Assembly: GCF_023028105.1 (NCBI RefSeq)
Contig: NZ_CP095492.1
Location: 372,001 to 436,000 of the forward strand
Length of the DNA stretch: 64,000 nucleotides
Reading direction: 5' to 3'
From: Halosolutus gelatinilyticus
GTDB lineage: Archaea > Halobacteriota > Halobacteria > Halobacteriales > Natrialbaceae
Under the pieces are notes generated by a model, which was given only the letters and a program-made list of their open reading frames with translations, ran no database searches and was not told the DNA's origin. A program made the translations under genes and the position numbers. Shown here one piece after another: positions 1 to 64,000 of this stretch (position 1 is its first letter; each line of letters starts with the position of its first letter).

Positions 1-1098
1 CAAACCATCGCCGAACTCAACCGATTCGCAACCGATGTCGCGACCGCCTCCGAACAAGTGACCGCCTCGAGCGAGGAGGTTCGCTCCGCATCCCAGCAGG
101 TTACCGAGTCGATCCAGGAGATTTCCGACGGTGCGGATCGACAGAACGAGTCGCTGCAGTCGGTCAACCGGGAGATGAGCGGCCTCTCGACGACGACCGA
201 GGGGATCGCCGCCTCCTCGAACGAGGTCGCCGACATCGCCGAACGGACGGTCACCACCGGGCGAGAGGGGCAGGAAGCCGCCCGAGAGGCGATCACCGCC
301 ATGGAGGAGATCGAGACCGAGGCCGGCGACGCCGTCGCCGAGATCCGCCGGCTTGAGGACGAAGTCCAGCAGATCGACGAACTGATCAACACGATCTCCG
401 AGATCGCTCGCCAGACCAACATGCTGGCACTGAACGCCAACATCGAGGCCTCCCGCTCTGCGGGCGACAGCAGCGACGACGAAGGGTTCTCCGTGGTCGC
501 CAGGGAGGTCAAGGTCCTCTCGGAGGACGTCGCCGAGGCCGCCGACGAGGCCGAGGACCGCCTCGAGGCGATCCGCGGACGGACCGAGGAATCGGCCGCC
601 GAAGTCGAGAACACGAGCGAAGAGATCGACGACGCCAGCGAACAGGTCCAAAAAGCGGTTAGCGCGCTCCAGGAAATCACCGACCTCGCCAAGGAAACCA
701 ACGTCGGCGTCCAAAAGATCTCCGCGGCGACCGAAGAACAGGCGGCCTCGACTCAGGAGGTCGTTGCGATGGTCGACGACGCGGCGACGGTCTCCGAGGA
801 GACGACCTCCGAGGCCGAAAACGTCGCCGCAGCGGCCGAAGAGCAGACCACGGCGCTGACCGAAGTGACGAGATCCGCCTCGAGTCTCTCCCAGCAGGCC
901 ACGCGGCTGTCCGAAGCGCTCGATCAATTCAACACCGACACGGAGCCGGCGAAATCCGAGTCGGCGTTCGACTTCGACGGCGACGGAGACGATGGCGCGA
1001 CCGAACACGTCGACGATGCCGAGAGCGGTGAAGAATCCGACGGTGCCGACATCGGGAACGATGACGTGTTCACGTTCGGAACGGCCGACGAGGAGTGA
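1..1098 (+). CDS. Methyl-accepting chemotaxis transducer (Htr), C-terminal part, cut by window edge
   Basis: Cytoplasmic signalling half of a haloarchaeal transducer that would pass receptor signals to CheA/CheW. The frame is open from base 1, so the N-terminal sensor and membrane part lie upstream of the window. The translation is a long alpha-helical coiled coil with the conserved hairpin-tip signature IARQTNMLALNANIEA at about bases 400-450. Glu/Gln-rich heptads resembling methylation helices lie on both sides (for example EEQAAS and EEQTTA). An acidic, low-complexity tail of about 50 residues closes the protein, as is usual in Htr proteins. The family is clear; the sensed ligand is unknown because the sensor is missing. 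Confidence 0.93.
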   Translation, partial: QTIAELNRFATDVATASEQVTASSEEVRSASQQVTESIQEISDGADRQNESLQSVNREMSGLSTTTEGIAASSNEVADIAERTVTTGREGQEAAREAITAMEEIETEAGDAVAEIRRLEDEVQQIDELINTISEIARQTNMLALNANIEASRSAGDSSDDEGFSVVAREVKVLSEDVAEAADEAEDRLEAIRGRTEESAAEVENTSEEIDDASEQVQKAVSALQEITDLAKETNVGVQKISAATEEQAASTQEVVAMVDDAATVSEETTSEAENVAAAAEEQTTALTEVTRSASSLSQQATRLSEALDQFNTDTEPAKSESAFDFDGDGDDGATEHVDDAESGEESDGADIGNDDVFTFGTADEE

Positions 1099-1335
1099 GA
1101 ACTGGATCGTCGGGACAATTCACTTTGAACGCCGGTCCTCGAACCGCCGACGGTCTCCCACTATTGCGGTTCCAGTTTATCGTCTCGAGTTCTCGGACGC
1201 GAGCGAACGCGACCGTTGTCCGTACCGACCGCGGCTTGCGAGTTACACGCGGCCGACCGCGCTCGCGTCGATTCGCCGCTGTCTCCGCTCGCGGCGATAG
1301 GAACCTTTTTCGTCGACACCCGAGTCCACTCGTCC

Positions 1336-2208
1336 ATGTCCGTAACGGTCCTCGGAGCGGGGAGTATGGGACGTGGAATCGCACAGGTCTCGGCGATGGC
1401 GGGCCACGACGTGGTCCTGCGGGATATCGAGGACGGCCTCGTCCGGGACGGCCTCGAGGGGATTCGGCAGAACCTCCAGGGCGGCGTCGATCGCGATAAG
1501 CTGACCGAATCCGAGGTGGCGGAGACGCTCGACCGAATCGAGGGCACGACCGATCTAGAGACGGCCGTTGCGGACGCCGACCTCGTGATTGAGGCTGTCC
1601 CCGAGGACATGGCCCTCAAGCAGGACGTGTTCTCGGACGTCGAGGCCGCGACGGGCGCCGAGACGGTCATCGCCTCGAACACCTCCTCGCTGTCGGTGAC
1701 CGAGATGGCAAGCGTCCTCGAGAACCCCGAGCGGGCGGTGGGACTGCACTTTTTCAACCCGCCGCACATCATGGACCTCGTCGAGATCGTCGTCGCCGAA
1801 CAAACCGACGAGCGCACCGAGGCGGTCGCCGTCGACTACGTGCAGAGCCTCGAGAAGGAGGACGTGGTCGTCCGGGATACGGCCGGCTTCGCGACCTCGC
1901 GGCTGGGACTCGCGCTCGGGTTGGAGGCGATCCGGATGGTCGAGCAGGGCGTCGCCAGCCCCGCGGATATCGATGAAGGGATGGAGATCGGCTACGGCCA
2001 TCCGATGGGACCGATCGAACTCACCGACCACGTCGGGCTGGACGTCCGCCTGCACATCGCCGAACACCTTCGCGAGGAACTCGGCGAGCGGTTCAAGCCG
2101 CCCCAGTCGCTTCGTCGAAAGGTCCGCGCGGGCAAACTCGGCAAGAAGACAGGCGAGGGGTTCTACGTCTGGGAAGACGGCGAGCGCGTCGGCACGAGCG
2201 GCGACTGA
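1336..2208 (+). CDS. 3-hydroxyacyl-CoA dehydrogenase
   Basis: NAD-dependent oxidation of 3-hydroxyacyl-CoA in beta-oxidation or aromatic-acid catabolism (cytoplasm). The 290-residue protein starts with the Rossmann motif GAGSMGRGIA (residues 6-15). It has the catalytic-His segment GLHFFNPP and a C-terminal dehydrogenase domain with GYGHPMGPIELTDHVG, a normal length for the single-domain type. An upstream GTG at 1216 extends the frame, but the Rossmann strand starts immediately after ATG 1336, so 1336 is chosen. A crotonase gene lies convergent 25 bases downstream. Chain-length or ring specificity cannot be read from the sequence. Confidence 0.9.
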   Translation: MSVTVLGAGSMGRGIAQVSAMAGHDVVLRDIEDGLVRDGLEGIRQNLQGGVDRDKLTESEVAETLDRIEGTTDLETAVADADLVIEAVPEDMALKQDVFSDVEAATGAETVIASNTSSLSVTEMASVLENPERAVGLHFFNPPHIMDLVEIVVAEQTDERTEAVAVDYVQSLEKEDVVVRDTAGFATSRLGLALGLEAIRMVEQGVASPADIDEGMEIGYGHPMGPIELTDHVGLDVRLHIAEHLREELGERFKPPQSLRRKVRAGKLGKKTGEGFYVWEDGERVGTSGD

Positions 2209-2233
2209 AGCGATGACGAACGCTGAAGGGGCG

Positions 2234-3010
2234 CTACTCTCCGGTGAACTCGGGCTCGCGGTCCGCTCGGAACGCCTCGATCCCTTCCCGGTGGTCGTCG
2301 GTCTCCAGCAGCGTGCTCTGCGCGAGGGACTCGAGGAGACCCGCGGTCTGCGTGTCGGCGTCGCGGGCGGCGTTGACGACCCGTTTCGCGAGGCCGAGTG
2401 CTTGCGGGGGCTTCTCGAGGAGGTCGTCCGCATAGGCGCGGGCGGCGGCCTCGGGATCGGCCTCGATGCGCTCGACGAGGCCGATCTCGCGCCCACGCTC
2501 GCCGTCGACGAGTTCGCCGCTGAAGATGAGATCCTTCGCCGTCCCAGGCCCGACGAGGTTCACGAAGCGGGAGCAGCCGCCCAATCCGGGAATGAGACCG
2601 ATGTTGTGTTCCGGGAAGCCGAGCGTCGCGTCGGGGCTCGCGATCCGGACGTCACACGCCAGCGCGAGCTCGAGGCCGCCGCCGACGCAGGTACCGTCGA
2701 TGGCGGCCAGCACCGGCTTCTCCATCGCCTCGATCCCGTCGAACGCGCGGCCGAGGATGCGCGAGTTCGAGCGGAACTCGTCGGTCGTCCACGACTGTGC
2801 CTCCTCGAAGAGTCCGACGTCGGCGCCGACCGAGAACACCTCGTCGTCACCGGTGATGATCCCGACGCAGACCCGGTCCTCGCGGAGGACGTCGACGGCT
2901 TCGGCGAGTTCGTAGCGCATCTGTTGGTCGATCGCGTTGACCGGATCGTTTGCGATCCGAACCGTCGCGACGCCCTTGCTGACTGACACCTCAAGCGTTT
3001 CAAACGTCAT
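2234..3010 (-). CDS. Enoyl-CoA hydratase/isomerase (crotonase), both catalytic Glu present
   Basis: Crotonase-fold enzyme expected to hydrate trans-2-enoyl-CoA. The oxyanion-hole loop GTCVGGGLELAL is followed 20 residues later by FPEHNIGLIPGLGG. Both glutamates used by classical hydratases are present (the one in LEL and the one in PEH). Start ATG 3010 (MTFETLEV) is preferred; an in-frame ATG at 3022 would add four residues. It is convergent with the 3-hydroxyacyl-CoA dehydrogenase, and the two could act in sequence. Exact substrate unknown. Confidence 0.88.
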   Translation of the reverse strand: MTFETLEVSVSKGVATVRIANDPVNAIDQQMRYELAEAVDVLREDRVCVGIITGDDEVFSVGADVGLFEEAQSWTTDEFRSNSRILGRAFDGIEAMEKPVLAAIDGTCVGGGLELALACDVRIASPDATLGFPEHNIGLIPGLGGCSRFVNLVGPGTAKDLIFSGELVDGERGREIGLVERIEADPEAAARAYADDLLEKPPQALGLAKRVVNAARDADTQTAGLLESLAQSTLLETDDHREGIEAFRADREPEFTGE

Positions 3011-3154
3011 GATCGGACGCACGGTCGGGAGTATCTTGGTTCTTTCTCACCACGGCGTCGTTCGGCTCCGACGCTGGCCGCGAGCGCGCGATACGAAGGG
3101 AGCAGGAGATGTTCGCGGACCGGTTTATGCCCGTTCCCCTTCCGAGACGGAACC

Positions 3155-3345
3155 ATGCGTTCCGAGCGACTCACTACCTCGAGGACATCGAGACGGGTAC
3201 GTCCGGGAGACGCGCTTGCGATCGAGACGACGATCCCTGTGTTATCGGTCAAGAGCCGTGAACTCGTCGAACGACATCTCTCGGTCCGCCCAGCGAAGTC
3301 AACGGCTCGATCGCAGTGGTGCGACGAACGGACTACCGAAGCGAG
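3155..3345 (+). pseudogene. Decayed MaoC-like hydratase remnant
   Basis: Divergent from the crotonase, this stretch has no intact gene but carries MaoC-type pieces in different frames. HYLEDIETG follows the ATG at 3155 after a frame change, YVRET follows after a second frame change, and then IETTI and ELVERHLSV appear, resembling the second half of MaoC proteins. The central segment with the catalytic Asp/His is absent. The reading rests on resemblance to the intact MaoC protein at 4238-4693 and the broken one at 24882-25488. The next gene, a DUF35 protein on the minus strand, overlaps the end of the region. Confidence 0.45.
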
Positions 3346-3352
3346 TGGCCGA

Positions 3353-3832
3353 CTAGACCGTCTCGAACCGATAGAAGACTCGGTCCTGATCGATCGAATT
3401 GTCAATCTCGACGGTCTTCAGTCGAACCGGATCGCCGATGGAGAGGTCGTCGTAGCCAGCGTCATCGATCCGCGCCGAGAGGCGGACGTCGCCAAGATCG
3501 ACGGTCCCGGCGACGAACGGTGTGTCTTCGTTCATCCCGATCGCAGCGGTACCCCGCACTTCGGTGAACGAGTGGATCTCGCCTTCGTGGGGAAGCGAGA
3601 CGTACTCGAGGTCGTCCGACAGGCACTCCGGGCAGACGATCCGCGGTGGGAAGTGGACGGTCTCGCACTCTTCGCAACGAGTCGTGGTGAACTCGCCCGC
3701 GCGGAGGTTATCGTAGAACTCGTGGATTCGGGTGTGCTCTGGGTCCTGTAGCTCGTAGAAGTCGAGCAATCGCAGAAGTTCGATCTCGTCGGGAATCGAT
3801 ACGGTTTTGCGTGGTAGGTCGTCGTCAGTCAT
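3353..3832 (-). CDS. DUF35 zinc-ribbon/OB-fold protein (orphan thiolase partner)
   Basis: Small acyl-CoA-binding partner of thiolase-superfamily enzymes. After about 55 helical residues it has a rubredoxin-like zinc ribbon, [19 protein letters not shown] (two CxxC pairs), and then an OB fold with EVRGTAAIG and [17 protein letters not shown]. Its 159 residues match the haloarchaeal family. Its ATG overlaps, by an ATGA, the stop of the chimeric remnant at 3829-4071, whose last third looks like a thiolase C-terminus. The original thiolase partner was therefore probably lost by deletion, and whether the protein still functions is uncertain. Confidence 0.85.
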
Positions 3833-4071
3833 TGTGGGTCCCTCGCGAGCGTCATGACGCTGTGTACTGAGCCGTTGCCACTGAGGTTGTGGATAAGTCC
3901 CGTCTCCGGACTGTCGGGAACCGCTCGCGCGTCCGGGACGTCGCCGACTCCGTCCTCGACGAGGTCGCGAATCGTCACGTCGTATCCGGCTATCGCTGCC
4001 ACTTCCGCGATACCGTGACCCATGCTTCCGGCGCCGAGCACGGCTACCTTCTCGATGCTAGCAGTCGTCAT
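3829..4071 (-). pseudogene. Deletion chimera: 3-hydroxyacyl-CoA dehydrogenase N-terminus joined to thiolase C-terminus
   Basis: Only 80 residues. Residues 1 to about 36 are the start of a 3-hydroxyacyl-CoA dehydrogenase, with [20 protein letters not shown], nearly identical in pattern to the intact enzyme at 1336. The rest is not a dehydrogenase: it ends [19 protein letters not shown], the form of an SCP2-type thiolase C-terminus. The frame is continuous across the join. This fits an in-frame deletion between adjacent dehydrogenase and thiolase genes upstream of the DUF35 gene. Neither parent could be active. The join is somewhere near residues 36-45 and cannot be fixed without the parents. 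Confidence 0.7.
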
Positions 4072-4237
4072 ACTCGAGTGTAAGAATACCGTTCACCTTT
4101 GTATTAGCATCGATATTCCGGTCGCTAACGGATCGGCGAAGCAGGACGGAGATCCGCAGCATCAGCCGTCGATCGAATTCTCGGGGTCGCTACCGGCGAT
4201 GAGCTTGGGACCGTAATTCCGCGTGACTGGTCGGTAG

Positions 4238-4693
4238 TCAGTCGGCGTCGCGACGGAGGAGTATGTTGGTTCCAGTCCACTCGAGCACCTCGTCACCGTC
4301 TTGGTTGTACGCGCGGATCTGATTGCGCACGTAACCCCGATCGTTCCGACTCCGCGACGGGCGCGTCTCGAGGATTTCGTTCTTGACGAGCAGCGTGTCG
4401 GCGGCGTACACCGGTTCCGACCAAGCGAGTTCGTCCAGCCCCGGTGACCCGATACTCGCCGTCTCGCCGAGGAACCCGTCGACGAACAGTCGCATGCAGA
4501 CGCTCGCGGTGTACCAGCCGCTGGCGATCACTGCACCGAAGACGGACTCCGCCGCCGCCTCCTCGTCGACGTGGATCGGTTGGGGATCGTACCGTTCGGC
4601 GAACGCCATCATCTCGTCTTTCGGTACCGCGTAGCTTCCGAGGTCTCTGACGGTTCCCTCCGCAATGTCTTCGAAGTAGATGGTCGACATCAC
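4238..4693 (-). CDS. MaoC-family hydratase
   Basis: Hotdog-fold (R)-specific enoyl-CoA hydratase-like protein of 151 residues. It opens with YFEDIAEGT and carries the hydratase pattern FAERYDPQPIHVDEEAA (Asp and His of hydratase motif 2), followed by GAVIASGWYTASV, and ends with ILETRPSRSRNDRGYVRN. The length fits a single-domain MaoC protein. Start ATG 4690 is equally possible. It probably adds water to an unsaturated CoA ester made by neighbouring enzymes; the substrate is unknown. Confidence 0.87.
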   Translation of the reverse strand: MMSTIYFEDIAEGTVRDLGSYAVPKDEMMAFAERYDPQPIHVDEEAAAESVFGAVIASGWYTASVCMRLFVDGFLGETASIGSPGLDELAWSEPVYAADTLLVKNEILETRPSRSRNDRGYVRNQIRAYNQDGDEVLEWTGTNILLRRDAD

Positions 4694-4795
4694 GTGAACG
4701 CTTGCGGCCGGACCTGATAAAACGACCAGATATCAGTCGACTTACTCGGCGGTACTGTCGGTACCGCGGCTCGAGGAGTCGAAGCTGGGAGCGTC

Positions 4796-5222
4796 TCAGC
4801 CGGTATCACCGTCGAGCCCCAGTTCGTCCTGGAGCGCCGCCGTGAGCCGATTCGTCGTCCACCCGTTCTCGCTGATAGCGGTTCGCTCGATTTCGGAAGC
4901 CGAAACGATGCTGACGGAGTCGCCGACGGTGCGGATCGTTCGGCCGGTGATGCCGGTCGTCTCGTCATGTTGTTGGCCGCCGCTCACGCGAGGCACGTCT
5001 GCGCCGACGACAGATCGCATCGTCGTTTTTCCGGCGCCGTTTCGTCCCAACAGGGAGACGATCTCGCCCTCCTCGATAGCGAAGCCGACGTCGAACAGTA
5101 CCCGTCCCGTCTCGTAGCCCACCGAGACAGCCGGCGAGTCCGATCGGCCCGGCCGGCGCTAGTGTCGACGCTCTAAGCACGCTTCGCCTGCTAATATCAC
5201 TCACGGTACGCAGGGACACCAA
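4796..5222 (-). pseudogene. Remnant of a Liv-type ABC importer: Tat lipoprotein signal joined to truncated LivF
   Basis: Reading on the minus strand from 5222, the first ~35 residues are a twin-arginine lipoprotein signal (ISRRSVLRAST, then GLAGCLGG), as in the binding proteins at 9882 and 50819. The coding signal then changes frame into a LivF-like ATPase start (VGFAIEEGEIVSLLGRNGAGKTT, 5122 downwards). That piece is cut just after Walker A and runs into about 65 unrecognised residues ending at 4796, with RVSGGQQ near the join. Walker B and most of the ATPase are missing. Taken together it looks like the two ends of a binding-protein/permease/ATPase operon fused by deletion. Confidence 0.6.
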
Positions 5223-5329
5223 TGGGTTACTGTGGTGAATAGATTATGGAGGTTAACCGCTCATCTACGTATGTACGATTGTGATCTCTCCCGGCATCAG
5301 TTAATATCCGGTCGAAAGGGCGGAAGAAA

Positions 5330-6139
5330 TCAGCCCCAGTCGGGCTGGCGTTTCTCGAAGAACGCTGCTAACCCCTCGTCAAACAGGTCCGAATCGCTCA
5401 TTCGCTTGATCGTCGATCGCTCTTGCTCGAGGTGCTGATCGAGCGCGCCGTCGAAAGCGGTATCGAGGAGGCGCTTCGTCTGGGCGTACGTTTCGGTCGG
5501 CCCGTTCGCGTACCGGATTGCGTCTTCGGTCACAGACTCGAGGAACGCCGATTCCGAGCCCTCGTACCGCTCGTTCGCGAGTCCGAGATCGACCGCGTCC
5601 ACTGCGGAAATCGGATCGGGATCGAACAGCAACTCCCGAGCCCGGTGCGGACCGACCGTCCGCACCAGGAAAAACGGTGTCGCATTGTCCGGCGTAAGTC
5701 CGATTCGGGAATACGCGGTGTCGAATACCGCGTCCTCGTGCATACTGATCAGGTCCGATGCGAGCGCGAAGCCGAGACCGCCGCCGGCCGCGACGCCGGT
5801 GACGGCCGAAATGACCGGGGCCGGAAACTCCCTGACCGATCGGATAAACCGGTTCGACGCGGCCGCGATCGTGTCGATTTTCGCCGAACGCATCTCCTGA
5901 GGCATCTGCTTGACCGAACGGAGGTCCGCACCCGCGGAGAACACCGGTTCGCCGTAGAGAACGAGACAATCGACGTCCCCCGCGAGGACTTCGACCGCCG
6001 TCGCCATCGCCTCGACTTTCGAGGGCTGGAAGACGTTCATCGGCGACTCTCCCTCCTCCATCACGAGGCGAGCGACGGCGTCGTCCGCGAGGTGTTCGAC
6101 GCGAACGAGGTCGTGGATTCGCTCGGACGCTACGTCCAC
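5330..6139 (-). CDS. Crotonase-family protein lacking hydratase glutamates (isomerase-like)
   Basis: 269-residue crotonase fold. It has the FSAGADL loop and GVAAGGGLGFALASD, but the glutamate of the oxyanion helix is Gly, and the second catalytic position, 20 residues on, is Tyr in DTAYSRIGLTPD. The AYSRIGLTPD pattern resembles delta-isomerases of the PaaG type rather than hydratases. It follows the Liv ABC cluster in the same direction, about 150 bases after livF, and may be co-transcribed. An alternative start lies about 33 residues in (MNVFQPSKVE), but the upstream residues look normal for the family. Confidence 0.82.
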   Translation of the reverse strand: MDVASERIHDLVRVEHLADDAVARLVMEEGESPMNVFQPSKVEAMATAVEVLAGDVDCLVLYGEPVFSAGADLRSVKQMPQEMRSAKIDTIAAASNRFIRSVREFPAPVISAVTGVAAGGGLGFALASDLISMHEDAVFDTAYSRIGLTPDNATPFFLVRTVGPHRARELLFDPDPISAVDAVDLGLANERYEGSESAFLESVTEDAIRYANGPTETYAQTKRLLDTAFDGALDQHLEQERSTIKRMSDSDLFDEGLAAFFEKRQPDWG

Positions 6140-6290
6140 GTCGATACACCTCCCTTGATGCGTTCGGTTGCGTTCCGCATAGTCACACGGATGTAGCCGC
6201 GTGCAGTTAGGCGTTCGGATAGCCTCGAGACGCGCATCGAACCGCTACTGATCCGCGTCGTGGTTTCTGAGGACATGAGGCGTACGACGA

Positions 6291-7016
6291 TCATTTGACA
6301 CCGAGATATCCCTCCATCGTTTCGCGGTCGTCGAGCAGTTCCGTGGCGGTGGACTCGTGGACGATCTCGCCGGTCTCCAGGACGTACGCGCGGTCGGCCA
6401 GCTCGAGCGCCATCTCGGCGTTCTGCTCGACGAGCAGGATCGTAACGCCGCGTTCGTTCAGCTCTCGAACGATGTCGGCGACGTCGTCGACGATCTGTGG
6501 CGCCAGCCCTTCGCTCGGTTCGTCGAGCAGGAGGAGGTCCGTCTCGGGGCCCAGCAGCGCGCGAGCGATCGCGAGCATCTGCTGTTCGCCGCCGCTCATC
6601 GTCCCGGCCTTCTGGGCCCGGCGCTCGTCGAGTCGTGGGAATTGCTCGTAGATCTCCTCGAATCGCTCGGTCTGATCGTCAGCGCCGCTGTGTGCTGCCA
6701 GTCGTAGATTCTCCGCGACAGTCAGACTCCCGAACACGCGTCGCTCCTCGGGAATCCACGAGAGACCCCGTTTCCGGATCTCGTGTGGGTCGAGTCCGTC
6801 GATCCGGCTGCCGGCCTTCGCGATCGTTCCGTCCGTCGGGGGAGTCAACCCCATGATGCTCCGAAGTGTCGTCGTCTTTCCCGCGCCGTTTCGGCCGACG
6901 AGGGCGACGATTTCGCCGCGGTCGACGGCGAGCGAGAGATCGAAGAGGATGTGACTCTCCCCGTAGTGGGTGTCGATCGAGTCGACAGTGAGCAATCGCT
7001 CACTCACGCCCACCAC
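6291..7016 (-). CDS. livF: Branched-chain/aromatic-acid type ABC transporter ATP-binding protein LivF
   Basis: Cytoplasmic ATPase of a high-affinity importer. It has Walker A GRNGAGKTT, signature MSGGEQQMLAIARALL, Walker B LLLLDEPSEGLAP, and the typical LivF ending YLGVK. Length 241 residues. Its start overlaps the end of livG by 17 bases, placing it last in the operon binding protein-livH-livM-livG-livF. Being surrounded by CoA-ester catabolism genes rather than amino-acid genes, the system may import aromatic or other carboxylic acids (inference). Confidence 0.92.
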   Translation of the reverse strand: MVGVSERLLTVDSIDTHYGESHILFDLSLAVDRGEIVALVGRNGAGKTTTLRSIMGLTPPTDGTIAKAGSRIDGLDPHEIRKRGLSWIPEERRVFGSLTVAENLRLAAHSGADDQTERFEEIYEQFPRLDERRAQKAGTMSGGEQQMLAIARALLGPETDLLLLDEPSEGLAPQIVDDVADIVRELNERGVTILLVEQNAEMALELADRAYVLETGEIVHESTATELLDDRETMEGYLGVK

Positions 7017-7839
7017 CTCGTAGATACGCTCGCTGGACGCGTTCGTCCCGCTGGATCTCCGTCGGCGTCCCCTGCGCGAGTAGCGATCCCTCGTTCAGCA
7101 CCGCGATCCGATCGGAGATTCCCATAACGATATCCATGTCGTGCTCGATGATCACGATCGTCGTATCCGTTGCGATGTCCTCGATCAGTTCGACCGTTTC
7201 CCGAGTCTCTTCGGGACTCATCCCGGCCGTTGGCTCGTCCAACAACAGGAGCTTCGGATCCGACGCGATGGCGATCGCGATCTCGAGGTGGCGTCGCTGC
7301 CCGTAGGAGAGGCTCGAGGCGGGTTCGCGGGCGACGTCGTCGAGGTCTACTTGCTCGAGAATCCGCTCGGCATCGGCGATCGGCCCCTCGAACGACGCGT
7401 GATGAGCGAGGAAGTCCGACGCGCCGAAGCCGGAGTATCGGGCCTGCGCCGCGAGTCGGACGTTCTCGAGCGCGGTGAGCTCCGAGAAGAAGTTCGTGAT
7501 CTGGAACGACCGGACGATTCCGCGGCGAACGATCTCGTGCGGCGGGTGCCCGCCGATCGGCTCACCCCGGAACTCGATTCGGCCGTCGGTCGGCGTGTAC
7601 TTCCCGGAGAACACGTTGAACAGCGTCGTCTTCCCGGCCCCGTTGGGCCCGATGATCGACGTGATCCCGTCGGCGAGGACGTCGAGCGAGACGGAATCGA
7701 TCGCCGTGAGCGGACCGAACATCTTGGTGAGGCCCTCCGTTCGGAGGATCACGTCGCTTGGCGGCTCCGACCGAGCGTCGGTCGACGTTTCGGTCTCGGT
7801 CTCGATCGCCGTTTCGAGGTCGTCTACGTTCTCGCTCAT
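7000..7839 (-). CDS. livG: ABC transporter ATP-binding protein LivG
   Basis: Second ATPase of the importer, 279 residues. It starts at ATG 7839 (MSENVDD), two bases after the livM stop. The upstream extension of the frame overlaps livM and is rejected. About 30 acidic residues precede the domain. Walker A is GPNGAGKTT, the signature is LSYGQRRHLEIA, Walker B is LLLLDEPTAGM, and the long LivG-type insert is present (QITNFFSELTALENVRL). It pairs with livF just downstream. Confidence 0.92.
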   Translation of the reverse strand: MSENVDDLETAIETETETSTDARSEPPSDVILRTEGLTKMFGPLTAIDSVSLDVLADGITSIIGPNGAGKTTLFNVFSGKYTPTDGRIEFRGEPIGGHPPHEIVRRGIVRSFQITNFFSELTALENVRLAAQARYSGFGASDFLAHHASFEGPIADAERILEQVDLDDVAREPASSLSYGQRRHLEIAIAIASDPKLLLLDEPTAGMSPEETRETVELIEDIATDTTIVIIEHDMDIVMGISDRIAVLNEGSLLAQGTPTEIQRDERVQRAYLRGGGRE

Positions 7840-7841
7840 CG

Positions 7842-8921
7842 TTAGCCTCTCACCGTTTCGACGTAGTTTTCGATCGCTCGTCGTGCCTGCCCGACGGCAG
7901 CGCGGGGATCGTTCCGGAACGAGACGATCACCCCAGCGAGGCCGCGGGGGGCGAAGATTACGACGGCGACGAACAGGCCGCCGAGGATAATCTCCCAGCT
8001 CGCGACGCCGCCGAGACGATCCTCGAGCAGGACGACGAGTCCGGCACCGAGCATCGGCCCCCAGAAGGTTCCCATGCCACCGAGCAGGACCATCACCACA
8101 AGCTCGCCACTGACGGTCCAATGGAGCAGTCCGGGATTGGCAGCGCTTTGAAACGGGACGTAGAGCCCACCTGCGAGACCGGCGAACCCGCCGCTAATCG
8201 AGAACGCGATGACTTTGTACCGCTGAACGTCGTAGCCGACGAATTCGACGCGCTCTTCGTTCTCGCGAATTCCTTGGAGGACCCGACCGAACGGAGAGTT
8301 AGCGAGTCGAACCAATCCGGCCAGCGACAGCGCCACGATTCCGAGCGTCAGATAGTAGTAGTTGAGCCGATCGCGAAAGTCGATCCCGAACAGTTCGTAC
8401 AGCTGGATGCCGTAAAGCCCGTTGTCGCCGCCAGTCACCGTCTCCGCGGCGACGATCGTCGCCGGGAGGTCCGTGAACGCGACGACGTAGAGCATCTGTG
8501 CGAACGCCAGCGTCAGCATGGCGAAGTAGATCCCACGAGCTCGTACGCTGAGCCAGCCGATCACCGCGGCCGTGACGACGCCGGTGAGGATCGCGATCGG
8601 CAGGACGACCAGCGCGCTCGCGGTCACGTCCGTAATCAGGAGCGCCGCGGCATACCCGCCGGTGCCGTACATCGCGGCGTGGCCAAACGATAGGAGTCCG
8701 GCGTAGCCGAAGATGAAGTCGAGACTCAGTGCCAACAGCGCGAACGTCAGCATTCGAATCAGGAGGTTCAGCCAGAACGGCTGGACCGACTGGATGACCG
8801 GCCCTACTGCGGCGAGGACGAGGAGGCCCGCCACCAACGCGAGTCGACCGGGCCGAGAGAGGATCTGGTTCCCGGTCTGCGGTGCGTCCCGTTGTCGGAT
8901 GTACTCGAGTGCTGATTGCAT
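7842..8921 (-). CDS. livM: ABC transporter permease LivM
   Basis: Integral membrane permease of 359 residues with many hydrophobic segments. The LivM signatures FGYAGLLSFGHAAMYGTGGY and the cytoplasmic coupling loop QGIRENEERVEFVGYDVQRYK are both present. It starts immediately after the livH stop (adjacent codons) and is followed two bases later by livG. With LivH it forms the heterodimeric channel. Confidence 0.92.
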   Translation of the reverse strand: MQSALEYIRQRDAPQTGNQILSRPGRLALVAGLLVLAAVGPVIQSVQPFWLNLLIRMLTFALLALSLDFIFGYAGLLSFGHAAMYGTGGYAAALLITDVTASALVVLPIAILTGVVTAAVIGWLSVRARGIYFAMLTLAFAQMLYVVAFTDLPATIVAAETVTGGDNGLYGIQLYELFGIDFRDRLNYYYLTLGIVALSLAGLVRLANSPFGRVLQGIRENEERVEFVGYDVQRYKVIAFSISGGFAGLAGGLYVPFQSAANPGLLHWTVSGELVVMVLLGGMGTFWGPMLGAGLVVLLEDRLGGVASWEIILGGLFVAVVIFAPRGLAGVIVSFRNDPRAAVGQARRAIENYVETVRG

Positions 8922-9809
8922 CTATGCTGCCTCTGTCGTGCCGAAGAATCCGTTTGGTTTGATCATCAGTACCACGGCCATCAGTCCGAAGAGGAATAAC
9001 TCCGTCAGCGTCGGCGCGATCAACGCCCCGTACGAAGTGACCAGTCCGATGAGCAACGCGGTGTAAACAGCGCCACGGAAGCTCCCGAGACCGCCGATTA
9101 CGACGATCACGAAGGCTTCGATGATGATGCCCATCCCCATTCCGGGGTTGACCGATCGCGAGACGGCCAGCAGGACGCCCGCAAGTCCTGCCAGCACCGC
9201 ACCGAAGACGAAGACGCCGGTGAACACCTTCGAGACGTCGATTCCGAGGGCATTTACCATCTCGGTATCGTGGGCGCTGGCTCGCATGAGGATGCCGAAG
9301 TTGCTCCGTTCAATCGCGAGCCAGATGGCGACGATCAGGATCGTGCCCACCACCAGGACGAACAGGCGGTAGAGCGGATAGTTGAGCGATCCGATAGCGA
9401 CCGATCCGGTCAGCAAGTCCGGTCGGGCGATCCGTCTGGCCTGTCCGCCCCAGACCTGCAGGACCGTGCCCTGAATCATGATCGCAAACCCGAAGGTAAG
9501 GAGAATGTGATAGAGGGGGTTGCGGCCGTAGAGGGGGCGAAGCGACAGCACTTCGATCGCGGCGCCGACGACGCCGACGAACAGCGGTGCGAGCACCAAC
9601 GCGAGCCAGAAGCTCCCGAGTTCCGCCGCGATGACGGCCCCGAAGTACGCGCCGAGCATGTAGAGCGCCCCGTGTGCGAAGTTGATGACGTCCAGCATAC
9701 CGAAGATCAGCGTCAGGCCGGCGGCGATCAGCGCGAGCGTCACCCCCAGTTGTAGACCGAGCAACGTGGCTCGGAGTATCGTTTCGACCATCTCAGTTGA
9801 ATCCTCCAC
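8922..9809 (-). CDS. livH: ABC transporter permease LivH
   Basis: 295-residue membrane permease with the LivH signature LIFGMLDVINFAHGALYMLG near the N-terminus, and the coupling region MRASAHDTEMVNALGIDVSK. ATG 9791 (MVETIL) is an equally good start. It lies 73 bases after the binding-protein stop and abuts livM. It partners the LivM permease and the LivG and LivF ATPases. Confidence 0.91.
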   Translation of the reverse strand: MEDSTEMVETILRATLLGLQLGVTLALIAAGLTLIFGMLDVINFAHGALYMLGAYFGAVIAAELGSFWLALVLAPLFVGVVGAAIEVLSLRPLYGRNPLYHILLTFGFAIMIQGTVLQVWGGQARRIARPDLLTGSVAIGSLNYPLYRLFVLVVGTILIVAIWLAIERSNFGILMRASAHDTEMVNALGIDVSKVFTGVFVFGAVLAGLAGVLLAVSRSVNPGMGMGIIIEAFVIVVIGGLGSFRGAVYTALLIGLVTSYGALIAPTLTELFLFGLMAVVLMIKPNGFFGTTEAA

Positions 9810-9881
9810 TCGAGTCGGGTGGTCGGCTACTGCCTTCCGTCCGATCGAGCACGTATCGGCGGATTCGCCGGATCATACTAC

Positions 9882-11132
9882 TCACAGGCTGCATCCCCAG
9901 CTGGGACTTTCGACTCCTTCGATCGTTTCGACGACCTGGTTTTCGACGGGTTGCTCCCCGTCGCTTGCGACGACCTCCCGGACGTACAGGTTCTGGATCG
10001 GCTCGTGTGTCTCGGGATTGAACCGGAAACTGCCTCGTGGACTGTCGAGTTCCGTTCCGCCGAGGGCGTCCGCCATCTCGTTGGGATCCGAACCGCCCGA
10101 CTCCTCGACGGCGGCGGCGAACGCCTGTGCGGAATCGTACCCCTGACAGGCGTAGACGTTGGCCGACGAGTCGTACGCGTCGCGGTAGTTCTCGACGAAC
10201 TCCGTGTTTCGATCGGTCTCCTGGGTCGGCGCATAGTGAAGCAGCGAGTACATGCCAAGCGCCGCCTCGCCTTGTGCGGGGAGCGTGTCCTCCGACAACA
10301 GGAAGCCGCTCCCGGTCTGGGTCATCTCCTCGTTGAGCCCGTAGTCGGCGAAGTCCGTGATGTAGTTGACGGCGTCGCTCCCCGCGAAGAAGGAGAACAC
10401 CGCGTCGGCGCCGCTGTTCTCAATGTCGCCCAGGTACGTCGAGTAGTCGTCGGTCCCCAGCGGAGCGCCGACTTCGGCGACGACCTCGCCGCCGGCGTCT
10501 TCGAACGCCTCCCTGAAGAAGTTCTTCGAGTTCTGGCCGAACGCGTAGTCGGCGTAGGCCAGACAGACGGTGTCCGCGACGTTGTTGTAGACCCACCCCG
10601 CAAGCGGCGCGCTCGTCTGCCAGTCGTTGAACGACGTCCGGAAGTGGTAGTTCAGACAGCCCTCTTCCGTGACCCGGTAATCGCCCGCATTGGCGTTCAG
10701 CCAGATCGCGCTCGCCTCGTTTTCGATGGTCTGCATCATCGTGATCGCGACGGCGCTCGAGACCGGACCCACGAGCGCGTCGACCTGCTCTTCGACCAGC
10801 AACTCTCGCGTCACATCTACGCCGCGGTTCGTATCGGCTTCCGTGTCCCGCTCGATGGTTTCGACCTCCTCACCGTCGATCTCGCCGTCGTTTTGCTCGA
10901 GGTACAACTCGAACCCGTTGACAATACTTTCCCCGAGTATCGCGTACGTGCCGGTAAACGGGAGCGCGTAACCGACGGTCAACCGGTCTTCGCCGCCGAG
11001 ACAACCGGCGAACGCGGATCCTACCCCGACCGCTGCGCTGCCCGCCAGATACTGACGTCTCGATATCGTCGGCGTCGAAGCCCGATTGCTCCCCGCTCGA
11101 TTGCCACACTCACCCGTGGGTCTGCGAACCAT
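9882..11132 (-). CDS. Tat-exported lipoprotein, Liv-type substrate-binding protein
   Basis: Periplasmic-type (type I) binding protein that captures the solute for the LivHMGF importer. From ATG 11132 (MVRRPTGE) a twin-arginine motif SRRQYLAG leads to a lipobox AFAGCLGG, so the mature Cys is probably lipid-anchored outside the cell. The ligand-binding body begins LTVGYALPFTGTYAILGESI, typical of the amide/branched-chain family, and 416 residues is a normal length. The frame continues upstream to a GTG at 11267, but that part has no signal-peptide character. It is divergent from the CoA-transferase pair. Confidence 0.9.
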   Translation of the reverse strand: MVRRPTGECGNRAGSNRASTPTISRRQYLAGSAAVGVGSAFAGCLGGEDRLTVGYALPFTGTYAILGESIVNGFELYLEQNDGEIDGEEVETIERDTEADTNRGVDVTRELLVEEQVDALVGPVSSAVAITMMQTIENEASAIWLNANAGDYRVTEEGCLNYHFRTSFNDWQTSAPLAGWVYNNVADTVCLAYADYAFGQNSKNFFREAFEDAGGEVVAEVGAPLGTDDYSTYLGDIENSGADAVFSFFAGSDAVNYITDFADYGLNEEMTQTGSGFLLSEDTLPAQGEAALGMYSLLHYAPTQETDRNTEFVENYRDAYDSSANVYACQGYDSAQAFAAAVEESGGSDPNEMADALGGTELDSPRGSFRFNPETHEPIQNLYVREVVASDGEQPVENQVVETIEGVESPSWGCSL

Positions 11133-11209
11133 ACACTCCCGTGAGGCGGTATCATACATATAGATTCCGATCATATGCGGAAACGAGCGTCGGTTTGCAG
11201 ATATCCAAC

Positions 11210-11225
11210 GAGGATTTATATGCGA
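11210..11225 (+). promoter_or_regulatory. TATA-type promoter of the CoA-transferase operon
   Basis: GGATTTATATGC centred near 11217 is an AT-rich archaeal TATA box in GC-rich DNA. A transcript starting about 25-28 bases downstream would begin at or next to GTG 11246, giving a leaderless start. This is the reason for choosing 11246 as the start of the alpha subunit. Confidence 0.6.
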
Positions 11226-11245
11226 CCATCGGCATTCGATACGGT

Positions 11246-12139
11246 GTGGTAGCAAGCACCGAATCACTGGACGTTGCGGTATCGCATATCGACCCCGGAA
11301 GTTCGATCGCCGTCGGCCTCGCGCTCGAACACGCGATCCCGTTCGCGGCGGGGCACGAACTCCTGCGACGGGGAATCGACGATCTCACCCTGATCGGACC
11401 GATCAGCGACCTGCTGTTCGATCAGTTGATCGGCGGCGGCGCGGCATCCGAGATCCGCGCCGCGTGGGTCGGAAACGTCAGCACCGGCACCGGCTACCGG
11501 TTCCGGGAGGCCGTCGAGGGCGGGGAAATCGCGGTCGAAGACCACTCCAATTTCAGCATCGCGCTCGCGCTACAGGCCGGCGCGATGGGCGTGCCGTACC
11601 TCCCGACGCGCTCGCTACTCGGAAGCGACATCTTCGAACGGAGCGAGCTGTTCGTCGAGGCGACCGACCCGTTCGAGGGCGATCGGATCGCGCTCGTCCC
11701 GGCCATCGAACCCGACTGGGCGATCGTTCACGCCCAACGTGCGAGCCCGCGGGGCGACGTCCACCTGTGGGGGAACACCGGAATCGTCGGCCCGGCGGTC
11801 GGCGCGGCCGAAAACGTGCTGGTCACCGCGGAGGAGATCGTCGAACCGGACGTCATCGAGAGCGACCCGAGCAGGGTCGCGATCACGCGCGAACAGGTCG
11901 CCAGCGTCGTCGAGTGCCCGTTCGGAGCGCATCCGTCGCCCGTCGCCGGCTATTACAACCGAGACAACGAGTACTACCTTCGGTACGATCGCCGGACAGA
12001 GAGCCGGAGCGGATTCGAGGAGTGGGCAGACGAATGGGTGTACGGCGTCGCCGATCGCGAGGAGTACGCGACGCTCGTCGACGCGGACCTCGAGATCACC
12101 GAGCCGACCATCGCCGCGGAGGTGCAGTATGGCCAGTAG
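11246..12139 (+). CDS. CoA-transferase family I, alpha subunit (IpdA/glutaconate CoA-transferase type)
   Basis: Transfers CoA between acids or hydrolyses a ring-derived CoA ester, with the beta subunit encoded next. From GTG 11246 the protein is 297 residues. AVGLALEHAIPFAAGHELLRRG and DLTLIGPISDLLFDQLIGGG match the start of the IpdA/GctA family. The frame is open upstream to 11141, but that segment overlaps the divergent binding-protein region and lies upstream of the TATA box. It overlaps the beta gene by 11 bases, so translation is probably coupled. The substrate is not determined. Confidence 0.85.
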   Translation: MVASTESLDVAVSHIDPGSSIAVGLALEHAIPFAAGHELLRRGIDDLTLIGPISDLLFDQLIGGGAASEIRAAWVGNVSTGTGYRFREAVEGGEIAVEDHSNFSIALALQAGAMGVPYLPTRSLLGSDIFERSELFVEATDPFEGDRIALVPAIEPDWAIVHAQRASPRGDVHLWGNTGIVGPAVGAAENVLVTAEEIVEPDVIESDPSRVAITREQVASVVECPFGAHPSPVAGYYNRDNEYYLRYDRRTESRSGFEEWADEWVYGVADREEYATLVDADLEITEPTIAAEVQYGQ

Positions 12140-12902
12140 CGAATACACGGATCGCGAGTTGATGGTCACCACCGCTGCGCGCGAAATCGAGGACGGCGAC
12201 ACCGCGTTCGTCGGCATGCGACTGCCGCTGATCGCGTTTCAGGTCGCGGTCAGCACGCACGCGCCGAACGCGCTGGCGGTCTACGAGAGCGGAGTCGTCC
12301 GGGATTCGCCCGCGGACGGCTTCATTCACACGATGTGCGATCTTCCGAACCTGGACCGCGCCGTCTCGACGACGGGCATGGTCGACATCATGTCCCGCCT
12401 CCAGCGCGGCGATATCGACGTCGGGTTCCTCGGCGGCGCCGAAATCGACCGCTACGGGAACCTGAACACGACTCGAGTGACCGCCGGCGATCGAGAGATC
12501 CGCCTCCCCGGCAGCGGCGGCGCCTGCGATATCGCGTGTATGGCCGATCGGACCGTCCTGCTTATGCCCCACGAACCGCGCCGGTTCGCCGAGTCGGTCG
12601 AGTACGTGACAAGTCCCGGCTATCCGGCCGACGATGACGGTCGCGACGACCGTCCCGCACCCGGCGGCGGTCCGAGCGCGCTCGTCACGTCGAAGGCGAC
12701 GTTCGGATTCGACGACAGTGGTGAACTCTACCTCCGCAGCGTCCATCCCGGATCCGAGATCGAAGACGTACTTGCGGCCTTCCCGTGGGACGTACAGACG
12801 GCCGACGATGTCGGCGACGGAGCCGTCGAAACAACGCCCGAACCGACGGCCGAGGAACTGGACCTCGTTCGGACGTTCGATCCGGACGGGTTCTGGACCT
12901 GA
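12129..12902 (+). CDS. CoA-transferase family I, beta subunit (IpdB/glutaconate CoA-transferase type)
   Basis: 257 residues. The family's active-site segment appears as LAVYESGVV, whose Glu is the expected catalytic residue in CoA-transferases of this type. PGSGGACDIA followed by HEPRRFAESVEYVTSPG strongly recalls IpdB, the ring-opening CoA hydrolase subunit of steroid degradation. The upstream open frame from 11739 is a shadow of the alpha subunit. Either transferase or hydrolase activity is possible. Confidence 0.85.
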   Translation: MASSEYTDRELMVTTAAREIEDGDTAFVGMRLPLIAFQVAVSTHAPNALAVYESGVVRDSPADGFIHTMCDLPNLDRAVSTTGMVDIMSRLQRGDIDVGFLGGAEIDRYGNLNTTRVTAGDREIRLPGSGGACDIACMADRTVLLMPHEPRRFAESVEYVTSPGYPADDDGRDDRPAPGGGPSALVTSKATFGFDDSGELYLRSVHPGSEIEDVLAAFPWDVQTADDVGDGAVETTPEPTAEELDLVRTFDPDGFWT

Positions 12903-12952
12903 ACTCATCAGCGCGCTACTCACCGAGTCGCCGGCAACTCACTTTTCGGTGA

Positions 12953-13126
12953 ACGGACTCGCGCATCACCGGCCTCGAGGAATCGACCCCCGAAACCCGC
13001 GTCGCCGACCTCGCGTCGACAGATGTCGTCAAAACGGGCGAACTTGAGGGGGAGACGTACGAGCGGATCGCTCCGGCCATCCCCGACGAGGGGGTCTACC
13101 ATCGGAGCGGCGGTCCGACGGGCTGA
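12953..13126 (+). pseudogene. Unrecognised C-terminal gene fragment
   Basis: Downstream of the CoA-transferase operon a frame is open from a stop at 12950 to a TGA at 13124-13126. It encodes about 56 residues with normal haloarchaeal composition (GLEESTPETRVADLAST, then GETYERIAPAIPDEGVYH) but no start codon. It looks like the tail of a lost gene. The family is not recognised. The rest of 12903-13240 holds nothing else supportable. Confidence 0.35.
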
Positions 13127-13241
13127 CGACGGACGCTACGAAGTCCGGGCAGAGCAGGACGGTCCGAATAATCGTTCGAGCGGAAACGGATAACGGACTA
13201 CTGTATTTTTCAGAGATACTGCATCCGAAGGAACCGGTAGG

Positions 13242-13254
13242 TATATAATTTAAA
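13242..13254 (+). promoter_or_regulatory. TATA-type promoter of the aryl-CoA ligase gene
   Basis: TATATAATTTAAA, strongly AT-rich, is centred about 27 bases before the ATG at 13274, consistent with a leaderless transcript. Confidence 0.65.
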
Positions 13255-13273
13255 GCTATGATGGAGTAGTCGT

Positions 13274-14908
13274 ATGCAGGAGAGTATCACAGAGGAGTAT
13301 CTGCCGGACGAAGAGAACGCTCCGGAGCACGTTTACTCGCTCCCGGAACTCCACTACCCGAAACGGATCAACGTCGTCGACGAACTGGTCGACCGACACA
13401 TCCGCGAGGGACGGGGCGAGAACGTCGCGATCTACTTCGAGGATCGGACGATCACGTACGAGGAACTTCGGGAGAAGGTCAACCGCATGGGGAACGCCCT
13501 CCGTGACCTCGGGATCGGCGCCGGCGACCGGGTCGTGGTACGGTTCCCGAATCGGCCGGAAGCGATCGTCTCCTGTCTGGCGGTTCAGAAGATCGGCGGG
13601 GTCGCGCTCCCGTCGATGAAACTCCTCCGGGCGAAGGAACTCGAGTACATCATCAACAACGCCGAGGCGTCGGCCGTCGTCGTCTACGACGATCTCCTCG
13701 ACGAAGTCGAGAACGCGCTGCCCGAACTCGAGACGGTCGGGGACATCGTGGTCGCCGAGCGCACCGGCGTCGACCACAGCTACCACAGCTACGACGACCT
13801 GCTCGACGACGCCGACGACGAACTCGAAGCTTACGAGACCGAGCGCGACGATATCGCGTTACTGCTCTACACGAGCGGGACGACCGGGCGACCTAAGGGT
13901 GCGATCCACACCCATCGGAACGTGCTGGCCACCGCGGACTCGTACGCGCGGTACTGCCTCGAACCGACTGAAGACGACGTCTTCGGCGGAAATCCGCCGC
14001 TTCCCTTCGCGTACGGCTACGGCGATCTCGTCACGTTCCCGCTCCGGTTTGGTGCGAGTACGAGCCTCGTCGCGGACGCCGACCCCGGCGACCTGCTGGA
14101 AGCGATCGAGGATCACGGGATCTCGATCCTCTGTTCGATCCCAACCGGATTCAATCAAATCCTCTCCCAGCACCCCGACGGTCCCGAGGAGTACGACGTC
14201 TCGTCGTTGCGACTCGGTCTCAGCGCCGGCGAGCCGCTGACGCCGACGACCTACGAGAACTTCGAGAGGGAGTACGGGATCAACCTCCTCGACGGGATTG
14301 GAACGACGGAGATGCTTCACATCTTCATCAGTCACCGCCATACCGAGAAGATCGATCCAAGCGTGACCGGCTATCCGGTCCCCGGATACGAGTGTAAGAT
14401 CGTTGATCCCGACACCGGTGAGGACCTCGAACGCGGCGAAGCGGGTCTGCTCGCGGTCCGCGGACCGACCGGGATCGCGTATTGGGACCGCCCCGAAAAG
14501 CAACTTGAGGTCAATCAGGACGGCTGGTCGATCCCAGGCGATATCTTCGTCCAGTATGAGGACGGTCGACTGGAGTACAAGTCCCGCAGCGACGATCTCA
14601 TTATCTCGAGTGGGTATAACATCCCCGGCCCAGAGGTCGAGGCGGTCATCGAAGAACACGAGTCGGTCGCTGAAGTCGCCGTCGTCGGCAGTCCCCACGA
14701 GGAGCGCGGTGAGATCGTGAAAGCGTTCGTTGTCCTCTACGACGACGTCGAGCCCGGAGAAGAACTCATCACGGAGATTCAAAACCACGTCAAGGACGTG
14801 CTCGCGCCGTACAAGTACCCACGCGAGGTCGAGTTCCGGGAAGGGCTCCCGCGAACGGAAACCGGGAAGATCCGACGAACCGAACTGCGAGAAGCGGAAC
14901 ACCAGTAG
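13274..14908 (+). CDS. AMP-dependent acyl/aryl-CoA ligase (2-aminobenzoate/benzoate-CoA ligase type)
   Basis: Activates a carboxylic acid to its CoA thioester with ATP. The adenylation core has YTSGTTGRPKGA (phosphate loop), PLPFAYGYGDLVTFPLRFGA and the GIGTTEM segment. The C-terminal hinge is SRSDDLIISSGYNI, and the catalytic Lys is in PRTETGKIRR. Length is 544 residues, normal. The central motifs resemble the aminobenzoate/benzoate ligase branch more than long-chain fatty-acid ligases. It is probably the entry step for an aromatic acid feeding the downstream pathway; with no paaK in the window it may also supply phenylacetyl-CoA (inference). Confidence 0.87.
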   Translation: MQESITEEYLPDEENAPEHVYSLPELHYPKRINVVDELVDRHIREGRGENVAIYFEDRTITYEELREKVNRMGNALRDLGIGAGDRVVVRFPNRPEAIVSCLAVQKIGGVALPSMKLLRAKELEYIINNAEASAVVVYDDLLDEVENALPELETVGDIVVAERTGVDHSYHSYDDLLDDADDELEAYETERDDIALLLYTSGTTGRPKGAIHTHRNVLATADSYARYCLEPTEDDVFGGNPPLPFAYGYGDLVTFPLRFGASTSLVADADPGDLLEAIEDHGISILCSIPTGFNQILSQHPDGPEEYDVSSLRLGLSAGEPLTPTTYENFEREYGINLLDGIGTTEMLHIFISHRHTEKIDPSVTGYPVPGYECKIVDPDTGEDLERGEAGLLAVRGPTGIAYWDRPEKQLEVNQDGWSIPGDIFVQYEDGRLEYKSRSDDLIISSGYNIPGPEVEAVIEEHESVAEVAVVGSPHEERGEIVKAFVVLYDDVEPGEELITEIQNHVKDVLAPYKYPREVEFREGLPRTETGKIRRTELREAEHQ

Positions 14909-15195
14909 CGATAGAACACGCAGCCGCCCTGGTCGAATATCTCGGTAGCGCTCGTTCTCGACCGCGTCACCGATCGACTCGAGGCGCGGATCAATCGACG
15001 CCGCACACTGATTTCCTCCCAGCGACGCCACCTCGGGTAGAAAACTGAACTCCCGACCGGTTCAGTCCATCAACCAGTGGAAACCGCATGCGACGCGCGG
15101 GTGAGTACGTCGGTTCCGACGATCGCAGCGATAAATCACCCGTTCTGGACGGCTTCGCCGGGACGCTGTTACTGATGGTGAACGATAACATATGG

Positions 15196-15227
15196 CGTAT
15201 ACGGATTCGTATTCGTAAATCGTATAC
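15196..15227. repeat. Pair of CGTATAC motifs
   Basis: CGTATACG at 15196-15203 (itself a palindrome) and CGTATAC at 15221-15227, separated by an AT-rich spacer with two ATTCGTA repeats. The motif recurs at 15413 and 15426 and as CCGTATAC near 16625, upstream of paaA. Confidence 0.5.
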
Positions 15228-15284
15228 ATACCAGGTCACTCCACCATCTCACGTCCTGAACTGCTCGGTACTAACAGCGATATA

Positions 15285-15304
15285 TTACACACATACTGTT
15301 GTAA
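15285..15304. promoter_or_regulatory. Putative operator, copy 1 (20-bp dyad)
   Basis: TTACACACATACTGTTGTAA. It matches TTACA-N4-TAC-N3-TGTAA; outer arms TTACA/TGTAA are perfect inverted repeats. It lies 82 bases before copy 2. Confidence 0.6.
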
Positions 15305-15366
15305 AAAAAGTGAGCTCGCCACTCGTTCCGATAGCATCGTACTCCGTCGAACGTCGATCGATTCTA

Positions 15367-15386
15367 TTACAGTAGTACTGGTGTAA
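15367..15386. promoter_or_regulatory. Putative operator, copy 2 (20-bp dyad)
   Basis: TTACAGTAGTACTGGTGTAA. Perfect TTACA/TGTAA arms around a GTAC centre, and same spacing as the other copies. Confidence 0.6.
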
Positions 15387-15412
15387 ACACAACTCGACGA
15401 ACGGGATAGTGG

Positions 15413-15433
15413 CGTATACGCTAGCCGTATACG
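15413..15433. repeat. Palindrome built of two CGTATACG boxes
   Basis: CGTATACG-CTAGC-CGTATACG: two identical, self-complementary 8-mers separated by five bases, so the whole 21-bp block is a near-perfect palindrome. A dimeric regulator site is the simplest reading. Confidence 0.5.
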
Positions 15434-15620
15434 AGACGGAGGGACAGCCACGGCTGCCCGGAGGAGATGACAGCGAATCGGCGACTCGCTGGTGATCGTC
15501 TCGCGACAGCCGGCGCCCGTCGCACCGTCCAGCGACCGGGATCGTCGTAGCGAACCGCGACGGATACTGCGGTATAGGTGGTACGATCGGAGCGAAAAGA
15601 GTGTGATCCGCCTGTCGGTT

Positions 15621-15905
15621 TTAGGGGCTTTCGTCCGTCCGGATCCGGAGGTTCGAGCGCGGCTTCGCGATACAGGTCAGGACGTATCCTTCCTCTTTCT
15701 CGCTATCCGAGAGGAACATTCCTTCCGTCTGGTCGACTTCACCGTCTTCGACGAGCATGCCGCTGCAGACCCCACAGACGCCCATTCGGCACTGGTAGGG
15801 CGGGGCGAGGCCGGCTTCCTCAGCCGCTTCGAGGATCGGCTTGTCGGCCGGCACTTCGATCGTCTGTCCCTCGTCGACGAACTCGACTGTGTAACTCTCG
15901 ACCAT
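15621..15905 (-). CDS. Plant-type [2Fe-2S] ferredoxin
   Basis: 94-residue electron carrier. The cluster ligands are Cys39, Cys44, Cys47 (CRMGVCGVC) and Cys78 (LTCIA), the plant-type spacing; strands around VEFVDEGQTIEVPAD complete the beta-grasp fold. In bacteria the phenylacetyl-CoA epoxidase is fed by PaaE, a reductase fused to such a ferredoxin. No PaaE-like flavin reductase is seen here, so this stand-alone ferredoxin may feed the PaaABC oxygenase (inference). It starts four bases after the GNAT gene stop and is probably co-transcribed with it. Confidence 0.9.
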   Translation of the reverse strand: MVESYTVEFVDEGQTIEVPADKPILEAAEEAGLAPPYQCRMGVCGVCSGMLVEDGEVDQTEGMFLSDSEKEEGYVLTCIAKPRSNLRIRTDESP

Positions 15906-15908
15906 TGC

Positions 15909-16406
15909 TTACTGCTCTCGATCGATAGATCGTTCGAAGACGTGTTCGACCGGTTCGAAGCCGTTCGACTCATAGAACGCTTCCGCGGACTCGTCGCCGT
16001 GGATCGCGTCGACGCGATAGAAGTCGATGTCTTTCTCCGACTGCTCGAACCAGTCGTGAACTTCGTCCAGCAGCGCGGCGCCGACGCCGCTACCCCGGTA
16101 TTCCTCCGCGACGTAGTGGCCGTTGATGTACCCGTGGTCCTGCAGCCGGAAGATCGGGTGATTCCCCATGATGCGTGCCTCCAGGACGCCAATGAGTTCG
16201 CCCGTCCTCTCCTCTTCAGCGACGATAACGGTCCCGTATTTCGAACCGACGAGCTGATTCTCGAAGTACTGCAGCCAGCGATCGTCGGCGCTCTCCTTGT
16301 GTTCGTACCGGTCGTCGTACTCCGAGAGGTGGCTCGTGAACCCGTGCCACAGTTCCAGCAGTTCGGTACCGTCATCTAAGGTTGCCTGGCGTATCTCGTA
16401 CGTCAT
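15909..16406 (-). CDS. GNAT-family N-acetyltransferase
   Basis: 165 residues with the acetyl-CoA-binding signature VAEEYRGSGVGAALLDEV and the closing AEAFYESNGFEPV. It begins MTYEIRQATLDDG, typical of stand-alone GNAT enzymes, and is divergent from paaA. The acceptor substrate is unknown; its link to the neighbouring oxygenase genes is only positional. Confidence 0.88.
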   Translation of the reverse strand: MTYEIRQATLDDGTELLELWHGFTSHLSEYDDRYEHKESADDRWLQYFENQLVGSKYGTVIVAEEERTGELIGVLEARIMGNHPIFRLQDHGYINGHYVAEEYRGSGVGAALLDEVHDWFEQSEKDIDFYRVDAIHGDESAEAFYESNGFEPVEHVFERSIDREQ

Positions 16407-16684
16407 GCATTATCGTCAGAGATGGACTACTAAAAAATGCACTGGTCATTGAGTTCCGTTTTTTTACACTTTTCGCGGTTGGTCCGGTCCGAAGTGGCGC
16501 GGGGCAGCTGGTGAGCGATGGATACCCGGATGGAGACCGAGGGATATCGGGGGTCGCCGGGGCGCTCACGTCGGACCGATCGAACCGCGAATCCCGTCGC
16601 GCCCCAATTCGGTAGATACACGAACCGTATACAGGAAACAATTATTACCTTCGAGTAGAAAGGTTCTGTTGGAAGATTAGAGCT

Positions 16685-17605
16685 ATGCCCACCGAGAAGC
16701 GATTCAAAGAGGAGCTGCAGAACGGGCGGATGATCGAATCGACGGAAGAGATGACCGACGGGTACAAGAAGGCGCTCAAACAGATCCTGACGGTATCGGG
16801 CGATACGGAGTTGATGAGCGCGCCAGCGTACTACGAACAGTCGCTGAACGCGCCGTCGCTCGACGCCCGCGCGTCGTGTATCAGCGTCATTCAGGACGAG
16901 CTCGGCCACGGCCACATCGCCTACCGACTGCTCGAGGACTTAGGCGAGGACCGCGAGGAACTCATCTACGAGCGCGAACCCCACGAATTTCGCAATACCT
17001 ACGGGTTCGACCAGCACATCGACAACTTCGCCGAGCTCGTCACGGCCCACGGGCTGTTCGACCGCGCAGGGATCGTTCTCCTCAGCGACATCCACGAGAA
17101 CACCTCCTACGCGCCGTGGAAGCGCGCGCTGACAAAAGTGAGCAAGGAAGAGCAGTTCCACCTCCGTCACGGCGAGACGTGGATGCGGCGACTTGCGAAC
17201 AACAGCGACAAGACCAAGCAGCGTCTCCAGGAGGCCGTCGACTGGATGTTCCCGATGGGCGTCGAGTGGTTCGGCATGCCCGACGACAAGAAGAAACACG
17301 ACGACCAGCTCGAGTACCGGATCAAGGGTAAGTCCAACGACGAGCTCCGCCAGGACTGGCTGTCCCGAACGCTGCCGCTGACGAACGAACTGGAGCTTGA
17401 CGTGCCGGCCCGCTACGACGAGAAGCGCGACGAGTACGTCCTCGACTACGATATGCCGGTCGCTTTCGACGCCGACAACAAGGAGTGGCGCTTCGACGAG
17501 CCAATTTCGTGGTCCGACGTGATGGATCGCTGGCGCTCCCGCGGTCCGGCGAACGAGAAGTACATCGACATGATCCAGTCCAGTACCGTTGACATCGGGG
17601 CCTAG
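16685..17605 (+). CDS. paaA: 1,2-phenylacetyl-CoA epoxidase catalytic subunit PaaA
   Basis: Di-iron oxygenase subunit that epoxidises the aromatic ring of phenylacetyl-CoA. The 306-residue four-helix-bundle protein has metal-ligand motifs DELGH (residues 71-75) and EEQFHLRHGE (155-164), plus EEMTDGYKKAL and SAPAYYEQSLNAPS near the N-terminus as in bacterial PaaA. An AT-rich box (ATTATTA near 16641) lies about 40 bases before ATG 16685. First gene of a five-gene operon A-D-B-C-zinc ribbon. Confidence 0.93.
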   Translation: MPTEKRFKEELQNGRMIESTEEMTDGYKKALKQILTVSGDTELMSAPAYYEQSLNAPSLDARASCISVIQDELGHGHIAYRLLEDLGEDREELIYEREPHEFRNTYGFDQHIDNFAELVTAHGLFDRAGIVLLSDIHENTSYAPWKRALTKVSKEEQFHLRHGETWMRRLANNSDKTKQRLQEAVDWMFPMGVEWFGMPDDKKKHDDQLEYRIKGKSNDELRQDWLSRTLPLTNELELDVPARYDEKRDEYVLDYDMPVAFDADNKEWRFDEPISWSDVMDRWRSRGPANEKYIDMIQSSTVDIGA

Positions 17606-17607
17606 TT

Positions 17608-18003
17608 ATGTCGAGTGCACGAAAACCGGCGAATGTATCGGCGAACGCGTCACTGACCAGTGAGTTCGTCGAACGGCGCCGCGCCGATGCGACGCCGTTC
17701 GAGCGGGAGCTGTGGGATATCCTCGACGAGATTCCGGATCCGCACATCCCGGTGAGCCTCGTCGAAATGGCGATGGTTTACGACATCTGCGAAGAGGACA
17801 GCCACGTCACCGTCGAGTTGACATTCCCCTGTATGGGCTGCCCGGCCTACGACATGATCCACAACGATATCCGGAGCTGTCTGGCGGTCGTTGACGGCGT
17901 CGACGAGGTCGAAATCGACGTCGTCTGGGATCCCGTTTGGTCGAAGGACATGCTCACCGATGCCGTCCGAGAAAAGATGCGCGAAGCAGGAATCAGCCTC
18001 TAA
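17608..18003 (+). CDS. paaD: PaaD, MIP18/DUF59 domain part of phenylacetyl-CoA epoxidase maturation factor
   Basis: 131-residue MIP18-family protein thought to help assemble or insert the metal centre of the epoxidase. It has IPDPHIPVSLVEMAMVYDI and the family motif TFPCMGCPAYDM. In enteric bacteria PaaD continues into a C-terminal zinc ribbon. Here the protein stops after the DUF59 domain, and the ribbon is a separate gene at 18981. It starts three bases after the paaA stop. Confidence 0.9.
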   Translation: MSSARKPANVSANASLTSEFVERRRADATPFERELWDILDEIPDPHIPVSLVEMAMVYDICEEDSHVTVELTFPCMGCPAYDMIHNDIRSCLAVVDGVDEVEIDVVWDPVWSKDMLTDAVREKMREAGISL

Positions 18004-18008
18004 CCGCC

Positions 18009-18218
18009 ATGAAATACGAAGTATTCGCACGAATCAATCAAGGTGATGATACCAAACATATCGGTAACGTCACCGCGGAGAGCGATCGACTCGCAAAGAT
18101 GTACGCACACAACACGTTCAACGAAGAAGACTGGGACTTCCTCGCCGTCATCAACGAGGCGGATCTCCTCGAAGTGACCGGCGGCCGACCCGAACTCGAG
18201 GTGAGTGCCAGTGAGTGA
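18009..18218 (+). CDS. paaB: Phenylacetyl-CoA epoxidase subunit PaaB
   Basis: Small structural subunit bridging PaaA/PaaC. ATG 18009 gives 69 residues, starting MKYEVFARINQGDDTKHIG and containing AHNTFNEEDWDFLAVI, as in the family but shorter at the C-terminus than enterobacterial PaaB. An upstream start at 17937 overlaps paaD and is rejected. Its stop overlaps the paaC start region. Confidence 0.9.
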   Translation: MKYEVFARINQGDDTKHIGNVTAESDRLAKMYAHNTFNEEDWDFLAVINEADLLEVTGGRPELEVSASE

Positions 18219-18981
18219 CGATACCTGGCCCGAACTGGCGCTCGACTACGTACAGGCCGTCTACGACACGAAGCTCCTGCTCGGACACCGGTACGCCCAG
18301 TGGAGCCTCTCGGGTCCGTCGCTCGAGGACGACATCGGCGGTGCGAGCGCCGCACAGGAGGAAATCGGCCACGTCCGCCAGCTAGCGCGCGAACTCGAAG
18401 GACAGGGTCGAGACGCCGACTGGCTGAGCGGCGACCGCGAGCCCGATGAGTTCGCCAACGCGGCCTGTCTCGACCGCATCGACGGCGAGTGGCCGTCGTA
18501 CATCGCGTCGATCGCTCCGGCAGACCGCGCGTCGTGGTACCTGATCGACGCGATCGATCGGGACGACCTGTTCGGCCTGATCACCAAGATGGGCGAAGAC
18601 GAGTACTTCCACCTGGAGTACCACGACGCCCGGCTGGAAACGCTGGCCGAAGACGATCCGGAAACGATCCAGCGAACCCTGGAGACGACGCTCCCGCAGA
18701 CGCTCTCGCTGATCGGTCCGACCGCGTACGATGCTGACGAGGATCCGGTGTTCGGTTCCGGATTCACGGATCGGCCGGTCGCCGAGATCCGTGAGTCGTT
18801 CGCCAACCACTACCGAGAGCTGTTCGCGGAAACGGACGTCTCTCTCGAGAACGTCGACTGGAACGCTCCGGCTCTCGAGGAGTGGGACGAGACGCAACGA
18901 CGCGCCGGCGGCGGGGCAATCAGCGACGAAGACGTCCGACAGCTCCGCGGCGAAGAGAACGAGCTGTTCTTTATGAACTGA
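18205..18981 (+). CDS. paaC: Phenylacetyl-CoA epoxidase structural subunit PaaC
   Basis: Ferritin-like structural partner of PaaA, 258 residues. It has LLLGHRYAQWSLSGPSLEDDI, AAQEEIGHVRQL and MGEDEYFHLEYHDARLE. GTG start at 18205 or 18211; both overlap paaB by a few bases, so coupled translation is likely. In known complexes PaaC does not hold the working metal centre. Confidence 0.92.
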   Translation: MPVSDDTWPELALDYVQAVYDTKLLLGHRYAQWSLSGPSLEDDIGGASAAQEEIGHVRQLARELEGQGRDADWLSGDREPDEFANAACLDRIDGEWPSYIASIAPADRASWYLIDAIDRDDLFGLITKMGEDEYFHLEYHDARLETLAEDDPETIQRTLETTLPQTLSLIGPTAYDADEDPVFGSGFTDRPVAEIRESFANHYRELFAETDVSLENVDWNAPALEEWDETQRRAGGGAISDEDVRQLRGEENELFFMN

Positions 18982-19166
18982 TGATGGGAATGAACGATCG
19001 ACTCTCGAAATTGACCGTGACGTGTCCGTTCTGTGAGTCGGCGGATACGGAACGGGAGTCCGCTTTCGGCAGCGAAATTTCGAAGGCCCAGTACTACTGC
19101 AACGGCTGCAACACAGTGTTCGAACGGATCAAATACGACGGCGCGAATCCGGACACCGGTCGGTAA
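18981..19166 (+). CDS. PaaD zinc-ribbon domain encoded as a separate small protein
   Basis: 61-residue protein starting at ATG 18981 (or 18984), overlapping the paaC stop by one base. It contains CPFCESADTERESAFGSEIS, then YYCNGCNTVFERIK: two CxxC pairs forming a zinc ribbon. The pattern (C-x2-C, then a FGS segment, then C-x2-C and F-x-x-I/F-K) matches the C-terminal domain of bacterial PaaD. In this operon PaaD is therefore split into two genes separated by paaB and paaC. Confidence 0.85.
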   Translation: MMGMNDRLSKLTVTCPFCESADTERESAFGSEISKAQYYCNGCNTVFERIKYDGANPDTGR

Positions 19167-19226
19167 CCGACCTCGTGTTCGACGTTCGCCCTCGGTACCC
19201 ATAGCGACAGCTTCCCCATTATTTAC

Positions 19227-19263
19227 ACAAAATATATTTTCCGAATTTAGAAAGCTTTTTATG
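19227..19263 (+). promoter_or_regulatory. AT-rich promoter of the crotonase gene
   Basis: Two AT-rich boxes, AAATATATTTT (from about 19228) and CTTTTTATG (from about 19254). The second is centred about 28 bases before ATG 19288, fitting a leaderless start and independent transcription from the paa operon. Confidence 0.5.
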
Positions 19264-19287
19264 GCGCGGTAGCGATGTGAGTCCTGT

Positions 19288-20130
19288 ATGGAGCTCCCAG
19301 CGTTCAGTGAGCTAGATCTGGAGTATTTCACGACGGAAATAAACAGCCACGTCGGTATCCTTCGCCTCGACCGGCCGCCGGCGAACGCACACGACATCGA
19401 GGTCTTGCTGGACCTCCAGCGCGCCATCGAGGCCGTTCGGTTCGACGAGAACGTCCGCGCCGTCCTCTTCGGCAGTTCCAACGAGAAGTTCTTCTCGACG
19501 GGCTTCGACATTCAGGTTCTGCAGGAGGAGTCCGGTCGGCAGGTCGGCTACGCGAGTCAGACGAGCAAGGAGATCATCATGAAGATGCGGACGACCGACA
19601 CTATCTTCATCGCGATGGTCAACGGTCACTGCATGGGCGGCGGCCTCGAGCTCGCGCTCGGCTGTGACTTCCGATACATCGGCGACGATGACGACTACAA
19701 CATCGGCATGCCCGAGATTCACCTCGGACTCATCGCCGGCGAGGCGGGGACGCAACTGCTACCTCGATACATCGATCGCTCCGAAGCGCTACGGATGATG
19801 CTCACCGGCGATACTCTCACGCCGGAAGAAGCGACGGAGAGGGGGATTTTCGACGAGATCCATCCGCCGGAAGAGGTCGAAGACGCCGCCTTCGAGTTCG
19901 CACAGGAGATCGCCGAGAAGCCGAGCGTCGCGGTGGGTAACAACAAGCTCGCCGTCAACGAGGGCCTCGAAATGCCGCTGTCGGACGCGCTGGCCCACGA
20001 GCGCGAACTGCAGAACCGCCTCCTCGGTTCCGACGTCGCGAAGGAGGGCGTCGACGCCTTCCTCAACGACCGCAAGCCCGACTTCGTGGGCGTCGAACTC
20101 GGCGACAAGGAACCGGGCGATGAGGAGTAA
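19288..20130 (+). CDS. Enoyl-CoA hydratase/isomerase next to the paa operon
   Basis: 280-residue crotonase. NGHCMGGGLELALGCDF holds the first catalytic Glu, and GMPEIHLGLIAGEAG the second, after a two-residue insertion (DDDD loop). The rest of the fold is normal, with an acidic tail ending in GDKEPGDEE. It could serve as the PaaF/PaaG-like step after ring epoxidation, but the sequence alone does not tell hydratase from oxepin-forming isomerase. It has its own promoter. Confidence 0.85.
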   Translation: MELPAFSELDLEYFTTEINSHVGILRLDRPPANAHDIEVLLDLQRAIEAVRFDENVRAVLFGSSNEKFFSTGFDIQVLQEESGRQVGYASQTSKEIIMKMRTTDTIFIAMVNGHCMGGGLELALGCDFRYIGDDDDYNIGMPEIHLGLIAGEAGTQLLPRYIDRSEALRMMLTGDTLTPEEATERGIFDEIHPPEEVEDAAFEFAQEIAEKPSVAVGNNKLAVNEGLEMPLSDALAHERELQNRLLGSDVAKEGVDAFLNDRKPDFVGVELGDKEPGDEE

Positions 20131-20311
20131 CGGTCGCTCGCGGTACCGTCGGTCTCGCCTCTGACATACCGTCCGCGCCCGTTCTCAGCCCGTAGCGAGA
20201 AGAGACGAGAGAGGCGCCGCCGTATCTCTTCGTCTCGACCGACGACTCGCGGCGAACGCTGCGGCCACGATAGGGCGTCGACCAGAGAACGGCGGCCGTC
20301 GCCGATTCGAA

Positions 20312-21268
20312 TTACGGCGTCAGCAGAAGGCCGGTCGGATACGAGTCGATCGCAGGACGGTATCGAACCGGCGTTCCGTCAAGACGTTCGACGGGACCCA
20401 GTTCGGCGAGTCGCCGCAGGTGCGCGGCCGCCTCGCCCGCGCCGAATTTCGCGTGGATACCGCGCAGTTCACCGAACAGCTCTCGCGCTACATCCCACGG
20501 CGTCCGCGCCGACGGTTCCGGTGTCGCGATCGCACGAAAGGCCGCTCTGGCCCGGTTCCGGTGGTGGCGTCGCGCTTCGTCGATCGCCGTCGGAATCTCG
20601 ATTTCCATACCGTGTCCTGGGTATCCGTCCGTCCGTATCGATTCGAAGCGATTCAGCGATGCGAGATACTGACCGAGCGAATCGTCGAGTCGCGTATCGC
20701 TCCCTCCGACGTTCGGCGTGTACGTTGGTAGCAGCAGGTCCCCGAGGAAGATCCCCTCGTCCGTCCGGAACGAGACGTGACCGACGGTGTGACCCGGCGT
20801 GTGAACGAACTCGACGTCGACGACAGTATCACCGTCTCCGTGGGGCGTCACCGCGAACGAGTCGGGTACCGGAGACGGCGTATCGGCGCTCGAGACGTCG
20901 TCCCGAACCGACTCCGGGACGCCCCATCGCTCGAGAACCCGTCGATCGCGACGACATCGCCGCTCGCGAGCGGCCGCGTAGTCGCCGATCAGCAGCGTAT
21001 CATCGGCGTGAGCGTGTATCGAGGCGTCGGCGCGATCCGCGAGACGGGACGCGAGGCCGGCGTGGTCGATGTGCCAGTGGGTGAGAAGGACGTGATCCAC
21101 GTCCGTTATCGCGATCCCGGCGTCCGCGATCCCGTCCCGAAGCGCAGTCCACGCAGTATCGGACGGCGGACCTGGATCGATGACGACGCCGCGGGCCGGA
21201 AGCAGGTACGCACAGTTCGTTCCCTCCGGCGATCCGCCGCCGACGGAAACCCTGACGACGTCACTCAC
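20312..21268 (-). CDS. Metallo-beta-lactamase-fold hydrolase
   Basis: 318-residue hydrolase with the metal motif THWHIDHAGL (HxHxDH), a second His in HTPGHTVGHVSF and Asp in GIFLGDLLLPTY. A C-terminal helical domain of about 90 residues (RRHHRNRARAAFRAI onward) resembles LACTB2-like or thioesterase-type family members. Its ATG overlaps the end of the UbiD-like gene upstream by 8 bases, so it belongs to that operon. Likely a thioester or ester hydrolase acting on the decarboxylase pathway product; inference from context. Confidence 0.85.
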   Translation of the reverse strand: MSDVVRVSVGGGSPEGTNCAYLLPARGVVIDPGPPSDTAWTALRDGIADAGIAITDVDHVLLTHWHIDHAGLASRLADRADASIHAHADDTLLIGDYAAARERRCRRDRRVLERWGVPESVRDDVSSADTPSPVPDSFAVTPHGDGDTVVDVEFVHTPGHTVGHVSFRTDEGIFLGDLLLPTYTPNVGGSDTRLDDSLGQYLASLNRFESIRTDGYPGHGMEIEIPTAIDEARRHHRNRARAAFRAIATPEPSARTPWDVARELFGELRGIHAKFGAGEAAAHLRRLAELGPVERLDGTPVRYRPAIDSYPTGLLLTP

Positions 21269-22688
21269 GGACGTCGCTCACTCCGCGCTCGTCGAGGAGC
21301 GCGTCGAGCCCTAGTTCCTCCCACCTGTCGGCGACCGACTCCAGCACGTTCTCGGAAAAGGACGTCTCGAAATTCACGCGAGGTGCGATGTACTCTTCGT
21401 CCCACCGCGGATCCCACGTCGCATTGATGTAGAGCCGGGAGCCGTTCGATCCGTCGGAACGGTATAGCGGCGCCGTCGCGCTCGAGGCGTTCGGTTCGCT
21501 GAAGATCCAGTCGTTGGCGGGGTGGGCCTTGACCCACATGTCGTCGATCGCTCGAGCCAGGTTCGACGGATCAGCCTGCTCGTCAAGTATGAGTACCTTG
21601 TCGAACAGGTCCGAGAACGAGAAGAGCGTATTAGCGAGCTGCCACTCGAATCCGGCGTACAGGATTTCGCTCGAGACGATACAGAAGCCAAGTTGCCCTT
21701 CGACCGGCAACTGAATCCACTCGACGGGCGAGACGCCCCAGTAGTTGTTCACTCGACGGAAGAGCTTCGCCGTCTCGACAAGACACATCAGGTGCAGATC
21801 GTCGGTTAAGGGCTCGCCGAGCGGAGTAAACGGAACGATCGGTTCCTCACGGAGTGCGATCGCCTCGGCGTCGACATCGACGGTCGTCGTCTCGCACGCC
21901 AGTTCCCACGCTGCTTTCGGCTTGGTTTCGTCGATCACTGCCTCCGATTCGACGGGACTCATCCGGCCGTCGATGCGTACTTCGGCGTCCGTCGGAACGA
22001 TCCGCGAATCGATCGTCGTCACAGGGACGTCGGTCAATCCCGCTGCCAATTCCGGGACGGTCGGCGTCGTCTGGCCCTGTGTCCACCCCTGAAGCGCCGC
22101 GATGAGAGCGGCGGCCGAGACACCGAAAACGACGCTTACGTCGGCCGACGGCGAACACCACTTGGTGACCGCCTCGGGGACAGCGAGTCGTAACGTCCGG
22201 CTCCGCTGTACTCGACCCCTGATCGGAGCCCAGGTCGTGACGCCGTTGGCCTCCACGACGAGCAGACCCATGGAGACGAGCGGCGTCCCGTTACCGTCCG
22301 TCGGCAGCCCGAGGGAGTACATATCGATCCCCTCACGGACGGTTGCGGCCGGTTTGTCAGTGACGCGGTCGTCGACCGCGGACGACTGCCACCGAGCCAG
22401 GCGCTCGATCAGTTCGATATACGATCGTTCCGCGCCGAGATCGAGGGCCTGCGTAATGCGTTGCCACGGTTGTTGATCGGCGCTGGCGAACTGGTCGGCG
22501 CCGCCGTAAACGCCGCTCACCGGGCGGACCGCACCGGACGTGTTCTCGAAGAGCGTGACGGGACAGTTATGGCGGATCGCCTCGCTCGCGACCTCGGCGA
22601 CTGCACCGTCCCAGTGGACGTGTTCCGTAACGGAAACCAGGTCGTCGGTCTCCCGAAGTCGCTCGAGATGTCGTCGTAGCGCCGTCAT
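21261..22688 (-). CDS. UbiD-family protein lacking the canonical active-site signature
   Basis: 475 residues with the UbiD fold, recognisable from HLERLRETDDLVSVTEHV, PVTLFENTSG and QPWQRITQAL. It diverges exactly at the prenylated-FMN catalytic region. The expected EGEI segment is DGRM, and the EGPFGDYFGY block of active UbiD enzymes is replaced by an unrelated stretch (DETKPKAAWELACETTT). It overlaps the canonical UbiD gene by 4 bases. A non-catalytic or regulatory subunit of a two-UbiD complex, comparable to PpcA/PpcB of phenylphosphate carboxylase, is a reasonable inference. Confidence 0.8.
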   Translation of the reverse strand: MTALRRHLERLRETDDLVSVTEHVHWDGAVAEVASEAIRHNCPVTLFENTSGAVRPVSGVYGGADQFASADQQPWQRITQALDLGAERSYIELIERLARWQSSAVDDRVTDKPAATVREGIDMYSLGLPTDGNGTPLVSMGLLVVEANGVTTWAPIRGRVQRSRTLRLAVPEAVTKWCSPSADVSVVFGVSAAALIAALQGWTQGQTTPTVPELAAGLTDVPVTTIDSRIVPTDAEVRIDGRMSPVESEAVIDETKPKAAWELACETTTVDVDAEAIALREEPIVPFTPLGEPLTDDLHLMCLVETAKLFRRVNNYWGVSPVEWIQLPVEGQLGFCIVSSEILYAGFEWQLANTLFSFSDLFDKVLILDEQADPSNLARAIDDMWVKAHPANDWIFSEPNASSATAPLYRSDGSNGSRLYINATWDPRWDEEYIAPRVNFETSFSENVLESVADRWEELGLDALLDERGVSDVRE

Positions 22689-24181
22689 TGCGCACCCTCC
22701 CCGGGATCGACGAACGACAGCGTGCTCGTGTCGACGCCGGCCCGTTCGAGTATCTTTTGCGCCCGATATCTGCGCTCGACGTCGCCGGTCGGCTGCGATT
22801 TCCGCGCAGACCTATCGCTGGTCGCATCGATGTACGCCTTCGCCGTCTTCGCTTTCGACGTTCCGGTCTGGATGTCGCCCTTTTCGGTCGGCGTTTGATA
22901 GATGTTCAGCGGAACTTTCGGCATCGTTTCGACCCCGAACTGGTGAAAGTCGGTATCCGGATCCGCGTATAACGCGAGCGCCTCGAGTACCTCTCGTTGG
23001 TCGAGCGGATTGACGTCCGCGTCGACGAATATAAAGAAGTCGACGTGGAGCATCCCCCACGTCGTAAAGATGAAATTCGCCATATCGTGGAGATAGCTGG
23101 GATTGGTCTTCTCGGTCGAGATCGTATAGATCGTTCGCGGCGTCGACTTCCACGGGGCACAGCACTCGACGTCGAACTGGGCGGTTCGTAGTCCGAGCGT
23201 CGCATCCGGGCCGACGCAACCGACCTCCATCGAACTGGTCGTGTTCTCCGAATGCCCGACGCCGGTACCTTCGACGCAGAACGGGAGTATCGGATCCGTC
23301 TGGTGCGTGATTCCTGTCACTCGAAAGAGGGGCATCGATCTTCTGGGACCGTGCATATAGCCGAAATAGTCGCCGAAGGGGCCTTCGTCGCGGCGCTCGT
23401 TCGGAAGGATCTCGCCCTCGATGACGAGTTCGGCTGTCGCCGGAACGAGGAGATCGTTCGTTTCACACGGAACGAGTTCAACCGGCTCCCGTTTCAACCC
23501 GCCCGCGTATTCGGCCTCGTTCCGACCCGTCGGAATCCACATTACGGACGTGTACCGGACCGCTGGTTCGACGCCGACGGCGATCGCGACGGGCATCGGT
23601 TCGTTTCGCTCTTCGTACTTGTAGTAGTAGAGGTTCGGTGTTTGCTCGCCCGCTAACAGGAGGACGCTACTCGTTTCGCTGTCGTGGATCATCGTTCGAT
23701 GATTCGACCAGTCGACCCAGTCGGAATCGGGATCCGGTGCGATAAGCGTGTGGACGTTCGAATAGCGCCCGCCGTCGCCCGCGTGAATGTACGGCCACGG
23801 GAAGTCAAGGAGATCGATCTCGTCACCTGTCCGGATTTCTTCTTTACAGGGTGCATCGTCCGCGGAAACCGTCACCGGTTCGATCGGATCCTTCAGTCGA
23901 TCGATCACCGATTCGTAGTATTCACTGTACGAGAGATCCGGTGGCAATCCCAGCCCGAGTGCGATTCGATCCCACGGTCTGCGCTGGGTTCCTCGATACG
24001 GGTCGCCGACGAGTTGCGCCGATTCGACGCTCTCAAACAGCGGAACGGCGCTGTCTTCGACGTTCAACAGCATCGTGACGGCACTGGCCTCGAGATTCCA
24101 CGAAACGGGCTCGGAGATCCGATGGAGATCGCCTCTCGTCTCGAGCGTCTGAAGGTACTGTCGGAAGCTGTGGATCGTCAT
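22685..24181 (-). CDS. UbiD-family decarboxylase, canonical
   Basis: Prenylated-FMN dependent (de)carboxylase of 498 residues from ATG 24181 (MTIHSFRQYL); longer upstream starts overlap the previous gene and are rejected. Active-site elements are complete: Arg in DWSNHRTMIH, Glu in VIEGEILP, and EGPFGDYFGYMHGPR. ATG overlaps the preceding gene's stop by four bases. No UbiX flavin prenyltransferase is in the window, so the cofactor must come from elsewhere. An aromatic or unsaturated acid is the likely substrate. Confidence 0.9.
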   Translation of the reverse strand: MTIHSFRQYLQTLETRGDLHRISEPVSWNLEASAVTMLLNVEDSAVPLFESVESAQLVGDPYRGTQRRPWDRIALGLGLPPDLSYSEYYESVIDRLKDPIEPVTVSADDAPCKEEIRTGDEIDLLDFPWPYIHAGDGGRYSNVHTLIAPDPDSDWVDWSNHRTMIHDSETSSVLLLAGEQTPNLYYYKYEERNEPMPVAIAVGVEPAVRYTSVMWIPTGRNEAEYAGGLKREPVELVPCETNDLLVPATAELVIEGEILPNERRDEGPFGDYFGYMHGPRRSMPLFRVTGITHQTDPILPFCVEGTGVGHSENTTSSMEVGCVGPDATLGLRTAQFDVECCAPWKSTPRTIYTISTEKTNPSYLHDMANFIFTTWGMLHVDFFIFVDADVNPLDQREVLEALALYADPDTDFHQFGVETMPKVPLNIYQTPTEKGDIQTGTSKAKTAKAYIDATSDRSARKSQPTGDVERRYRAQKILERAGVDTSTLSFVDPGEGAQ

Positions 24182-24675
24182 TTGTGATTGTGCAACTCGT
24201 TTGCCAGTTCGTCGCGCTCGGACTGCACTTTGAGGTCGATGTACTCGCTCACGAGTTCCGGATACGTATCGGACAGGTAGTCGAGCATGATCGTTCGGCT
24301 CGCCTCGGAGACGGACTCGTGCTCTCCTTTCTCCGTGAGATACTGCAGGAGCGTCTTCACTTCCTTCGACCTGGTGTTGATCACGGTCGACTGTTCCTCG
24401 ACCTCGGCCATCGTCGACTCGAGCAGATCGGTATCGATCGAATCGCCGCTGTCCGTCTCGAGGACGTCGAGATACCACTCTTCTTTGGTGTTCTCGTGCG
24501 GCCCTTTGACGACGGTCAGCGTGTCCGGATCGGTGAGATTGTCCGGATCTCGATCGATCTTGGCCCGGATGTCGAAGATCTCTTTCGTTTCTTCGTCGCT
24601 CACTTGTAACTGGATTTCCTCCCCCTCTGGATCGTCGGGTAGGTTACTTTCCGACGTAACGTATTTCCCTGCCAT
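24178..24675 (-). CDS. Small acidic protein leading the UbiD operon, family unknown
   Basis: 165 residues, very acidic, with no recognised domain. The first half looks like beta strands (IQLQVSDEETKEIFDIRAKI, TLTVVKG). The second half is helical and charged (EVEEQSTVINTRSKEVKTLLQ, SVSEASRTIMLDYLSDTYPEL). No signal peptide or membrane segment. It starts the operon small protein-UbiD-UbiD-like-hydrolase and overlaps ubiD by ATGA, so tight stoichiometry with the decarboxylase is suggested. An AT-rich box (AAATAAAAA, 24705-24713) upstream may be its promoter. It may be an accessory subunit, but no function can be assigned. Confidence 0.8.
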   Translation of the reverse strand: MAGKYVTSESNLPDDPEGEEIQLQVSDEETKEIFDIRAKIDRDPDNLTDPDTLTVVKGPHENTKEEWYLDVLETDSGDSIDTDLLESTMAEVEEQSTVINTRSKEVKTLLQYLTEKGEHESVSEASRTIMLDYLSDTYPELVSEYIDLKVQSERDELANELHNHK

Positions 24676-24881
24676 GCCAGTTGTCGACTAGTCGCTCGTC
24701 CTCCAAATAAAAACCCTATCTAAGTTAACTAACATATTCGCGCGTTTTGAGGGAAGTCTCGTTCCGACAGAACGACGCTGATCGAATCCCGTTTCGGATC
24801 GCCTCGTCCGACTGTATCTATCGCCTCCGCCGTGTCCGTCGAGTAGTAACAGAGATGGGGCCAGAGTGGCTACCTGGACGT

Positions 24882-25488
24882 ATGCTCAGCGCCGATCAGA
24901 AGGCGCGCTATCTCGAGAATATCGAAACCGGAACGACGAGAAGAGTGTGGCGAAATCACCGTTTCGGCGGACGAGATCGTCGCCTTTGCGGAGCAATTCG
25001 ATCCGCTCGAGTTTCACACCGATCCGGAGGCCGCGTCGGAGAGTCGATACGGCGGCCTCATCGCTAGCGGCTACCGCACGCTCTCCCTCTCGGTTCGGCT
25101 CGTCGTCGAGGAAGTTCGAAGCAAACGGGCCGTCATCGCCGGTCTCGGAATCGACGACGTCCGCTGGCACGAACCGGTTCGGCCGAGCGAGACGCTCTCC
25201 GTGACGACGACGGTTCTCGATAGTCGCCCGTCCGAGAGCGATCCGACCACCGGCGTCGTCCGCGAACGGATCTCGGTGACCAACCGGACGGAAACCGAGG
25301 TACTCTCACTCGAGAATTACGAGCTAGTCGAGCGGCGAAATTCGGCGCGCTGGAACGGGCTGACCGACGTTACCTGGTTGCGGTTTACGGGACGAGTCGA
25401 TCCAGCTACGTCGATCCACTACCCGCGATGTGGGATTCCGTTACAAGTGCTGGCGATCGTACCGACTCGTACTCGCGGCTTGCGTTGA
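24882..25488 (+). pseudogene. MaoC-family hydratase with a frameshift and lost stop
   Basis: From ATG 24882 the frame reads MLSADQKARYLENIETGTT, the normal MaoC start. The rest of the domain is in the next frame from about 24940: ECGEITVSADEIVAFAEQF, DPLEFHTDPEAA, YGGLIASGYRTLSL, then VLDSRPSESDPTTGVVRERI and LENYELVERR near 25340. So a single indel lies near 24935-24945. After ELVERR the frame runs about 50 unlike residues to 25488, suggesting the original stop is also gone. A sequencing error could explain the frameshift, but not the extra tail. Confidence 0.75.
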
Positions 25489-25595
25489 CCGCCGGCTTGA
25501 AGCCGTTTGAGCCTCGAGTCGCGGGGCGACCAGTGATGTGGCTCGGCAAGAGTTCGAACGTATCCACGATCGAACGGCCGACAGTCGGTCCGGGA

Positions 25596-26342
25596 TCACC
25601 GTTCCAAGAACGCGTTCACGCCGTCTTCGTGTTCCGGCGTGCCGTACGCGATCGATTGGGTGAGAAGTTCGTGGTCGAGCGCCTCCCGCCAGTACCGACC
25701 CATGTTTTCGTGAATCGCGCGTTTTGTCAGCCCGAGCGTCGTCGTTGGACGCTGTCGGAGCGTCTCGAGGAGGTCGTCGACGGTCGCCTCGAGGTCGCCG
25801 TCCGGGACGGCCTCGTTTACGAGGCCGATCTCCGCGGCTTCAGCCGCGGAGACGAATTCGGCGGTCAGCGCTAGCCGTTTGGCGGTGCGAAGGCCGATGA
25901 GTCGCGGAAGTAAGAACGTCCCCCCGGTATCCGGGACGAGTCCGACTCGCGCGAACGCACAGCTAAACGACGCTGAGTCGGCGGCGTATGCGAAGTCGCT
26001 GACGGCCGTTACCGCGAGTCCGGCACCGACCGCATCGCCGTTTACTTTCGCGACGATCGGTACTTCGGACGTGAGGGCCGTTTCGACGACTCGGCCGAGC
26101 GTCTCGCTCGTCCGGTCGAACGATTCCTTCGGGGTCTCGTCGCGCTCGGCCATCGCCTCGAGGTCGCCACCAGCGCTGAACGCGTCGCCCTCGCCGGTGA
26201 GAACGATCGCGTCGTGCCCGTCGGCGTCGGCGCCGTCGATGGCGTCAGCTAACGATTCGGCCGCCTCGGCCGTGAATGCGTTCAGCGAGTCGGGTCGATC
26301 GAACGTGACCGTTCGCACGCCGTTCTCGTCGTCGACGATCAT
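25596..26342 (-). CDS. Crotonase-family protein, isomerase-like
   Basis: 248-residue crotonase with FSAGGDLEAM and NGDAVGAGLAVTAVSD. Both glutamate positions of classical hydratases are replaced (Ala in GLAVT, non-Glu in SCAFARVGL), and the pattern FARVGLVPDTGGTFLLPRL is that of delta-isomerases such as PaaG, whose catalytic residue is an Asp. Start ATG 26342 (MIVDDENGVRTV) fits the family. It is convergent with the broken MaoC gene. Isomerisation of a double bond in a CoA ester is the favoured role. Confidence 0.82.
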   Translation of the reverse strand: MIVDDENGVRTVTFDRPDSLNAFTAEAAESLADAIDGADADGHDAIVLTGEGDAFSAGGDLEAMAERDETPKESFDRTSETLGRVVETALTSEVPIVAKVNGDAVGAGLAVTAVSDFAYAADSASFSCAFARVGLVPDTGGTFLLPRLIGLRTAKRLALTAEFVSAAEAAEIGLVNEAVPDGDLEATVDDLLETLRQRPTTTLGLTKRAIHENMGRYWREALDHELLTQSIAYGTPEHEDGVNAFLER

Positions 26343-26661
26343 ACGCCACCAATTCCGCCGCGGCTGTTAAATTTTGCTAGACGAAGCATCCGCGGCGGAC
26401 AACGTCGTGTAGTCGCCTCCACGGCCGTACGAACGGCTCCGATCGAGCTTCGAGTGGGTGCTCGATCGTCGTGAGAAAGGAGACGTTCGGCTCGAACCAT
26501 CGTGGCGGCCATAGCACCGAATGCCCGTCGTCGTACAGAAAGACGCGCCGCTCGGTCGACGAGCCTTCCAGCGCACCAAACCGGGTCGAACTCGTACCTG
26601 GATGTAACTTCGTTTGCCGTTTCCTGTAGTATAGTAGTACTCGACCCAGTACGGACGCGGT
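26343..26661. other. Intergenic region, divergent promoters
   Basis: About 320 bases between divergent genes. No coding frame is convincing. CTGTAGTATAGTAGTAC near 26625-26640 is an AT-richer block ending about 22 bases before GTG 26662 and may hold its promoter. Confidence 0.4.
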
Positions 26662-27504
26662 GTGAAAACGATTAGCGATACGGAGGTACGATTCGGGGAG
26701 CTTGCTGGACCGCTTGTTCACGGCTCCGTCCTCTTCGACTGGCAGTTGGTTTCGACACAGGAAGTGGCCGCCGCCTTCGATTACTCGTTCGAGGAACTCC
26801 TCGACGACGACGGCATTCCCTACGCGCCTGTCGTGGTCGAGACGTCCGTCCACAGGTATCCAGCTCTCGGCGATCGTATCACCGTCTCGACGGTCCCGAT
26901 CGACGTCGGGAGATCGAGCGTCGAACTCCTCTACGAAATTATCGACGGCGACGGAGAACGCCTTGCGACGGCACGAATGACCCACGTGACTATCTCGTCG
27001 ACTGGCGCTGCACTCGCGTTACCCGAACGGGTTCAATCGGCGTTCGCCGAGGCATGTGTTGACCGCGATCCCGAAGTCGGTCCGGCGACCGGGACAAATG
27101 AAGGAGCGCACTTGCCCTCGTATTCGACGTCGGTCCCGATTCGGAGTCCCTACGTCGAGGGTGCAAACCTGGCTTACTTCGAGGAGTATCCTCGCTTCGC
27201 GGGGATAGCTCTCGAGGAGTATCTCATCGAGTGCGGGACGAGTCTCGGCGAACTCGCCGAGGAGAAACAGCCGTATCGGATCCGTGATTGGAAGTGGGAA
27301 TTTCGGTCACCCGTTCGGTTTCAAACTGAACTCCACGTCGAATGTACTGTGGTAAGCGTTGATCGAGAGACCATTCGAGTCGCTCACGAATTGACCAGCG
27401 GTGGAAAAACGAATATTAGCGGAATTACGGAATACGGCTGCTTCGACCGGACCGGGGCGGCTGTTCCGTTCGACGACGAGATGATAGCTCCATTTGAACC
27501 GTAA
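26662..27504 (+). CDS. Double-hotdog acyl-CoA thioesterase-like protein
   Basis: 280 residues that split into two similar halves of about 130 residues, each of hotdog character. Half one has FDWQLVSTQEVAAAFDYSF, then VVVETSVHRYPALGDRITV. Half two has LAYFEEYPRFAGIALEEYLIE, then FRSPVRFQTELHVECTVV. The long helix followed by a strand with V-x-x-x-x-x-P pattern is typical of 4-hydroxybenzoyl-CoA thioesterase-like folds. GTG start, probably leaderless. Probably hydrolyses or binds an acyl-CoA; substrate unknown. Confidence 0.7.
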   Translation: MKTISDTEVRFGELAGPLVHGSVLFDWQLVSTQEVAAAFDYSFEELLDDDGIPYAPVVVETSVHRYPALGDRITVSTVPIDVGRSSVELLYEIIDGDGERLATARMTHVTISSTGAALALPERVQSAFAEACVDRDPEVGPATGTNEGAHLPSYSTSVPIRSPYVEGANLAYFEEYPRFAGIALEEYLIECGTSLGELAEEKQPYRIRDWKWEFRSPVRFQTELHVECTVVSVDRETIRVAHELTSGGKTNISGITEYGCFDRTGAAVPFDDEMIAPFEP

Positions 27505-27888
27505 CGGAAGCGGTCTTCCCTTCATCGACTCGACCCGCTATCGTCCGTACGATCGTCACGCTTCTGGTTCGACCATCGCTTCCGCGAAATCCGGCAAACC
27601 GTTTCATCGCTCTGAGTTCGGTCTATGGCTCTGATGTCGACCGTGGGAAAATGAGGGTGGTTTTGATCCACGGCAACGTTCGCTACATCGGCGGCGACAG
27701 GTATGTATCCGTGACTGAAACGATCCGGGAAACGCGATAAATCGCTCGCCTGACCGCGGAGATCGCGCGACTCGGAAAAAGACGAGCCTTTTTAGTCGTC
27801 GTCACGTCGCAGGTGAGATGCGAAGACCGCCTCAACGGCGGTGTTCAGATAAGGGTTGAAAGGTGGGCAGAGCGTTCATACGTGTCTA

Positions 27889-28530
27889 TGCCCGAAAATT
27901 CGTCTCAACAGGCGTCTCAGCCGGAGCGATTTGGATTTTGTGGATCGAGAAGCAACACCACGGCTGTTGATGAAGCTCGGTGTTCCGCTCCACCTCGATT
28001 GACTCTCGCTTTCGAATACTGTTCGAGATACCGAGATATTCGGTGTGACCCGGGTACGATCGCCCGTCATAACTGAGCGCACAAAGTCGATCTACAGTCC
28101 GAGTCCGGACGGAACCCGGATCGCGTCGCGGTCGATGAAGCCGTGATCCGACTCAACGACGAACAGTACTGGCTGTATGCTGCTGTCGCACCCGAAACGA
28201 ACGACGTGCTTCACACGGCGCTTGAACCGGCTATAACCGAGGATAGCCAGTTTGTTCTTTACGGATCTGCGGGAGAAACACGATGTCGACGACGCCGTGT
28301 TTCTCATCGATGACGAGAAGACGCTGAACTATGCTCGCCAGTGGCACGCTCTCGATTTCAGACGCGAACGACATGGGAATCGGAACAGTGTCAAACATAT
28401 ATTTTGGGAGATAAAACGACAAACCGTACCGTTTTCAAACTTCTTCAGCAACGCCGAAGCACCAATTGCTGATCAGTGGCTCAAATTGGTGCGTTCGCAG
28501 GAACCAGCTTATCTGACCGCGACCGTTCGG
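27889..28530 (+). pseudogene. Decayed IS6-family transposase, copy 1
   Basis: Begins MPENSSQQAS like haloarchaeal IS6 transposases, then passes through several frames and internal stops. Recognisable pieces: VDREATPRLLMKLG (other frame), VIRLNDEQYWLYAAV, LREKHDVDDAVFLIDDEK, FRRERHGNRNSVKHIF and EIKRQTVPFSNFFSNAEAP. At least four frameshifts or stops rule out activity. Terminal repeats were not identified. The flanks 27505-27888 and 28531-28912 hold no gene I can support. Confidence 0.75.
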
Positions 28531-28912
28531 TCGGACCACTCCTCGATATTTTCGCGGCTGTCATCAGGGTCGGACAAGCGGCCGAGAGCCCGGACCCAGA
28601 AGCGTGCAACTCAGCGTCTAATCGTGCATTCCACTCCTTGTGGACCGACGAGAAGTCGCGGTGTTTGATGAGGGGACGTGTCCTTCTCCATGGGTTACTG
28701 CGCGAATCTTCTGGTCTCGTGGCCCTTGTCGCCGTGGTGAATCGCAACGTCGTCGGTGTTCTGGTTGATCGGCGATGGAGCGATCTGTGTGTCGTGTTTT
28801 CTGGTCGTTGTATCGACTGAGCCTGTACGCCCCCGAGGATTTCAACACGGCCGTCTCAGATCGTACTTGTAGTCCGGCGGATATTATTTGACCAAAAATA
28901 AGTACGCTGAAG

Positions 28913-30580
28913 GTGCAGGTGCAGACGGTAAGGGATCGAATGATCGCCACCTGGCTCGACGGTAGCGTGCGAATCGCCCGAATCGAGTGGAGACGCTACC
29001 GCCGCGAGTTTGGCCACTCGCGGGGCCGCCGAGCCGCCCTGATTCTCGTATTCTGTGCGACTGCCGTCGCCCTCGGCGTCGTTTCGTGGCTACTCGGTCG
29101 CGAACTGGCCACCGGTGGACAGCCGCCGCGTTCCGAGGCGTCGCTCGCGGCGGCGATCGGGTTCGTCTTGCTCGCGGTCCGGAGCTCGTCGCTGACGAAC
29201 GGACGCTTCGAGCAGCTGGCTCCCGACGCCCTGCTGACGGCGGTTTCCGCGCGGACGGCCACCGTCGGCCTGGTGCTGTTCGTGTTCGCTCGAGTCGGCG
29301 TCGCGCTCGCGATTCCGGCGATCGGCGTCGCCGTCGGACTCGCGCTCGGCGCCGGATCGGCGGCCGTCGCGCTCTCTACGATCGCGGCGATCACGGCCCT
29401 CGCGGCGTTCGCCGCCGCGGTCGGCGTCGCCGGCAGACTCGCGGGTACGATAGTCGGTCGACGGCTGGCACGGGGCGGCTTGTACCGGGATCTGCTCGTC
29501 GCGTTCGGCTGGATTCCGATCGCGGCCCTCTGGGTTCTGCGTCAGGAGCTGTCGGTGCCGATCGACGAGCTGTCGTCGTGGCTCGAGTACCTGCCGCTCG
29601 CGCTCCTGGCCGATCTCGCGTTGCTGGGTGCGGGCGAGCGCGCTGGCGTCGAACCGATCCGTGGACTGGCCGCGCTCGGAACCGTCGCGCTCGCCGTCCC
29701 GCTGCTGCTCACGCTCGCGACCGTGTTCGCCCGTCGACTCTGGGAGACCGATCCCGCAGGTTCGACGCGATCGGCGCGGTCGTCCGGCTCGCACTCGCTG
29801 GTCGTTGACGGGCGGTTAGAACGGCTTCTCGGCGAGCACGTCTCGCGTCCGAGCCTCGTCGTCGCCAGGGAGCGCCTGCTCGCGGAGCGACGCGTCCCGC
29901 GGGGGGTGTTGTCGGCGGGCTATGCGCTCTGTTTCGTCGGTCTGGTAGGCATGCCGCTGTTCGGAGTCCTCCTGGGTGCGCCCGGATTCGTGCTCGTCGT
30001 GTTCACCCTCGGGCTGGCGACCGGACTCGTCTTCGGCACCGAGCCGATCGGGAAGACGTACCGCGTCCTTCCGATGCTACTCACGACGGTTCGAGGGCGG
30101 GATTTCGTCGGCGGACTGCTACTCGCGAGTCTCGTCCTCGGAGCCCCGCTCATCGCGGCCGTCGTCCTCCTGCTCGGGATCGCGAGCGACGCGAGTCTCG
30201 CGGAGACGCTCGCGTTGATCTGCACCGGTTTCGCGATCTGTGCGTGTACTGCGACGGTGAACGTCGCCTTCGAGATGAACGCCGATCGCGCGGATCTCGT
30301 TCGGGTGCCCGGCTTTTTCATCGACGTTCCAGTGTACTCGGAAACGGGAGTATCGGCGTTCTACGGGATGGCAAAGACGTTCGCGGTCGTCTCGGTCGTA
30401 ACCGTCCCGGCGTTTCTCGGCACGTCGCGACCGGTGTTCGAACCGTTGGCCGCACTCGGAATCCCCACCGCGGCCGTCCGCATCGGCGCGCTATGCTGTA
30501 CGATCGTCCTCGCGATCGGCGTCTCGAGGCTCGCGTTTCGAGTCGCCGTCGACCGCTACCGCGACTACCACCTCGAGTGA
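28913..30580 (+). CDS. ABC-2 type exporter membrane protein
   Basis: 555-residue integral membrane protein with about 12 hydrophobic segments and a short cytoplasmic N-terminus (RIARIEWRRYRREFGHSRGRR). No ATPase motif. It ends three bases before a CcmA/NatA-type ATPase gene, so the two form an export or membrane-remodelling ABC pair. ATG 28940 (MIATWLDG) is an alternative start. A TATA-like AAAATAAGTA lies around 28895. Substrate unknown. The coding strand is unusually GC-rich and rich in CGGCCG-type codons compared with the decayed region before it. Confidence 0.82.
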   Translation: MQVQTVRDRMIATWLDGSVRIARIEWRRYRREFGHSRGRRAALILVFCATAVALGVVSWLLGRELATGGQPPRSEASLAAAIGFVLLAVRSSSLTNGRFEQLAPDALLTAVSARTATVGLVLFVFARVGVALAIPAIGVAVGLALGAGSAAVALSTIAAITALAAFAAAVGVAGRLAGTIVGRRLARGGLYRDLLVAFGWIPIAALWVLRQELSVPIDELSSWLEYLPLALLADLALLGAGERAGVEPIRGLAALGTVALAVPLLLTLATVFARRLWETDPAGSTRSARSSGSHSLVVDGRLERLLGEHVSRPSLVVARERLLAERRVPRGVLSAGYALCFVGLVGMPLFGVLLGAPGFVLVVFTLGLATGLVFGTEPIGKTYRVLPMLLTTVRGRDFVGGLLLASLVLGAPLIAAVVLLLGIASDASLAETLALICTGFAICACTATVNVAFEMNADRADLVRVPGFFIDVPVYSETGVSAFYGMAKTFAVVSVVTVPAFLGTSRPVFEPLAALGIPTAAVRIGALCCTIVLAIGVSRLAFRVAVDRYRDYHLE

Positions 30581-30583
30581 GCT

Positions 30584-31372
30584 ATGACCAGAGCAACGAC
30601 CGACGGATTCGAGAACTCGAACGCGGAACCGAACGACGAGCCGGCCATCGTCACGAACGACCTCACCAAGACCTACGGAGCGACGACGGCCGTCGAGGGG
30701 CTGAACCTCGAGGTCGCCGCCGGCTCGGTGTACGGTTTTCTCGGCCCGAACGGGGCGGGAAAGACGACGACGATTCGAATGCTGACCGCGTTGACGCCCC
30801 CGACGAGCGGTTCCGGGACCGTCGCCGGGGCGTCGATCACGGACCGCGAGGCGCTCATCGACCGCATCGGCTACCTTCCCGAGACGCCGCCGATCTACGA
30901 ACAGCTCACGGCCCGCGAACAGCTCGAGTACTACGGCGGACTGTGCGGGATGGATCCGGAGGCGCTCGAGGAGCGGATCGAGACGCTGCTCGACCGGCTC
31001 GATCTGGCCGCCGACGCCGACGATCGAATCGTCACCTATTCGAAGGGGATGCGCCAGAAGACGGGGTTCATCCAGGCGATCGTGACCGACCCCGACGTAG
31101 TCTTTTTGGACGAGCCAACCTCCGGACTGGATCCGCGGGCCGTGCGCACGGTTCGAGACCTGATCGCCGAGCTCGCGGACGGCGGGACGACGATCTTTCT
31201 CTCGACGCACGTTCTCCCCGTCGTCGAACGGGTCGCGACGGCGGTCGGGATCCTCTACGACGGACGGTTAGTCGAGTCGGGGTCGCCGGACGACCTCCGC
31301 GACCGACTCGAAGCCGGTCGCGACTCGACGCTCGAAGACGTCTTCCTGGAGGTGACGACCGAAACGGAGTGA
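30584..31372 (+). CDS. ABC-2 type transporter ATP-binding protein
   Basis: 262 residues. Walker A GPNGAGKTTTIRML, Q-loop LPETPPIYEQLTAREQLEYY, signature YSKGMRQKTGFIQ, Walker B VVFLDEPTSGLDPRA and switch His in STHVLPVVE. These are the features of the CcmA/NatA group of ABC-2 exporters. It pairs with the membrane protein just upstream. Unlike the Liv ATPases, this one belongs to an export-type system. Confidence 0.92.
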   Translation: MTRATTDGFENSNAEPNDEPAIVTNDLTKTYGATTAVEGLNLEVAAGSVYGFLGPNGAGKTTTIRMLTALTPPTSGSGTVAGASITDREALIDRIGYLPETPPIYEQLTAREQLEYYGGLCGMDPEALEERIETLLDRLDLAADADDRIVTYSKGMRQKTGFIQAIVTDPDVVFLDEPTSGLDPRAVRTVRDLIAELADGGTTIFLSTHVLPVVERVATAVGILYDGRLVESGSPDDLRDRLEAGRDSTLEDVFLEVTTETE

Positions 31373-31458
31373 ACGGGCATCGAACCTGTCGGTGACGAAT
31401 GCGCACATGCATCGCTCGCACGAATATTTAATACCTGGACCTGTCTAGTATAGTACGA

Positions 31459-32130
31459 ATGCTCTCCCGCATCGGTTCCCTTTACGAGAACAAGCCGTTC
31501 CGGACCGTCATCGGCACGATCGGCGTCCTCGCCGTATTCGTGAGTTTCACGGAGATGACGCTGCGAACGACCGTCCCGTTAGCCGTTATGCTTTTCGCGG
31601 TGCTGTTACACGACGCTGCGGACGAGGAGTACGACCTGCCCGACGGGACGAACCTACTCGTCTACGGAACGTCCGTCTTTACCGCGGGTGCGTACTTGGC
31701 GATCGTCAATTCTCCCCCGCAGGTCGGCGGTCTCTTGGCCCTCACGGGTCTCTGGTTCGTCTTCGACGGCGCGACGACGATGCGGTACGAGCCGTCTCGG
31801 GAGGACCACGAGTACGTGTCCGACCTCGATGACGACGATTCGGGCGAGATACTGCTTCGAATGCAGACGTTGAACGTGGTGTATCAGGGTCTCAGAGACG
31901 CCTCGGAACCGCAAACGGCCGCGGCGCTTGCCGCCGACCTCGATCTCACCGAATCGCGCGTCGAGAGCGCCCTCGGATTTATGGAAACCAAGGGCCGCGT
32001 CGATCGGATAGAAAATCGGTACCGGGCGGTGCCGCCCCGATGGGGTCGCTTGGATCCAGCCGTCCAGGCCCTCGTCTGGCTTCCACGGCGAGTTATTCGT
32101 CCGTTCCGCCGGCTGGCCGCGAACGCGTAG
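31459..32130 (+). CDS. Membrane protein with C-terminal winged-helix domain
   Basis: 223 residues. Residues about 15-110 contain three or four hydrophobic helices (VIGTIGVLAVFVSF, VPLAVMLFAVLL, LLALTGLWFVF). Residues about 135-195 form a winged helix (LAADLDLTESRVESALGFMETKGRV). It is a membrane-anchored regulator type that is common in haloarchaea and poorly characterised. A TATA box (AATATTTAATA, about 31423) lies upstream, so it is transcribed separately from the ABC pair. Confidence 0.72.
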   Translation: MLSRIGSLYENKPFRTVIGTIGVLAVFVSFTEMTLRTTVPLAVMLFAVLLHDAADEEYDLPDGTNLLVYGTSVFTAGAYLAIVNSPPQVGGLLALTGLWFVFDGATTMRYEPSREDHEYVSDLDDDDSGEILLRMQTLNVVYQGLRDASEPQTAAALAADLDLTESRVESALGFMETKGRVDRIENRYRAVPPRWGRLDPAVQALVWLPRRVIRPFRRLAANA

Positions 32131-32370
32131 CCCGCCGGCTACCGGCTGCGGCGGTTCGTCGAGATCAGGATCGAGGCAAGCGAGCGTGAGGGGACGAAAT
32201 CGAGCCTTGTCTGGACGCTGGAGAGCACGACTCACACCGGGGAACTACCCACCAGCAGAGCCCGAATCGATGAAACAGTGTAACGCGATGGATTCCGACC
32301 TCCCTATTACTTGTCGGAAATGGCGTACTGGATACAGAGATGTGTTCAACCGGTCAGTGTCTGCGCTCAC

Positions 32371-34812
32371 TCAGGCGTCGTCCGGCGTCGGGAGCGACAC
32401 CGAGAACGTTGCTCCCTCCCCCGGTTCCGAATCGACCTGGATCTCTCCGTCGTGGCGATCGACGATCCGCTTGGACAGCGCTAACCCGATACCGGTACCG
32501 GTGTACTCGTCCTGCGTGTGGAGCCGCTGGAACACCTCGAAAATACGATCCTGATCCTCGGGGTCGATGCCGATCCCCTCGTCGCGGACCGACACCTCCC
32601 ACATCGATCCCGACCGCTCGGCCGCGACGTGAACGCGCGGGGGCTCGTCGCCGCTGTACTCGATCGCGTTCTCGAGCAGGTTCTGAAACAGCTGGCGGAG
32701 CTGACTGGCGTCACCCCTGACATCCGGAAGGTCCTCGGTCGTAATCTCGGCGTCGTGTTCCTCGATCCGGAACTGGAGGTCGGCCAGTACGTCCGCAAGG
32801 ACGGCGTTGAGGTCTACCGGTTCGAACGGATCACCCTGCGTCTCGACGCGAGAGTACTCGAGCAAGCCGTCGATCATTTCCCGCATTCGATTGGCACCGT
32901 CCACGGCGAACTCGATGAATTCCTCCCCGGTCTCGTCGAGATCGCCGGCGTATCGATCCTCGATGAGCCGGAGGTAGCTCGATATCATGCGCAACGGCTC
33001 CTGGAGGTCGTGAGAGGCCGCGTAGGCGAACTGTTGGAGGCGTTCGTTCGACTCCTCGAGTTTATGCTCGTACGTCTTCCGTTCGGTGATGTCGCGAGCG
33101 ACGCCGACCATCCGCGTCGAACCGTCAGCATCGTGGACGAGATAGCCGGGGGCCGTGATCCACCGGACATTCCCATCTCGAACGATACGAAGCTCCTCGT
33201 GCTTCGGATCGCCCGTTTCGAGCGTATTGTCGATCGCCTCGCGAGCCCTCTCTCTGTCCTCCGGGTGAATCACTCCGACGAACCCCTCCCAGTTTTCGAC
33301 CGTGGTCCCATAGAGCGACTCCGCCGAAGGGTAGAACGACGCTTCATCGGTCTCGATGTTCCAGTCCCAGACGACCGCGTCGGTCGCATCGAGGGCTAAC
33401 TCCATTCGCTCTCGGATACGTTGGAGGTCCTGCTCGCGCTCTTTGCGCTCGGTTACGTCCTGAACCGCGCCGCGGACCGAGACGATCTCTCCGTCTTCTA
33501 CGTGGGGATCTCCTTTGATGTGGAGCCAGCGCACCTCGCCGCTGGGCCTTCGAAACCGGGCCTCTACGTCGAACGGCTCTCCGGAATCGAGTGCCGTTTC
33601 AACGGCGTCCTCGACGATCGGTCGGTCATCCTCGTGGTAGACATCGAGCGCCTCCTCCAGCGGCGGTTCCTCGTCGCGGGGAACCCCCAAAATATCGAAA
33701 ACGTGATCGGTCCAGAACACCTCGCGGGTAGCCGTTTCGATCTCCCAACCGCTGACGTCCGCAATGCGTTCCGTCTTTTCGAGAAGTTCACGGATTCGTT
33801 CGAGTTCCTGTTCGCGCTCCTTGCGATCGGTGATATCTTCGAAGTACACGGAGAGGCCGGACTCCGAGGGGTAAACCCGTACCGCCGCCCAAATCCCCAG
33901 CGGGTCCAATTCCCGCTCGAAACGCACCGGTTCCTGGGTGGCCATCGCCTTCTCCAGTGTCTCGAAGAGCGGATTGGTCTCGTCGACATCGATCACTTCC
34001 CACGGTTTCCGTCCGAGAAGTTCTCCTGCTGGCTTGCCGAGGTATGTTTCGGCGCGTTCGTTCACGTACTCGAACCGGAACTCGTCGTTGAGAGCGCAGA
34101 AGGCGTCGTCGATCCGCTCGAAGATATCGTCGAGTTCCTGTTTGAGGTCGTCGCGCTGGCGTTCGAGTCGCGCTGCTTGCTCCTCCAGTTGGTGCTCGTA
34201 CTCCCGACGCTCGGTCATGTCGCGGGTAACCTTCGTGAATCCCTGGAGTGCGCCCTCGTCGTCCCGGATGGCGGTGATCGTGACGTTCGCCCAGAAGCGC
34301 GAGCCGTCCTCGCGGATGCGCCACCCCTCATCCTCGACCCGGCCCTCGGTTGCAGCGATTTCGAGATTCCGATCTGGCACGTCGTCGACGACGTCGTCGT
34401 CGGTGTAGAACGTCGAGAAGTGTTCGCCGACGATTTCGTCCTTCGAGTAGCCCTTGATCCGCTCTGCCCCCTGGTTCCAGCTGACGATCGTGCCCTCGGG
34501 ATCGAGCATGAAGATCGCGTAATCTTTGACCGCGCTCACGAAGGCGCCGAACTGCTCCTCGTCGGGTTGTCGGGAATCCGATCGTTGCTCCTCGGACAGC
34601 CACCAGATTCTGTCTGAATCGCCCGCTTGTTTGGTTTGAACTTCTCCTTGTTCGGCGAGCTCCTCTAGATAGCGGCGTGCAGTTTGCTGCGTACACCCCA
34701 GCGCATCAGCGACTTCCTCGGTAAAGAACGGCGTTGGCGGCTTGTCTGCTCGGTCGAAGATCTCCCGGAGGTCATCTTTCGTGATTCGCGGCGTTGGCCC
34801 AGGAGATCCCAT
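32371..34812 (-). CDS. Multi-PAS sensor histidine kinase with N-terminal HTH
   Basis: 813-residue soluble kinase. Residues about 10-70 form a winged helix (EEVADALGCTQQTARRYLEEL). Four PAS/PAC domains follow (about 86-200, 228-330, 345-460, 468-585), each ending in a DxTERKE-like PAC motif. Then come HisKA with YAASHDLQEPLRMI (phospho-acceptor His) and a HATPase with NLLENAIEYS, DEGIGIDPED and GTGIGLALSK. No membrane segment, so it senses intracellular signals such as redox or light. No adjacent response regulator. The HTH fused to a kinase may let it touch DNA directly or may be a dimerisation module. Confidence 0.9.
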   Translation of the reverse strand: MGSPGPTPRITKDDLREIFDRADKPPTPFFTEEVADALGCTQQTARRYLEELAEQGEVQTKQAGDSDRIWWLSEEQRSDSRQPDEEQFGAFVSAVKDYAIFMLDPEGTIVSWNQGAERIKGYSKDEIVGEHFSTFYTDDDVVDDVPDRNLEIAATEGRVEDEGWRIREDGSRFWANVTITAIRDDEGALQGFTKVTRDMTERREYEHQLEEQAARLERQRDDLKQELDDIFERIDDAFCALNDEFRFEYVNERAETYLGKPAGELLGRKPWEVIDVDETNPLFETLEKAMATQEPVRFERELDPLGIWAAVRVYPSESGLSVYFEDITDRKEREQELERIRELLEKTERIADVSGWEIETATREVFWTDHVFDILGVPRDEEPPLEEALDVYHEDDRPIVEDAVETALDSGEPFDVEARFRRPSGEVRWLHIKGDPHVEDGEIVSVRGAVQDVTERKEREQDLQRIRERMELALDATDAVVWDWNIETDEASFYPSAESLYGTTVENWEGFVGVIHPEDRERAREAIDNTLETGDPKHEELRIVRDGNVRWITAPGYLVHDADGSTRMVGVARDITERKTYEHKLEESNERLQQFAYAASHDLQEPLRMISSYLRLIEDRYAGDLDETGEEFIEFAVDGANRMREMIDGLLEYSRVETQGDPFEPVDLNAVLADVLADLQFRIEEHDAEITTEDLPDVRGDASQLRQLFQNLLENAIEYSGDEPPRVHVAAERSGSMWEVSVRDEGIGIDPEDQDRIFEVFQRLHTQDEYTGTGIGLALSKRIVDRHDGEIQVDSEPGEGATFSVSLPTPDDA

Positions 34813-34961
34813 GGCCTCTGTATATCGGTGCGGACATATAAGCGCTCGGCGATAGCAATATAAGTATACAGTAGCCCGCTATTTTAGTACGTTATACGCG
34901 CGTTCTATTTACCACTGCTCCAGCAATATTATCCTAACACGCGTCGTTAGACGCGCCGCCG

Positions 34962-35345
34962 GTGCTCACGAGCGAAGGCGAAGCGCCGACCTCGCGTCGG
35001 GAGTCCGCGGACGTGCCGGACGGGACGCTCACCGGAACCGGCGTCTCAAGCGGGGTCGTCGAAGGGCGGGCCCGGGTCGTCTACGATCCCGCTGAGGAGA
35101 CGATAGCGAAGGGAGAGATACTCGTCGCACCGTCGTCCGATCCCGGGTGGACGCCACTGTTCCTGAACGCGGCGGGGATGGTCGTGGAAGTCGGCGGTCG
35201 GATGAGCCACGGCGCGCTCGTCGCTCGGGAGTACGGGATTCCGGCGGTGGTGTCGGTCCCCGACGCGACCCGACGCATCGAAACCGGACAGCGAGTGCGA
35301 ATCGACGGCGCGCAAGGGACGGTCGAGATCGTAGACGAGTCGTGA
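34962..35345 (+). CDS. Stand-alone phosphohistidine swivel domain (PEP-utilising enzyme fragment)
   Basis: 127 residues. Residues about 20-127 are the mobile domain of PEP synthase-like enzymes, with AGMVVEVGGRMSHGALVAREYG; the His in MSHGA is the phospho-acceptor. ATP-grasp and PEP-binding domains are absent, and an in-frame stop at 34935 closes the frame just upstream of GTG 34962. Either the surviving end of a deleted dikinase or a deliberately free swivel domain. Its complete domain boundaries leave both open. Confidence 0.65.
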   Translation: MLTSEGEAPTSRRESADVPDGTLTGTGVSSGVVEGRARVVYDPAEETIAKGEILVAPSSDPGWTPLFLNAAGMVVEVGGRMSHGALVAREYGIPAVVSVPDATRRIETGQRVRIDGAQGTVEIVDES

Positions 35346-35520
35346 CGTTCGCGTCGCGTCGAGTTCGTCGATCGTTCGCCGAGTAGTTTCGGCGGAGCTC
35401 CCGCTTTCGCGGCGTTGACCTGATAACCGATGCCGCGCGTTCGCAATCAAAATCACTTAGTTGACGCTTTAAACTGCAACCATTCACGCGGATTCGACTA
35501 CCCGAGAGCGGTGTTATAAC

Positions 35521-36129
35521 CTACGGTTCCGCTAGCAGACCCCGTACTAATACTGTTTGCAGGGCACTCTGGAACTCGGAATAGTCGGTGTTCCCCCACT
35601 CTTCGTAGAGCTCTCTCTGAGCTATTATCAGTTCGATGACTCCCAACACTTCTACGATAGTTCCCGGGTCCGCATTCGAGATAAAGCCGTCAGTTTGCGC
35701 TTGGATGTCCTCCATGATCGGGAGGAAGCGGTCGAAAAATCTGTCCACAGCGGACTCGAACATCGATTCATCGATATGGAGATACGTCTCCTGGGGATTC
35801 TGGTGCGTCTGTATCAGCAGGGGCCGTTCTTCGAATTCGCGAGCCCACGTTTGCAGAAACCGTCGAAGCTTCTCCTCGGGATCGTTCGCCGTCGCGACTT
35901 CCCCTTCGATCGCGTCCATGAGTTGTTCGTTCTCCCGGATGAGAACTTCCGTATACAGCTCCGACTTAGTGTCAAAAAACCTATAAAACGTGCTCTCGGC
36001 GATCCCGACGGGTTCGGTCACGTCCTCGACCGTGGTCTTTTGAAATCCGTGCACCTCGAATAACCGTCGAGCCGTCTCGACGAGTTCGTCTCGTATTTCG
36101 TCGCGTTCCTCGTCGCTGAAGCCGCGCAT
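35521..36129 (-). CDS. TetR/AcrR-family transcriptional regulator
   Basis: 202 residues. The N-terminal HTH reads KTTVEDVTEPVGIAESTFYRFFDTKSELY (shown here in part by VGIAESTFYRFF); a helical ligand-binding domain follows. Divergent from the MMPL exporter gene, with a palindrome-rich 97-base gap between them, the usual arrangement for a repressor of an efflux gene. The effector is unknown. Confidence 0.9.
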   Translation of the reverse strand: MRGFSDEERDEIRDELVETARRLFEVHGFQKTTVEDVTEPVGIAESTFYRFFDTKSELYTEVLIRENEQLMDAIEGEVATANDPEEKLRRFLQTWAREFEERPLLIQTHQNPQETYLHIDESMFESAVDRFFDRFLPIMEDIQAQTDGFISNADPGTIVEVLGVIELIIAQRELYEEWGNTDYSEFQSALQTVLVRGLLAEP

Positions 36130-36160
36130 GGTTCTACTCTCGAATTAAAAATAAATGGCC

Positions 36161-36217
36161 TTTTCGCTCATGAGCTCCTGAGTCTATGAGCGAAAAAGCT
36201 ATTGACTCATAGACTCA
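36161..36217. promoter_or_regulatory. Nested inverted repeats, candidate TetR operator
   Basis: TGAGTCTATGAG (36179-36190) and its exact reverse complement CTCATAGACTCA (36206-36217) form a 12-bp inverted repeat. Overlapping it, TTTTCGCTCA (36161-36170) and TGAGCGAAAA (36187-36196) form a 10-bp perfect inverted repeat. Both sit between the divergent TetR and MMPL start codons, so one regulator could control both genes. Confidence 0.7.
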
Positions 36218-36226
36218 TGAACGGGT

Positions 36227-39169
36227 ATGGAATGGACCGATCGTTTCTCGGCCGCGATCACGGCACACAGTCGGGTTGTCATCGCTATACTGCTCGCATT
36301 TACGCTCGTCATCGGGACCGGCGCGGGATTCGTCGAACAGGATTCATCACTCGATCAGTACTACAGCGATACCGACGCTGCGGAGGCGCACGAGTACGTC
36401 GCTGACAACTTTTCGGCCGGAAGCGAGAACACGACCTACGTTCAAGTCGTCGTGAGAGGCGAGAACGTTCTCTCGAAAGAGTCGCTGATTCAAACGATCC
36501 GCTTGCAGCAGTCGTTCCAGGCGGATCGGGAGATCAACGACACGCTCGCCGATTCGCAACAGCCGATCGGTATCGCGAACGTCGTCGCGACGAGAGGCGT
36601 CGTTGCGGAGCAGCGGTCAGAAGTGGAGACGGCGGCGAACGAATTCGAAGAACTGAACCGAACCGTCCGCCTTCGGGCGGAGACGCTTCAGCAGGATCGT
36701 ACGGCGGTGAACGAAACGCAGCAGCTGCTTCGAACCCGTCTCGAAGCGCTCGACGAAAATCGGTCGGCGTCACCCGAAGACGCGTTTGACGACGTACGCG
36801 CGAACTCGGAGCTCGATCTGAACGAGAGCGACTATCGAACGTTCGCCGATGCGGTCCGATTGCTGCGTGCGGCCGAGACCGACTCAGAGGCCGAGACCGC
36901 GTACGAGATGGGCACACGGGGAGTGCTGGCCGAAGAGTACGCGGACTTCGAGCGACGAAGTGCCGAACTGCGAGCTGCGCAAGACCGACTCGAAACGCTC
37001 GGCGAGGATCTGCGAGCGGGTCGGAACAGCCTCGAAAGCGCAGCTTCACCGACGCTCGAAGAGCAGGCCAAGCAGCTGGAATCGATGAATCAGTCGGCGA
37101 TCGATCGACTACTGGAACGCGTTCTCGATCCGAACGCGTCCGATTCGACCGAGGCGCTCGCACTGATGCCGGTCGACTACGATCCGGGGTCGACGACGGC
37201 GAACGCCACGATGGTCATTATCGCACAGGAGACCGGCGAAGACGTCATTCTCGATCCGGACACCGCGCCGCCCGAGATCATCGATTCCCAACTCGCGATG
37301 CAATCGATCGCGGAGGAGTTCTCCGATTCGCACGACGTCGACGCGTTCGTATTCGGGATCGGCGCCATGGGTGGCGAGATCAACCGCTCGATGGCGGATA
37401 GCCTCAAAATTACGGGTCCGTTCGCGCTCGTTCTCGTTCTCGCGACGCTGATACTCGCGTATCGGGACCTGCTCGACATCCTCCTCGGTCTCGCCGGCCT
37501 CGGTGTCGTCTTCGTCTGGATGTTCGGCGCCATGGGCTGGCTCGGGATCGATTTCAACCAGATCTTCATCGCCGTTCCCGTCCTGCTGATCGGACTCGCC
37601 ATCGACTTCGCGCTTCACGTGATCATGCGCTACCGGGAACGGCGACAGCACTCCGGCGGGAGCGTCCGGGATTCGATGGCGGTTTCGCTCGCCGACGTCA
37701 GCTTGGCGTTGGTGTGGGTGACGGCGACGACGGCGATCGGATTCCTCATGAACTTCCTGAGCCCGGTCGCGCCGATTCGCGATTTCGCCGTGATCAGCGC
37801 CATCGGAATCGCGTCGGCGTTCGTCGTCTTTACCGTTTTATTGCCCGCCCTGAAAATCGAGATCGACGGCGCGCTCGAAGCGCGCGGCTACGATCGAGAA
37901 AAACGGGCGTTCGGCACCGACGGCGGACGGTTCAGCCGGATTCTCTCGCTCGGCTCGAATGTCGCTCACAAATCGCCCGCGATCGTAATCGCGTTGGTGC
38001 TTCTCGTGAGCGCGGGCGGACTGTACGGCGCCGCACAAGTCGAAGCGGAGTTCGCACGGGAAGACTTCTTGGCGGCGGACTCGCCCGAGTGGATGGACCA
38101 CTTGCCGGAGGCGCTCGAACCCCACGAGTATTCGATGCAGCAGAATCTGGCGTATCTCAACGACCACTTCTCCCGTCAGGACTCCCAGGCGTACATTCTT
38201 CTCCGAGGGAACGTGACCGATCCCGACGCTCTTCAGCGTCTCGATCGGGCCGAGACGAAGGCGGCCGAAAGCCCGATAACGCAACGCCTTTCGACGGGCG
38301 AGGCGCGAACTCAGTCCCCAACCGGCGTGATGCAGCGGGTCGCTGCGGAGAACGAATCCTTCGAGGCGACCCTCGGTGCGGCTGATACCGACGGTGACGG
38401 TGACCCCGATCGTAACGTCCGGCAGGTGTACGACGAGTTGTTCGACACGGCGCCCGACAGCGCCGCCGCAGTCATCCATCGGACCGACGACGGCGAGTAT
38501 CGCGCCCTTCGAATGACCGTTGTGACAGCGGGCGACGTAACCCACAGCGAAGTCACCGACGAAATGCGAGCCGTTGCGGCGGTCGCCGACGGTGAAACCA
38601 CCCGCGCCACCGCGACTGGCGATCCGATCCTGTTCGAAATCGTTTCCAGCGAGATACACGACACGTTCGTTACGACGCTAACCGTCGCCCTCGTCGTTAT
38701 CGCGGCGCTTCTCGTCGTCGGGTATCGGCTGATGAGCGGGAGTGCGGTGTTAGGCGTCGTGACGATGCTTCCGGTCGTTTTCGTTCTGATCTGGATTCTC
38801 GGAACGATGGCGCTCCTCGATATCTCGTTCAACCCGCTGACGGGGATGATCACGAGTCTCACCATCGGTCTCGGGATCGACTACAGCATCCACCTGAGCG
38901 AGCGCTATACGCAGGAGTTGAACGATGGTCACGCGCCGGAGACGGCGATGAACACTGCGGTGACCGGCACGGGTGGAGCGCTTCTCGGAAGCGCGGCGAC
39001 GACCGCGGGCGTCTTCGGCGTGCTCGCTTTCGCGTTTCAGCCCGGTCTCCAGCAGTTCGGTCTCGTCACGGCGCTGACGATCGTCTATTCGTTCTTCGCC
39101 GCGGTCTACGTCTTACCCAGCTTGCTCGCCGTCTGGACTATGTACTTCGGAGCATCCACAGCTCACTGA
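36227..39169 (+). CDS. MMPL/RND-superfamily membrane transporter
   Basis: 980 residues with the classic duplicated layout: one membrane helix, a large extracellular loop (about residues 50-390, coiled and Glu/Arg-rich), five helices with LLIGLAIDFALHVIMRYRE, then a second copy ending with LTIGLGIDYSIHLSERY. Proton-driven export of lipids or hydrophobic compounds is the family role. An extracytoplasmic D-x-D-x-D-like stretch (DTDGDGDPDRN) may bind Ca2+. Controlled probably by the divergent TetR gene. Confidence 0.9.
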   Translation: MEWTDRFSAAITAHSRVVIAILLAFTLVIGTGAGFVEQDSSLDQYYSDTDAAEAHEYVADNFSAGSENTTYVQVVVRGENVLSKESLIQTIRLQQSFQADREINDTLADSQQPIGIANVVATRGVVAEQRSEVETAANEFEELNRTVRLRAETLQQDRTAVNETQQLLRTRLEALDENRSASPEDAFDDVRANSELDLNESDYRTFADAVRLLRAAETDSEAETAYEMGTRGVLAEEYADFERRSAELRAAQDRLETLGEDLRAGRNSLESAASPTLEEQAKQLESMNQSAIDRLLERVLDPNASDSTEALALMPVDYDPGSTTANATMVIIAQETGEDVILDPDTAPPEIIDSQLAMQSIAEEFSDSHDVDAFVFGIGAMGGEINRSMADSLKITGPFALVLVLATLILAYRDLLDILLGLAGLGVVFVWMFGAMGWLGIDFNQIFIAVPVLLIGLAIDFALHVIMRYRERRQHSGGSVRDSMAVSLADVSLALVWVTATTAIGFLMNFLSPVAPIRDFAVISAIGIASAFVVFTVLLPALKIEIDGALEARGYDREKRAFGTDGGRFSRILSLGSNVAHKSPAIVIALVLLVSAGGLYGAAQVEAEFAREDFLAADSPEWMDHLPEALEPHEYSMQQNLAYLNDHFSRQDSQAYILLRGNVTDPDALQRLDRAETKAAESPITQRLSTGEARTQSPTGVMQRVAAENESFEATLGAADTDGDGDPDRNVRQVYDELFDTAPDSAAAVIHRTDDGEYRALRMTVVTAGDVTHSEVTDEMRAVAAVADGETTRATATGDPILFEIVSSEIHDTFVTTLTVALVVIAALLVVGYRLMSGSAVLGVVTMLPVVFVLIWILGTMALLDISFNPLTGMITSLTIGLGIDYSIHLSERYTQELNDGHAPETAMNTAVTGTGGALLGSAATTAGVFGVLAFAFQPGLQQFGLVTALTIVYSFFAAVYVLPSLLAVWTMYFGASTAH

Positions 39170-39262
39170 TAGAATTTGGAAATATCAGTGATACTTGAAA
39201 TATCAAAATTGGAGATATACGAGAACAAAAAGACGATTGGACGGGCGGGAAGTCCGGAATCG

Positions 39263-39595
39263 ATGACCGAGCTCGCGCTCGGCGACGCGAATCCGTACTC
39301 CCTCACAGCGTTCGGCTGTCTCTCCTGTTCGTTCTCGGGATCGGCGTCTGGGGATTTTCCGGCCCCGAGTTTCGAGAGACGTCTCTCACGGCAGGCGGGT
39401 TCGCACTTCGCGGCGCGGAATCTACGGTGCTGGCCGCGCTACGCGAGCGCGCGGTGACGCCGCTGGTGCGTGGTACCGGCCTTTCTGCTGCCGTTGCGAT
39501 CGCATCGGCGGGCGAAGGCGGCCGACTTACAGATCGACGTACTGGCTCTCCCACTCTCGTCGGTCGTCGATCGTCTCTTTCCCTGCGTCGGTAAT
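39263..39595 (+). pseudogene. Frameshifted membrane-protein remnant
   Basis: From ATG 39263 a short normal-looking N-terminus (MTELALGDANPYSLTAF) continues in the next frame as RLSLLFVLGIGVWGFSG, a plausible first membrane helix. A compositionally normal stretch follows, and the frame dies at a stop near 39595 inside the convergent PadR gene. Family not recognised. The preceding 39170-39250 is AT-rich, with GAAATATCA twice, and may have been its promoter. Confidence 0.3.
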
Positions 39596-39802
39596 GGCGT
39601 AGTAGTTAGTCCGCCTGTCGAGTTGCCCTTTCTCGACCAACTCGTTGTTGACGAGGGTATCGAGGTTCGGATAGAGCCGACCGTGATTGATCTCGGCGCT
39701 ATAGTACGTCTCGACTTCGTCTTTGACTTCTTGGCCGGACGGCTGGTCGGCGCCCGCGATGACGTACAACAGGTCCCGTTGGAATCCGGTGAGGTCGTCC
39801 AT
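39527..39802 (-). CDS. PadR-family transcriptional regulator
   Basis: 91 residues from ATG 39802 (MDDLTGFQRDLLYVIAG); the longer frame starting at 39907 adds residues without family character. The winged helix runs through VKDEVETYYSAEINHGRLYPNLDTLV, the PadR pattern, with LDRRTNYYAITDAG as the wing. Haloarchaeal members are small like this. The target is unknown; a partial dyad (TACAAGTTTGTA near 39940) upstream could be its own site. Confidence 0.88.
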   Translation of the reverse strand: MDDLTGFQRDLLYVIAGADQPSGQEVKDEVETYYSAEINHGRLYPNLDTLVNNELVEKGQLDRRTNYYAITDAGKETIDDRREWESQYVDL

Positions 39803-40059
39803 CGCACGAGAGAATTCAACAAAGATGTATTTGTTATCTTTCCCGCATTGGATTGTATGTTTACGTTTCATGAGAGTAATCGGTCGAATACTGTACTGTA
39901 TTCTCATCTAATCGTCTAATTGAGGATTTTTCTAAACATACAAGTTTGTAAAAATATCTGATGTGATACACTTCCTTCTCTCAAATTCGGAATCGGTGTT
40001 TCCGAAACTGTTCTCAAACCGGATGATACACCGTTTTATCTCTCTACAGAAATATTCAG

Positions 40060-40370
40060 TGGCATTCTGATTTCGACGTTTTTTGCGTCGAAATCGAAGT
40101 CGTGTCGTAGGATCGCTGCTTTCGGCCGGGACGCAAAATCGTCGAGAAACGCGACGTCGAGAACACCGTGTTTCTCGGTGGGCTCCGAGCAGAAGATCGA
40201 AACCGCGTCTTCGGTTCTGGGCGTATAGGGCCTGATGCGGGAAATAAGACGGGTAGAGGATCGCTGCAATGTACGATCAGCACCGCCGATCGGTGAGCTG
40301 GGTCACGGCTTCATCAATCGCGACGCGATCCGGGTACTTTCCCGTCCGTCGACTGTAGATCGGTTTTGTG
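40060..40370 (-). pseudogene. Decayed IS6-family transposase, copy 2 (fragment)
   Basis: On the minus strand, pieces line up with copy 1 at 28090-28400. ATCTACAGTC, then CGGATCGCGTCGCG, then GATGAAGCCGTGA, are shared almost exactly, followed by EKHGVLDVAFLDDF (compare EKHDVDDAVFLIDD) and a worn DFDFDAK segment. Stops and frame changes are many. Opposite orientation to copy 1. The remaining DNA from 39908 to 40588 holds only AT-rich sequence and the promoter of the next gene. Confidence 0.65.
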
Positions 40371-40594
40371 TACTCAGCTATCTGACATTAATCGTACTCG
40401 ATCGATGCTGTATCGCTCTTATTCACATACTATATTCGGAACTGGTATTTTGGGATCTGATCGAGTACCCGATCGTATCGGTTCGCGCGGTTTGGCAATC
40501 TTCGATCACCGAAACAGAACTCGATCCGTAGCGGCGTCCGTCTTTCAGCGTACCGAATGAGTTATTAAAAAATAGAGCCGAATCGACAGTGCGT

Positions 40595-41482
40595 ATGCGA
40601 ATTGGACAATACGAGACGGCGGACACCGGACAGCTCTGGTGCGGCGTAACGACGAACGCGAGAACCGTTATCAACCTCCCGAAAGCCGGCGCCGCCGCTG
40701 GTGTCGATATCCCGAGACGGAGCACCGACTTACTGACCGACTGGCAGTGGCAACGCAAGGTCGAATTAGCCGTCGAATACGCCGCGGAGACGGGAACCGG
40801 CGTCTACGATACCGACGAGGTGGACCGACTTGCACCGATAACGGATCCGGAGAAGGTGGTGTGCGTCGGCCTCAATTACCGGGATCACGCCGAGGAAGGC
40901 GACAACCCCATCCCCGACGAACCCGTGCTCTTCTCGAAGTTCCCCACGACGGTAACTGGTCCGGGAAGCGCGATCACCTGGGACCCGGACCTCACGGAGA
41001 AGGTCGATTACGAGGCGGAACTGGTCGTCGTGATCGGTCGCGAGACGCGGCGGGTCGATCGGGAGGACGCGTTCGATCACGTCGCCGGCTATCTGGTCGG
41101 CAACGACGTCTCCGCACGGGACCTCCAGCACGGCGACGGCCAGTGGGTTCGCGGGAAAAGCCTCGATACGTTCGCGCCGATCGGTCCGGAGCTCGTGACG
41201 ACCGACGAGGTGGACGACCCCCACGACCTCGACATCTGGGCCGAGGTGAACGGGGAGCGCCTGCAGGAGTCGTCCACGTCGAACCTGATCTTCGGCGTCG
41301 ACGACCTGGTGTCGTTTTGCAGCCAGGCGTTTACGCTCAAGCCGGGCGACCTGATTTTCACCGGAACGCCCCCCGGAGTGGGCGTCTACCGGGAGCCGCC
41401 GGTGCTCCTGGAGGACGGCGACAGCGTGACGATCGGGATCGACGGAATCGGCGAATTGACGAATAGCTGTGCGTACCTGTAG
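40595..41482 (+). CDS. Fumarylacetoacetate hydrolase (FAH)-family protein
   Basis: 295 residues from ATG 40595 (GTG 40589 also in frame). It has the FAH core: VCVGLNYRDHAEE, the metal-binding glutamates of VDYEAELVVVIGR, YLVGNDVSARDLQ, KSLDTFAPIGP and FTGTPPGVGV. Family members are hydrolases, decarboxylases or isomerases of dioxo-acids at the end of aromatic catabolism. A TATA-like TTATTAAAAAATAG (about 40561-40574) suits a leaderless start. IclR gene is convergent downstream. Confidence 0.88.
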   Translation: MRIGQYETADTGQLWCGVTTNARTVINLPKAGAAAGVDIPRRSTDLLTDWQWQRKVELAVEYAAETGTGVYDTDEVDRLAPITDPEKVVCVGLNYRDHAEEGDNPIPDEPVLFSKFPTTVTGPGSAITWDPDLTEKVDYEAELVVVIGRETRRVDREDAFDHVAGYLVGNDVSARDLQHGDGQWVRGKSLDTFAPIGPELVTTDEVDDPHDLDIWAEVNGERLQESSTSNLIFGVDDLVSFCSQAFTLKPGDLIFTGTPPGVGVYREPPVLLEDGDSVTIGIDGIGELTNSCAYL

Positions 41483-41529
41483 ACGTGATGAATCGAGGAG
41501 ATCCCGCGGACTTCGATCGTGGACGGGTA

Positions 41530-42303
41530 TCAAACCGAGTGCTTGATATCGAGTTCCAGTTCGTTGACCGCGCCGAGAACCTGCTCGGGTAGCTCCTCGG
41601 TCAGCCACTCGCCCTTGATCCGATTGGCGGGGCCTGAGACGCTCAAGGCGCCGATAACGGCCTCCTCGGAATCGAGTACCGCGGAACCAACCGCGTTCAC
41701 GCCGCCCGTCGTTTCCTGTCTATTGAACGCGTATCCCCGTCGTCGGATCCGCTCTAACTCCTCGAACAGTTCGTCTCGCGTCGAAATGCTGTTGTGCGTT
41801 CCTTCCGGGAGACCGTGTTCCGCGACGATCGCCGTAACGCGTTCGTCCGGCAGATTGGCGAGAATCGCTTTCCCCGCCGCACTGGTGTGTATCTCTCCGC
41901 GTTTGCCCACGTGTGCTCCGGTCTGGACGGCGCTCTGGCCCACTTCGGTGTAGAGGTACACGCGTTCCCCATGCTCTTCGACGATAAATTGCGCGCGCTC
42001 TCCCGTTTCCGCCGCGAGTTTGTCGACCTTCTCTTTGATCTTCGGATAGGCGGTTACCTGTCGCTGTGCGTACCCGCCCATCGTGAGAAACCCGAGACCG
42101 ACCTGGTATTTCTCCCGATCGGCTACCACGTAGTTGTGCGTTCTGAGGGTCACCAGATGACGGTGGACGGTGCTCTGGGACAGGCCGAGGAACGCGGAAA
42201 TCTCTTCGATAGTCGCGCCGTCGAGTTCTTGGATCGCGTGAACGATCTCGATCGACGTTTCGGTCGTCTTGACCGTCGAGCGGAGTTCGTTTGCCATGCC
42301 CAT
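41530..42303 (-). CDS. IclR-family transcriptional regulator
   Basis: 257 residues; ATG 42297 (MANELRSTVKTT) is an alternative start. The N-terminal winged helix is IEEISAFLGLSQSTVHRHL. The C-terminal effector domain (QRQVTAYPKIKEKVDKLA to the end) is typical of IclR proteins that sense aromatic or short acids. It is a good candidate for controlling the surrounding catabolic genes and perhaps for binding the 20-bp dyads; this is inference. Confidence 0.88.
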   Translation of the reverse strand: MGMANELRSTVKTTETSIEIVHAIQELDGATIEEISAFLGLSQSTVHRHLVTLRTHNYVVADREKYQVGLGFLTMGGYAQRQVTAYPKIKEKVDKLAAETGERAQFIVEEHGERVYLYTEVGQSAVQTGAHVGKRGEIHTSAAGKAILANLPDERVTAIVAEHGLPEGTHNSISTRDELFEELERIRRRGYAFNRQETTGGVNAVGSAVLDSEEAVIGALSVSGPANRIKGEWLTEELPEQVLGAVNELELDIKHSV

Positions 42304-42587
42304 CCATGGTACTCGAACACAATAAATCCCGCATATTCGGATCGCATGATCGATCGGCGTGAATTCGACTATCGTACTGGAAACGTACCGAGACTACTGA
42401 CCGTGAGATCTCGGACGCGAGACTGGCTGCGATCTTCCCCTACCGATCGTGCCACGGATACGCCGGCCGAACGCGGATCCCAGTTTCCGGGGTTGGGTTG
42501 TTTGCCGCCAAAAAACGCATGCAGAATGCGAACGAAGCTGATTTCGCCGTTTACGATCGACGGTGACATCGTGAGGCAGTCGGGGTT

Positions 42588-42607
42588 TTATAATCGTACT
42601 GCCGTAA
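42588..42607. promoter_or_regulatory. Degenerate copy of the 20-bp dyad
   Basis: TTATAATCGTACTGCCGTAA: GTAC centre and spacing kept, one mismatch in each arm against TTACA/TGTAA. Exactly 100 bases before the perfect copy at 42688. Confidence 0.4.
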
Positions 42608-42687
42608 AATTCTGATCCCGAATTCTGGGATAGACCGGTCGATCGTGATCGGATCACGTGCGTTGTTAGCGCGTGTGAACCGTGTGT

Positions 42688-42707
42688 TTACACATGTACA
42701 ACTGTAA
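42688..42707. promoter_or_regulatory. Putative operator, copy 3 (20-bp dyad)
   Basis: TTACACATGTACAACTGTAA. Perfect TTACA/TGTAA arms and a GTAC centre. Located in the long gap between the IclR and CaiB genes. Confidence 0.6.
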
Positions 42708-43219
42708 TAAACCGGCCCCGGTTTCCGGGAGTCCCGTCGATGAGGTCGAAGGCGACCAAATCGCGAAACTAGCGGCGATAATGCCGATATCCACGCACGT
42801 AACCCATCCCGAAATACGGGATCACTCGCGTCGGGAACGAATTCGTTTCGGTTCGAACGCGACTACGATCTGGGTGAACGAAAACCGGGAAGATTCAGCC
42901 TCGTCCCAGGTTACGAAGCGACTTACCGCGCGGGTGACCGCGAATATGTTACACGTGTTATATTCCGTCGGTAGCTTTACAAAGGGATACGCGTATTGTG
43001 GGTCATGAGCCGGTTTACTGATAGTGCAGATTCTCGGGCGAAGTTCGGTCGGCGAACCCGTCACGACGCTCCGGTGACCGTCGCGGTCACGACCAGCGAT
43101 CGCAGTTCGACACGCGCGGTTTCACTACGCAGTGACGACCCCAATCAACTCCGATCGGATCGCGTTCGAGCCCCGCAATTCACCGCACGAGGCGGCGCCT
43201 AGCCCACCAGCCCGAACCG

Positions 43220-44479
43220 ATGGCAGAAAACGATACTACCCGAGACACCACAAACGCGACTATGGAAGATAGAGAAAAAATACTGGACGGCGTAACGGTT
43301 GTAGACCTCTCCACGTTCGTCACCGGGGGATTCTGTTCGACGATGCTCGCAAATCAAGGCGCGGAAGTCATCAAGATCGAACAACCCGGCTACGGCGATG
43401 CTATCCGGCATACTGGGCCGCCGTTCGTCGACGGCGAATCGCCGTACTACTGGACGGTGAATTACGGGAAGCGGAGTCTGGAACTCGACCTGAAGAACCC
43501 GACGGCCAAAGAGGTCCTGTACGAGCTCGCCTCCGAGGCGGATATCTTCATTCAGAACTTCCGTCCGGGTACTGCGGCACGTCTCGACGTCGATTACGAG
43601 TCGATAGCCGAACACAACGAAGGGATCATCTACCTCGCGATTTCGGCGTTCGGTCAAACCGGTCCGTGGCGGGAACGCTCCGGGTACGATCTGCTCATTC
43701 AAGGGATGAGCGGCATCATGAGCGTCACCGGCGAAAGCGGACGACGGCCCGTAAAGGTCGGGTTGCCGATGACGGACCTCGTTACGGCGATGTGGGCGGC
43801 GTTCGGGGCGACGGCGGCCCTCTATCGACGACAATCGACCGGCGACGGCGAGTACATCGACCTCGGAATGCTCGAGTCGGCGCTTCCGTGGCTCACCAAA
43901 CAAGCCGGTCAAGTTTTCGCCGGCAGCGAGCCCCGACGGATGGGGACGAAAGATCCCGTTCTCGCACCGTATCAGACGTTCGAGACCGAAGACAGCTACA
44001 TCAACATCTGCATTCTGAACGAGAAACTCTGGGGAGAACTGTGCGCGGTCATCGATCGACCCGACCTGCCGGCGGACGATCGCTTCGAAACGAACGCCGA
44101 TCGCGTCGAACATCTCGAGGAGCTCGAAACGGAGCTCGAAAGCACGCTCCGGACGAAGACGACCGACGAGTGGATCGAGATCATCGCCGAGGACGGCGGC
44201 GTTCCGGCGGGTCCCGTGTTCGACGTCGAGGAGGCGTTGAATAACCCGCAAGTCGAAGCCCGCGAAGCGCTGACCGAAATCGAACACCCGGAACTCGGCG
44301 ACATCCCCGTGATCGAACATCCGTTGAAGTTCGATCGCGCCGAGAGCGGATTCGAGTTGCCGCCGCCGTTGCTCGGCGAACACAACCGCGAGGTGCTCCG
44401 AGAGGCGGGGTATTCGGACGCGGAACTCGACGAGATGGAGGCGGCCGGCGTCTTCGGAGAACGCGATTCCGGGGCGTGA
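43220..44479 (+). CDS. CaiB/BaiF family III CoA-transferase
   Basis: Moves CoA from a donor thioester to an acid. 419 residues; ATG 43262 (MEDREKILDGVTVVDLS) is the alternative start nearer the conserved N-terminus. Family landmarks: LDGVTVVDLSTFVTGG, RPGTAARLDVDYESI, ISAFGQTGPWRERSGYDLL, the catalytic Asp in GEYIDLGMLES, and the C-terminal GEHNREVLREAGYS. It is followed within seven bases by a thiolase-like gene, so acid activation and carbon-carbon cleavage are probably in one operon. Confidence 0.9.
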   Translation: MAENDTTRDTTNATMEDREKILDGVTVVDLSTFVTGGFCSTMLANQGAEVIKIEQPGYGDAIRHTGPPFVDGESPYYWTVNYGKRSLELDLKNPTAKEVLYELASEADIFIQNFRPGTAARLDVDYESIAEHNEGIIYLAISAFGQTGPWRERSGYDLLIQGMSGIMSVTGESGRRPVKVGLPMTDLVTAMWAAFGATAALYRRQSTGDGEYIDLGMLESALPWLTKQAGQVFAGSEPRRMGTKDPVLAPYQTFETEDSYINICILNEKLWGELCAVIDRPDLPADDRFETNADRVEHLEELETELESTLRTKTTDEWIEIIAEDGGVPAGPVFDVEEALNNPQVEAREALTEIEHPELGDIPVIEHPLKFDRAESGFELPPPLLGEHNREVLREAGYSDAELDEMEAAGVFGERDSGA

Positions 44480-44485
44480 ACGCAA

Positions 44486-45619
44486 ATGACGGCCACACGC
44501 GTTTCCGGCGCCGGAATGACCCGATTCGAGGCGGCATCGGATCGGTCCCTTCTCGAACTCGCGACCGCCGCGGCGGACGACGCGCTCGCCGATGCCGGCT
44601 ACGCGACGACGGACGTCACGTCGATTCACGTCGGTAACGCGCTCGCGGAGGCGCTCGGAACGCAGACCGGGATCGCGAACGCGGTTACGGCCAGCCTCGG
44701 CGCGGAGGGAGTTCGTGCGGATCGAATCGAGAACACCAGTGCGAGCGGGGCGAGCGCCGTTCATCGCGGCGTCGAAGCCGTTGCAAGCGGCGGATCGAGC
44801 GTCGCACTTGTCGTCGGCGTCGAAAAGATGTCCGTCGCCGAGACGGCCGACGTGACCGAGTCGATGAGTCGGCTCGTCCACGATCGGGAGTACGTACAGG
44901 GGCTCACGCTCCCCTCGTTCGCCGGCCTGGCGGCGAGCGCGTATCTCGACCGGTACGGCGTGCCACGCGAAGCGCTCGCCGCCGTCGCCGTGAAAAATCA
45001 CGCGAACGCGGTACACAACCCGGTCGCGCAGTTCCGAAAACGGATCTCCGTCGCTGACGCGCTCGAGTCGCCGCTCGTCGCCGACCCGCTTCGATTGTAC
45101 GACTGCTGCCCGATGACGGACGGCGCCGCTGCGCTCGTCCTTTCGCGGGAGCGGGGAGTGCGCGTGGCGAGTACCGCCAGTGCCACCGGGACCCACGCCG
45201 TCGCGGATCGAGCCGATCCGCTCGCGATCGAGAGCGTTCGGATCGCCGGTGAACGGCTGTTCGACGGAACGAACCTCTCCCCTCGAGACGTCGACGTCGC
45301 GTGCGTTCACGACGCCTTCACCGTCCTCGAACTCCTCGAGCTCGAGGAACTGGGCTTCTACGATCGCGGGGCGGCGTGGGAAGCGACGCTTGAGGGCGAA
45401 ACGCGCCTCGACGGGGAGCTTCCGGTGAATCCGGGCGGCGGGCTGAAAGCGCGCGGCCATCCCCTCGGTGCGACGGGCGTCTCCCAACTCGTCGAACTGA
45501 CGTGGCAGTTACGCGGTGACCTTCCGGACGAACGGCAGGTTCCCGGCGCGGAGACGGGATTCGCGATCAACGTCGCGGGTTTCGGGAACAACAGCGTGTG
45601 CACGCTCTTACAAGCATGA
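44486..45619 (+). CDS. Thiolase-superfamily protein with Ser at the nucleophile position (possible aldolase)
   Basis: 377 residues of the SCP2-thiolase type, with VHDAFTVLELLELEELGF and GGGLKARGHPLGATG near the C-terminus. The usual catalytic Cys of the C(A/S)SG motif is replaced: the sequence reads ENTSASGAS, with Ser85 (AGT) at the Cys position. Thiolase chemistry needs that Cys. Ltp2-type retro-aldolases of steroid degradation are thiolase-like and work with DUF35 partners, and a DUF35 gene overlaps here. I therefore favour a retro-aldolase or a carbon-carbon bond enzyme of altered chemistry over a true thiolase. Confidence 0.8.
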   Translation: MTATRVSGAGMTRFEAASDRSLLELATAAADDALADAGYATTDVTSIHVGNALAEALGTQTGIANAVTASLGAEGVRADRIENTSASGASAVHRGVEAVASGGSSVALVVGVEKMSVAETADVTESMSRLVHDREYVQGLTLPSFAGLAASAYLDRYGVPREALAAVAVKNHANAVHNPVAQFRKRISVADALESPLVADPLRLYDCCPMTDGAAALVLSRERGVRVASTASATGTHAVADRADPLAIESVRIAGERLFDGTNLSPRDVDVACVHDAFTVLELLELEELGFYDRGAAWEATLEGETRLDGELPVNPGGGLKARGHPLGATGVSQLVELTWQLRGDLPDERQVPGAETGFAINVAGFGNNSVCTLLQA

Positions 45620-45978
45620 CCGACCGCAATTCGTCCTCGGAGACGCCGCCCGTTCCGGCCGATCGCGCGTTCGTCTGTACCGGCTGCGGCCGTCGGTGGT
45701 ACTACACGCGCAGTCGCTGCCCCGACTGCGGCGCGGACGAGTCCTCGACGTACGAACTCGGCGACGGCGAACTCGTCGCGCGAACCGAAATCGCCGTGAC
45801 GCCGCCCGATGTCCGAAGCCCGAACTGGATCGGTCTCGTTCGATTCGGCGACATCCAATTGATCGCCCAGTTGGATGCTAACGACGTTTCGATCGGAGAC
45901 CGAGTTACGTTCGCCGGCTCGTATCGGCTTCGCGACGGAATCGAGGCCGCCGAGCCCCGATTGATAGCCGTCGAATAG
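45616..45978 (+). CDS. DUF35 zinc-ribbon/OB-fold partner of the thiolase-like protein
   Basis: 120 residues from ATG 45616, which overlaps the preceding stop as ATGA. Zinc ribbon CTGCGRRWYYTRSRCPDCG with two CxxC pairs, then a short OB fold (LVRFGDIQLIAQL, IGDRVTFAGSYRLRDG). It lacks the ~45 N-terminal residues of the orphan DUF35 protein at 3353. Tight overlap argues for a stable complex with the thiolase-like protein. Confidence 0.88.
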   Translation: MTDRNSSSETPPVPADRAFVCTGCGRRWYYTRSRCPDCGADESSTYELGDGELVARTEIAVTPPDVRSPNWIGLVRFGDIQLIAQLDANDVSIGDRVTFAGSYRLRDGIEAAEPRLIAVE

Positions 45979-46090
45979 CGACCGCGAGTTTCGAGGACGA
46001 CGTTCGCACCGCGATCGGGGCTGCGGACCCGAAAAATCGACGCGGATCCGCACCGACCGCACCGATGACGGGGAGTCCCGGCCGAGCGAC

Positions 46091-47095
46091 TCATCTCGCG
46101 ACGTCGAAGACGTCTCGAGGGTTCTCCCGAACGACTTTCCGGATCGCCTCCTCGTCGATCCCGTACCGATACAGTTCGAAGATGGCCCGTTTCAGCGCGA
46201 AGGGATCCGTCCGGAGGACGTTCGCGCAGTCGGTGTCGATCATGATCCGCTCCGGCCCGTACTCGTCGATCGCGTCGGCGACGTCCGCGGCGGTAACGCC
46301 GATCAGCCACGAGTGGCCGATGGTATAACTCAGGTAGCACTCCGTCTCCGCCATGAGATAGTCGGTATTGTTCCGATCCGCGTGCGAGGCGACGACTCGC
46401 TCGTCGTCCAGCCCCGCGTCGCGCATCGCTTCGACGTCGATCTTCACCGCCTCGAGCGCGGGGTTATCACCGGTGATCACGGGTTCCTGACCGAGGCCGG
46501 TGTTTTTCTCGTAGCCGGGGATCTGGACGTCCGCTCGATACGATCGTCTCGACTCGCTCGATCGATTCGGGGTATGCAGGATAACCGGCAGGTCGTGATC
46601 GTCCGCGAGTTCCATCTGCGCCTGCACGATCGCTCGCTGTTGGTCCACGTCCCAGGCGCTGACGTGCTGGGACGGCGTGACGCCGGTCTCGCCGATCGCC
46701 ACGACCTCGTCAAGCGCGCAGTAGTCGTCCATCGCGTCGAGCAACTCGTCCGGGTTCTCGATGCGAACGCCCGTATGGATACCGAGGCCGAGTTTGGCCT
46801 CGAAGAAGTGGTTGCGTTCGATCGCCGCGCGTCGGTTGATCGCGTCGTCCCAGAGGAAGCGGACGTCCGCCGCCCTGACCGGCTTGTACGGCGTCCAGTG
46901 GTAGCCGGAGGCGACCATCACCATCGCCTCACAGCCGGAGAGGGCGTACCGCTCTCGGTCGTCCCAGGAGAGCGTGTGGGCGTGATTGTGGACGTCGATC
47001 CAGGGTTGGTTGAGAAGCTCCGTCGGCGGGTCGAACGGTTCGTCGTCGAGGTATGCGGCGTCGGTCGGGCGCTTCGTTGGCGGTGTCGGTGTCAT
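46091..47095 (-). CDS. TatD-like metal-dependent hydrolase
   Basis: 334-residue amidohydrolase-fold TIM barrel. Metal-ligand motifs: DVHNHAHTL at residues about 34-42, VAIGETGVTPSQ, VILHTPN, VVASHADRN and IMIDTDCA. The arrangement (HxH, E, H, H, D) is that of the TatD-type family. Convergent with the DUF35 gene and divergent from the BNR propeller. The natural substrate (lactone, ester or amide) is unknown; catabolic context suggests ring-opening or lactone hydrolysis (inference). Confidence 0.8.
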   Translation of the reverse strand: MTPTPPTKRPTDAAYLDDEPFDPPTELLNQPWIDVHNHAHTLSWDDRERYALSGCEAMVMVASGYHWTPYKPVRAADVRFLWDDAINRRAAIERNHFFEAKLGLGIHTGVRIENPDELLDAMDDYCALDEVVAIGETGVTPSQHVSAWDVDQQRAIVQAQMELADDHDLPVILHTPNRSSESRRSYRADVQIPGYEKNTGLGQEPVITGDNPALEAVKIDVEAMRDAGLDDERVVASHADRNNTDYLMAETECYLSYTIGHSWLIGVTAADVADAIDEYGPERIMIDTDCANVLRTDPFALKRAIFELYRYGIDEEAIRKVVRENPRDVFDVAR

Positions 47096-47227
47096 GGGTT
47101 CGAAGATCTACGGCGTCCGAACGGCCGGCGCGGCCGATCTCGCCGTCGAGTCCGTTATTAGCGAGAGGGGCACTTAGCACTTTTCGGATAGCTAAAACTT
47201 ATTATGGGTCGTGTTCACATGGACGGT

Positions 47228-48274
47228 ATGACGCTGCTGATCGGAACGGATACCGGACTGTACCGCGTCGACGCGATTCCGTTCGAAGACGGAGACCCGG
47301 AGCGGGTGCTCGACTGCGGCACCGTAACCGCGGTGAGAACGTTCGACCACACGGACGGCGTGTTCGTCGCGTCGTCGACCGGCGCGTACCGCTCCCTCGA
47401 CGGCGGCGAGACGTGGGCGGTCCTCGGCGTTCCGCTGGGGGACCGCTTCTGGCACGCCGGCGAGAGCGAGGTCTGGTCGATCCTGGCGACCGCCGACGGG
47501 ACGCTGTACGCCGGAACGAACGATCCGTACGTGTACCGCTCGGTCGACGACGGCGAGACGTGGACCGAACTCAGGGGATTCCGAGACCTTCCGTCTCGAG
47601 GGCGCTGGGAATCACCGATCGATCCCCACTACGCGCGGCTACGAGCGCTCGAATGCGTGCCCGGCCGTCCGGAACGGCTCATCGCCGGCGTCGAAGCGGG
47701 CGGCGTCCACCTCAGCGTCGACGCGGGGCGAACGTGGATCGATCGTCGCGACACGATCATCGACGACATTCACCAGATCCTCCCGGTTTCCGAGGACGTG
47801 TGGCTCGCTGCGACCGGCTACCTCGACCACGACCTGGAAAACCTCGGCCTCGGTCACGCCGTCGGCGAAGGCGGCCTCTACCGAACGACCGATGCCGGCG
47901 AATCGTGGACGCGAATCGATACGGGGAACGACTTCTCGTACATCAGGCGCGTGTTCGTCCACGACGGGACGGTGTTCTTCTGCGGCGGGGAAGAGGCGCC
48001 GCCGGCGTGGGTGAACGACGACCACGAGGCGGCGCTGTTCGAGTCGACGAACTTCGGCCGGGACTTCGAGCGCGTCTCCTTCCCCGGCGAACCGCACGAA
48101 GTCGTCGAAACGTGGGCCGTCTACGGCGGCGACGTGATCTGCGGGTCCGGGCTGTTCGACGTTCCCGATCAGCGCGACGACGTCCGGGGCCGTCTCATGC
48201 GGCGAACTGGCGACGGCGACTACGAAACGGTCGGACGGATCGACGCGAATATCAGCCGCATCGAACCGGTCTAA
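47228..48274 (+). CDS. BNR/Asp-box beta-propeller protein
   Basis: 348 residues with four clear Asp boxes (SLDGGETW, SVDDGETW, SVDAGRTW, TTDAGESW), so a propeller of the sialidase/photosystem-assembly-factor type. No signal peptide or membrane segment, so cytoplasmic. ATG 47204 and 47219 are also in frame; AT-rich CTTATTAT near 47196 favours a leaderless start at 47228. It heads a run of genes with a TIM-barrel enzyme and an SDR. It may be a lactonase-like or binding propeller; no catalytic residue can be named. Confidence 0.75.
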   Translation: MTLLIGTDTGLYRVDAIPFEDGDPERVLDCGTVTAVRTFDHTDGVFVASSTGAYRSLDGGETWAVLGVPLGDRFWHAGESEVWSILATADGTLYAGTNDPYVYRSVDDGETWTELRGFRDLPSRGRWESPIDPHYARLRALECVPGRPERLIAGVEAGGVHLSVDAGRTWIDRRDTIIDDIHQILPVSEDVWLAATGYLDHDLENLGLGHAVGEGGLYRTTDAGESWTRIDTGNDFSYIRRVFVHDGTVFFCGGEEAPPAWVNDDHEAALFESTNFGRDFERVSFPGEPHEVVETWAVYGGDVICGSGLFDVPDQRDDVRGRLMRRTGDGDYETVGRIDANISRIEPV

Positions 48275-48334
48275 CTCGCGACGCCGTCCCGTCGCTCCTA
48301 TAGTTTTATAACGAATCGCACGCCACGTGATGGC

Positions 48335-49249
48335 ATGCACCTCGCAGTACAGACGCTTCCGTTCGACGAGCCACTGGAATCGACGGTCGAGTTCCTCGCC
48401 GATCTCGGCGTCGAGAGTATCGACTGGCGGTGCGAACCCGACGACTACCTCGACGATCCGGAAAAGCAAGAGATCCTGCTCGAAACCGTCGCCGAACGGG
48501 ACGTGACGATCAGCATGCTAGGGGCGACCGGGTACAATCCGCTCCACCCCGTCGACGAACGGGCCGACGAGGCCGACGAGCGGCTCCGGAAGACGATCCG
48601 GCTTGCAGACCAGCTCGGCGTCGACGTCGTCTCGTCCTTCTCGGGGCTTCCCGGCGCCACGCCGGACGATCGATCGCCGAACTGGATCGCGACGCCCGTG
48701 CCGCCGGGGCGGCAACACGAGTACTACGAGTACCAGTGGGAGGACGTCGCGATCCCGTACTGGGAGGAACTCGGCGAGTACGCGGACGGCTACGGCATCG
48801 ACGTCGCGATCGAGATCCACGTGAACACGCTCGTCAACAGCCCGGCGACGATGCGGACGTTGCGACGCGAAACCCACGAGCGGATCGGCGGGTACCTGGA
48901 TCCGGGCCACCTGTGGCTCCAGGAGATCGACCCCGTCGAATCGGTCCGCTACCTCGCCGAGGACGACGCGATTTTCCACGTCGAGGCCTCCGACGTCAGG
49001 CGGAACGACTCGAACCTCGCGGTGAAGGGAACGTGGGACATGACGCCGCTGGACGACGCGCTCGACCGATCCTGGTCGTTCTGTCCGGTCGGCTACGGGC
49101 ACGGCGAGGAAACCTGGCGCGACATCATCAGCACCCTCGATCTGGTCGGGTACGACGGTCCGGTGAGCATCCAACAGCTCAACACGCCCGAGGATCTTCA
49201 CGGAGGGATAGAAAAAGGGGCTGCGTTCCTCGACCAAATCATCATCTGA
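48335..49249 (+). CDS. Xylose-isomerase-like TIM-barrel protein
   Basis: 304 residues starting MHLAVQTLPFDEPLE, with the family traits GVESIDWRCEPDDY, YGIDVAIEIHVNTLVNS (Glu and His metal ligands), GGYLDPGHLWL and FHVEASDVRRND, and a final GPVSIQQLNTPEDLHGG. This group contains sugar-phosphate isomerases, epimerases and hydroxypyruvate isomerases. An AT-rich TTTTATAACG (48304) precedes ATG 48335. Substrate unknown; the neighbouring SDR could oxidise a sugar- or inositol-like compound (inference). Confidence 0.85.
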   Translation: MHLAVQTLPFDEPLESTVEFLADLGVESIDWRCEPDDYLDDPEKQEILLETVAERDVTISMLGATGYNPLHPVDERADEADERLRKTIRLADQLGVDVVSSFSGLPGATPDDRSPNWIATPVPPGRQHEYYEYQWEDVAIPYWEELGEYADGYGIDVAIEIHVNTLVNSPATMRTLRRETHERIGGYLDPGHLWLQEIDPVESVRYLAEDDAIFHVEASDVRRNDSNLAVKGTWDMTPLDDALDRSWSFCPVGYGHGEETWRDIISTLDLVGYDGPVSIQQLNTPEDLHGGIEKGAAFLDQIII

Positions 49250-49365
49250 GCGCGGCTTCTCGTCGAGTGTGGCGGTCGATACCGGCCGGCCGCGCAGCGA
49301 CGCGTCGGGAATCGCGTGAACGCCCGGCAGGAACGCTTAAGAGCGTGGTTGCGCAACCCGAATTC

Positions 49366-50139
49366 ATGTTGGACGGAACGACAGCCTTCGTTACGGGCGC
49401 GAGCCAGAACATCGGCCGACAGATCGCGCTCACGTTCGCCGATCGCGGGGCGAACGTCGCCGTTGCAGCCCGAAGCGACGGGATCGACGAGACGGTCGAC
49501 CTCGTCGACGACGCCGATCGAGTGCTCGCCGTCGAAACGGACGTGACCGATTCCGACTCGGTTGCGAGGTCGATCGAGGAGACCGTCGAAACGTTCGGCG
49601 GGCTCGACTGCCTCGTCAACAACGCGGGTATCGCGGGGCCGACGGCGCCGATCGAAGACACGCCGATCGAGGAGTGGGAGCGGACGCTCGACGTGAATCT
49701 CCTGGGGCAGGTCCGCACCGTGCGGGCGGCCGTCCCGCACCTCCGGGAGAGTCCTCGCGGACGGATCATCAACGTCTCGTCGACCGCCGCGAAGGACGTC
49801 ATCCCGAGTCGGGCGCCGTACAACGCCTCGAAGATGGCCGTCATCGCCCTGACCCGATCGCTCGCGCTGGATCTCGGCGACGACGGGATCACCGTGAACG
49901 CGATCTGTCCGGGAGCGACCCGGGGGAAGCGCATCGAGCGATCCATTTCGGAGCAGTCCGAGAAATTAGGCCTCTCGTTCGAGGAGACGAAAGAACGATT
50001 GTTCACCGGGAACGCAGCTCTCGGCGCCCTTATCGAGGAGCGCGACACCGCGGACCTGGCCGCGTTCCTCGCCAGCGAGGACGCCCGTCACATCAGCGGA
50101 CAGGATATCAACGTCGACGCGGGTTCGTGCTGGGAATGA
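49366..50139 (+). CDS. Short-chain dehydrogenase/reductase
   Basis: 257 residues from ATG 49366; the frame is open far upstream but there it shadows the TIM-barrel gene. Cofactor motif VTGASQNIGRQIA, NNAG, catalytic Ser in INVSSTAA, YNASK (Tyr and Lys), and the closing ISGQDINVDAGSCW. An Asp is absent and AARSDG follows the second strand, so NADP preference is possible. Probably oxidises an alcohol of the local pathway. Confidence 0.88.
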   Translation: MLDGTTAFVTGASQNIGRQIALTFADRGANVAVAARSDGIDETVDLVDDADRVLAVETDVTDSDSVARSIEETVETFGGLDCLVNNAGIAGPTAPIEDTPIEEWERTLDVNLLGQVRTVRAAVPHLRESPRGRIINVSSTAAKDVIPSRAPYNASKMAVIALTRSLALDLGDDGITVNAICPGATRGKRIERSISEQSEKLGLSFEETKERLFTGNAALGALIEERDTADLAAFLASEDARHISGQDINVDAGSCWE

Positions 50140-50312
50140 CTGCTTGCCGCCCCGTCGCCTGTGCGGCGGTCTGCCGATCGGGAAGCAGGAACGGAGCGGT
50201 CGAGGCGGCGTCTGACCGGGTATTCGATACAAATATATGCGGCGTACCGCAATTTCTCAGCGAAGGATGGTAGTACTCAGCACGCAAGCCGGAACAGTAC
50301 ACGTGGTGTCCC

Positions 50313-50705
50313 ATGACTGATTCGTCCACGGATCGCGATCCACCGTCTCCGCTCGGTCGAGCGTTTTACAGCGGCGTACTCGCCTACATGGCGATCGACG
50401 GCTTCAAAAACAACGAGAAGCGCGTCGAGATCGCCCGATCGAAGGGCGTCCCGATGCCGGAACTGCTTGTGCCGGCCGTTACCGCGGTGCTTCTCGCGGC
50501 GAACGTCGGTATCCTCCTCTGGAAATATCCGCGGGCGTCCGCCGTCGCCGTTATCGGCTTCTTCCTCGGAACGACCCCGAAGATTCACGACTTTTGGAAC
50601 ATGGAGGGCGGAGAGCGGGCCGCGAACAAAATCAACTTCCTCAAGAACGCGGCCCTTCTCGGCGGGGCCGTACTGCTCCTCGCCGAGGCCAACGAGAAGC
50701 GCTAG
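50313..50705 (+). CDS. DoxX-like membrane protein
   Basis: 130 residues with four hydrophobic segments. AFYSGVLAYMAIDGFKN and LLVPAVTAVLLAANVGILLWKYP resemble the DoxX family, which is often found beside oxidoreductases and quinone-linked enzymes. The N-terminus is polar (MTDSSTDRDPPS), with no signal cleavage site. Function in this cluster is unknown. Confidence 0.72.
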   Translation: MTDSSTDRDPPSPLGRAFYSGVLAYMAIDGFKNNEKRVEIARSKGVPMPELLVPAVTAVLLAANVGILLWKYPRASAVAVIGFFLGTTPKIHDFWNMEGGERAANKINFLKNAALLGGAVLLLAEANEKR

Positions 50706-50788
50706 GGTATTCCGCGGCGAGTATCGAACCCGATCGTACAGACGATCGCAACCTAGTCTTTCACTTTTGAAAACTAGATGAAAGAACA

Positions 50789-50796
50789 TTTATATA
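50789..50796 (+). promoter_or_regulatory. TATA box of the second ABC importer operon
   Basis: TTTATATAG in an AT-rich stretch, centred about 26 bases before ATG 50819, giving a leaderless mRNA. This supports 50819 over the ATG at 50810. Confidence 0.6.
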
Positions 50797-50818
50797 GTAT
50801 AACTCTCATATGTGGGAT

Positions 50819-52117
50819 ATGGTAAGCAGTGACAATCCTAGTAGACGGGCCGTTCTGAAACGAACCGGAGCCGGCGCCACCGGAATCGTCGCGATGGCGT
50901 CACTCTCCGGCTGTACGGGCGGGGGAAATGGTGACGACGGGGACGGCGGCGACGGCACGAACAACCCCGACCCCGACGAAGTAGACGAGAACGCCGTGAG
51001 AGTGGGCTACTTACACCCGTTCACCGGGCCGTTCGCGGCCTTGGGCGACGCCCAAGACATGGGATCCGAGGTGGCCGTAAATCACGTGAACAACGATCTC
51101 GGCGGGATTCTCGACCGGGAAGTCGTCCGATTCGTCGAGGACACCGAAGGAGATCCGGGTCAGGGTCGGGATATGGCCAGACGGCACGTCAAAACGAACG
51201 AGGTCGACGTGCTGATCGGCGGCGTCTCCGGCGCCGTGAACCTGTCCATCTCCGATTACGCCGCCGACGCCGGCGTTCCGTATTTCGCGTACGGCGGCCC
51301 CGAAGAGCTGACGGGGAGCGAGTGTCGACCGACGACGTTCCGATACCAGTATTCCGACGCTCAAATCGCGCGGACGGGCGCGGCGTGGTCCATCGAGAAT
51401 CTCGGCGAAAACGTCTGGATCCACATCGCGGACTACGCGTTCGGACAATCCATCCGGCGGGAGTGGAAACGCGCCTTCGAGGCGTCCGGGATGGACTACA
51501 CGATCGTCAACGAAACGCAGACCCCGCTCGGACACGACGACTTCTCGGCGACCCTGAGCGAGATCCAGGCGTCGGATGCGGACTGGGTGCTGCAGGGCTT
51601 CAGCGGGAGCGACGCCGTGAACTTCCTCAGCCAGGCCGAACAGTTCGGTCTCCAGCAGGACATCATGAGCACGACGAACACGTACCTCCCGCTCCGCCAG
51701 GGCGCCGGAAGTTCGGCCGTCGATACGTACACCACGATCCGATACGATCCCGCCTACGACAGCGAGGCCAACCAGACGCTGGTCGATCAGTACACGAACA
51801 CGCACGACGAGCCGCCGACGGACCACGCCCTGGTAATGTGGACCAGCCTTCGGTTGTACGCCCAGGCCGCCGACGAAGCGGGATCCCTCGAAACGGCCGC
51901 GATCGTTTCGGCGCTGGAGGGTCTCGAGAGCGACGAGCCGATGGGATCGACGACCCTGCGAGAGTGCGATCACCAGGCCCTTCGAGACGGCTTCATCGGG
52001 CGGATCACGGAGCCGGATCAGTACGACTGGCCCGGACAGGAGATCGTCGCCGAACGGCCGGCCGAAGAAATCACTCGAGACTGCGGCGAGACCGGCTGCG
52101 AGATGCCCTCGCTGTAG
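50819..52117 (+). CDS. Tat-exported lipoprotein, Liv-type substrate-binding protein (second system)
   Basis: 432 residues from ATG 50819 (MVSSDNPSRRAVLK; 50810 is also in frame). The twin-arginine motif SRRAVLKRT leads to lipobox SLSGCTGG and a Gly/Asp-rich linker. The binding domain opens AVRVGYLHPFTGPFAALGDA and contains TTNTYLPLRQGAGS. The C-terminus has four Cys residues (CDHQ, CGETGCE), like some amide-type binding proteins. First gene of a four-gene importer operon downstream of catabolic genes, so an acid or amide ligand related to that pathway is likely. Confidence 0.9.
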   Translation: MVSSDNPSRRAVLKRTGAGATGIVAMASLSGCTGGGNGDDGDGGDGTNNPDPDEVDENAVRVGYLHPFTGPFAALGDAQDMGSEVAVNHVNNDLGGILDREVVRFVEDTEGDPGQGRDMARRHVKTNEVDVLIGGVSGAVNLSISDYAADAGVPYFAYGGPEELTGSECRPTTFRYQYSDAQIARTGAAWSIENLGENVWIHIADYAFGQSIRREWKRAFEASGMDYTIVNETQTPLGHDDFSATLSEIQASDADWVLQGFSGSDAVNFLSQAEQFGLQQDIMSTTNTYLPLRQGAGSSAVDTYTTIRYDPAYDSEANQTLVDQYTNTHDEPPTDHALVMWTSLRLYAQAADEAGSLETAAIVSALEGLESDEPMGSTTLRECDHQALRDGFIGRITEPDQYDWPGQEIVAERPAEEITRDCGETGCEMPSL

Positions 52118-52148
52118 CGTCCATGCCGACTATGCACACTCTGTCACT

Positions 52149-54116
52149 ATGATACCGGATGTCCACGTACTGGCGATCGGAATAAGTACGGAGCGGCTGG
52201 CGTTCCTGATTCTGAACGGCCTCGCGCTGAGCATGCTGTATATCCTGATCGCGTCGGGATTCGCGGTCATTTTCGGCATCACCGACGTGCTCAACTTCGC
52301 ACACGGTATCTTCTATATGCTGGGCGCCTATCTCGCCTTGACCGTCGTCGACGCGACGGGCAGTTTCTTCCTGGCGCTCTTCCTGGCACCGCTGGCCGTC
52401 GCGGGGATCGGAGTACTAATCGAACGGCTCACGCTTCACCACATCTACGATCGATCGCCGCTGTATCACGTGTTGATAACCTTCGGCGTGTTGCTAGTGG
52501 TCACCGATCTCGTCGAAATCGTCTGGGGAACGGGAACGCAGTTCTTCCAGACCCCGGACGCGCTCAGCGGCGCGGCGACCGTCGGCCCGATCATGTATCC
52601 CCGATATCGACTCTTCACGATAGTTGCGGGTGCGGTCGTCGCCCTGGCCACGTGGCTCCTGTTCAGGTATTCCGACTTCGGGCTGATCGTCCGTGCGGGG
52701 GCTCAGGATCAGGGAACGGTGCGGCTCATGGGCGTCGACATCTCGAAGTACTACACCCTCGTCTTCGGGCTGGGAACCCTCCTGGCCGCGATCGCCGGCG
52801 TGTTGGCCGCGCCGTTTCTGAGCGTCAACCCGGAGATGGGCAACGGAGCGCTCATCGTCGCGTTCGTTATCGTCGCCATCGGCGGCCTGGGGAGTTTCGG
52901 GGGGTCGATCGTCGCCGGGATCATCGTCGGCCTCGCCCAAACCGCAGCGAACACGTTCGTCCCGGAGTTGTCGGGATTCGTGTTTTACATCCTGCTGCTC
53001 GCCGTACTCCTGTTGAAGCCCGAGGGGATACTCGGCGCGTACGAGATACGCGATCAATCCGCGAAGCTATCCTACGACGAGACGATTCCGCCGGTGAACC
53101 TCACCGATCGCAAGGTGCTCTCCGCGTTGTTCGTCCTGTTGCTCCTGCCGTTCGTCGGCCTGAACACCTTCATGAGCATGTACGGCGTGGGCCTGGTCGC
53201 GCTCATGTTCGTGTGGGGCATCCTTGCGCTCAGTCTCGACACCGTGACCGGATACACGGGGTTGATATCGTTCGGCCACGCGGCGTTCTACGGGATCGGG
53301 GGGTACGCGGTCGCGTTGGGTACGATACACGTCACCAATTCGTTCCTCCTGGGGCTCGTACTCGCCATGCTCTTCGCCGGAATCGTCGCGTGGCTGGTCG
53401 GTGCAGTCTCGGCGAGGCTGTCGGGTCTGTACTTCGCCGTCGTCACGTTCGCGGTCGCCCAGATGCTGTACGAGCTTTCGGTGACGTGGTCCGATTTCAC
53501 CGGCGGCAGCAACGGCCTCGCCATCGACCGCGTCGAGCTGGTCGGCGTTATCGACGTGTCCGAGACGCTCACGTTCTACTACGTCTCGCTCGCGCTTCTC
53601 GTCGGGCTGTACTACTTCGCAAAGCGGATCATGTACTCCCCGTTCGGGCTGCAGCTGAAGGCGATCCGCGAAAGCGAACGGCGGGCCGCCTTCCTCGGCT
53701 ACGACACCAACAAGGCGAAACGGCGAATTTTCGCAATTTCGGGCGCGATCGGCGGCGTCGCCGGTGCGCTGTTCGTCACCCACCAGACGTTTACCAGCCC
53801 GGAGACGCTCGTCTGGATCGTCTCCGGCGACGCGCTGTTCGCGATGATCCTCGGCGGCGTCGGGACGCTCTTCGGACCGATTATCGGCGGCGCCGTGCTG
53901 ATCGGCCTGGATCAGATACTGACGATCTACTTCGACCACTGGCGGCTGATCCTCGGGTTGATTATGATCGTGATCGTGCTCTTTGCTCCGCGAGGTCTCG
54001 TTAGCTTCTACTACATCGCTCAAGAGCTCGTCTCCGGCGATCGGAATCCGTTGGTCGACCGAAACGCGGAGATCGCCTCCGACGGCGACGGCGACTCCGC
54101 GAAACCTGAACGATAA
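52149..54116 (+). CDS. Fused LivH-LivM permease
   Basis: 655 residues that contain both permease subunits of a Liv importer in one chain. The first ~300 residues are LivH (FAVIFGITDVLNFAHGIFYM). The second half from about residue 315 is LivM (LDTVTGYTGLISFGHAAFYG, then LQLKAIRESERRAAFLGYD). In the first importer of this window these are two genes (livH and livM). ATG 52149 is 31 bases after the binding-protein stop. The fusion is joined by a loop near YDETIPPVNLTDRK. Confidence 0.9.
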   Translation: MIPDVHVLAIGISTERLAFLILNGLALSMLYILIASGFAVIFGITDVLNFAHGIFYMLGAYLALTVVDATGSFFLALFLAPLAVAGIGVLIERLTLHHIYDRSPLYHVLITFGVLLVVTDLVEIVWGTGTQFFQTPDALSGAATVGPIMYPRYRLFTIVAGAVVALATWLLFRYSDFGLIVRAGAQDQGTVRLMGVDISKYYTLVFGLGTLLAAIAGVLAAPFLSVNPEMGNGALIVAFVIVAIGGLGSFGGSIVAGIIVGLAQTAANTFVPELSGFVFYILLLAVLLLKPEGILGAYEIRDQSAKLSYDETIPPVNLTDRKVLSALFVLLLLPFVGLNTFMSMYGVGLVALMFVWGILALSLDTVTGYTGLISFGHAAFYGIGGYAVALGTIHVTNSFLLGLVLAMLFAGIVAWLVGAVSARLSGLYFAVVTFAVAQMLYELSVTWSDFTGGSNGLAIDRVELVGVIDVSETLTFYYVSLALLVGLYYFAKRIMYSPFGLQLKAIRESERRAAFLGYDTNKAKRRIFAISGAIGGVAGALFVTHQTFTSPETLVWIVSGDALFAMILGGVGTLFGPIIGGAVLIGLDQILTIYFDHWRLILGLIMIVIVLFAPRGLVSFYYIAQELVSGDRNPLVDRNAEIASDGDGDSAKPER

Positions 54117-54118
54117 GC

Positions 54119-54865
54119 ATGCTCGAGACACACAACCTCACGAAAAAATTCGGCGAACTGACGGCCGTAGACGGCGTCGATCTCGACATCGAGCGCGACG
54201 GGATCCACGCGGTCATCGGCCCGAACGGCGCGGGAAAATCGACCCTGTTCCACCTGTTGACCGGATACCTTTCCCCGACAGCGGGGGAAATCCACTACCG
54301 GGGCGAGAACATCACCGGGCTCGCGCCCCGGAAGATCGTCCGAAAGGGCGTCAGCCGATCTTTTCAAATAAATGATTTATTTGAGGGATTAACTGTAGAG
54401 GAAAACCTACAGATAGCGACGCAATCCCTCGACGATCGGCGGAATTCTTTCTGGGCCGAAGCCGATTCGCTCTCGACCCCGGTTCGAAAGGCGGAGCACC
54501 TCATGGCCGAACTGGAGTTGGACGAGTTCGCCGAGACGCGAGCGGACGCGCTCAGCCACGGCGACCAGCGAAAACTCGAGATCGGTCTCGCGATCGCCGT
54601 CGAACCGGACCTCGTCCTTCTCGACGAACCGGCGGCCGGAATGGGAAAGCAGGAATCGAGAGCCATGGTGCGAATGATACAGCGGATCGCCGAGGAGCGA
54701 GATATAAAACTGATCGTGATCGAACACGATATAGAAATGGTAATGGAGATATCAGATCGAATTACGGTGCTACACAGAGGGGGAGTCTTAGCGGAGGGCG
54801 ACCCGGAGGCGATCCGGTCGAACGAATCGGTTCAAGAAGCGTACATCGGTACGGGGGAGGACTAA
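54119..54865 (+). CDS. livG: ABC transporter ATP-binding protein LivG (second system)
   Basis: 248 residues. Walker A GPNGAGKSTLFHLL, signature LSHGDQRKLEIGLAIA, Walker B LVLLDEPAAGMG. ATG 54119 follows the permease stop by two bases. Two short internal patches (about 54362-54412 and 54700-54785) use A/T-rich codons (ATA, TTA, ATT, CTA) unlike the rest of the gene, although the protein stays normal for the family. Confidence 0.92.
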   Translation: MLETHNLTKKFGELTAVDGVDLDIERDGIHAVIGPNGAGKSTLFHLLTGYLSPTAGEIHYRGENITGLAPRKIVRKGVSRSFQINDLFEGLTVEENLQIATQSLDDRRNSFWAEADSLSTPVRKAEHLMAELELDEFAETRADALSHGDQRKLEIGLAIAVEPDLVLLDEPAAGMGKQESRAMVRMIQRIAEERDIKLIVIEHDIEMVMEISDRITVLHRGGVLAEGDPEAIRSNESVQEAYIGTGED

Positions 54866-54869
54866 TCGG

Positions 54870-55589
54870 ATGACCGCCGAACCGATACTGTCAGTGGACG
54901 AGATCAGCTCGTCGTACGGTTCCGGACTCGTCCTCCGAGGCGCCTCTCTGAACGTTCGAGACGGCGAGGTCGTCGGCTTACTCGGTCGAAACGGCGCCGG
55001 AAAGACGACGACGCTGCGGTCGATCGCGGGCGTCCTCACGCCGCGCGAGGGAACGATCAAGTTCGAAGGAGCGGATATCACCGATCGTCCGGACTACGAG
55101 ATCAGCACCCGCGGCATCAGTTTCGTTCCCGAAGAACGGGCGATGTTTCCGGATCTGACGGTCCACGAAAACCTTCAGATGGGCGCGATCGAGGACAACG
55201 GCGGGATCATGACGATCGACGAGATACTCGACTGGATGCCTCGACTCGCGGAACGGCAAAGCCTGAAGGCGTCGAAATTGAGCGGCGGCGAGCAGCAAAT
55301 GCTGGCGATCGGGCGCGCGCTGGTGAGCAAGACGGACTTGTTGCTGCTGGACGAGCCGACCGAGGGGCTCGCGCCGCAAATCGTCCAAGACGTAATCGAA
55401 ACGATCGAGTCGATCAAACAGCGAGGGATTCCGATCCTGCTGGTCGAACAGAATCTAAACACCGTCCTCGAGGTGGCGGATCGGGTCTACGTTCTCGATC
55501 AGGGGAAGATCGTCTACGAGGGCTCGGTCGACGAGTTGGAGGCCGACGACTCGGTTCAGGAGCAGTACCTCGGCGTCGGCGGGACGTAA
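54870..55589 (+). CDS. livF: ABC transporter ATP-binding protein LivF (second system)
   Basis: 239 residues. Walker A GRNGAGKTTTLRSI, signature KLSGGEQQMLAIGRALV, Walker B LLLLDEPTEGLAPQ, ending YLGVGGT. Last gene of the operon binding protein-livHM-livG-livF. Close in pattern to the livF at 6291, so the two importers may share origin but serve different ligands. Confidence 0.92.
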   Translation: MTAEPILSVDEISSSYGSGLVLRGASLNVRDGEVVGLLGRNGAGKTTTLRSIAGVLTPREGTIKFEGADITDRPDYEISTRGISFVPEERAMFPDLTVHENLQMGAIEDNGGIMTIDEILDWMPRLAERQSLKASKLSGGEQQMLAIGRALVSKTDLLLLDEPTEGLAPQIVQDVIETIESIKQRGIPILLVEQNLNTVLEVADRVYVLDQGKIVYEGSVDELEADDSVQEQYLGVGGT

Positions 55590-55838
55590 CCACCAACCGT
55601 TCCGGGCGTAACGGGAGCGACCGTCGGCGGGCATCGTTCGGATCCGCTGGCGCCAGCAGCGCGCACCTCAGCAGCCGCGATCGGAAGTTCCGGAAGGGCG
55701 AATCGAAGCCGTTTCTAATACTGCGTCAGCTTCTCCCGTGAAGCGGACGTTCGGAAGCGTTCCCATGTCCGGTCTCATCTGCTCACCAGGTAGCTGCGTT
55801 GAGAAGCGAAGTAGTAATTAGACATCATGATGGCGGAT
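55590..55838. other. Intergenic region after the ABC operon
   Basis: About 250 bases with no coding frame, repeat or clear terminator that I can support. Confidence 0.4.
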
Positions 55839-56152
55839 GAGAAAATGCCCTCCCACACGCGCCGCCGCGTACTCGCACTGTCCGGCAGGCCGGCGTTGGA
55901 CTCGCCGGGTGCGTTTCTCGAGACCGCTCGTCCGTCGACCTCTCCGCGAAGGCGGACCGTCCTCCGACGATCGCCGGCGATCAGGTGCTCATCTACGACG
56001 GGAGGACCCTAACGGCACTCGGACAAGCCGACGGAACACCACAGTGGGACGTCGAGACGGACGGTACCGGGGAAATCGTCGCGACTCCGGATGCCATCTT
56101 CGTGAGCGTCTCCGGAGGACGCGTAACCGCGCTGAGTGATGTGCGTCCGTGA
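55839..56152 (+). pseudogene. Remnant of a PQQ-type beta-propeller secreted protein
   Basis: A start MPSHTRRRVLAL (55845, twin-arginine-like) in one frame is followed, in another frame, by a C-terminal piece IAGDQVLIYDGRTLTALGQA, then GTPQWDVETDGTGEIVAT and FVSVSGGRVTALSDVRP ending at a TGA (56150-56152). These are blades of a pyrrolo-quinoline-quinone-like propeller. The middle (several hundred residues in family members) is missing, so this is a deletion remnant. Confidence 0.6.
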
Positions 56153-56295
56153 CAGCGATCGCCAGTGAACTATATCTACGAGTATTCACCCAGAGCACGA
56201 GTCCATCCCGTGGCGGATCGGTGCCCGCTGCCGACACGCCGACAGCAACATGTTGACCGCAACACGTACCCCCGATCGCAGCGATACCGTACGAC

Positions 56296-56715
56296 ATGGA
56301 AACGCCCGCGGACGCGCTGGAGCGGTTGTACGAAGACGTCTGGAACGGAACGGATCCGAATACGGCGGACGAACTCGTACACGAGGAGTACGTCATCCAC
56401 GATCGCGAGCTGGCAGCGGAACTTCGGGGGCCCGAGTTGTACAAGGCGCTCGCGAGCGGAGCGCGAGCCGTCTTTCCCGATATGGCGTTCGCGATAGAGG
56501 ACACGGTCGCCGCCGGTGAGACGGTCGCGCTCCGGTGGACGATGACGGGCATGCATCGGGGAACGACGTTCGGCGTGGAACCGACCGGACGGCGGGTCGA
56601 ACTCCCGGCCATCGAAATCAATCGCTTCGAGCACGGGAAACTCATCGAAACGTGGACCCAGAGCGACCAACTCGGGCTCTTGAACCAATTGGGAGTGGAC
56701 CCGACGAGCGAATAA
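56296..56715 (+). CDS. SnoaL-like ester cyclase/ketosteroid-isomerase-fold protein
   Basis: 139 residues of the cone-like alpha+beta fold. ALERLYEDVWNGTDPNTADELV and YVIHDREL are at the N-terminus, and TMTGMHRGTTFGVEPTGR and IEINRFEHGKLIETWTQSD follow, the typical SnoaL pattern. Members are polyketide cyclases, epoxide hydrolases or proteins of unknown role. It is followed 19 bases later by an HTH regulator. Confidence 0.82.
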   Translation: METPADALERLYEDVWNGTDPNTADELVHEEYVIHDRELAAELRGPELYKALASGARAVFPDMAFAIEDTVAAGETVALRWTMTGMHRGTTFGVEPTGRRVELPAIEINRFEHGKLIETWTQSDQLGLLNQLGVDPTSE

Positions 56716-56734
56716 GACGCGATCGATCGGAACG

Positions 56735-57355
56735 ATGCCACGGGCGACACTGAAACTCAAGTCCAACGAGGCGCTGATCGCGCTGTCGAAGTCGCATCCC
56801 GACGTCCGGTTCGAAGTCCGGAGCGCGTGGCCGACCGACGGGAAGCTCAGAGTACTCGTCGAAACGTCTGCGATCGAGCTCCCGTCGCTTACCGAGACGA
56901 TAGCGGAGATACCCGAACTGACAGCCGTCGAACTCAGACACGCGACGGAGCGGTCCATCCTGTTCGAAGCGAACACCCCGATTCCCGACCCCCACGGCGC
57001 GATGGCGGAGTCGGGGATCGTGCCCTCGTTCCCGTTACGGCTCGAAGACGGGTGGCTTATCGGCGATCTTACCGCGTCCAAGAACCAACTGCCCGCGTTT
57101 CGCGACGAACTCGAGGCGGCGGGGATCGCGTACGAGCTCGTCCAGGTATCCGCGACGACCGACGCGCGGGACTTACTCACCGATCGGCAGCGGGAAGTCG
57201 TCGAATTAGCGATCGAACACGGATACTACGAGTCACCTCGATCGTGCACGGTGACGGATCTCGCGTCGATTCTGAAGGTTCACAAATCGGTGGTCAGTCG
57301 AATCCTCCATCGAGCCGAGGCCCGAATCGTCACGTCGTACTGGTCGTCCTGTTGA
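56735..57355 (+). CDS. HTH-10 (bacterio-opsin activator-like) transcriptional regulator
   Basis: 206 residues. The N-terminal half is a sensory-like domain of unknown ligand. The C-terminal HTH-10 domain starts LLTDRQREVVELAIEHGYYESPR and continues SILKVHKSVVSRILHRAEARIV. This is one of the most expanded regulator families of haloarchaea. It is probably co-transcribed with the SnoaL-like gene, which it may control. Confidence 0.9.
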   Translation: MPRATLKLKSNEALIALSKSHPDVRFEVRSAWPTDGKLRVLVETSAIELPSLTETIAEIPELTAVELRHATERSILFEANTPIPDPHGAMAESGIVPSFPLRLEDGWLIGDLTASKNQLPAFRDELEAAGIAYELVQVSATTDARDLLTDRQREVVELAIEHGYYESPRSCTVTDLASILKVHKSVVSRILHRAEARIVTSYWSSC

Positions 57356-57529
57356 CCCCACACGCCGACCATCCCATCGAGAATTCTATCCGGCTTGGTA
57401 GCGTCGATAAGGTTGGCACCAGAACGCGATGGTCATCGGTGGCGCACGGCGACAGCTCGATCGGCGAAGGCGACGGGTGACTCCGAGGACGTCGCCGACT
57501 GCGCGAATCCGGTAGATCCGGTCGGAAAC

Positions 57530-57585
57530 CGGTCACTCGCAGTAGACTGTGACAACGCGGCGATCGGTACGTAGAGATGCGAACC
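57530..57585 (+). repeat. Dispersed repeat, copy 1
   Basis: GGTCACTCGC, then a variable spacer, then CGATCGGTACGTAGAGATG and CGAACC. Similar blocks at 59119-59184 and 59845-59910, all in the same orientation. It lies about 140 bases before a small membrane-protein gene. Confidence 0.55.
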
Positions 57586-57626
57586 TAACACGGTTCCTTC
57601 TATCAACTAACGGTAGTGATAGTAGA

Positions 57627-57643
57627 GCCGTGCTGAATACAGA
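57627..57643 (+). repeat. Inverted repeat, left arm
   Basis: GCCGTGCTGAATACAGA, the exact reverse complement of 57993-58009. Together they enclose 383 bases that contain one small gene. No target-site duplication was seen. Confidence 0.6.
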
Positions 57644-57727
57644 GCGCGTATCGGTCAGACGTAGTTACGGACAGAGAATCTACGCACGGTGTGAGGGTTT
57701 TATTGCCTTTCTCAAGGAACAATACGT

Positions 57728-57919
57728 ATGCGCCTCCCCGCAAAGGCTCTCCTGCTCGGACTCGTGGCCTTGACCGCCTCCCATCTCATCGCAATCACAA
57801 CTGAATCACAGGCGGTCGCTCAATTATCGTGGCTACTCATCTTTGCGGTCATAGGGTTGGCTCTGCTGACTCTTGGCGATGAAATCGTTCACCGTTTCCG
57901 TCGCAAAGATACTTCCTGA
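57728..57919 (+). CDS. Small two-helix membrane protein
   Basis: 63 residues with two hydrophobic helices (LLLGLVALTASHLIAI and WLLIFAVIGLALLTL) and a basic tail RFRRKDTS. An AT-rich GTTTTATTGC lies about 28 bases before ATG 57728, so a leaderless gene is likely. It sits inside the inverted-repeat pair 57627/58009. No family recognised; a similar-sized two-helix protein is at 59991. Confidence 0.6.
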   Translation: MRLPAKALLLGLVALTASHLIAITTESQAVAQLSWLLIFAVIGLALLTLGDEIVHRFRRKDTS

Positions 57920-57978
57920 ACAACCTTCGGACAGAGTAACCACGCGACCGCTGTAATAGTGAGTTCACAGAATACACT

Positions 57979-58009
57979 TGCTGAATACACCTTCTGTATT
58001 CAGCACGGC
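57979..58009 (+). repeat. Strong hairpin and inverted repeat, right arm
   Basis: TGCTGAATACA-CCTTC-TGTATTCAGCA (57979-58005) is a perfect 11-bp stem with a 5-base loop. The right arm of the long inverted repeat, TCTGTATTCAGCACGGC, is at 57993-58009. The stem could also act as a terminator or a transposon end. Confidence 0.6.
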
Positions 58010-58209
58010 AATCTTGACAGATTTCAGTTAGATCGACTGCTGAACTGTTTCCTGCTTGGCCTGAACGGAACGCAGTATTCACTCACATCACTCTGTAACG
58101 AAGTGCGGCGATCGTTGCAGCGGGATACGCACGGAGCACTGGGTCGCACTCCGACGTCGGAGGAAGGGATATGTTCGTCCGATGCGAACGGTTATAGGAT
58201 TCTCACCGA

Positions 58210-58914
58210 ATGCCACAGCTACCACGCACGGTCGCCATCGTCGGGCCGGATGGAAGCGGCAAAACCACGCAAGCAAAACTCCTCGTCGAGCGTCTGCAGG
58301 CGACCGGCTACGATGCGCAGTACGTCCACGCCCTGTACTATCTTTCCGACACCGTCCCCTGTGCAGACCGACTTCGGAGACGTCTCGGGCCGCGGAAAAC
58401 GCGCACCCAAGCGCCGGGACACGGCCCGTTCTACCTCGTTCGACGAGCGCTGTTCGGTCTCGTTAGCGTTTGGTTCGCGTTGCTCACGATCGGGATCGTT
58501 TCCGTCCGGGGTCGCAACAAGCGGCAAATAGTGGTGTTCGATCGGTACTACCACCAGTTCTTCTATGACGTGTATGGATCGGCGGGTATCCCACTCTCGC
58601 ATCTCCTTCCCCAACCGTGGCGGACGATTTACTTGGACGCTGACCTCACCACGGTCCAGGCGCGGATGGACGCCGTCGATCGGGCGGTCGACGAGCGGTA
58701 CTACGCCACCGTAATCGACCTGTACGACGACTGTGCGACTCCCGAGTGGCTGTCATTCCGTGCAGAACTACCGGTTGACACGCTTCACGAGCAAATCTTC
58801 CAGGCGATCCGCTACGACGTCGACCGAGACCGCTCTCAGAGCAGCAGCGATCGGATACGAACGATTCTCTTTCGGAAGAACCAAGCGCCCAAGAAGCCCA
58901 GAGAAGGGCGATAG
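58210..58914 (+). CDS. Thymidylate kinase-like P-loop nucleotide kinase
   Basis: 234 residues. Walker A GPDGSGKTTQAKLL and the kinase motif VFDRYYHQFFYD (DR(Y/H) pattern). A hydrophobic segment (LVSVWFALLTIGIVSV) is unusual for a true dTMP kinase; haloarchaea have a separate conventional enzyme, so this is probably a divergent member acting on another (deoxy)nucleotide or a sugar phosphate. The C-terminus is basic (KKPREGR). No operon partner. Confidence 0.78.
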   Translation: MPQLPRTVAIVGPDGSGKTTQAKLLVERLQATGYDAQYVHALYYLSDTVPCADRLRRRLGPRKTRTQAPGHGPFYLVRRALFGLVSVWFALLTIGIVSVRGRNKRQIVVFDRYYHQFFYDVYGSAGIPLSHLLPQPWRTIYLDADLTTVQARMDAVDRAVDERYYATVIDLYDDCATPEWLSFRAELPVDTLHEQIFQAIRYDVDRDRSQSSSDRIRTILFRKNQAPKKPREGR

Positions 58915-59206
58915 CGATCGACATATCGATTACTCAGCGGCCGAACGAACCGCGTCGCTCCCCCACGAGTTTGATGAGCAAGCTATCGGGCCTACTCCGG
59001 GTACTTCTATCGGCTACTGATAACGCTACCAACGTCGTGCTGCAGACAACGTGCGTATTTTCAGGGCAAATAGTGGTGAGTTGTACGACAGGCGAAAAGA
59101 TGAACGACTTCTCCGTGTGGACCACGCCTTCACTCGCACCAGTCGGCGACGGAGAACGACGATCGGCACGTAGCGATGCGAACCGGCCGAATGAACTGCT
59201 GGCTCG
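58915..59206. other. Intergenic region with dispersed repeat copy 2
   Basis: About 290 bases with no gene I can support. It contains repeat copy 2 (59119-59184). Confidence 0.4.
59119..59184 (+). repeat. Dispersed repeat, copy 2
   Basis: GGACCACGCCTTCACTCGC, ACCAG, a spacer, then CGATCGGCACGTAGCGATGC and GAACC. Matches copy 3 at the 5' block and copy 1 at the 3' block. Confidence 0.55.
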
Positions 59207-59767
59207 TCAGTGGTCGTGATCGTGGCTCTCGTTTCCGTGGCTGTGGCTCGAGTGGAGTTCCGTTACAATCGGCGTTACTTCGTCGTCAGCCTCGGATCGA
59301 AGTTCTGCCTCGAACTCCTCGGGGACGTGTGCGGTGAAAATCGAGTAGAAGCCATCGGACGCGACGCGGAGTTCGATCGTCGTTTCGCCGCTCGGCTCGA
59401 AGTCCACGCGATACAGCGTATCGGACGAGGGTTGTACGGCGTCACCGTCAGCGACCACCGTCCCCGCCTCGTCTTCCTCGAATAGTCCCGTCGCTGTTTC
59501 TCCCGCGTGGAAGAGGCCGTGATCGCCGCTCTCGTCCGTCGGGACGACCGCGAGGTGCATCTCGGGATCGGGCCCCTCGTAGTACGTGTACGTGTACATC
59601 CCCGACCGGAGTTCGTACAGACCGCCCCATTCCCACGGCGGATCATCGTGTTCGTGTTCGTGATCGTCTTCAGCAAGGGGATTGTCGAGACAACCGCTAC
59701 CGAGCAGCGGTGTAAGACCGACAACGCTGAGGACTGCCCGCCGTCTCGTGATCCGTGTCACGGTCAT
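59207..59767 (-). CDS. Histidine-rich Tat lipoprotein, possible metal binder
   Basis: 186 residues from ATG 59767 (upstream in-frame extension has no signal character). Twin-arginine signal TRRRAVLSVVGL, lipobox LLGSGCLDN, then a DHEHEHDD cluster. A beta-rich domain follows (MYTYTYYEGPDPEMHLAV to SIFTAHVPEEF), and the C-terminus is HSSHSHGNESHDHDH. The two His clusters suggest zinc or copper binding outside the membrane. No transporter is adjacent, so the partner is unknown. Confidence 0.8.
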   Translation of the reverse strand: MTVTRITRRRAVLSVVGLTPLLGSGCLDNPLAEDDHEHEHDDPPWEWGGLYELRSGMYTYTYYEGPDPEMHLAVVPTDESGDHGLFHAGETATGLFEEDEAGTVVADGDAVQPSSDTLYRVDFEPSGETTIELRVASDGFYSIFTAHVPEEFEAELRSEADDEVTPIVTELHSSHSHGNESHDHDH

Positions 59768-59844
59768 CGTACTACTGTTGTCTCCATGAGTGAGATAGAA
59801 CTTTCGTAGTGGTCGATCACCCCTCCCCTGCCTTTCGCCTGTAC

Positions 59845-59910
59845 GGACACACCATTCACTCGCACCAGCACGTGATAGAGGACGACGATCGGTATATAGA
59901 GATGCGCACA
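59845..59910 (+). repeat. Dispersed repeat, copy 3
   Basis: GGACACACCATTCACTCGC, ACCAG, a spacer, then CGATCGGTATATAGAGATGC and GCACA. About 80 bases before the small membrane-protein gene at 59991. Confidence 0.55.
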
Positions 59911-59990
59911 TATCATTCCTGTTGTCGCACCATCCGTCCACCCAGAAGATATAATCCTCGTCACGACAAACTCGCATCCGAGAATCAACC

Positions 59991-60176
59991 ATGGATACCG
60001 TTACATTCTCGGGCACCCTCCCAACTTGGATTGCTTCAATCACAGCCGCCGTTGCCGTCCTTTTCGGTGTAATTGCAACTGACCTCCTCACACTCGGTAC
60101 GCTGGGTCAAGTTGCAGTGACCCTTGTTTTATTAGCGGTGTTCGGGACAACAGTTGACCGCCTTCTAAATCGATAG
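59991..60176 (+). CDS. Small two-helix membrane protein
   Basis: 61 residues with two hydrophobic segments (TWIASITAAVAVLFGVIA and VAVTLVLLAVFGTTV) and a short basic end. An AT-rich AGATATAATCC (about 59948) upstream fits a promoter. Similar in size and layout to the protein at 57728, and likewise downstream of a dispersed repeat. Family not recognised. Confidence 0.55.
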   Translation: MDTVTFSGTLPTWIASITAAVAVLFGVIATDLLTLGTLGQVAVTLVLLAVFGTTVDRLLNR

Positions 60177-60283
60177 GCAGATCCTGTCTGCTCTCTACAT
60201 CACTTATACGTAACACCGCGTTCAGCATTAGTCTCGTAACGAAGAACAACGATCGATACACTGAGCCGCGAAAACACCGGGAT

Positions 60284-60940
60284 TCACTCCGCCGCATCGT
60301 CCAACGCGAACGAGTCGTACTCGATCTCCCCCGCTCGATCGTATCGAAGCATTTGGACCCCAGTGCTCGACGTTTCGGCATCCGTCAGCTCGAGGGCCGC
60401 GGGAATCGTCCCATCGCCGAACAACCGCTTTCCGTCCCCGACGACCAGGGGGAAGATCCACAGCCAGAACTCGTCGACGAGATCGTGCGCGAGCAGCGTC
60501 TGAATCAGGTCGTGGCTTCCCTGCACGGAGATCACGTCCCTGCGATCGCTCTTGAGATCCGCGACGGCTTCCTCGACGGTTCCAGAGAGCAACGTCGAGT
60601 TGTTCCACTCAACCTCGTCGAGGGTCCTGGAGGCGACGTATTTGGGCATGCTATTTAATTTCGCCGCCACGGGATCGTCCTCCGTCTCGACGTTAGGCCA
60701 GTGTGCGGCGAAGATCTCGTACGTCTTCCGGCCGAGCAACAGCGCGTCGGCCTCGGCGAACTGGTCGTCCATAACCGCACCCATCCGCTCGTCCCAGTAA
60801 TTGACCGACCACCCGCCCTGTTCGAATCCACCGTCGCGGTCCTCGTCGGGGCCGCCGGGCGCCTGCATCACGCCGTCGAGCGTCAGAAACGTTCCCACGA
60901 CGAGTTTTCCGGCTGGTTCGTCCGCGCGATTATTGCTCAC
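60284..60940 (-). CDS. Dihydrofolate reductase-like/RibD C-terminal domain protein
   Basis: 218 residues, MSNNRADEPAGKLVVGTFLTLDGVMQAPGG, typical of the small stand-alone reductase family related to DHFR and RibD (first part shown as TFLTLDGVMQAPGG). Later motifs are ADALLLGRKTYE, ISVQGSHDLIQTLL and FPLVVGDGKRLFGDG. NADPH binding is expected; the substrate is unknown, and it is unlikely to be the main DHFR. Confidence 0.88.
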   Translation of the reverse strand: MSNNRADEPAGKLVVGTFLTLDGVMQAPGGPDEDRDGGFEQGGWSVNYWDERMGAVMDDQFAEADALLLGRKTYEIFAAHWPNVETEDDPVAAKLNSMPKYVASRTLDEVEWNNSTLLSGTVEEAVADLKSDRRDVISVQGSHDLIQTLLAHDLVDEFWLWIFPLVVGDGKRLFGDGTIPAALELTDAETSSTGVQMLRYDRAGEIEYDSFALDDAAE

Positions 60941-61234
60941 ACACTACGTAACGCGACAGTAGACGATATCCGTTTCGTCGATCCGGATCAGCACCGTCGA
61001 GCTCGACGCTGAAGCCGGATGCGCGTCGATGCCCGCCGCGAAGGTGCCGAAGATCCGTCCCACCAGCACCCACTGGAGCCGGCGACGTGCGCTCGTGACC
61101 GGCGATCGCCCGCAAAGTCGTCGGACTACCCGCTTGCGGAGTCGCGTGCCGAGGTCTCGATACAACGGCTCCACGATGTGTCGCGATTGTAAGGGCACAC
61201 GCTAAGGATCCGACCGTGGTCGCGCGTTCTACAC
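60941..61234. other. Intergenic region with possible worn coding sequence
   Basis: About 290 bases with open but overlapping minus-strand frames and no recognisable family. Composition is coding-like (GC-rich), so a decayed gene is possible, but I cannot support a call. Confidence 0.3.
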
Positions 61235-61516
61235 GTGACCGAACTCGGCTACAAACTCATCCGCGACGAGCACGGTCCGAACGACCTCGTCGAGTACGCC
61301 ACCCTCGCCGATCGGTCGGCATTCGAGTACGCGATGATCTCCGACCACTACCACCCCTGGACCTCGACGCAAGGTGAGAGTCCGTTCGCATGGAACGTGA
61401 TCGGCGCGATCGGTGCCGGGAGGAATATCGTCCCTTGGACGGAACTGGATTCAGGTTTAGCTTTGATAGAACACTACAACGGTTTCCGGGCCGTTTCTCC
61501 AATAGTGGATAGTTGA
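61235..61516 (+). pseudogene. Truncated F420-dependent LLM-class oxidoreductase
   Basis: GTG start at 61235 followed by TELGYKLIRDEHGPNDLVEY, then FEYAMISDHYHPWTSTQGES, PFAWNVIGAIGAG: the N-terminal ~65 residues of the luciferase-like family whose members start this way. The expected substrate and F420-binding remainder (over 200 residues) is missing; about 30 unrelated residues finish the frame. A broken gene, not a short functional one. Confidence 0.75.
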
Positions 61517-61549
61517 TAAGTATATGAATATGATGTCTAAACTATATAT

Positions 61550-61850
61550 TCAGCAGCGTTCCGAGTACCGCGCTTTTCGCGTCGGAATCGAAACTCGCGG
61601 CGGGACGTACAGCTTTGAATTCGGGCACGGAATCGTAACAGAATGCAACGCCGTCGCGCTCCGTTCTCGCTCGCTGAGAAGCATGTCGGTAATTGCTAAT
61701 CCGCGTTGGATGTGATTTGATAGGGGTGGATCGTCCGTTTCGGACAAGCAGGTGGACAGCAACAGTAGCACCGATCGCCGAGTCGAATTGCAAATTCGCC
61801 GATCGCGGCGCGAGACGATCGGAGTGGATCCTCGACTGTGATTCTGCGTT
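61550..61850 (-). pseudogene. Decayed IS6-family transposase, copy 3
   Basis: On the minus strand the most readable piece is FRFRREKRGTRNAAEYIV (compare FRRERHGNRNSVKHIF in copy 1). Upstream, blocks of nucleotide similarity to copy 1 follow in the same order (ATTCGACTC..CGA..TACTG, then CCGAAACGGACGA). No frame is intact. The call rests on order and spacing with copies 1 and 2. Confidence 0.5.
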
Positions 61851-62009
61851 TGTCCGCTCAGTTCTAGCCGGGAGATTGCCCCCGTTCGGTGCGAACTTTC
61901 CAATGTATTGGCAATATTGAAATCTGATAACTGTGCCGGGAACCGTCGGGTATCCGATTGCGCCGATTCGCGAGACGTCGCCTTTCGCGAGCGGCGAACA
62001 GCGCACGAC
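61851..62009. other. Intergenic region
   Basis: No gene, repeat or signal I can support here. Confidence 0.3.
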
Positions 62010-63704
62010 CTAGAACGAGACGTCGGTATCGTAGTCCCCGGCGGAGGGGGCCGTCGGCTCGTCCGGATCGATGCGAACGTCGATCAGTTCGGGGCCGTCC
62101 GCGCGCGCCACCGCGATGTCGATCGCGTCCGCGAGACCCGCAAGCGTTCGTACCGTCTCGCCCCGACAGCCGAAGCCCCCCGCGACGGTTGCGAACTCGG
62201 GCGACGACCAGTCGAACCGATGCCCCTCGGCGTACCGATCGATCTCCGGGGACTTGCTGATGATCCCGTAGTCCTGATTGTTGAAGACGATCGCGATCAC
62301 GTCGATCTCGTGTTCGACCGCCGTGTGGAGCTCCTGCAGACACATCATGGCGCCGCCGTCGCCCGTCAGCGCGACGACCGGCCGATCCGGCGACGCGAGG
62401 CTCGCGCCGATCGCGGCGGGGATCCCGACACCCATTCCCGCCCACGAGCCGGCGGTGACGTACGTCTCGGGTTCGTACGTCTCGAAGGTCTGTTTGGCCC
62501 AGAGCCGGAAGCCGCCGATGTCGGTCGTTACGACCGTTTCCGCCGGTAACGCATCCCGGAGCGTCCGAAGCGCGCCGGCCGTCGCGATCGGTGTCTCGTC
62601 CTCGAGGAGCCCGCGGGCACGGAGGCGATCGTCGTACTCCCGCCGAACGCGATCGCCGACGACCGCCCCGTCCCAGGCGGTATCGGGGCGAGGTTCGGAC
62701 CGGAGGCGACGGTGCAAGCGGTCGACCGCGTCGGCGACGTTCGCGACGATCGGAACGTCGGCCTCGTAGGACGCGTTAATTCGGCTCGCGTCGAGGGTGA
62801 CGTGGACGAGCGTCTCGCCGAAGGGGAGCGACCAGTCGGCGGTGGTGACGCCGTCGAACCGAGTTCCGAGCGCGAGAACGACGTCGGCCGCTTCGAGGGC
62901 CCGTCTCGCGCCCGCCGGGAGGTGACTCCCCGTGACCCCGAGCCAGCGTGGATCGTCCTCCGGGAAGATCCCTTTCCCCTTGTAGGACGCGACGATGGGA
63001 GCGTTGAGCGTCTCGACGAGGTCGCGGATCGCCTCCGGATCGCCCGATCGACGGGCGCCGACGCCGAGGTAGACGAGCGGCCGCTCGGCGCCGGCGAGCG
63101 CGCGCGTCGCGGCTCGGTATTCGGCGTCGCCGTCGAACCGGCTCGTCGGCGGCTCGATCGTCACCGGCGGCGAACGAAACTCGGCGTCGAGGAGGGACTT
63201 CGGAACGCCCAGCCTGACCGGCCCGTACGGCGGCGTCAGCGCGGTTTCGATCCCCGAACGAACCAGCCGGTGGAACTCGGCCGGGCGCTCGATCGAGTGG
63301 TTCGCTTTGACGACGGTATCGAACGTTTCGGGCTCGATCTCGTGGATCGGCCCCTTCCCCCTGTCGTCCGGATCGGCCTCCGCGGCGACGTGGATCAACG
63401 GGACGCGGTCGTCGAGCGCGTTTTTCAACCCGTGCATCGCGTTCGTGTCGCCGGGCCCGGGGACGGTGAGCGTCGCGGCCACGCCGCCGCCGGCTTCGTA
63501 GTATCCCCACGCGATGTGCGGGATCGCCGTCTCGTGGCGCGCCATTACGTATCGAACGTCGTCCCGGCGATCGACGGTCCGATCGAGCGGGAGCGTTTGC
63601 GTTCCGGGGATGCCGACGAGGAGGTCGATTCCGGCGTCGACGAGGGCGTCGTACAGGTGGTCGCTACCGGATCGTCTCGGCGGGCCGTCGTCTGTCGGAG
63701 CCAT
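62010..63704 (-). CDS. Thiamine diphosphate-dependent enzyme (acetolactate synthase/benzoylformate decarboxylase type)
   Basis: 564 residues from ATG 63704 (an earlier in-frame start at 63746 is less likely). Catalytic Glu in ARHETAIPHIAWG at the N-terminal PYR domain, central dehydrogenase-fold domain, and the C-terminal cofactor motif starting GDGGAMMCLQELHTAVEH and ending in NNQDYG. FAD-site residues of true acetolactate synthases are not clear. 2-Oxoacid decarboxylase, benzaldehyde/acyloin lyase or glyoxylate carboligase-like activities are all possible; no small subunit adjacent. A dyad (63852) lies about 150 bases upstream. Confidence 0.86.
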   Translation of the reverse strand: MAPTDDGPPRRSGSDHLYDALVDAGIDLLVGIPGTQTLPLDRTVDRRDDVRYVMARHETAIPHIAWGYYEAGGGVAATLTVPGPGDTNAMHGLKNALDDRVPLIHVAAEADPDDRGKGPIHEIEPETFDTVVKANHSIERPAEFHRLVRSGIETALTPPYGPVRLGVPKSLLDAEFRSPPVTIEPPTSRFDGDAEYRAATRALAGAERPLVYLGVGARRSGDPEAIRDLVETLNAPIVASYKGKGIFPEDDPRWLGVTGSHLPAGARRALEAADVVLALGTRFDGVTTADWSLPFGETLVHVTLDASRINASYEADVPIVANVADAVDRLHRRLRSEPRPDTAWDGAVVGDRVRREYDDRLRARGLLEDETPIATAGALRTLRDALPAETVVTTDIGGFRLWAKQTFETYEPETYVTAGSWAGMGVGIPAAIGASLASPDRPVVALTGDGGAMMCLQELHTAVEHEIDVIAIVFNNQDYGIISKSPEIDRYAEGHRFDWSSPEFATVAGGFGCRGETVRTLAGLADAIDIAVARADGPELIDVRIDPDEPTAPSAGDYDTDVSF

Positions 63705-63851
63705 GTCCTGAGTTCTGACTGGCGCGGCGGAGACCCATAAATTCACGCGATTACGATGTCCCGTTCGGCTCGCGTATCAAGGTCCGACGCTCGCTCCCGT
63801 TCCGAGGTTCGGACCGCCGATCGGTGCGGGTGGTTCACACAGCGCGAACGA

Positions 63852-63871
63852 TTACATCGGTACGAATGTAA
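63852..63871. promoter_or_regulatory. Putative operator, copy 4 (20-bp dyad)
   Basis: TTACATCGGTACGAATGTAA. Perfect TTACA/TGTAA arms and a GTAC centre. About 150 bases upstream of the thiamine-diphosphate enzyme start; it could also serve a gene beyond the window. The rest of 63705-64000 is non-coding. Confidence 0.6.
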
Positions 63872-64000
63872 TAAAGTTCGCCGAATCCCGCGATCGGGAG
63901 CCGTTCGTCTCGCTAGCGATCGGTCACGCTGGGACCGAAGCTCAGCCGAAGCCGCGGTTTTCGACGGCTCCGAGGACCGTACTCCCTCGTTCCCCAGGAG

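Follow-up and report, generated by a model that had tools for sequence, protein, structure and literature searches.

A conserved haloarchaeal gene unit probably encodes a two-UbiD (de)carboxylase in cells without UbiX

Results

Genes at the locus

We analyzed a 64,000-nucleotide stretch of the genome of Halosolutus gelatinilyticus, which we call the window. Within it, four minus-strand open reading frames encode, in this order along that strand, a small acidic protein, a canonical UbiD, a degenerate paralog of UbiD, and a hydrolase of the metallo-beta-lactamase (MBL) fold (Table 1). Consecutive genes have short overlaps, and the canonical ubiD has an ATGA overlap with each of its two neighbors, the small gene and the paralog. 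An earlier note on this DNA, made from the sequence alone, had described a four-gene operon with an ATGA overlap, and its coordinates and this overlap check out. The listed reading frame for the canonical UbiD spans 22685-24478 and starts with GTG; the ATG at 24181 gives the 498-residue protein. The leader upstream of the small gene is probably the single promoter of the unit, judging from its TATA-like box.

Table 1. Features of the UbiD locus and its surroundings, with positions in the window
Feature	Position	Strand	Remarks
AMP-forming CoA ligase, benzoate-CoA ligase-like	13274..14908	+	366 bits versus a cut-off of 375
2Fe-2S ferredoxin-like protein	15621..15905	-	From translation; annotated in Haloterrigena turkmenica
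PaaA-like oxygenase subunit	16685..17605	+	140 bits, below the PaaA cut-off of 280
PaaD-like / metal-sulfur cluster assembly factor	17608..18003	+	Profile match
Small PaaB-like protein	18009..18218	+	From translation; annotated at the equivalent place in H. turkmenica
PaaC-like subunit	18205..18981	+	Profile match
Enoyl-CoA hydratase/isomerase family	19288..20130	+	Profile match
MBL-fold metallo-hydrolase	20312..21268	-	318 amino acids; frequent, non-obligatory neighbor
Degenerate UbiD paralog	21261..22688	-	475 amino acids; presumed non-catalytic partner; UbiD fold (predicted)
Canonical UbiD	22685..24181	-	498 amino acids; presumed catalytic subunit; Pfam rift domain (PF01977), 226 bits versus a cut-off of 23
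Small acidic protein	24178..24675	-	165 amino acids; first gene of the unit
Leader with T-rich TATA-like box GGGTTTTTATTTGG	24676..24720	-	Identified by eye; common to the closest relatives
Enoyl-CoA hydratase/isomerase, PaaG-like	25596..26342	-	Profile match

Three of the four genes form a conserved unit

We fetched 28 related loci by protein search, and we also surveyed 391 haloarchaeal genomes and 14 control genomes. In all 28 haloarchaeal loci, the genes for the small protein, the canonical UbiD, and the degenerate UbiD lie in this order and on the same strand. The conserved unit is these three genes.

In the survey, the degenerate UbiD is present in 85 of the 391 haloarchaeal genomes, at 87 places. 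At 86 of these, it immediately follows a canonical UbiD in the same orientation; the remaining pair appears to wrap around the ends of a contig. The earlier note had asked whether the paralog is found alone in many genomes; all 87 copies adjoin a canonical UbiD, if we count the one across contig ends. The small protein is found in exactly the same 85 genomes, and its gene is directly upstream of the paired UbiDs in 86 of 87 units. In the exception (G241), the pair is intact and has no small gene beside it; the genome does have a full-length copy, at a distance of about 0.9 Mb, which suggests that action in trans is possible for the small protein. The three proteins have correlated pairwise distances (r = 0.91-0.93). 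The genomes in the survey are not phylogenetically independent samples.

The MBL gene is a different matter. It is present in 22 of the 28 loci, is absent or displaced in several lineages, and, in loci of the Haloarcula type, lies upstream of the unit. We therefore consider it to be a pathway neighbor and rejected it as a core member, so only the first three genes of the four-gene unit that had been proposed are conserved together.

One UbiD keeps the catalytic network and the other has lost it

We aligned each UbiD with 27 relatives and numbered the residues as in Fdc1 from A. niger. The canonical protein has all three domains of UbiD (UbiD_N, the rift domain, and UbiD_C, as identified by Pfam), and the most similar sequences in the PDB are Fdc1-type enzymes and PA0254/HudA. 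R173, E233, E277, and an aspartate at 282 are kept in 27 of 27 relatives, so the Glu-Arg-Glu/Asp catalytic network (E277, R173, and D282) is present throughout. According to a report on Fdc1, this network is needed for both the maturation of prenylated FMN (prFMN) and catalysis (PMC5818171). Its conservation argues that the canonical UbiD still performs prFMN-type chemistry. Its rift and C-terminal domains are both conserved, with 78 of 202 and 71 of 150 positions invariant, respectively.

The Asn-His-Glu site for metal and phosphate is incomplete in the canonical UbiD: N168 is replaced by aspartate (or by serine, in 4 relatives), H191 is replaced by glutamine, and E233 remains. Positions 168 and 191 vary in known UbiDs as well, and the site is not strictly defining.

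In the paralog, Pfam finds only UbiD_N and UbiD_C and gives no match for the rift domain. None of E233, E277, or E282 is conserved (these columns are variable across the 27 relatives), and the segment with H191 is deleted. Both the catalytic network and the metal site are missing, and alignment does not restore an intact prFMN site, as the earlier note had allowed that it might. The claim that this paralog lacks the catalytic signature is thus upheld. One of the contrasts that were first used to make that case fared less well. The contrast between EGEI in the canonical protein and DGRM in the paralog is real, but it is not at a catalytic position. The metal ligand Glu233 sits in N-E-A-x-[YF]-A-G and the catalytic acids are in EGPFGD, so we rejected EGEI/DGRM as the decisive motif.

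The paralog is nevertheless predicted to keep the UbiD fold. Its AlphaFold2 model has a pTM of 0.80, with low confidence for the last ~100 residues, and Foldseek matches it to full-length UbiD structures, with PA0254/HudA as the best hit (E about 1e-25). Constraint in the paralog is concentrated in the C-terminal domain, with 53 of 175 positions invariant; the corresponding count for the rift domain is 12 of 175. This pattern would fit a partner that is retained because it helps with assembly or shapes the active site of its neighbor. The loss of the catalytic residues and the divergence of the rift domain might instead mean that the paralog is a functionless duplicate that is decaying like a pseudogene. 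We consider this extremely unlikely: in 85 genomes, each canonical UbiD of this clade has a degenerate UbiD beside it, the conservation of its C-terminal domain excludes decay, and the split between the live and dead proteins predates the haloarchaea (see below).

Genomes with the unit lack UbiX

UbiX has been described as an obligate requirement common to all UbiDs (PMC8379154), and as the single conserved flavin prenyltransferase that accompanies UbiDs, the only one associated with them (PMC10865409). We scored UbiX as present if a protein was above the cut-off for TIGR00421. By this criterion, 32 of the 391 haloarchaeal genomes have UbiX. All 32 contain a UbiD and none contains the unit, while none of the 85 genomes with the unit has UbiX. 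Together, these 85 and 32 genomes are all 117 of the haloarchaeal genomes that have any UbiD, which is a clean split. As the genomes are related to one another, we use Fisher values for these associations as description only. Both states occur within each of three genera (g2, g30, and g43), so the split is not a single deep divergence. Where UbiX is present, its gene is usually close to ubiD (27 of the 32 UbiX genes are within 5 kb of one).

Could UbiX be present in the 85 genomes and have been missed, so that the enzyme is an ordinary UbiX-dependent one? Some of these assemblies are drafts, but most of the 85 genomes are 95-100% complete, and some are in 1-5 contigs. The same search that found nothing in these genomes identified UbiX in every other UbiD-bearing haloarchaeon (32/32), with scores of 177-227 bits, and the control genomes gave the expected result (nine of the 14 have UbiD and nine are above the UbiX cut-off; Haloferax volcanii gave no match to PF01977). 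The genome of H. gelatinilyticus itself is 98.8% complete, in 4 contigs, and has one protein with the UbiD rift domain; its sole flavoprotein of family PF02441 is a 405-residue CoaBC, and it has no UbiX. A search for PF02441 in the 28 unit-bearing relatives found only CoaBC-type proteins, with one exception. Halobellus rufus (G017), a further genome, has both the unit and a UbiX-size protein, and the gene for the latter is on a contig of 43 kb, about 6 kb from the gene for a second UbiD, which is unpaired. We conclude that UbiX follows the unpaired UbiDs. Overall, a missed UbiX is very unlikely.

The absence of UbiX was overlooked in the earlier note, and it is the point that a specialist would not expect. 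In the open-access literature that we searched, we found no description of a haloarchaeal UbiD system without UbiX.

A related pair outside of the haloarchaea

A homologous pair of live and dead UbiDs occurs in a genome from the same phylum but outside of the class (locus L055 in genome G621). The gene order at L055 is canonical UbiD, second UbiD, a 112-residue protein, and a PaaK-like CoA ligase. In the second UbiD, the metal ligands and E282 are replaced (by V, S, I, and G), while R173 and E277 are kept. The 112-residue protein matches the profile of the small protein weakly (8.7 bits). In a phylogenetic tree, the first UbiD of L055 joins the canonical proteins of haloarchaea (support of 100/98) and the second UbiD joins the dead ones (100/99, with a warning of long branches at this join). 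Both groupings have 100% bootstrap support, so the division of labor between live and dead UbiDs is ancient, with a split that predates the haloarchaea. G621 also encodes several UbiDs besides this pair and three proteins of UbiX size, so independence from UbiX may be a haloarchaeal development on top of an older two-UbiD enzyme.

Which cofactor might the enzyme use?

We see about an even chance that these proteins are a class of UbiD outside of the UbiX/prFMN rule, in which a complex of live and dead UbiDs, with a small partner, would use either a non-prenylated flavin or the product of a new haloarchaeal prenyltransferase.

One explanation is that prFMN is used as usual, and is salvaged or is made by an unrecognized flavin prenyltransferase that is not homologous to UbiX, so that only the supply route is new. 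The invariant E277-R173-D282 network of the canonical UbiDs favors this idea, and the presence of UbiX-size proteins in the genome with the L055 pair suggests an ancestor that used prFMN. On the other hand, there is no known candidate gene for such a prenyltransferase, and no neighborhood beyond the three-gene unit is conserved in all lineages. We rate the odds of this explanation as just short of even.

The complex might also work with unmodified FMN or another cofactor, and the changes N168 to D/S, Q190 to E, and H191 to Q in the metal/phosphate shell might reflect that. Position 168 is asparagine in 21 of 23 UbiDs from genomes with UbiX, and in L055, but in none of the 27 canonical UbiDs of the unit. 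There is also a precedent, as FMN alone was reported to suffice for two UbiD-like subunits from Desulfatiglans anilini, an organism that has a ubiX-like gene (PMC7500099). However, PA0254/HudA has serine at 168 in our alignment and yet depends on prFMN (PMC7976604), so the change at 168 is only a hint, and FMN is not known to support such chemistry in other UbiDs. The changes at 168 and 190 set the haloarchaeal canonical proteins apart from L055, while H191Q is common to both, even though the genome with L055 has UbiX-size proteins. We rejected the loss of H191 as proof that prFMN was lost: this residue is aspartate in 9 of the 23 UbiDs from UbiX-containing genomes and glutamine in L055. A cofactor other than prFMN is a tentative idea that we lean against.

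The small acidic protein

The small protein has a pI of 4.18 and is 26% aspartate plus glutamate. It was singled out as acidic, which is correct in relative terms only, as the two UbiDs from the same halophile already have pIs of 4.4-4.6. It contains no cysteine. We found no significant match for it among PDB sequences, Pfam, NCBIfam, or PHROGs. In a few plasmids, NCBI gives this protein the name "ubiD operon protein."

An AlphaFold2 model (mean pLDDT of 80 and pTM of 0.48) has a five-stranded N-terminal domain followed by C-terminal helices. A GPHE motif in the predicted N-terminal beta domain is invariant. The C-terminal helices are ribbon-helix-helix-like, with weak resemblance to SegB (Foldseek probability of 0.84-0.89 and TM of about 0.6); with this model of pTM 0.48, Foldseek found nothing below E = 0.001.

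These two helices, their motif of the SVSEA.R type, and the weak match to SegB raise the question of whether the small protein is a ribbon-helix-helix regulator of the operon's transcription, in which case the enzyme would be formed by the two UbiDs only. We consider this unlikely. We looked for a shared, operator-like palindrome in 29 upstream regions and found none; there is only the TATA-like box among close relatives. The beta domain is conserved at least as much as the ribbon-helix-helix-like part, and the protein is highly acidic and lacks significant database matches. The small protein is likely to be a small subunit or an assembly factor.

Genes for CoA-thioester catabolism are nearby

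In the window, in H. turkmenica (where the unit is HTUR_RS20415-20425 on pHTUR01), and in Haloarcula, the unit adjoins a set of PaaA/B/C/D-like oxygenase genes, a gene for an acyl-CoA ligase (of the benzoate type in the window), and genes for enoyl-CoA hydratases and a 2Fe-2S protein. In the window and in H. turkmenica, an ABC transporter of the branched-chain type and CoA-transferases are also near the unit, and many relatives have an acyl-CoA dehydrogenase nearby as well. In a second clade (Natrinema DC36 and Natronolimnohabitans), the unit is found with a CoA ligase, an acyl-CoA dehydrogenase, and an acyl-CoA carboxylase, along with MaoC in DC36; we saw no Paa genes in the stretch that we read. 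The common theme, which includes L055, is a UbiD unit with an acyl-CoA ligase. These neighbors would fit either carboxylation followed by ligation to CoA, as in the degradation of naphthalene (PMC12016498), or the decarboxylation of a diacid before ligation to CoA.

Discussion

A proposed heteromeric enzyme

We think it fairly probable, given the patterns of conservation, that the three genes encode one heteromeric (de)carboxylase of the UbiD family, in cells that lack UbiX. The canonical UbiD would be the catalytic subunit. The degenerate UbiD would be its pseudoenzyme partner, with pairing probably via the conserved C-terminal (oligomerization) domain of the degenerate protein, and the small acidic protein would be a third subunit or a factor for assembly or for cofactor loading. 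Working alongside an acyl-CoA ligase, the complex might decarboxylate an aromatic or unsaturated acid or catalyze the reverse reaction, and the product would feed a catabolic route via CoA thioesters. Because the cells lack UbiX, the complex would use either a flavin that is not prenylated by UbiX or prFMN from another source. We infer the physical complex, the roles of the degenerate and small subunits, and the reaction, with its substrate, direction, and cofactor; the inheritance of the three genes together would also be expected if they encode separate steps in one pathway. As to the multi-subunit (de)carboxylase that the earlier note suggested, strict co-occurrence and the loss of catalytic residues favor one non-catalytic UbiD subunit, but the membership of all four genes did not hold up, and the two UbiDs are not PpcA/PpcB (see below).

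A widespread and ancient UbiD pair, in 85 genomes without UbiX, is a clear exception to the view that UbiX is obligate (PMC8379154, PMC10865409). Whether UbiD can function without prFMN made by UbiX can now be put to a direct test in strains that grow in culture, such as H. turkmenica. More broadly, a genetically fixed pair of a catalytic UbiD and a pseudoenzyme could account for the requirement of some UbiD carboxylases for two UbiD-like subunits.

Comparison to known systems

Fdc1 and PA0254/HudA are the closest relatives of the canonical subunit with solved structures, and the dead subunit is predicted to have the same fold. Unlike the unit, they have one kind of subunit, rely on UbiX or Pad1, and have an intact Asn/Ser-His-Glu metal site.

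Other UbiDs have small partners. In the vanillate decarboxylase VdcCD (PMC8379154), as in the unit, a UbiD is found with a small subunit, which is activating. However, VdcD binds zinc via four cysteines, which the small acidic protein does not have, and VdcCD depends on UbiX and does not include a second UbiD. LpdD (PMC10865409) and PhdC (PMC13040415) are small proteins that aid the supply of prFMN to UbiD or its maturation. These proteins act downstream of UbiX, which is absent from the genomes with the unit, and we saw no sequence match between them and the small protein. LpdD has a Pba3/4-like fold with a metal site. The model of the small protein (pTM of 0.48) gave no significant match in Foldseek.

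The phenylphosphate carboxylase of Thauera aromatica (PpcA/B/C/D) resembles the proposed complex in architecture, with two UbiD-like subunits and a small subunit, and is linked to a CoA-dependent route for aromatic compounds. The earlier note drew on PpcA/PpcB, but the family models do not bear this out. The canonical UbiD scores 169 bits against the equivalog model for the alpha subunit (TIGR02723, cut-off 565) and 109 bits against the model for the beta subunit (TIGR02724, cut-off 469), and the dead paralog scores 30 bits against the latter cut-off of 469. Both proteins are far below these curated cut-offs, so we rejected membership in PpcA or PpcB. Also, unlike for phenylphosphate carboxylase, the annotated neighborhoods of the unit contain no phosphatase or phenylphosphate synthase, and UbiX is absent.

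Finally, the naphthalene carboxylase complex from the culture N47 (PMC12016498) can be likened to the unit by its description. It is from an anaerobic sulfate reducer, includes four UbiD-like subunits in a total of about 750 kDa, and is proposed to use prFMN, all of which differ from the unit. As in the proposed complex, there are several UbiD-like subunits, and the acid is then ligated to CoA, which one reading of the unit's neighbors would also have.

Replicons and composition of the unit

The three-gene unit (a small acidic protein, a canonical UbiD and a dead UbiD paralog) is found on many plasmids (16 plasmid records), and in H. gelatinilyticus itself it lies on a separate contig (C2, 562 kb), which suggests that the unit was dispersed via megaplasmids. 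Halobellus rufus (L053; genome G017) has both systems, the unit and an unpaired UbiD, in one genome; its gene for the flavin prenyltransferase UbiX is about 6 kb from the unpaired UbiD, on the same contig (C44).

In another haloarchaeal genome (G241; L065, L066), the UbiD pair is intact and the small gene is not upstream of it: a full-length copy stands alone, about 0.9 Mb away. Outside the haloarchaea, the second UbiD of L055 retains R173 and E277 (A. niger Fdc1 numbering) and has lost the metal ligands and E282. It represents the dead subunit in an intermediate state.

Features in and around the unit
Feature	Location	Strand	Remark
Non-haloarchaeal locus with half-degenerate second UbiD	L055 7462-10667		
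PaaA/B/C/D-like oxygenase set with ferredoxin	window 15621-19000		
Second-clade locus with unit	L063 10002-20509		
MaoC-like dehydratase reading frame, broken	window 24883-25330	+	frameshift near 24935
MaoC-like dehydratase, Natrinema salsiterrestre	L001 5334-5804		unbroken

Neighboring genes

The MaoC-like frame beside the unit is interrupted; its equivalents in N. salsiterrestre and H. turkmenica, which occupy the same position, are unbroken. The frameshift is either a true loss or a sequencing error. The PaaA/B/C/D-like proteins score far below the cut-offs for phenylacetyl-CoA epoxidase, and with their ferredoxin they might form an epoxidase that acts on a different aryl-CoA. At the second-clade locus, the unit is accompanied by a CoA ligase, an acyl-CoA dehydrogenase, a two-subunit acyl-CoA carboxylase and MaoC. 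Aromatic genes are absent there, and the layout is of the methylcrotonyl/geranyl type.
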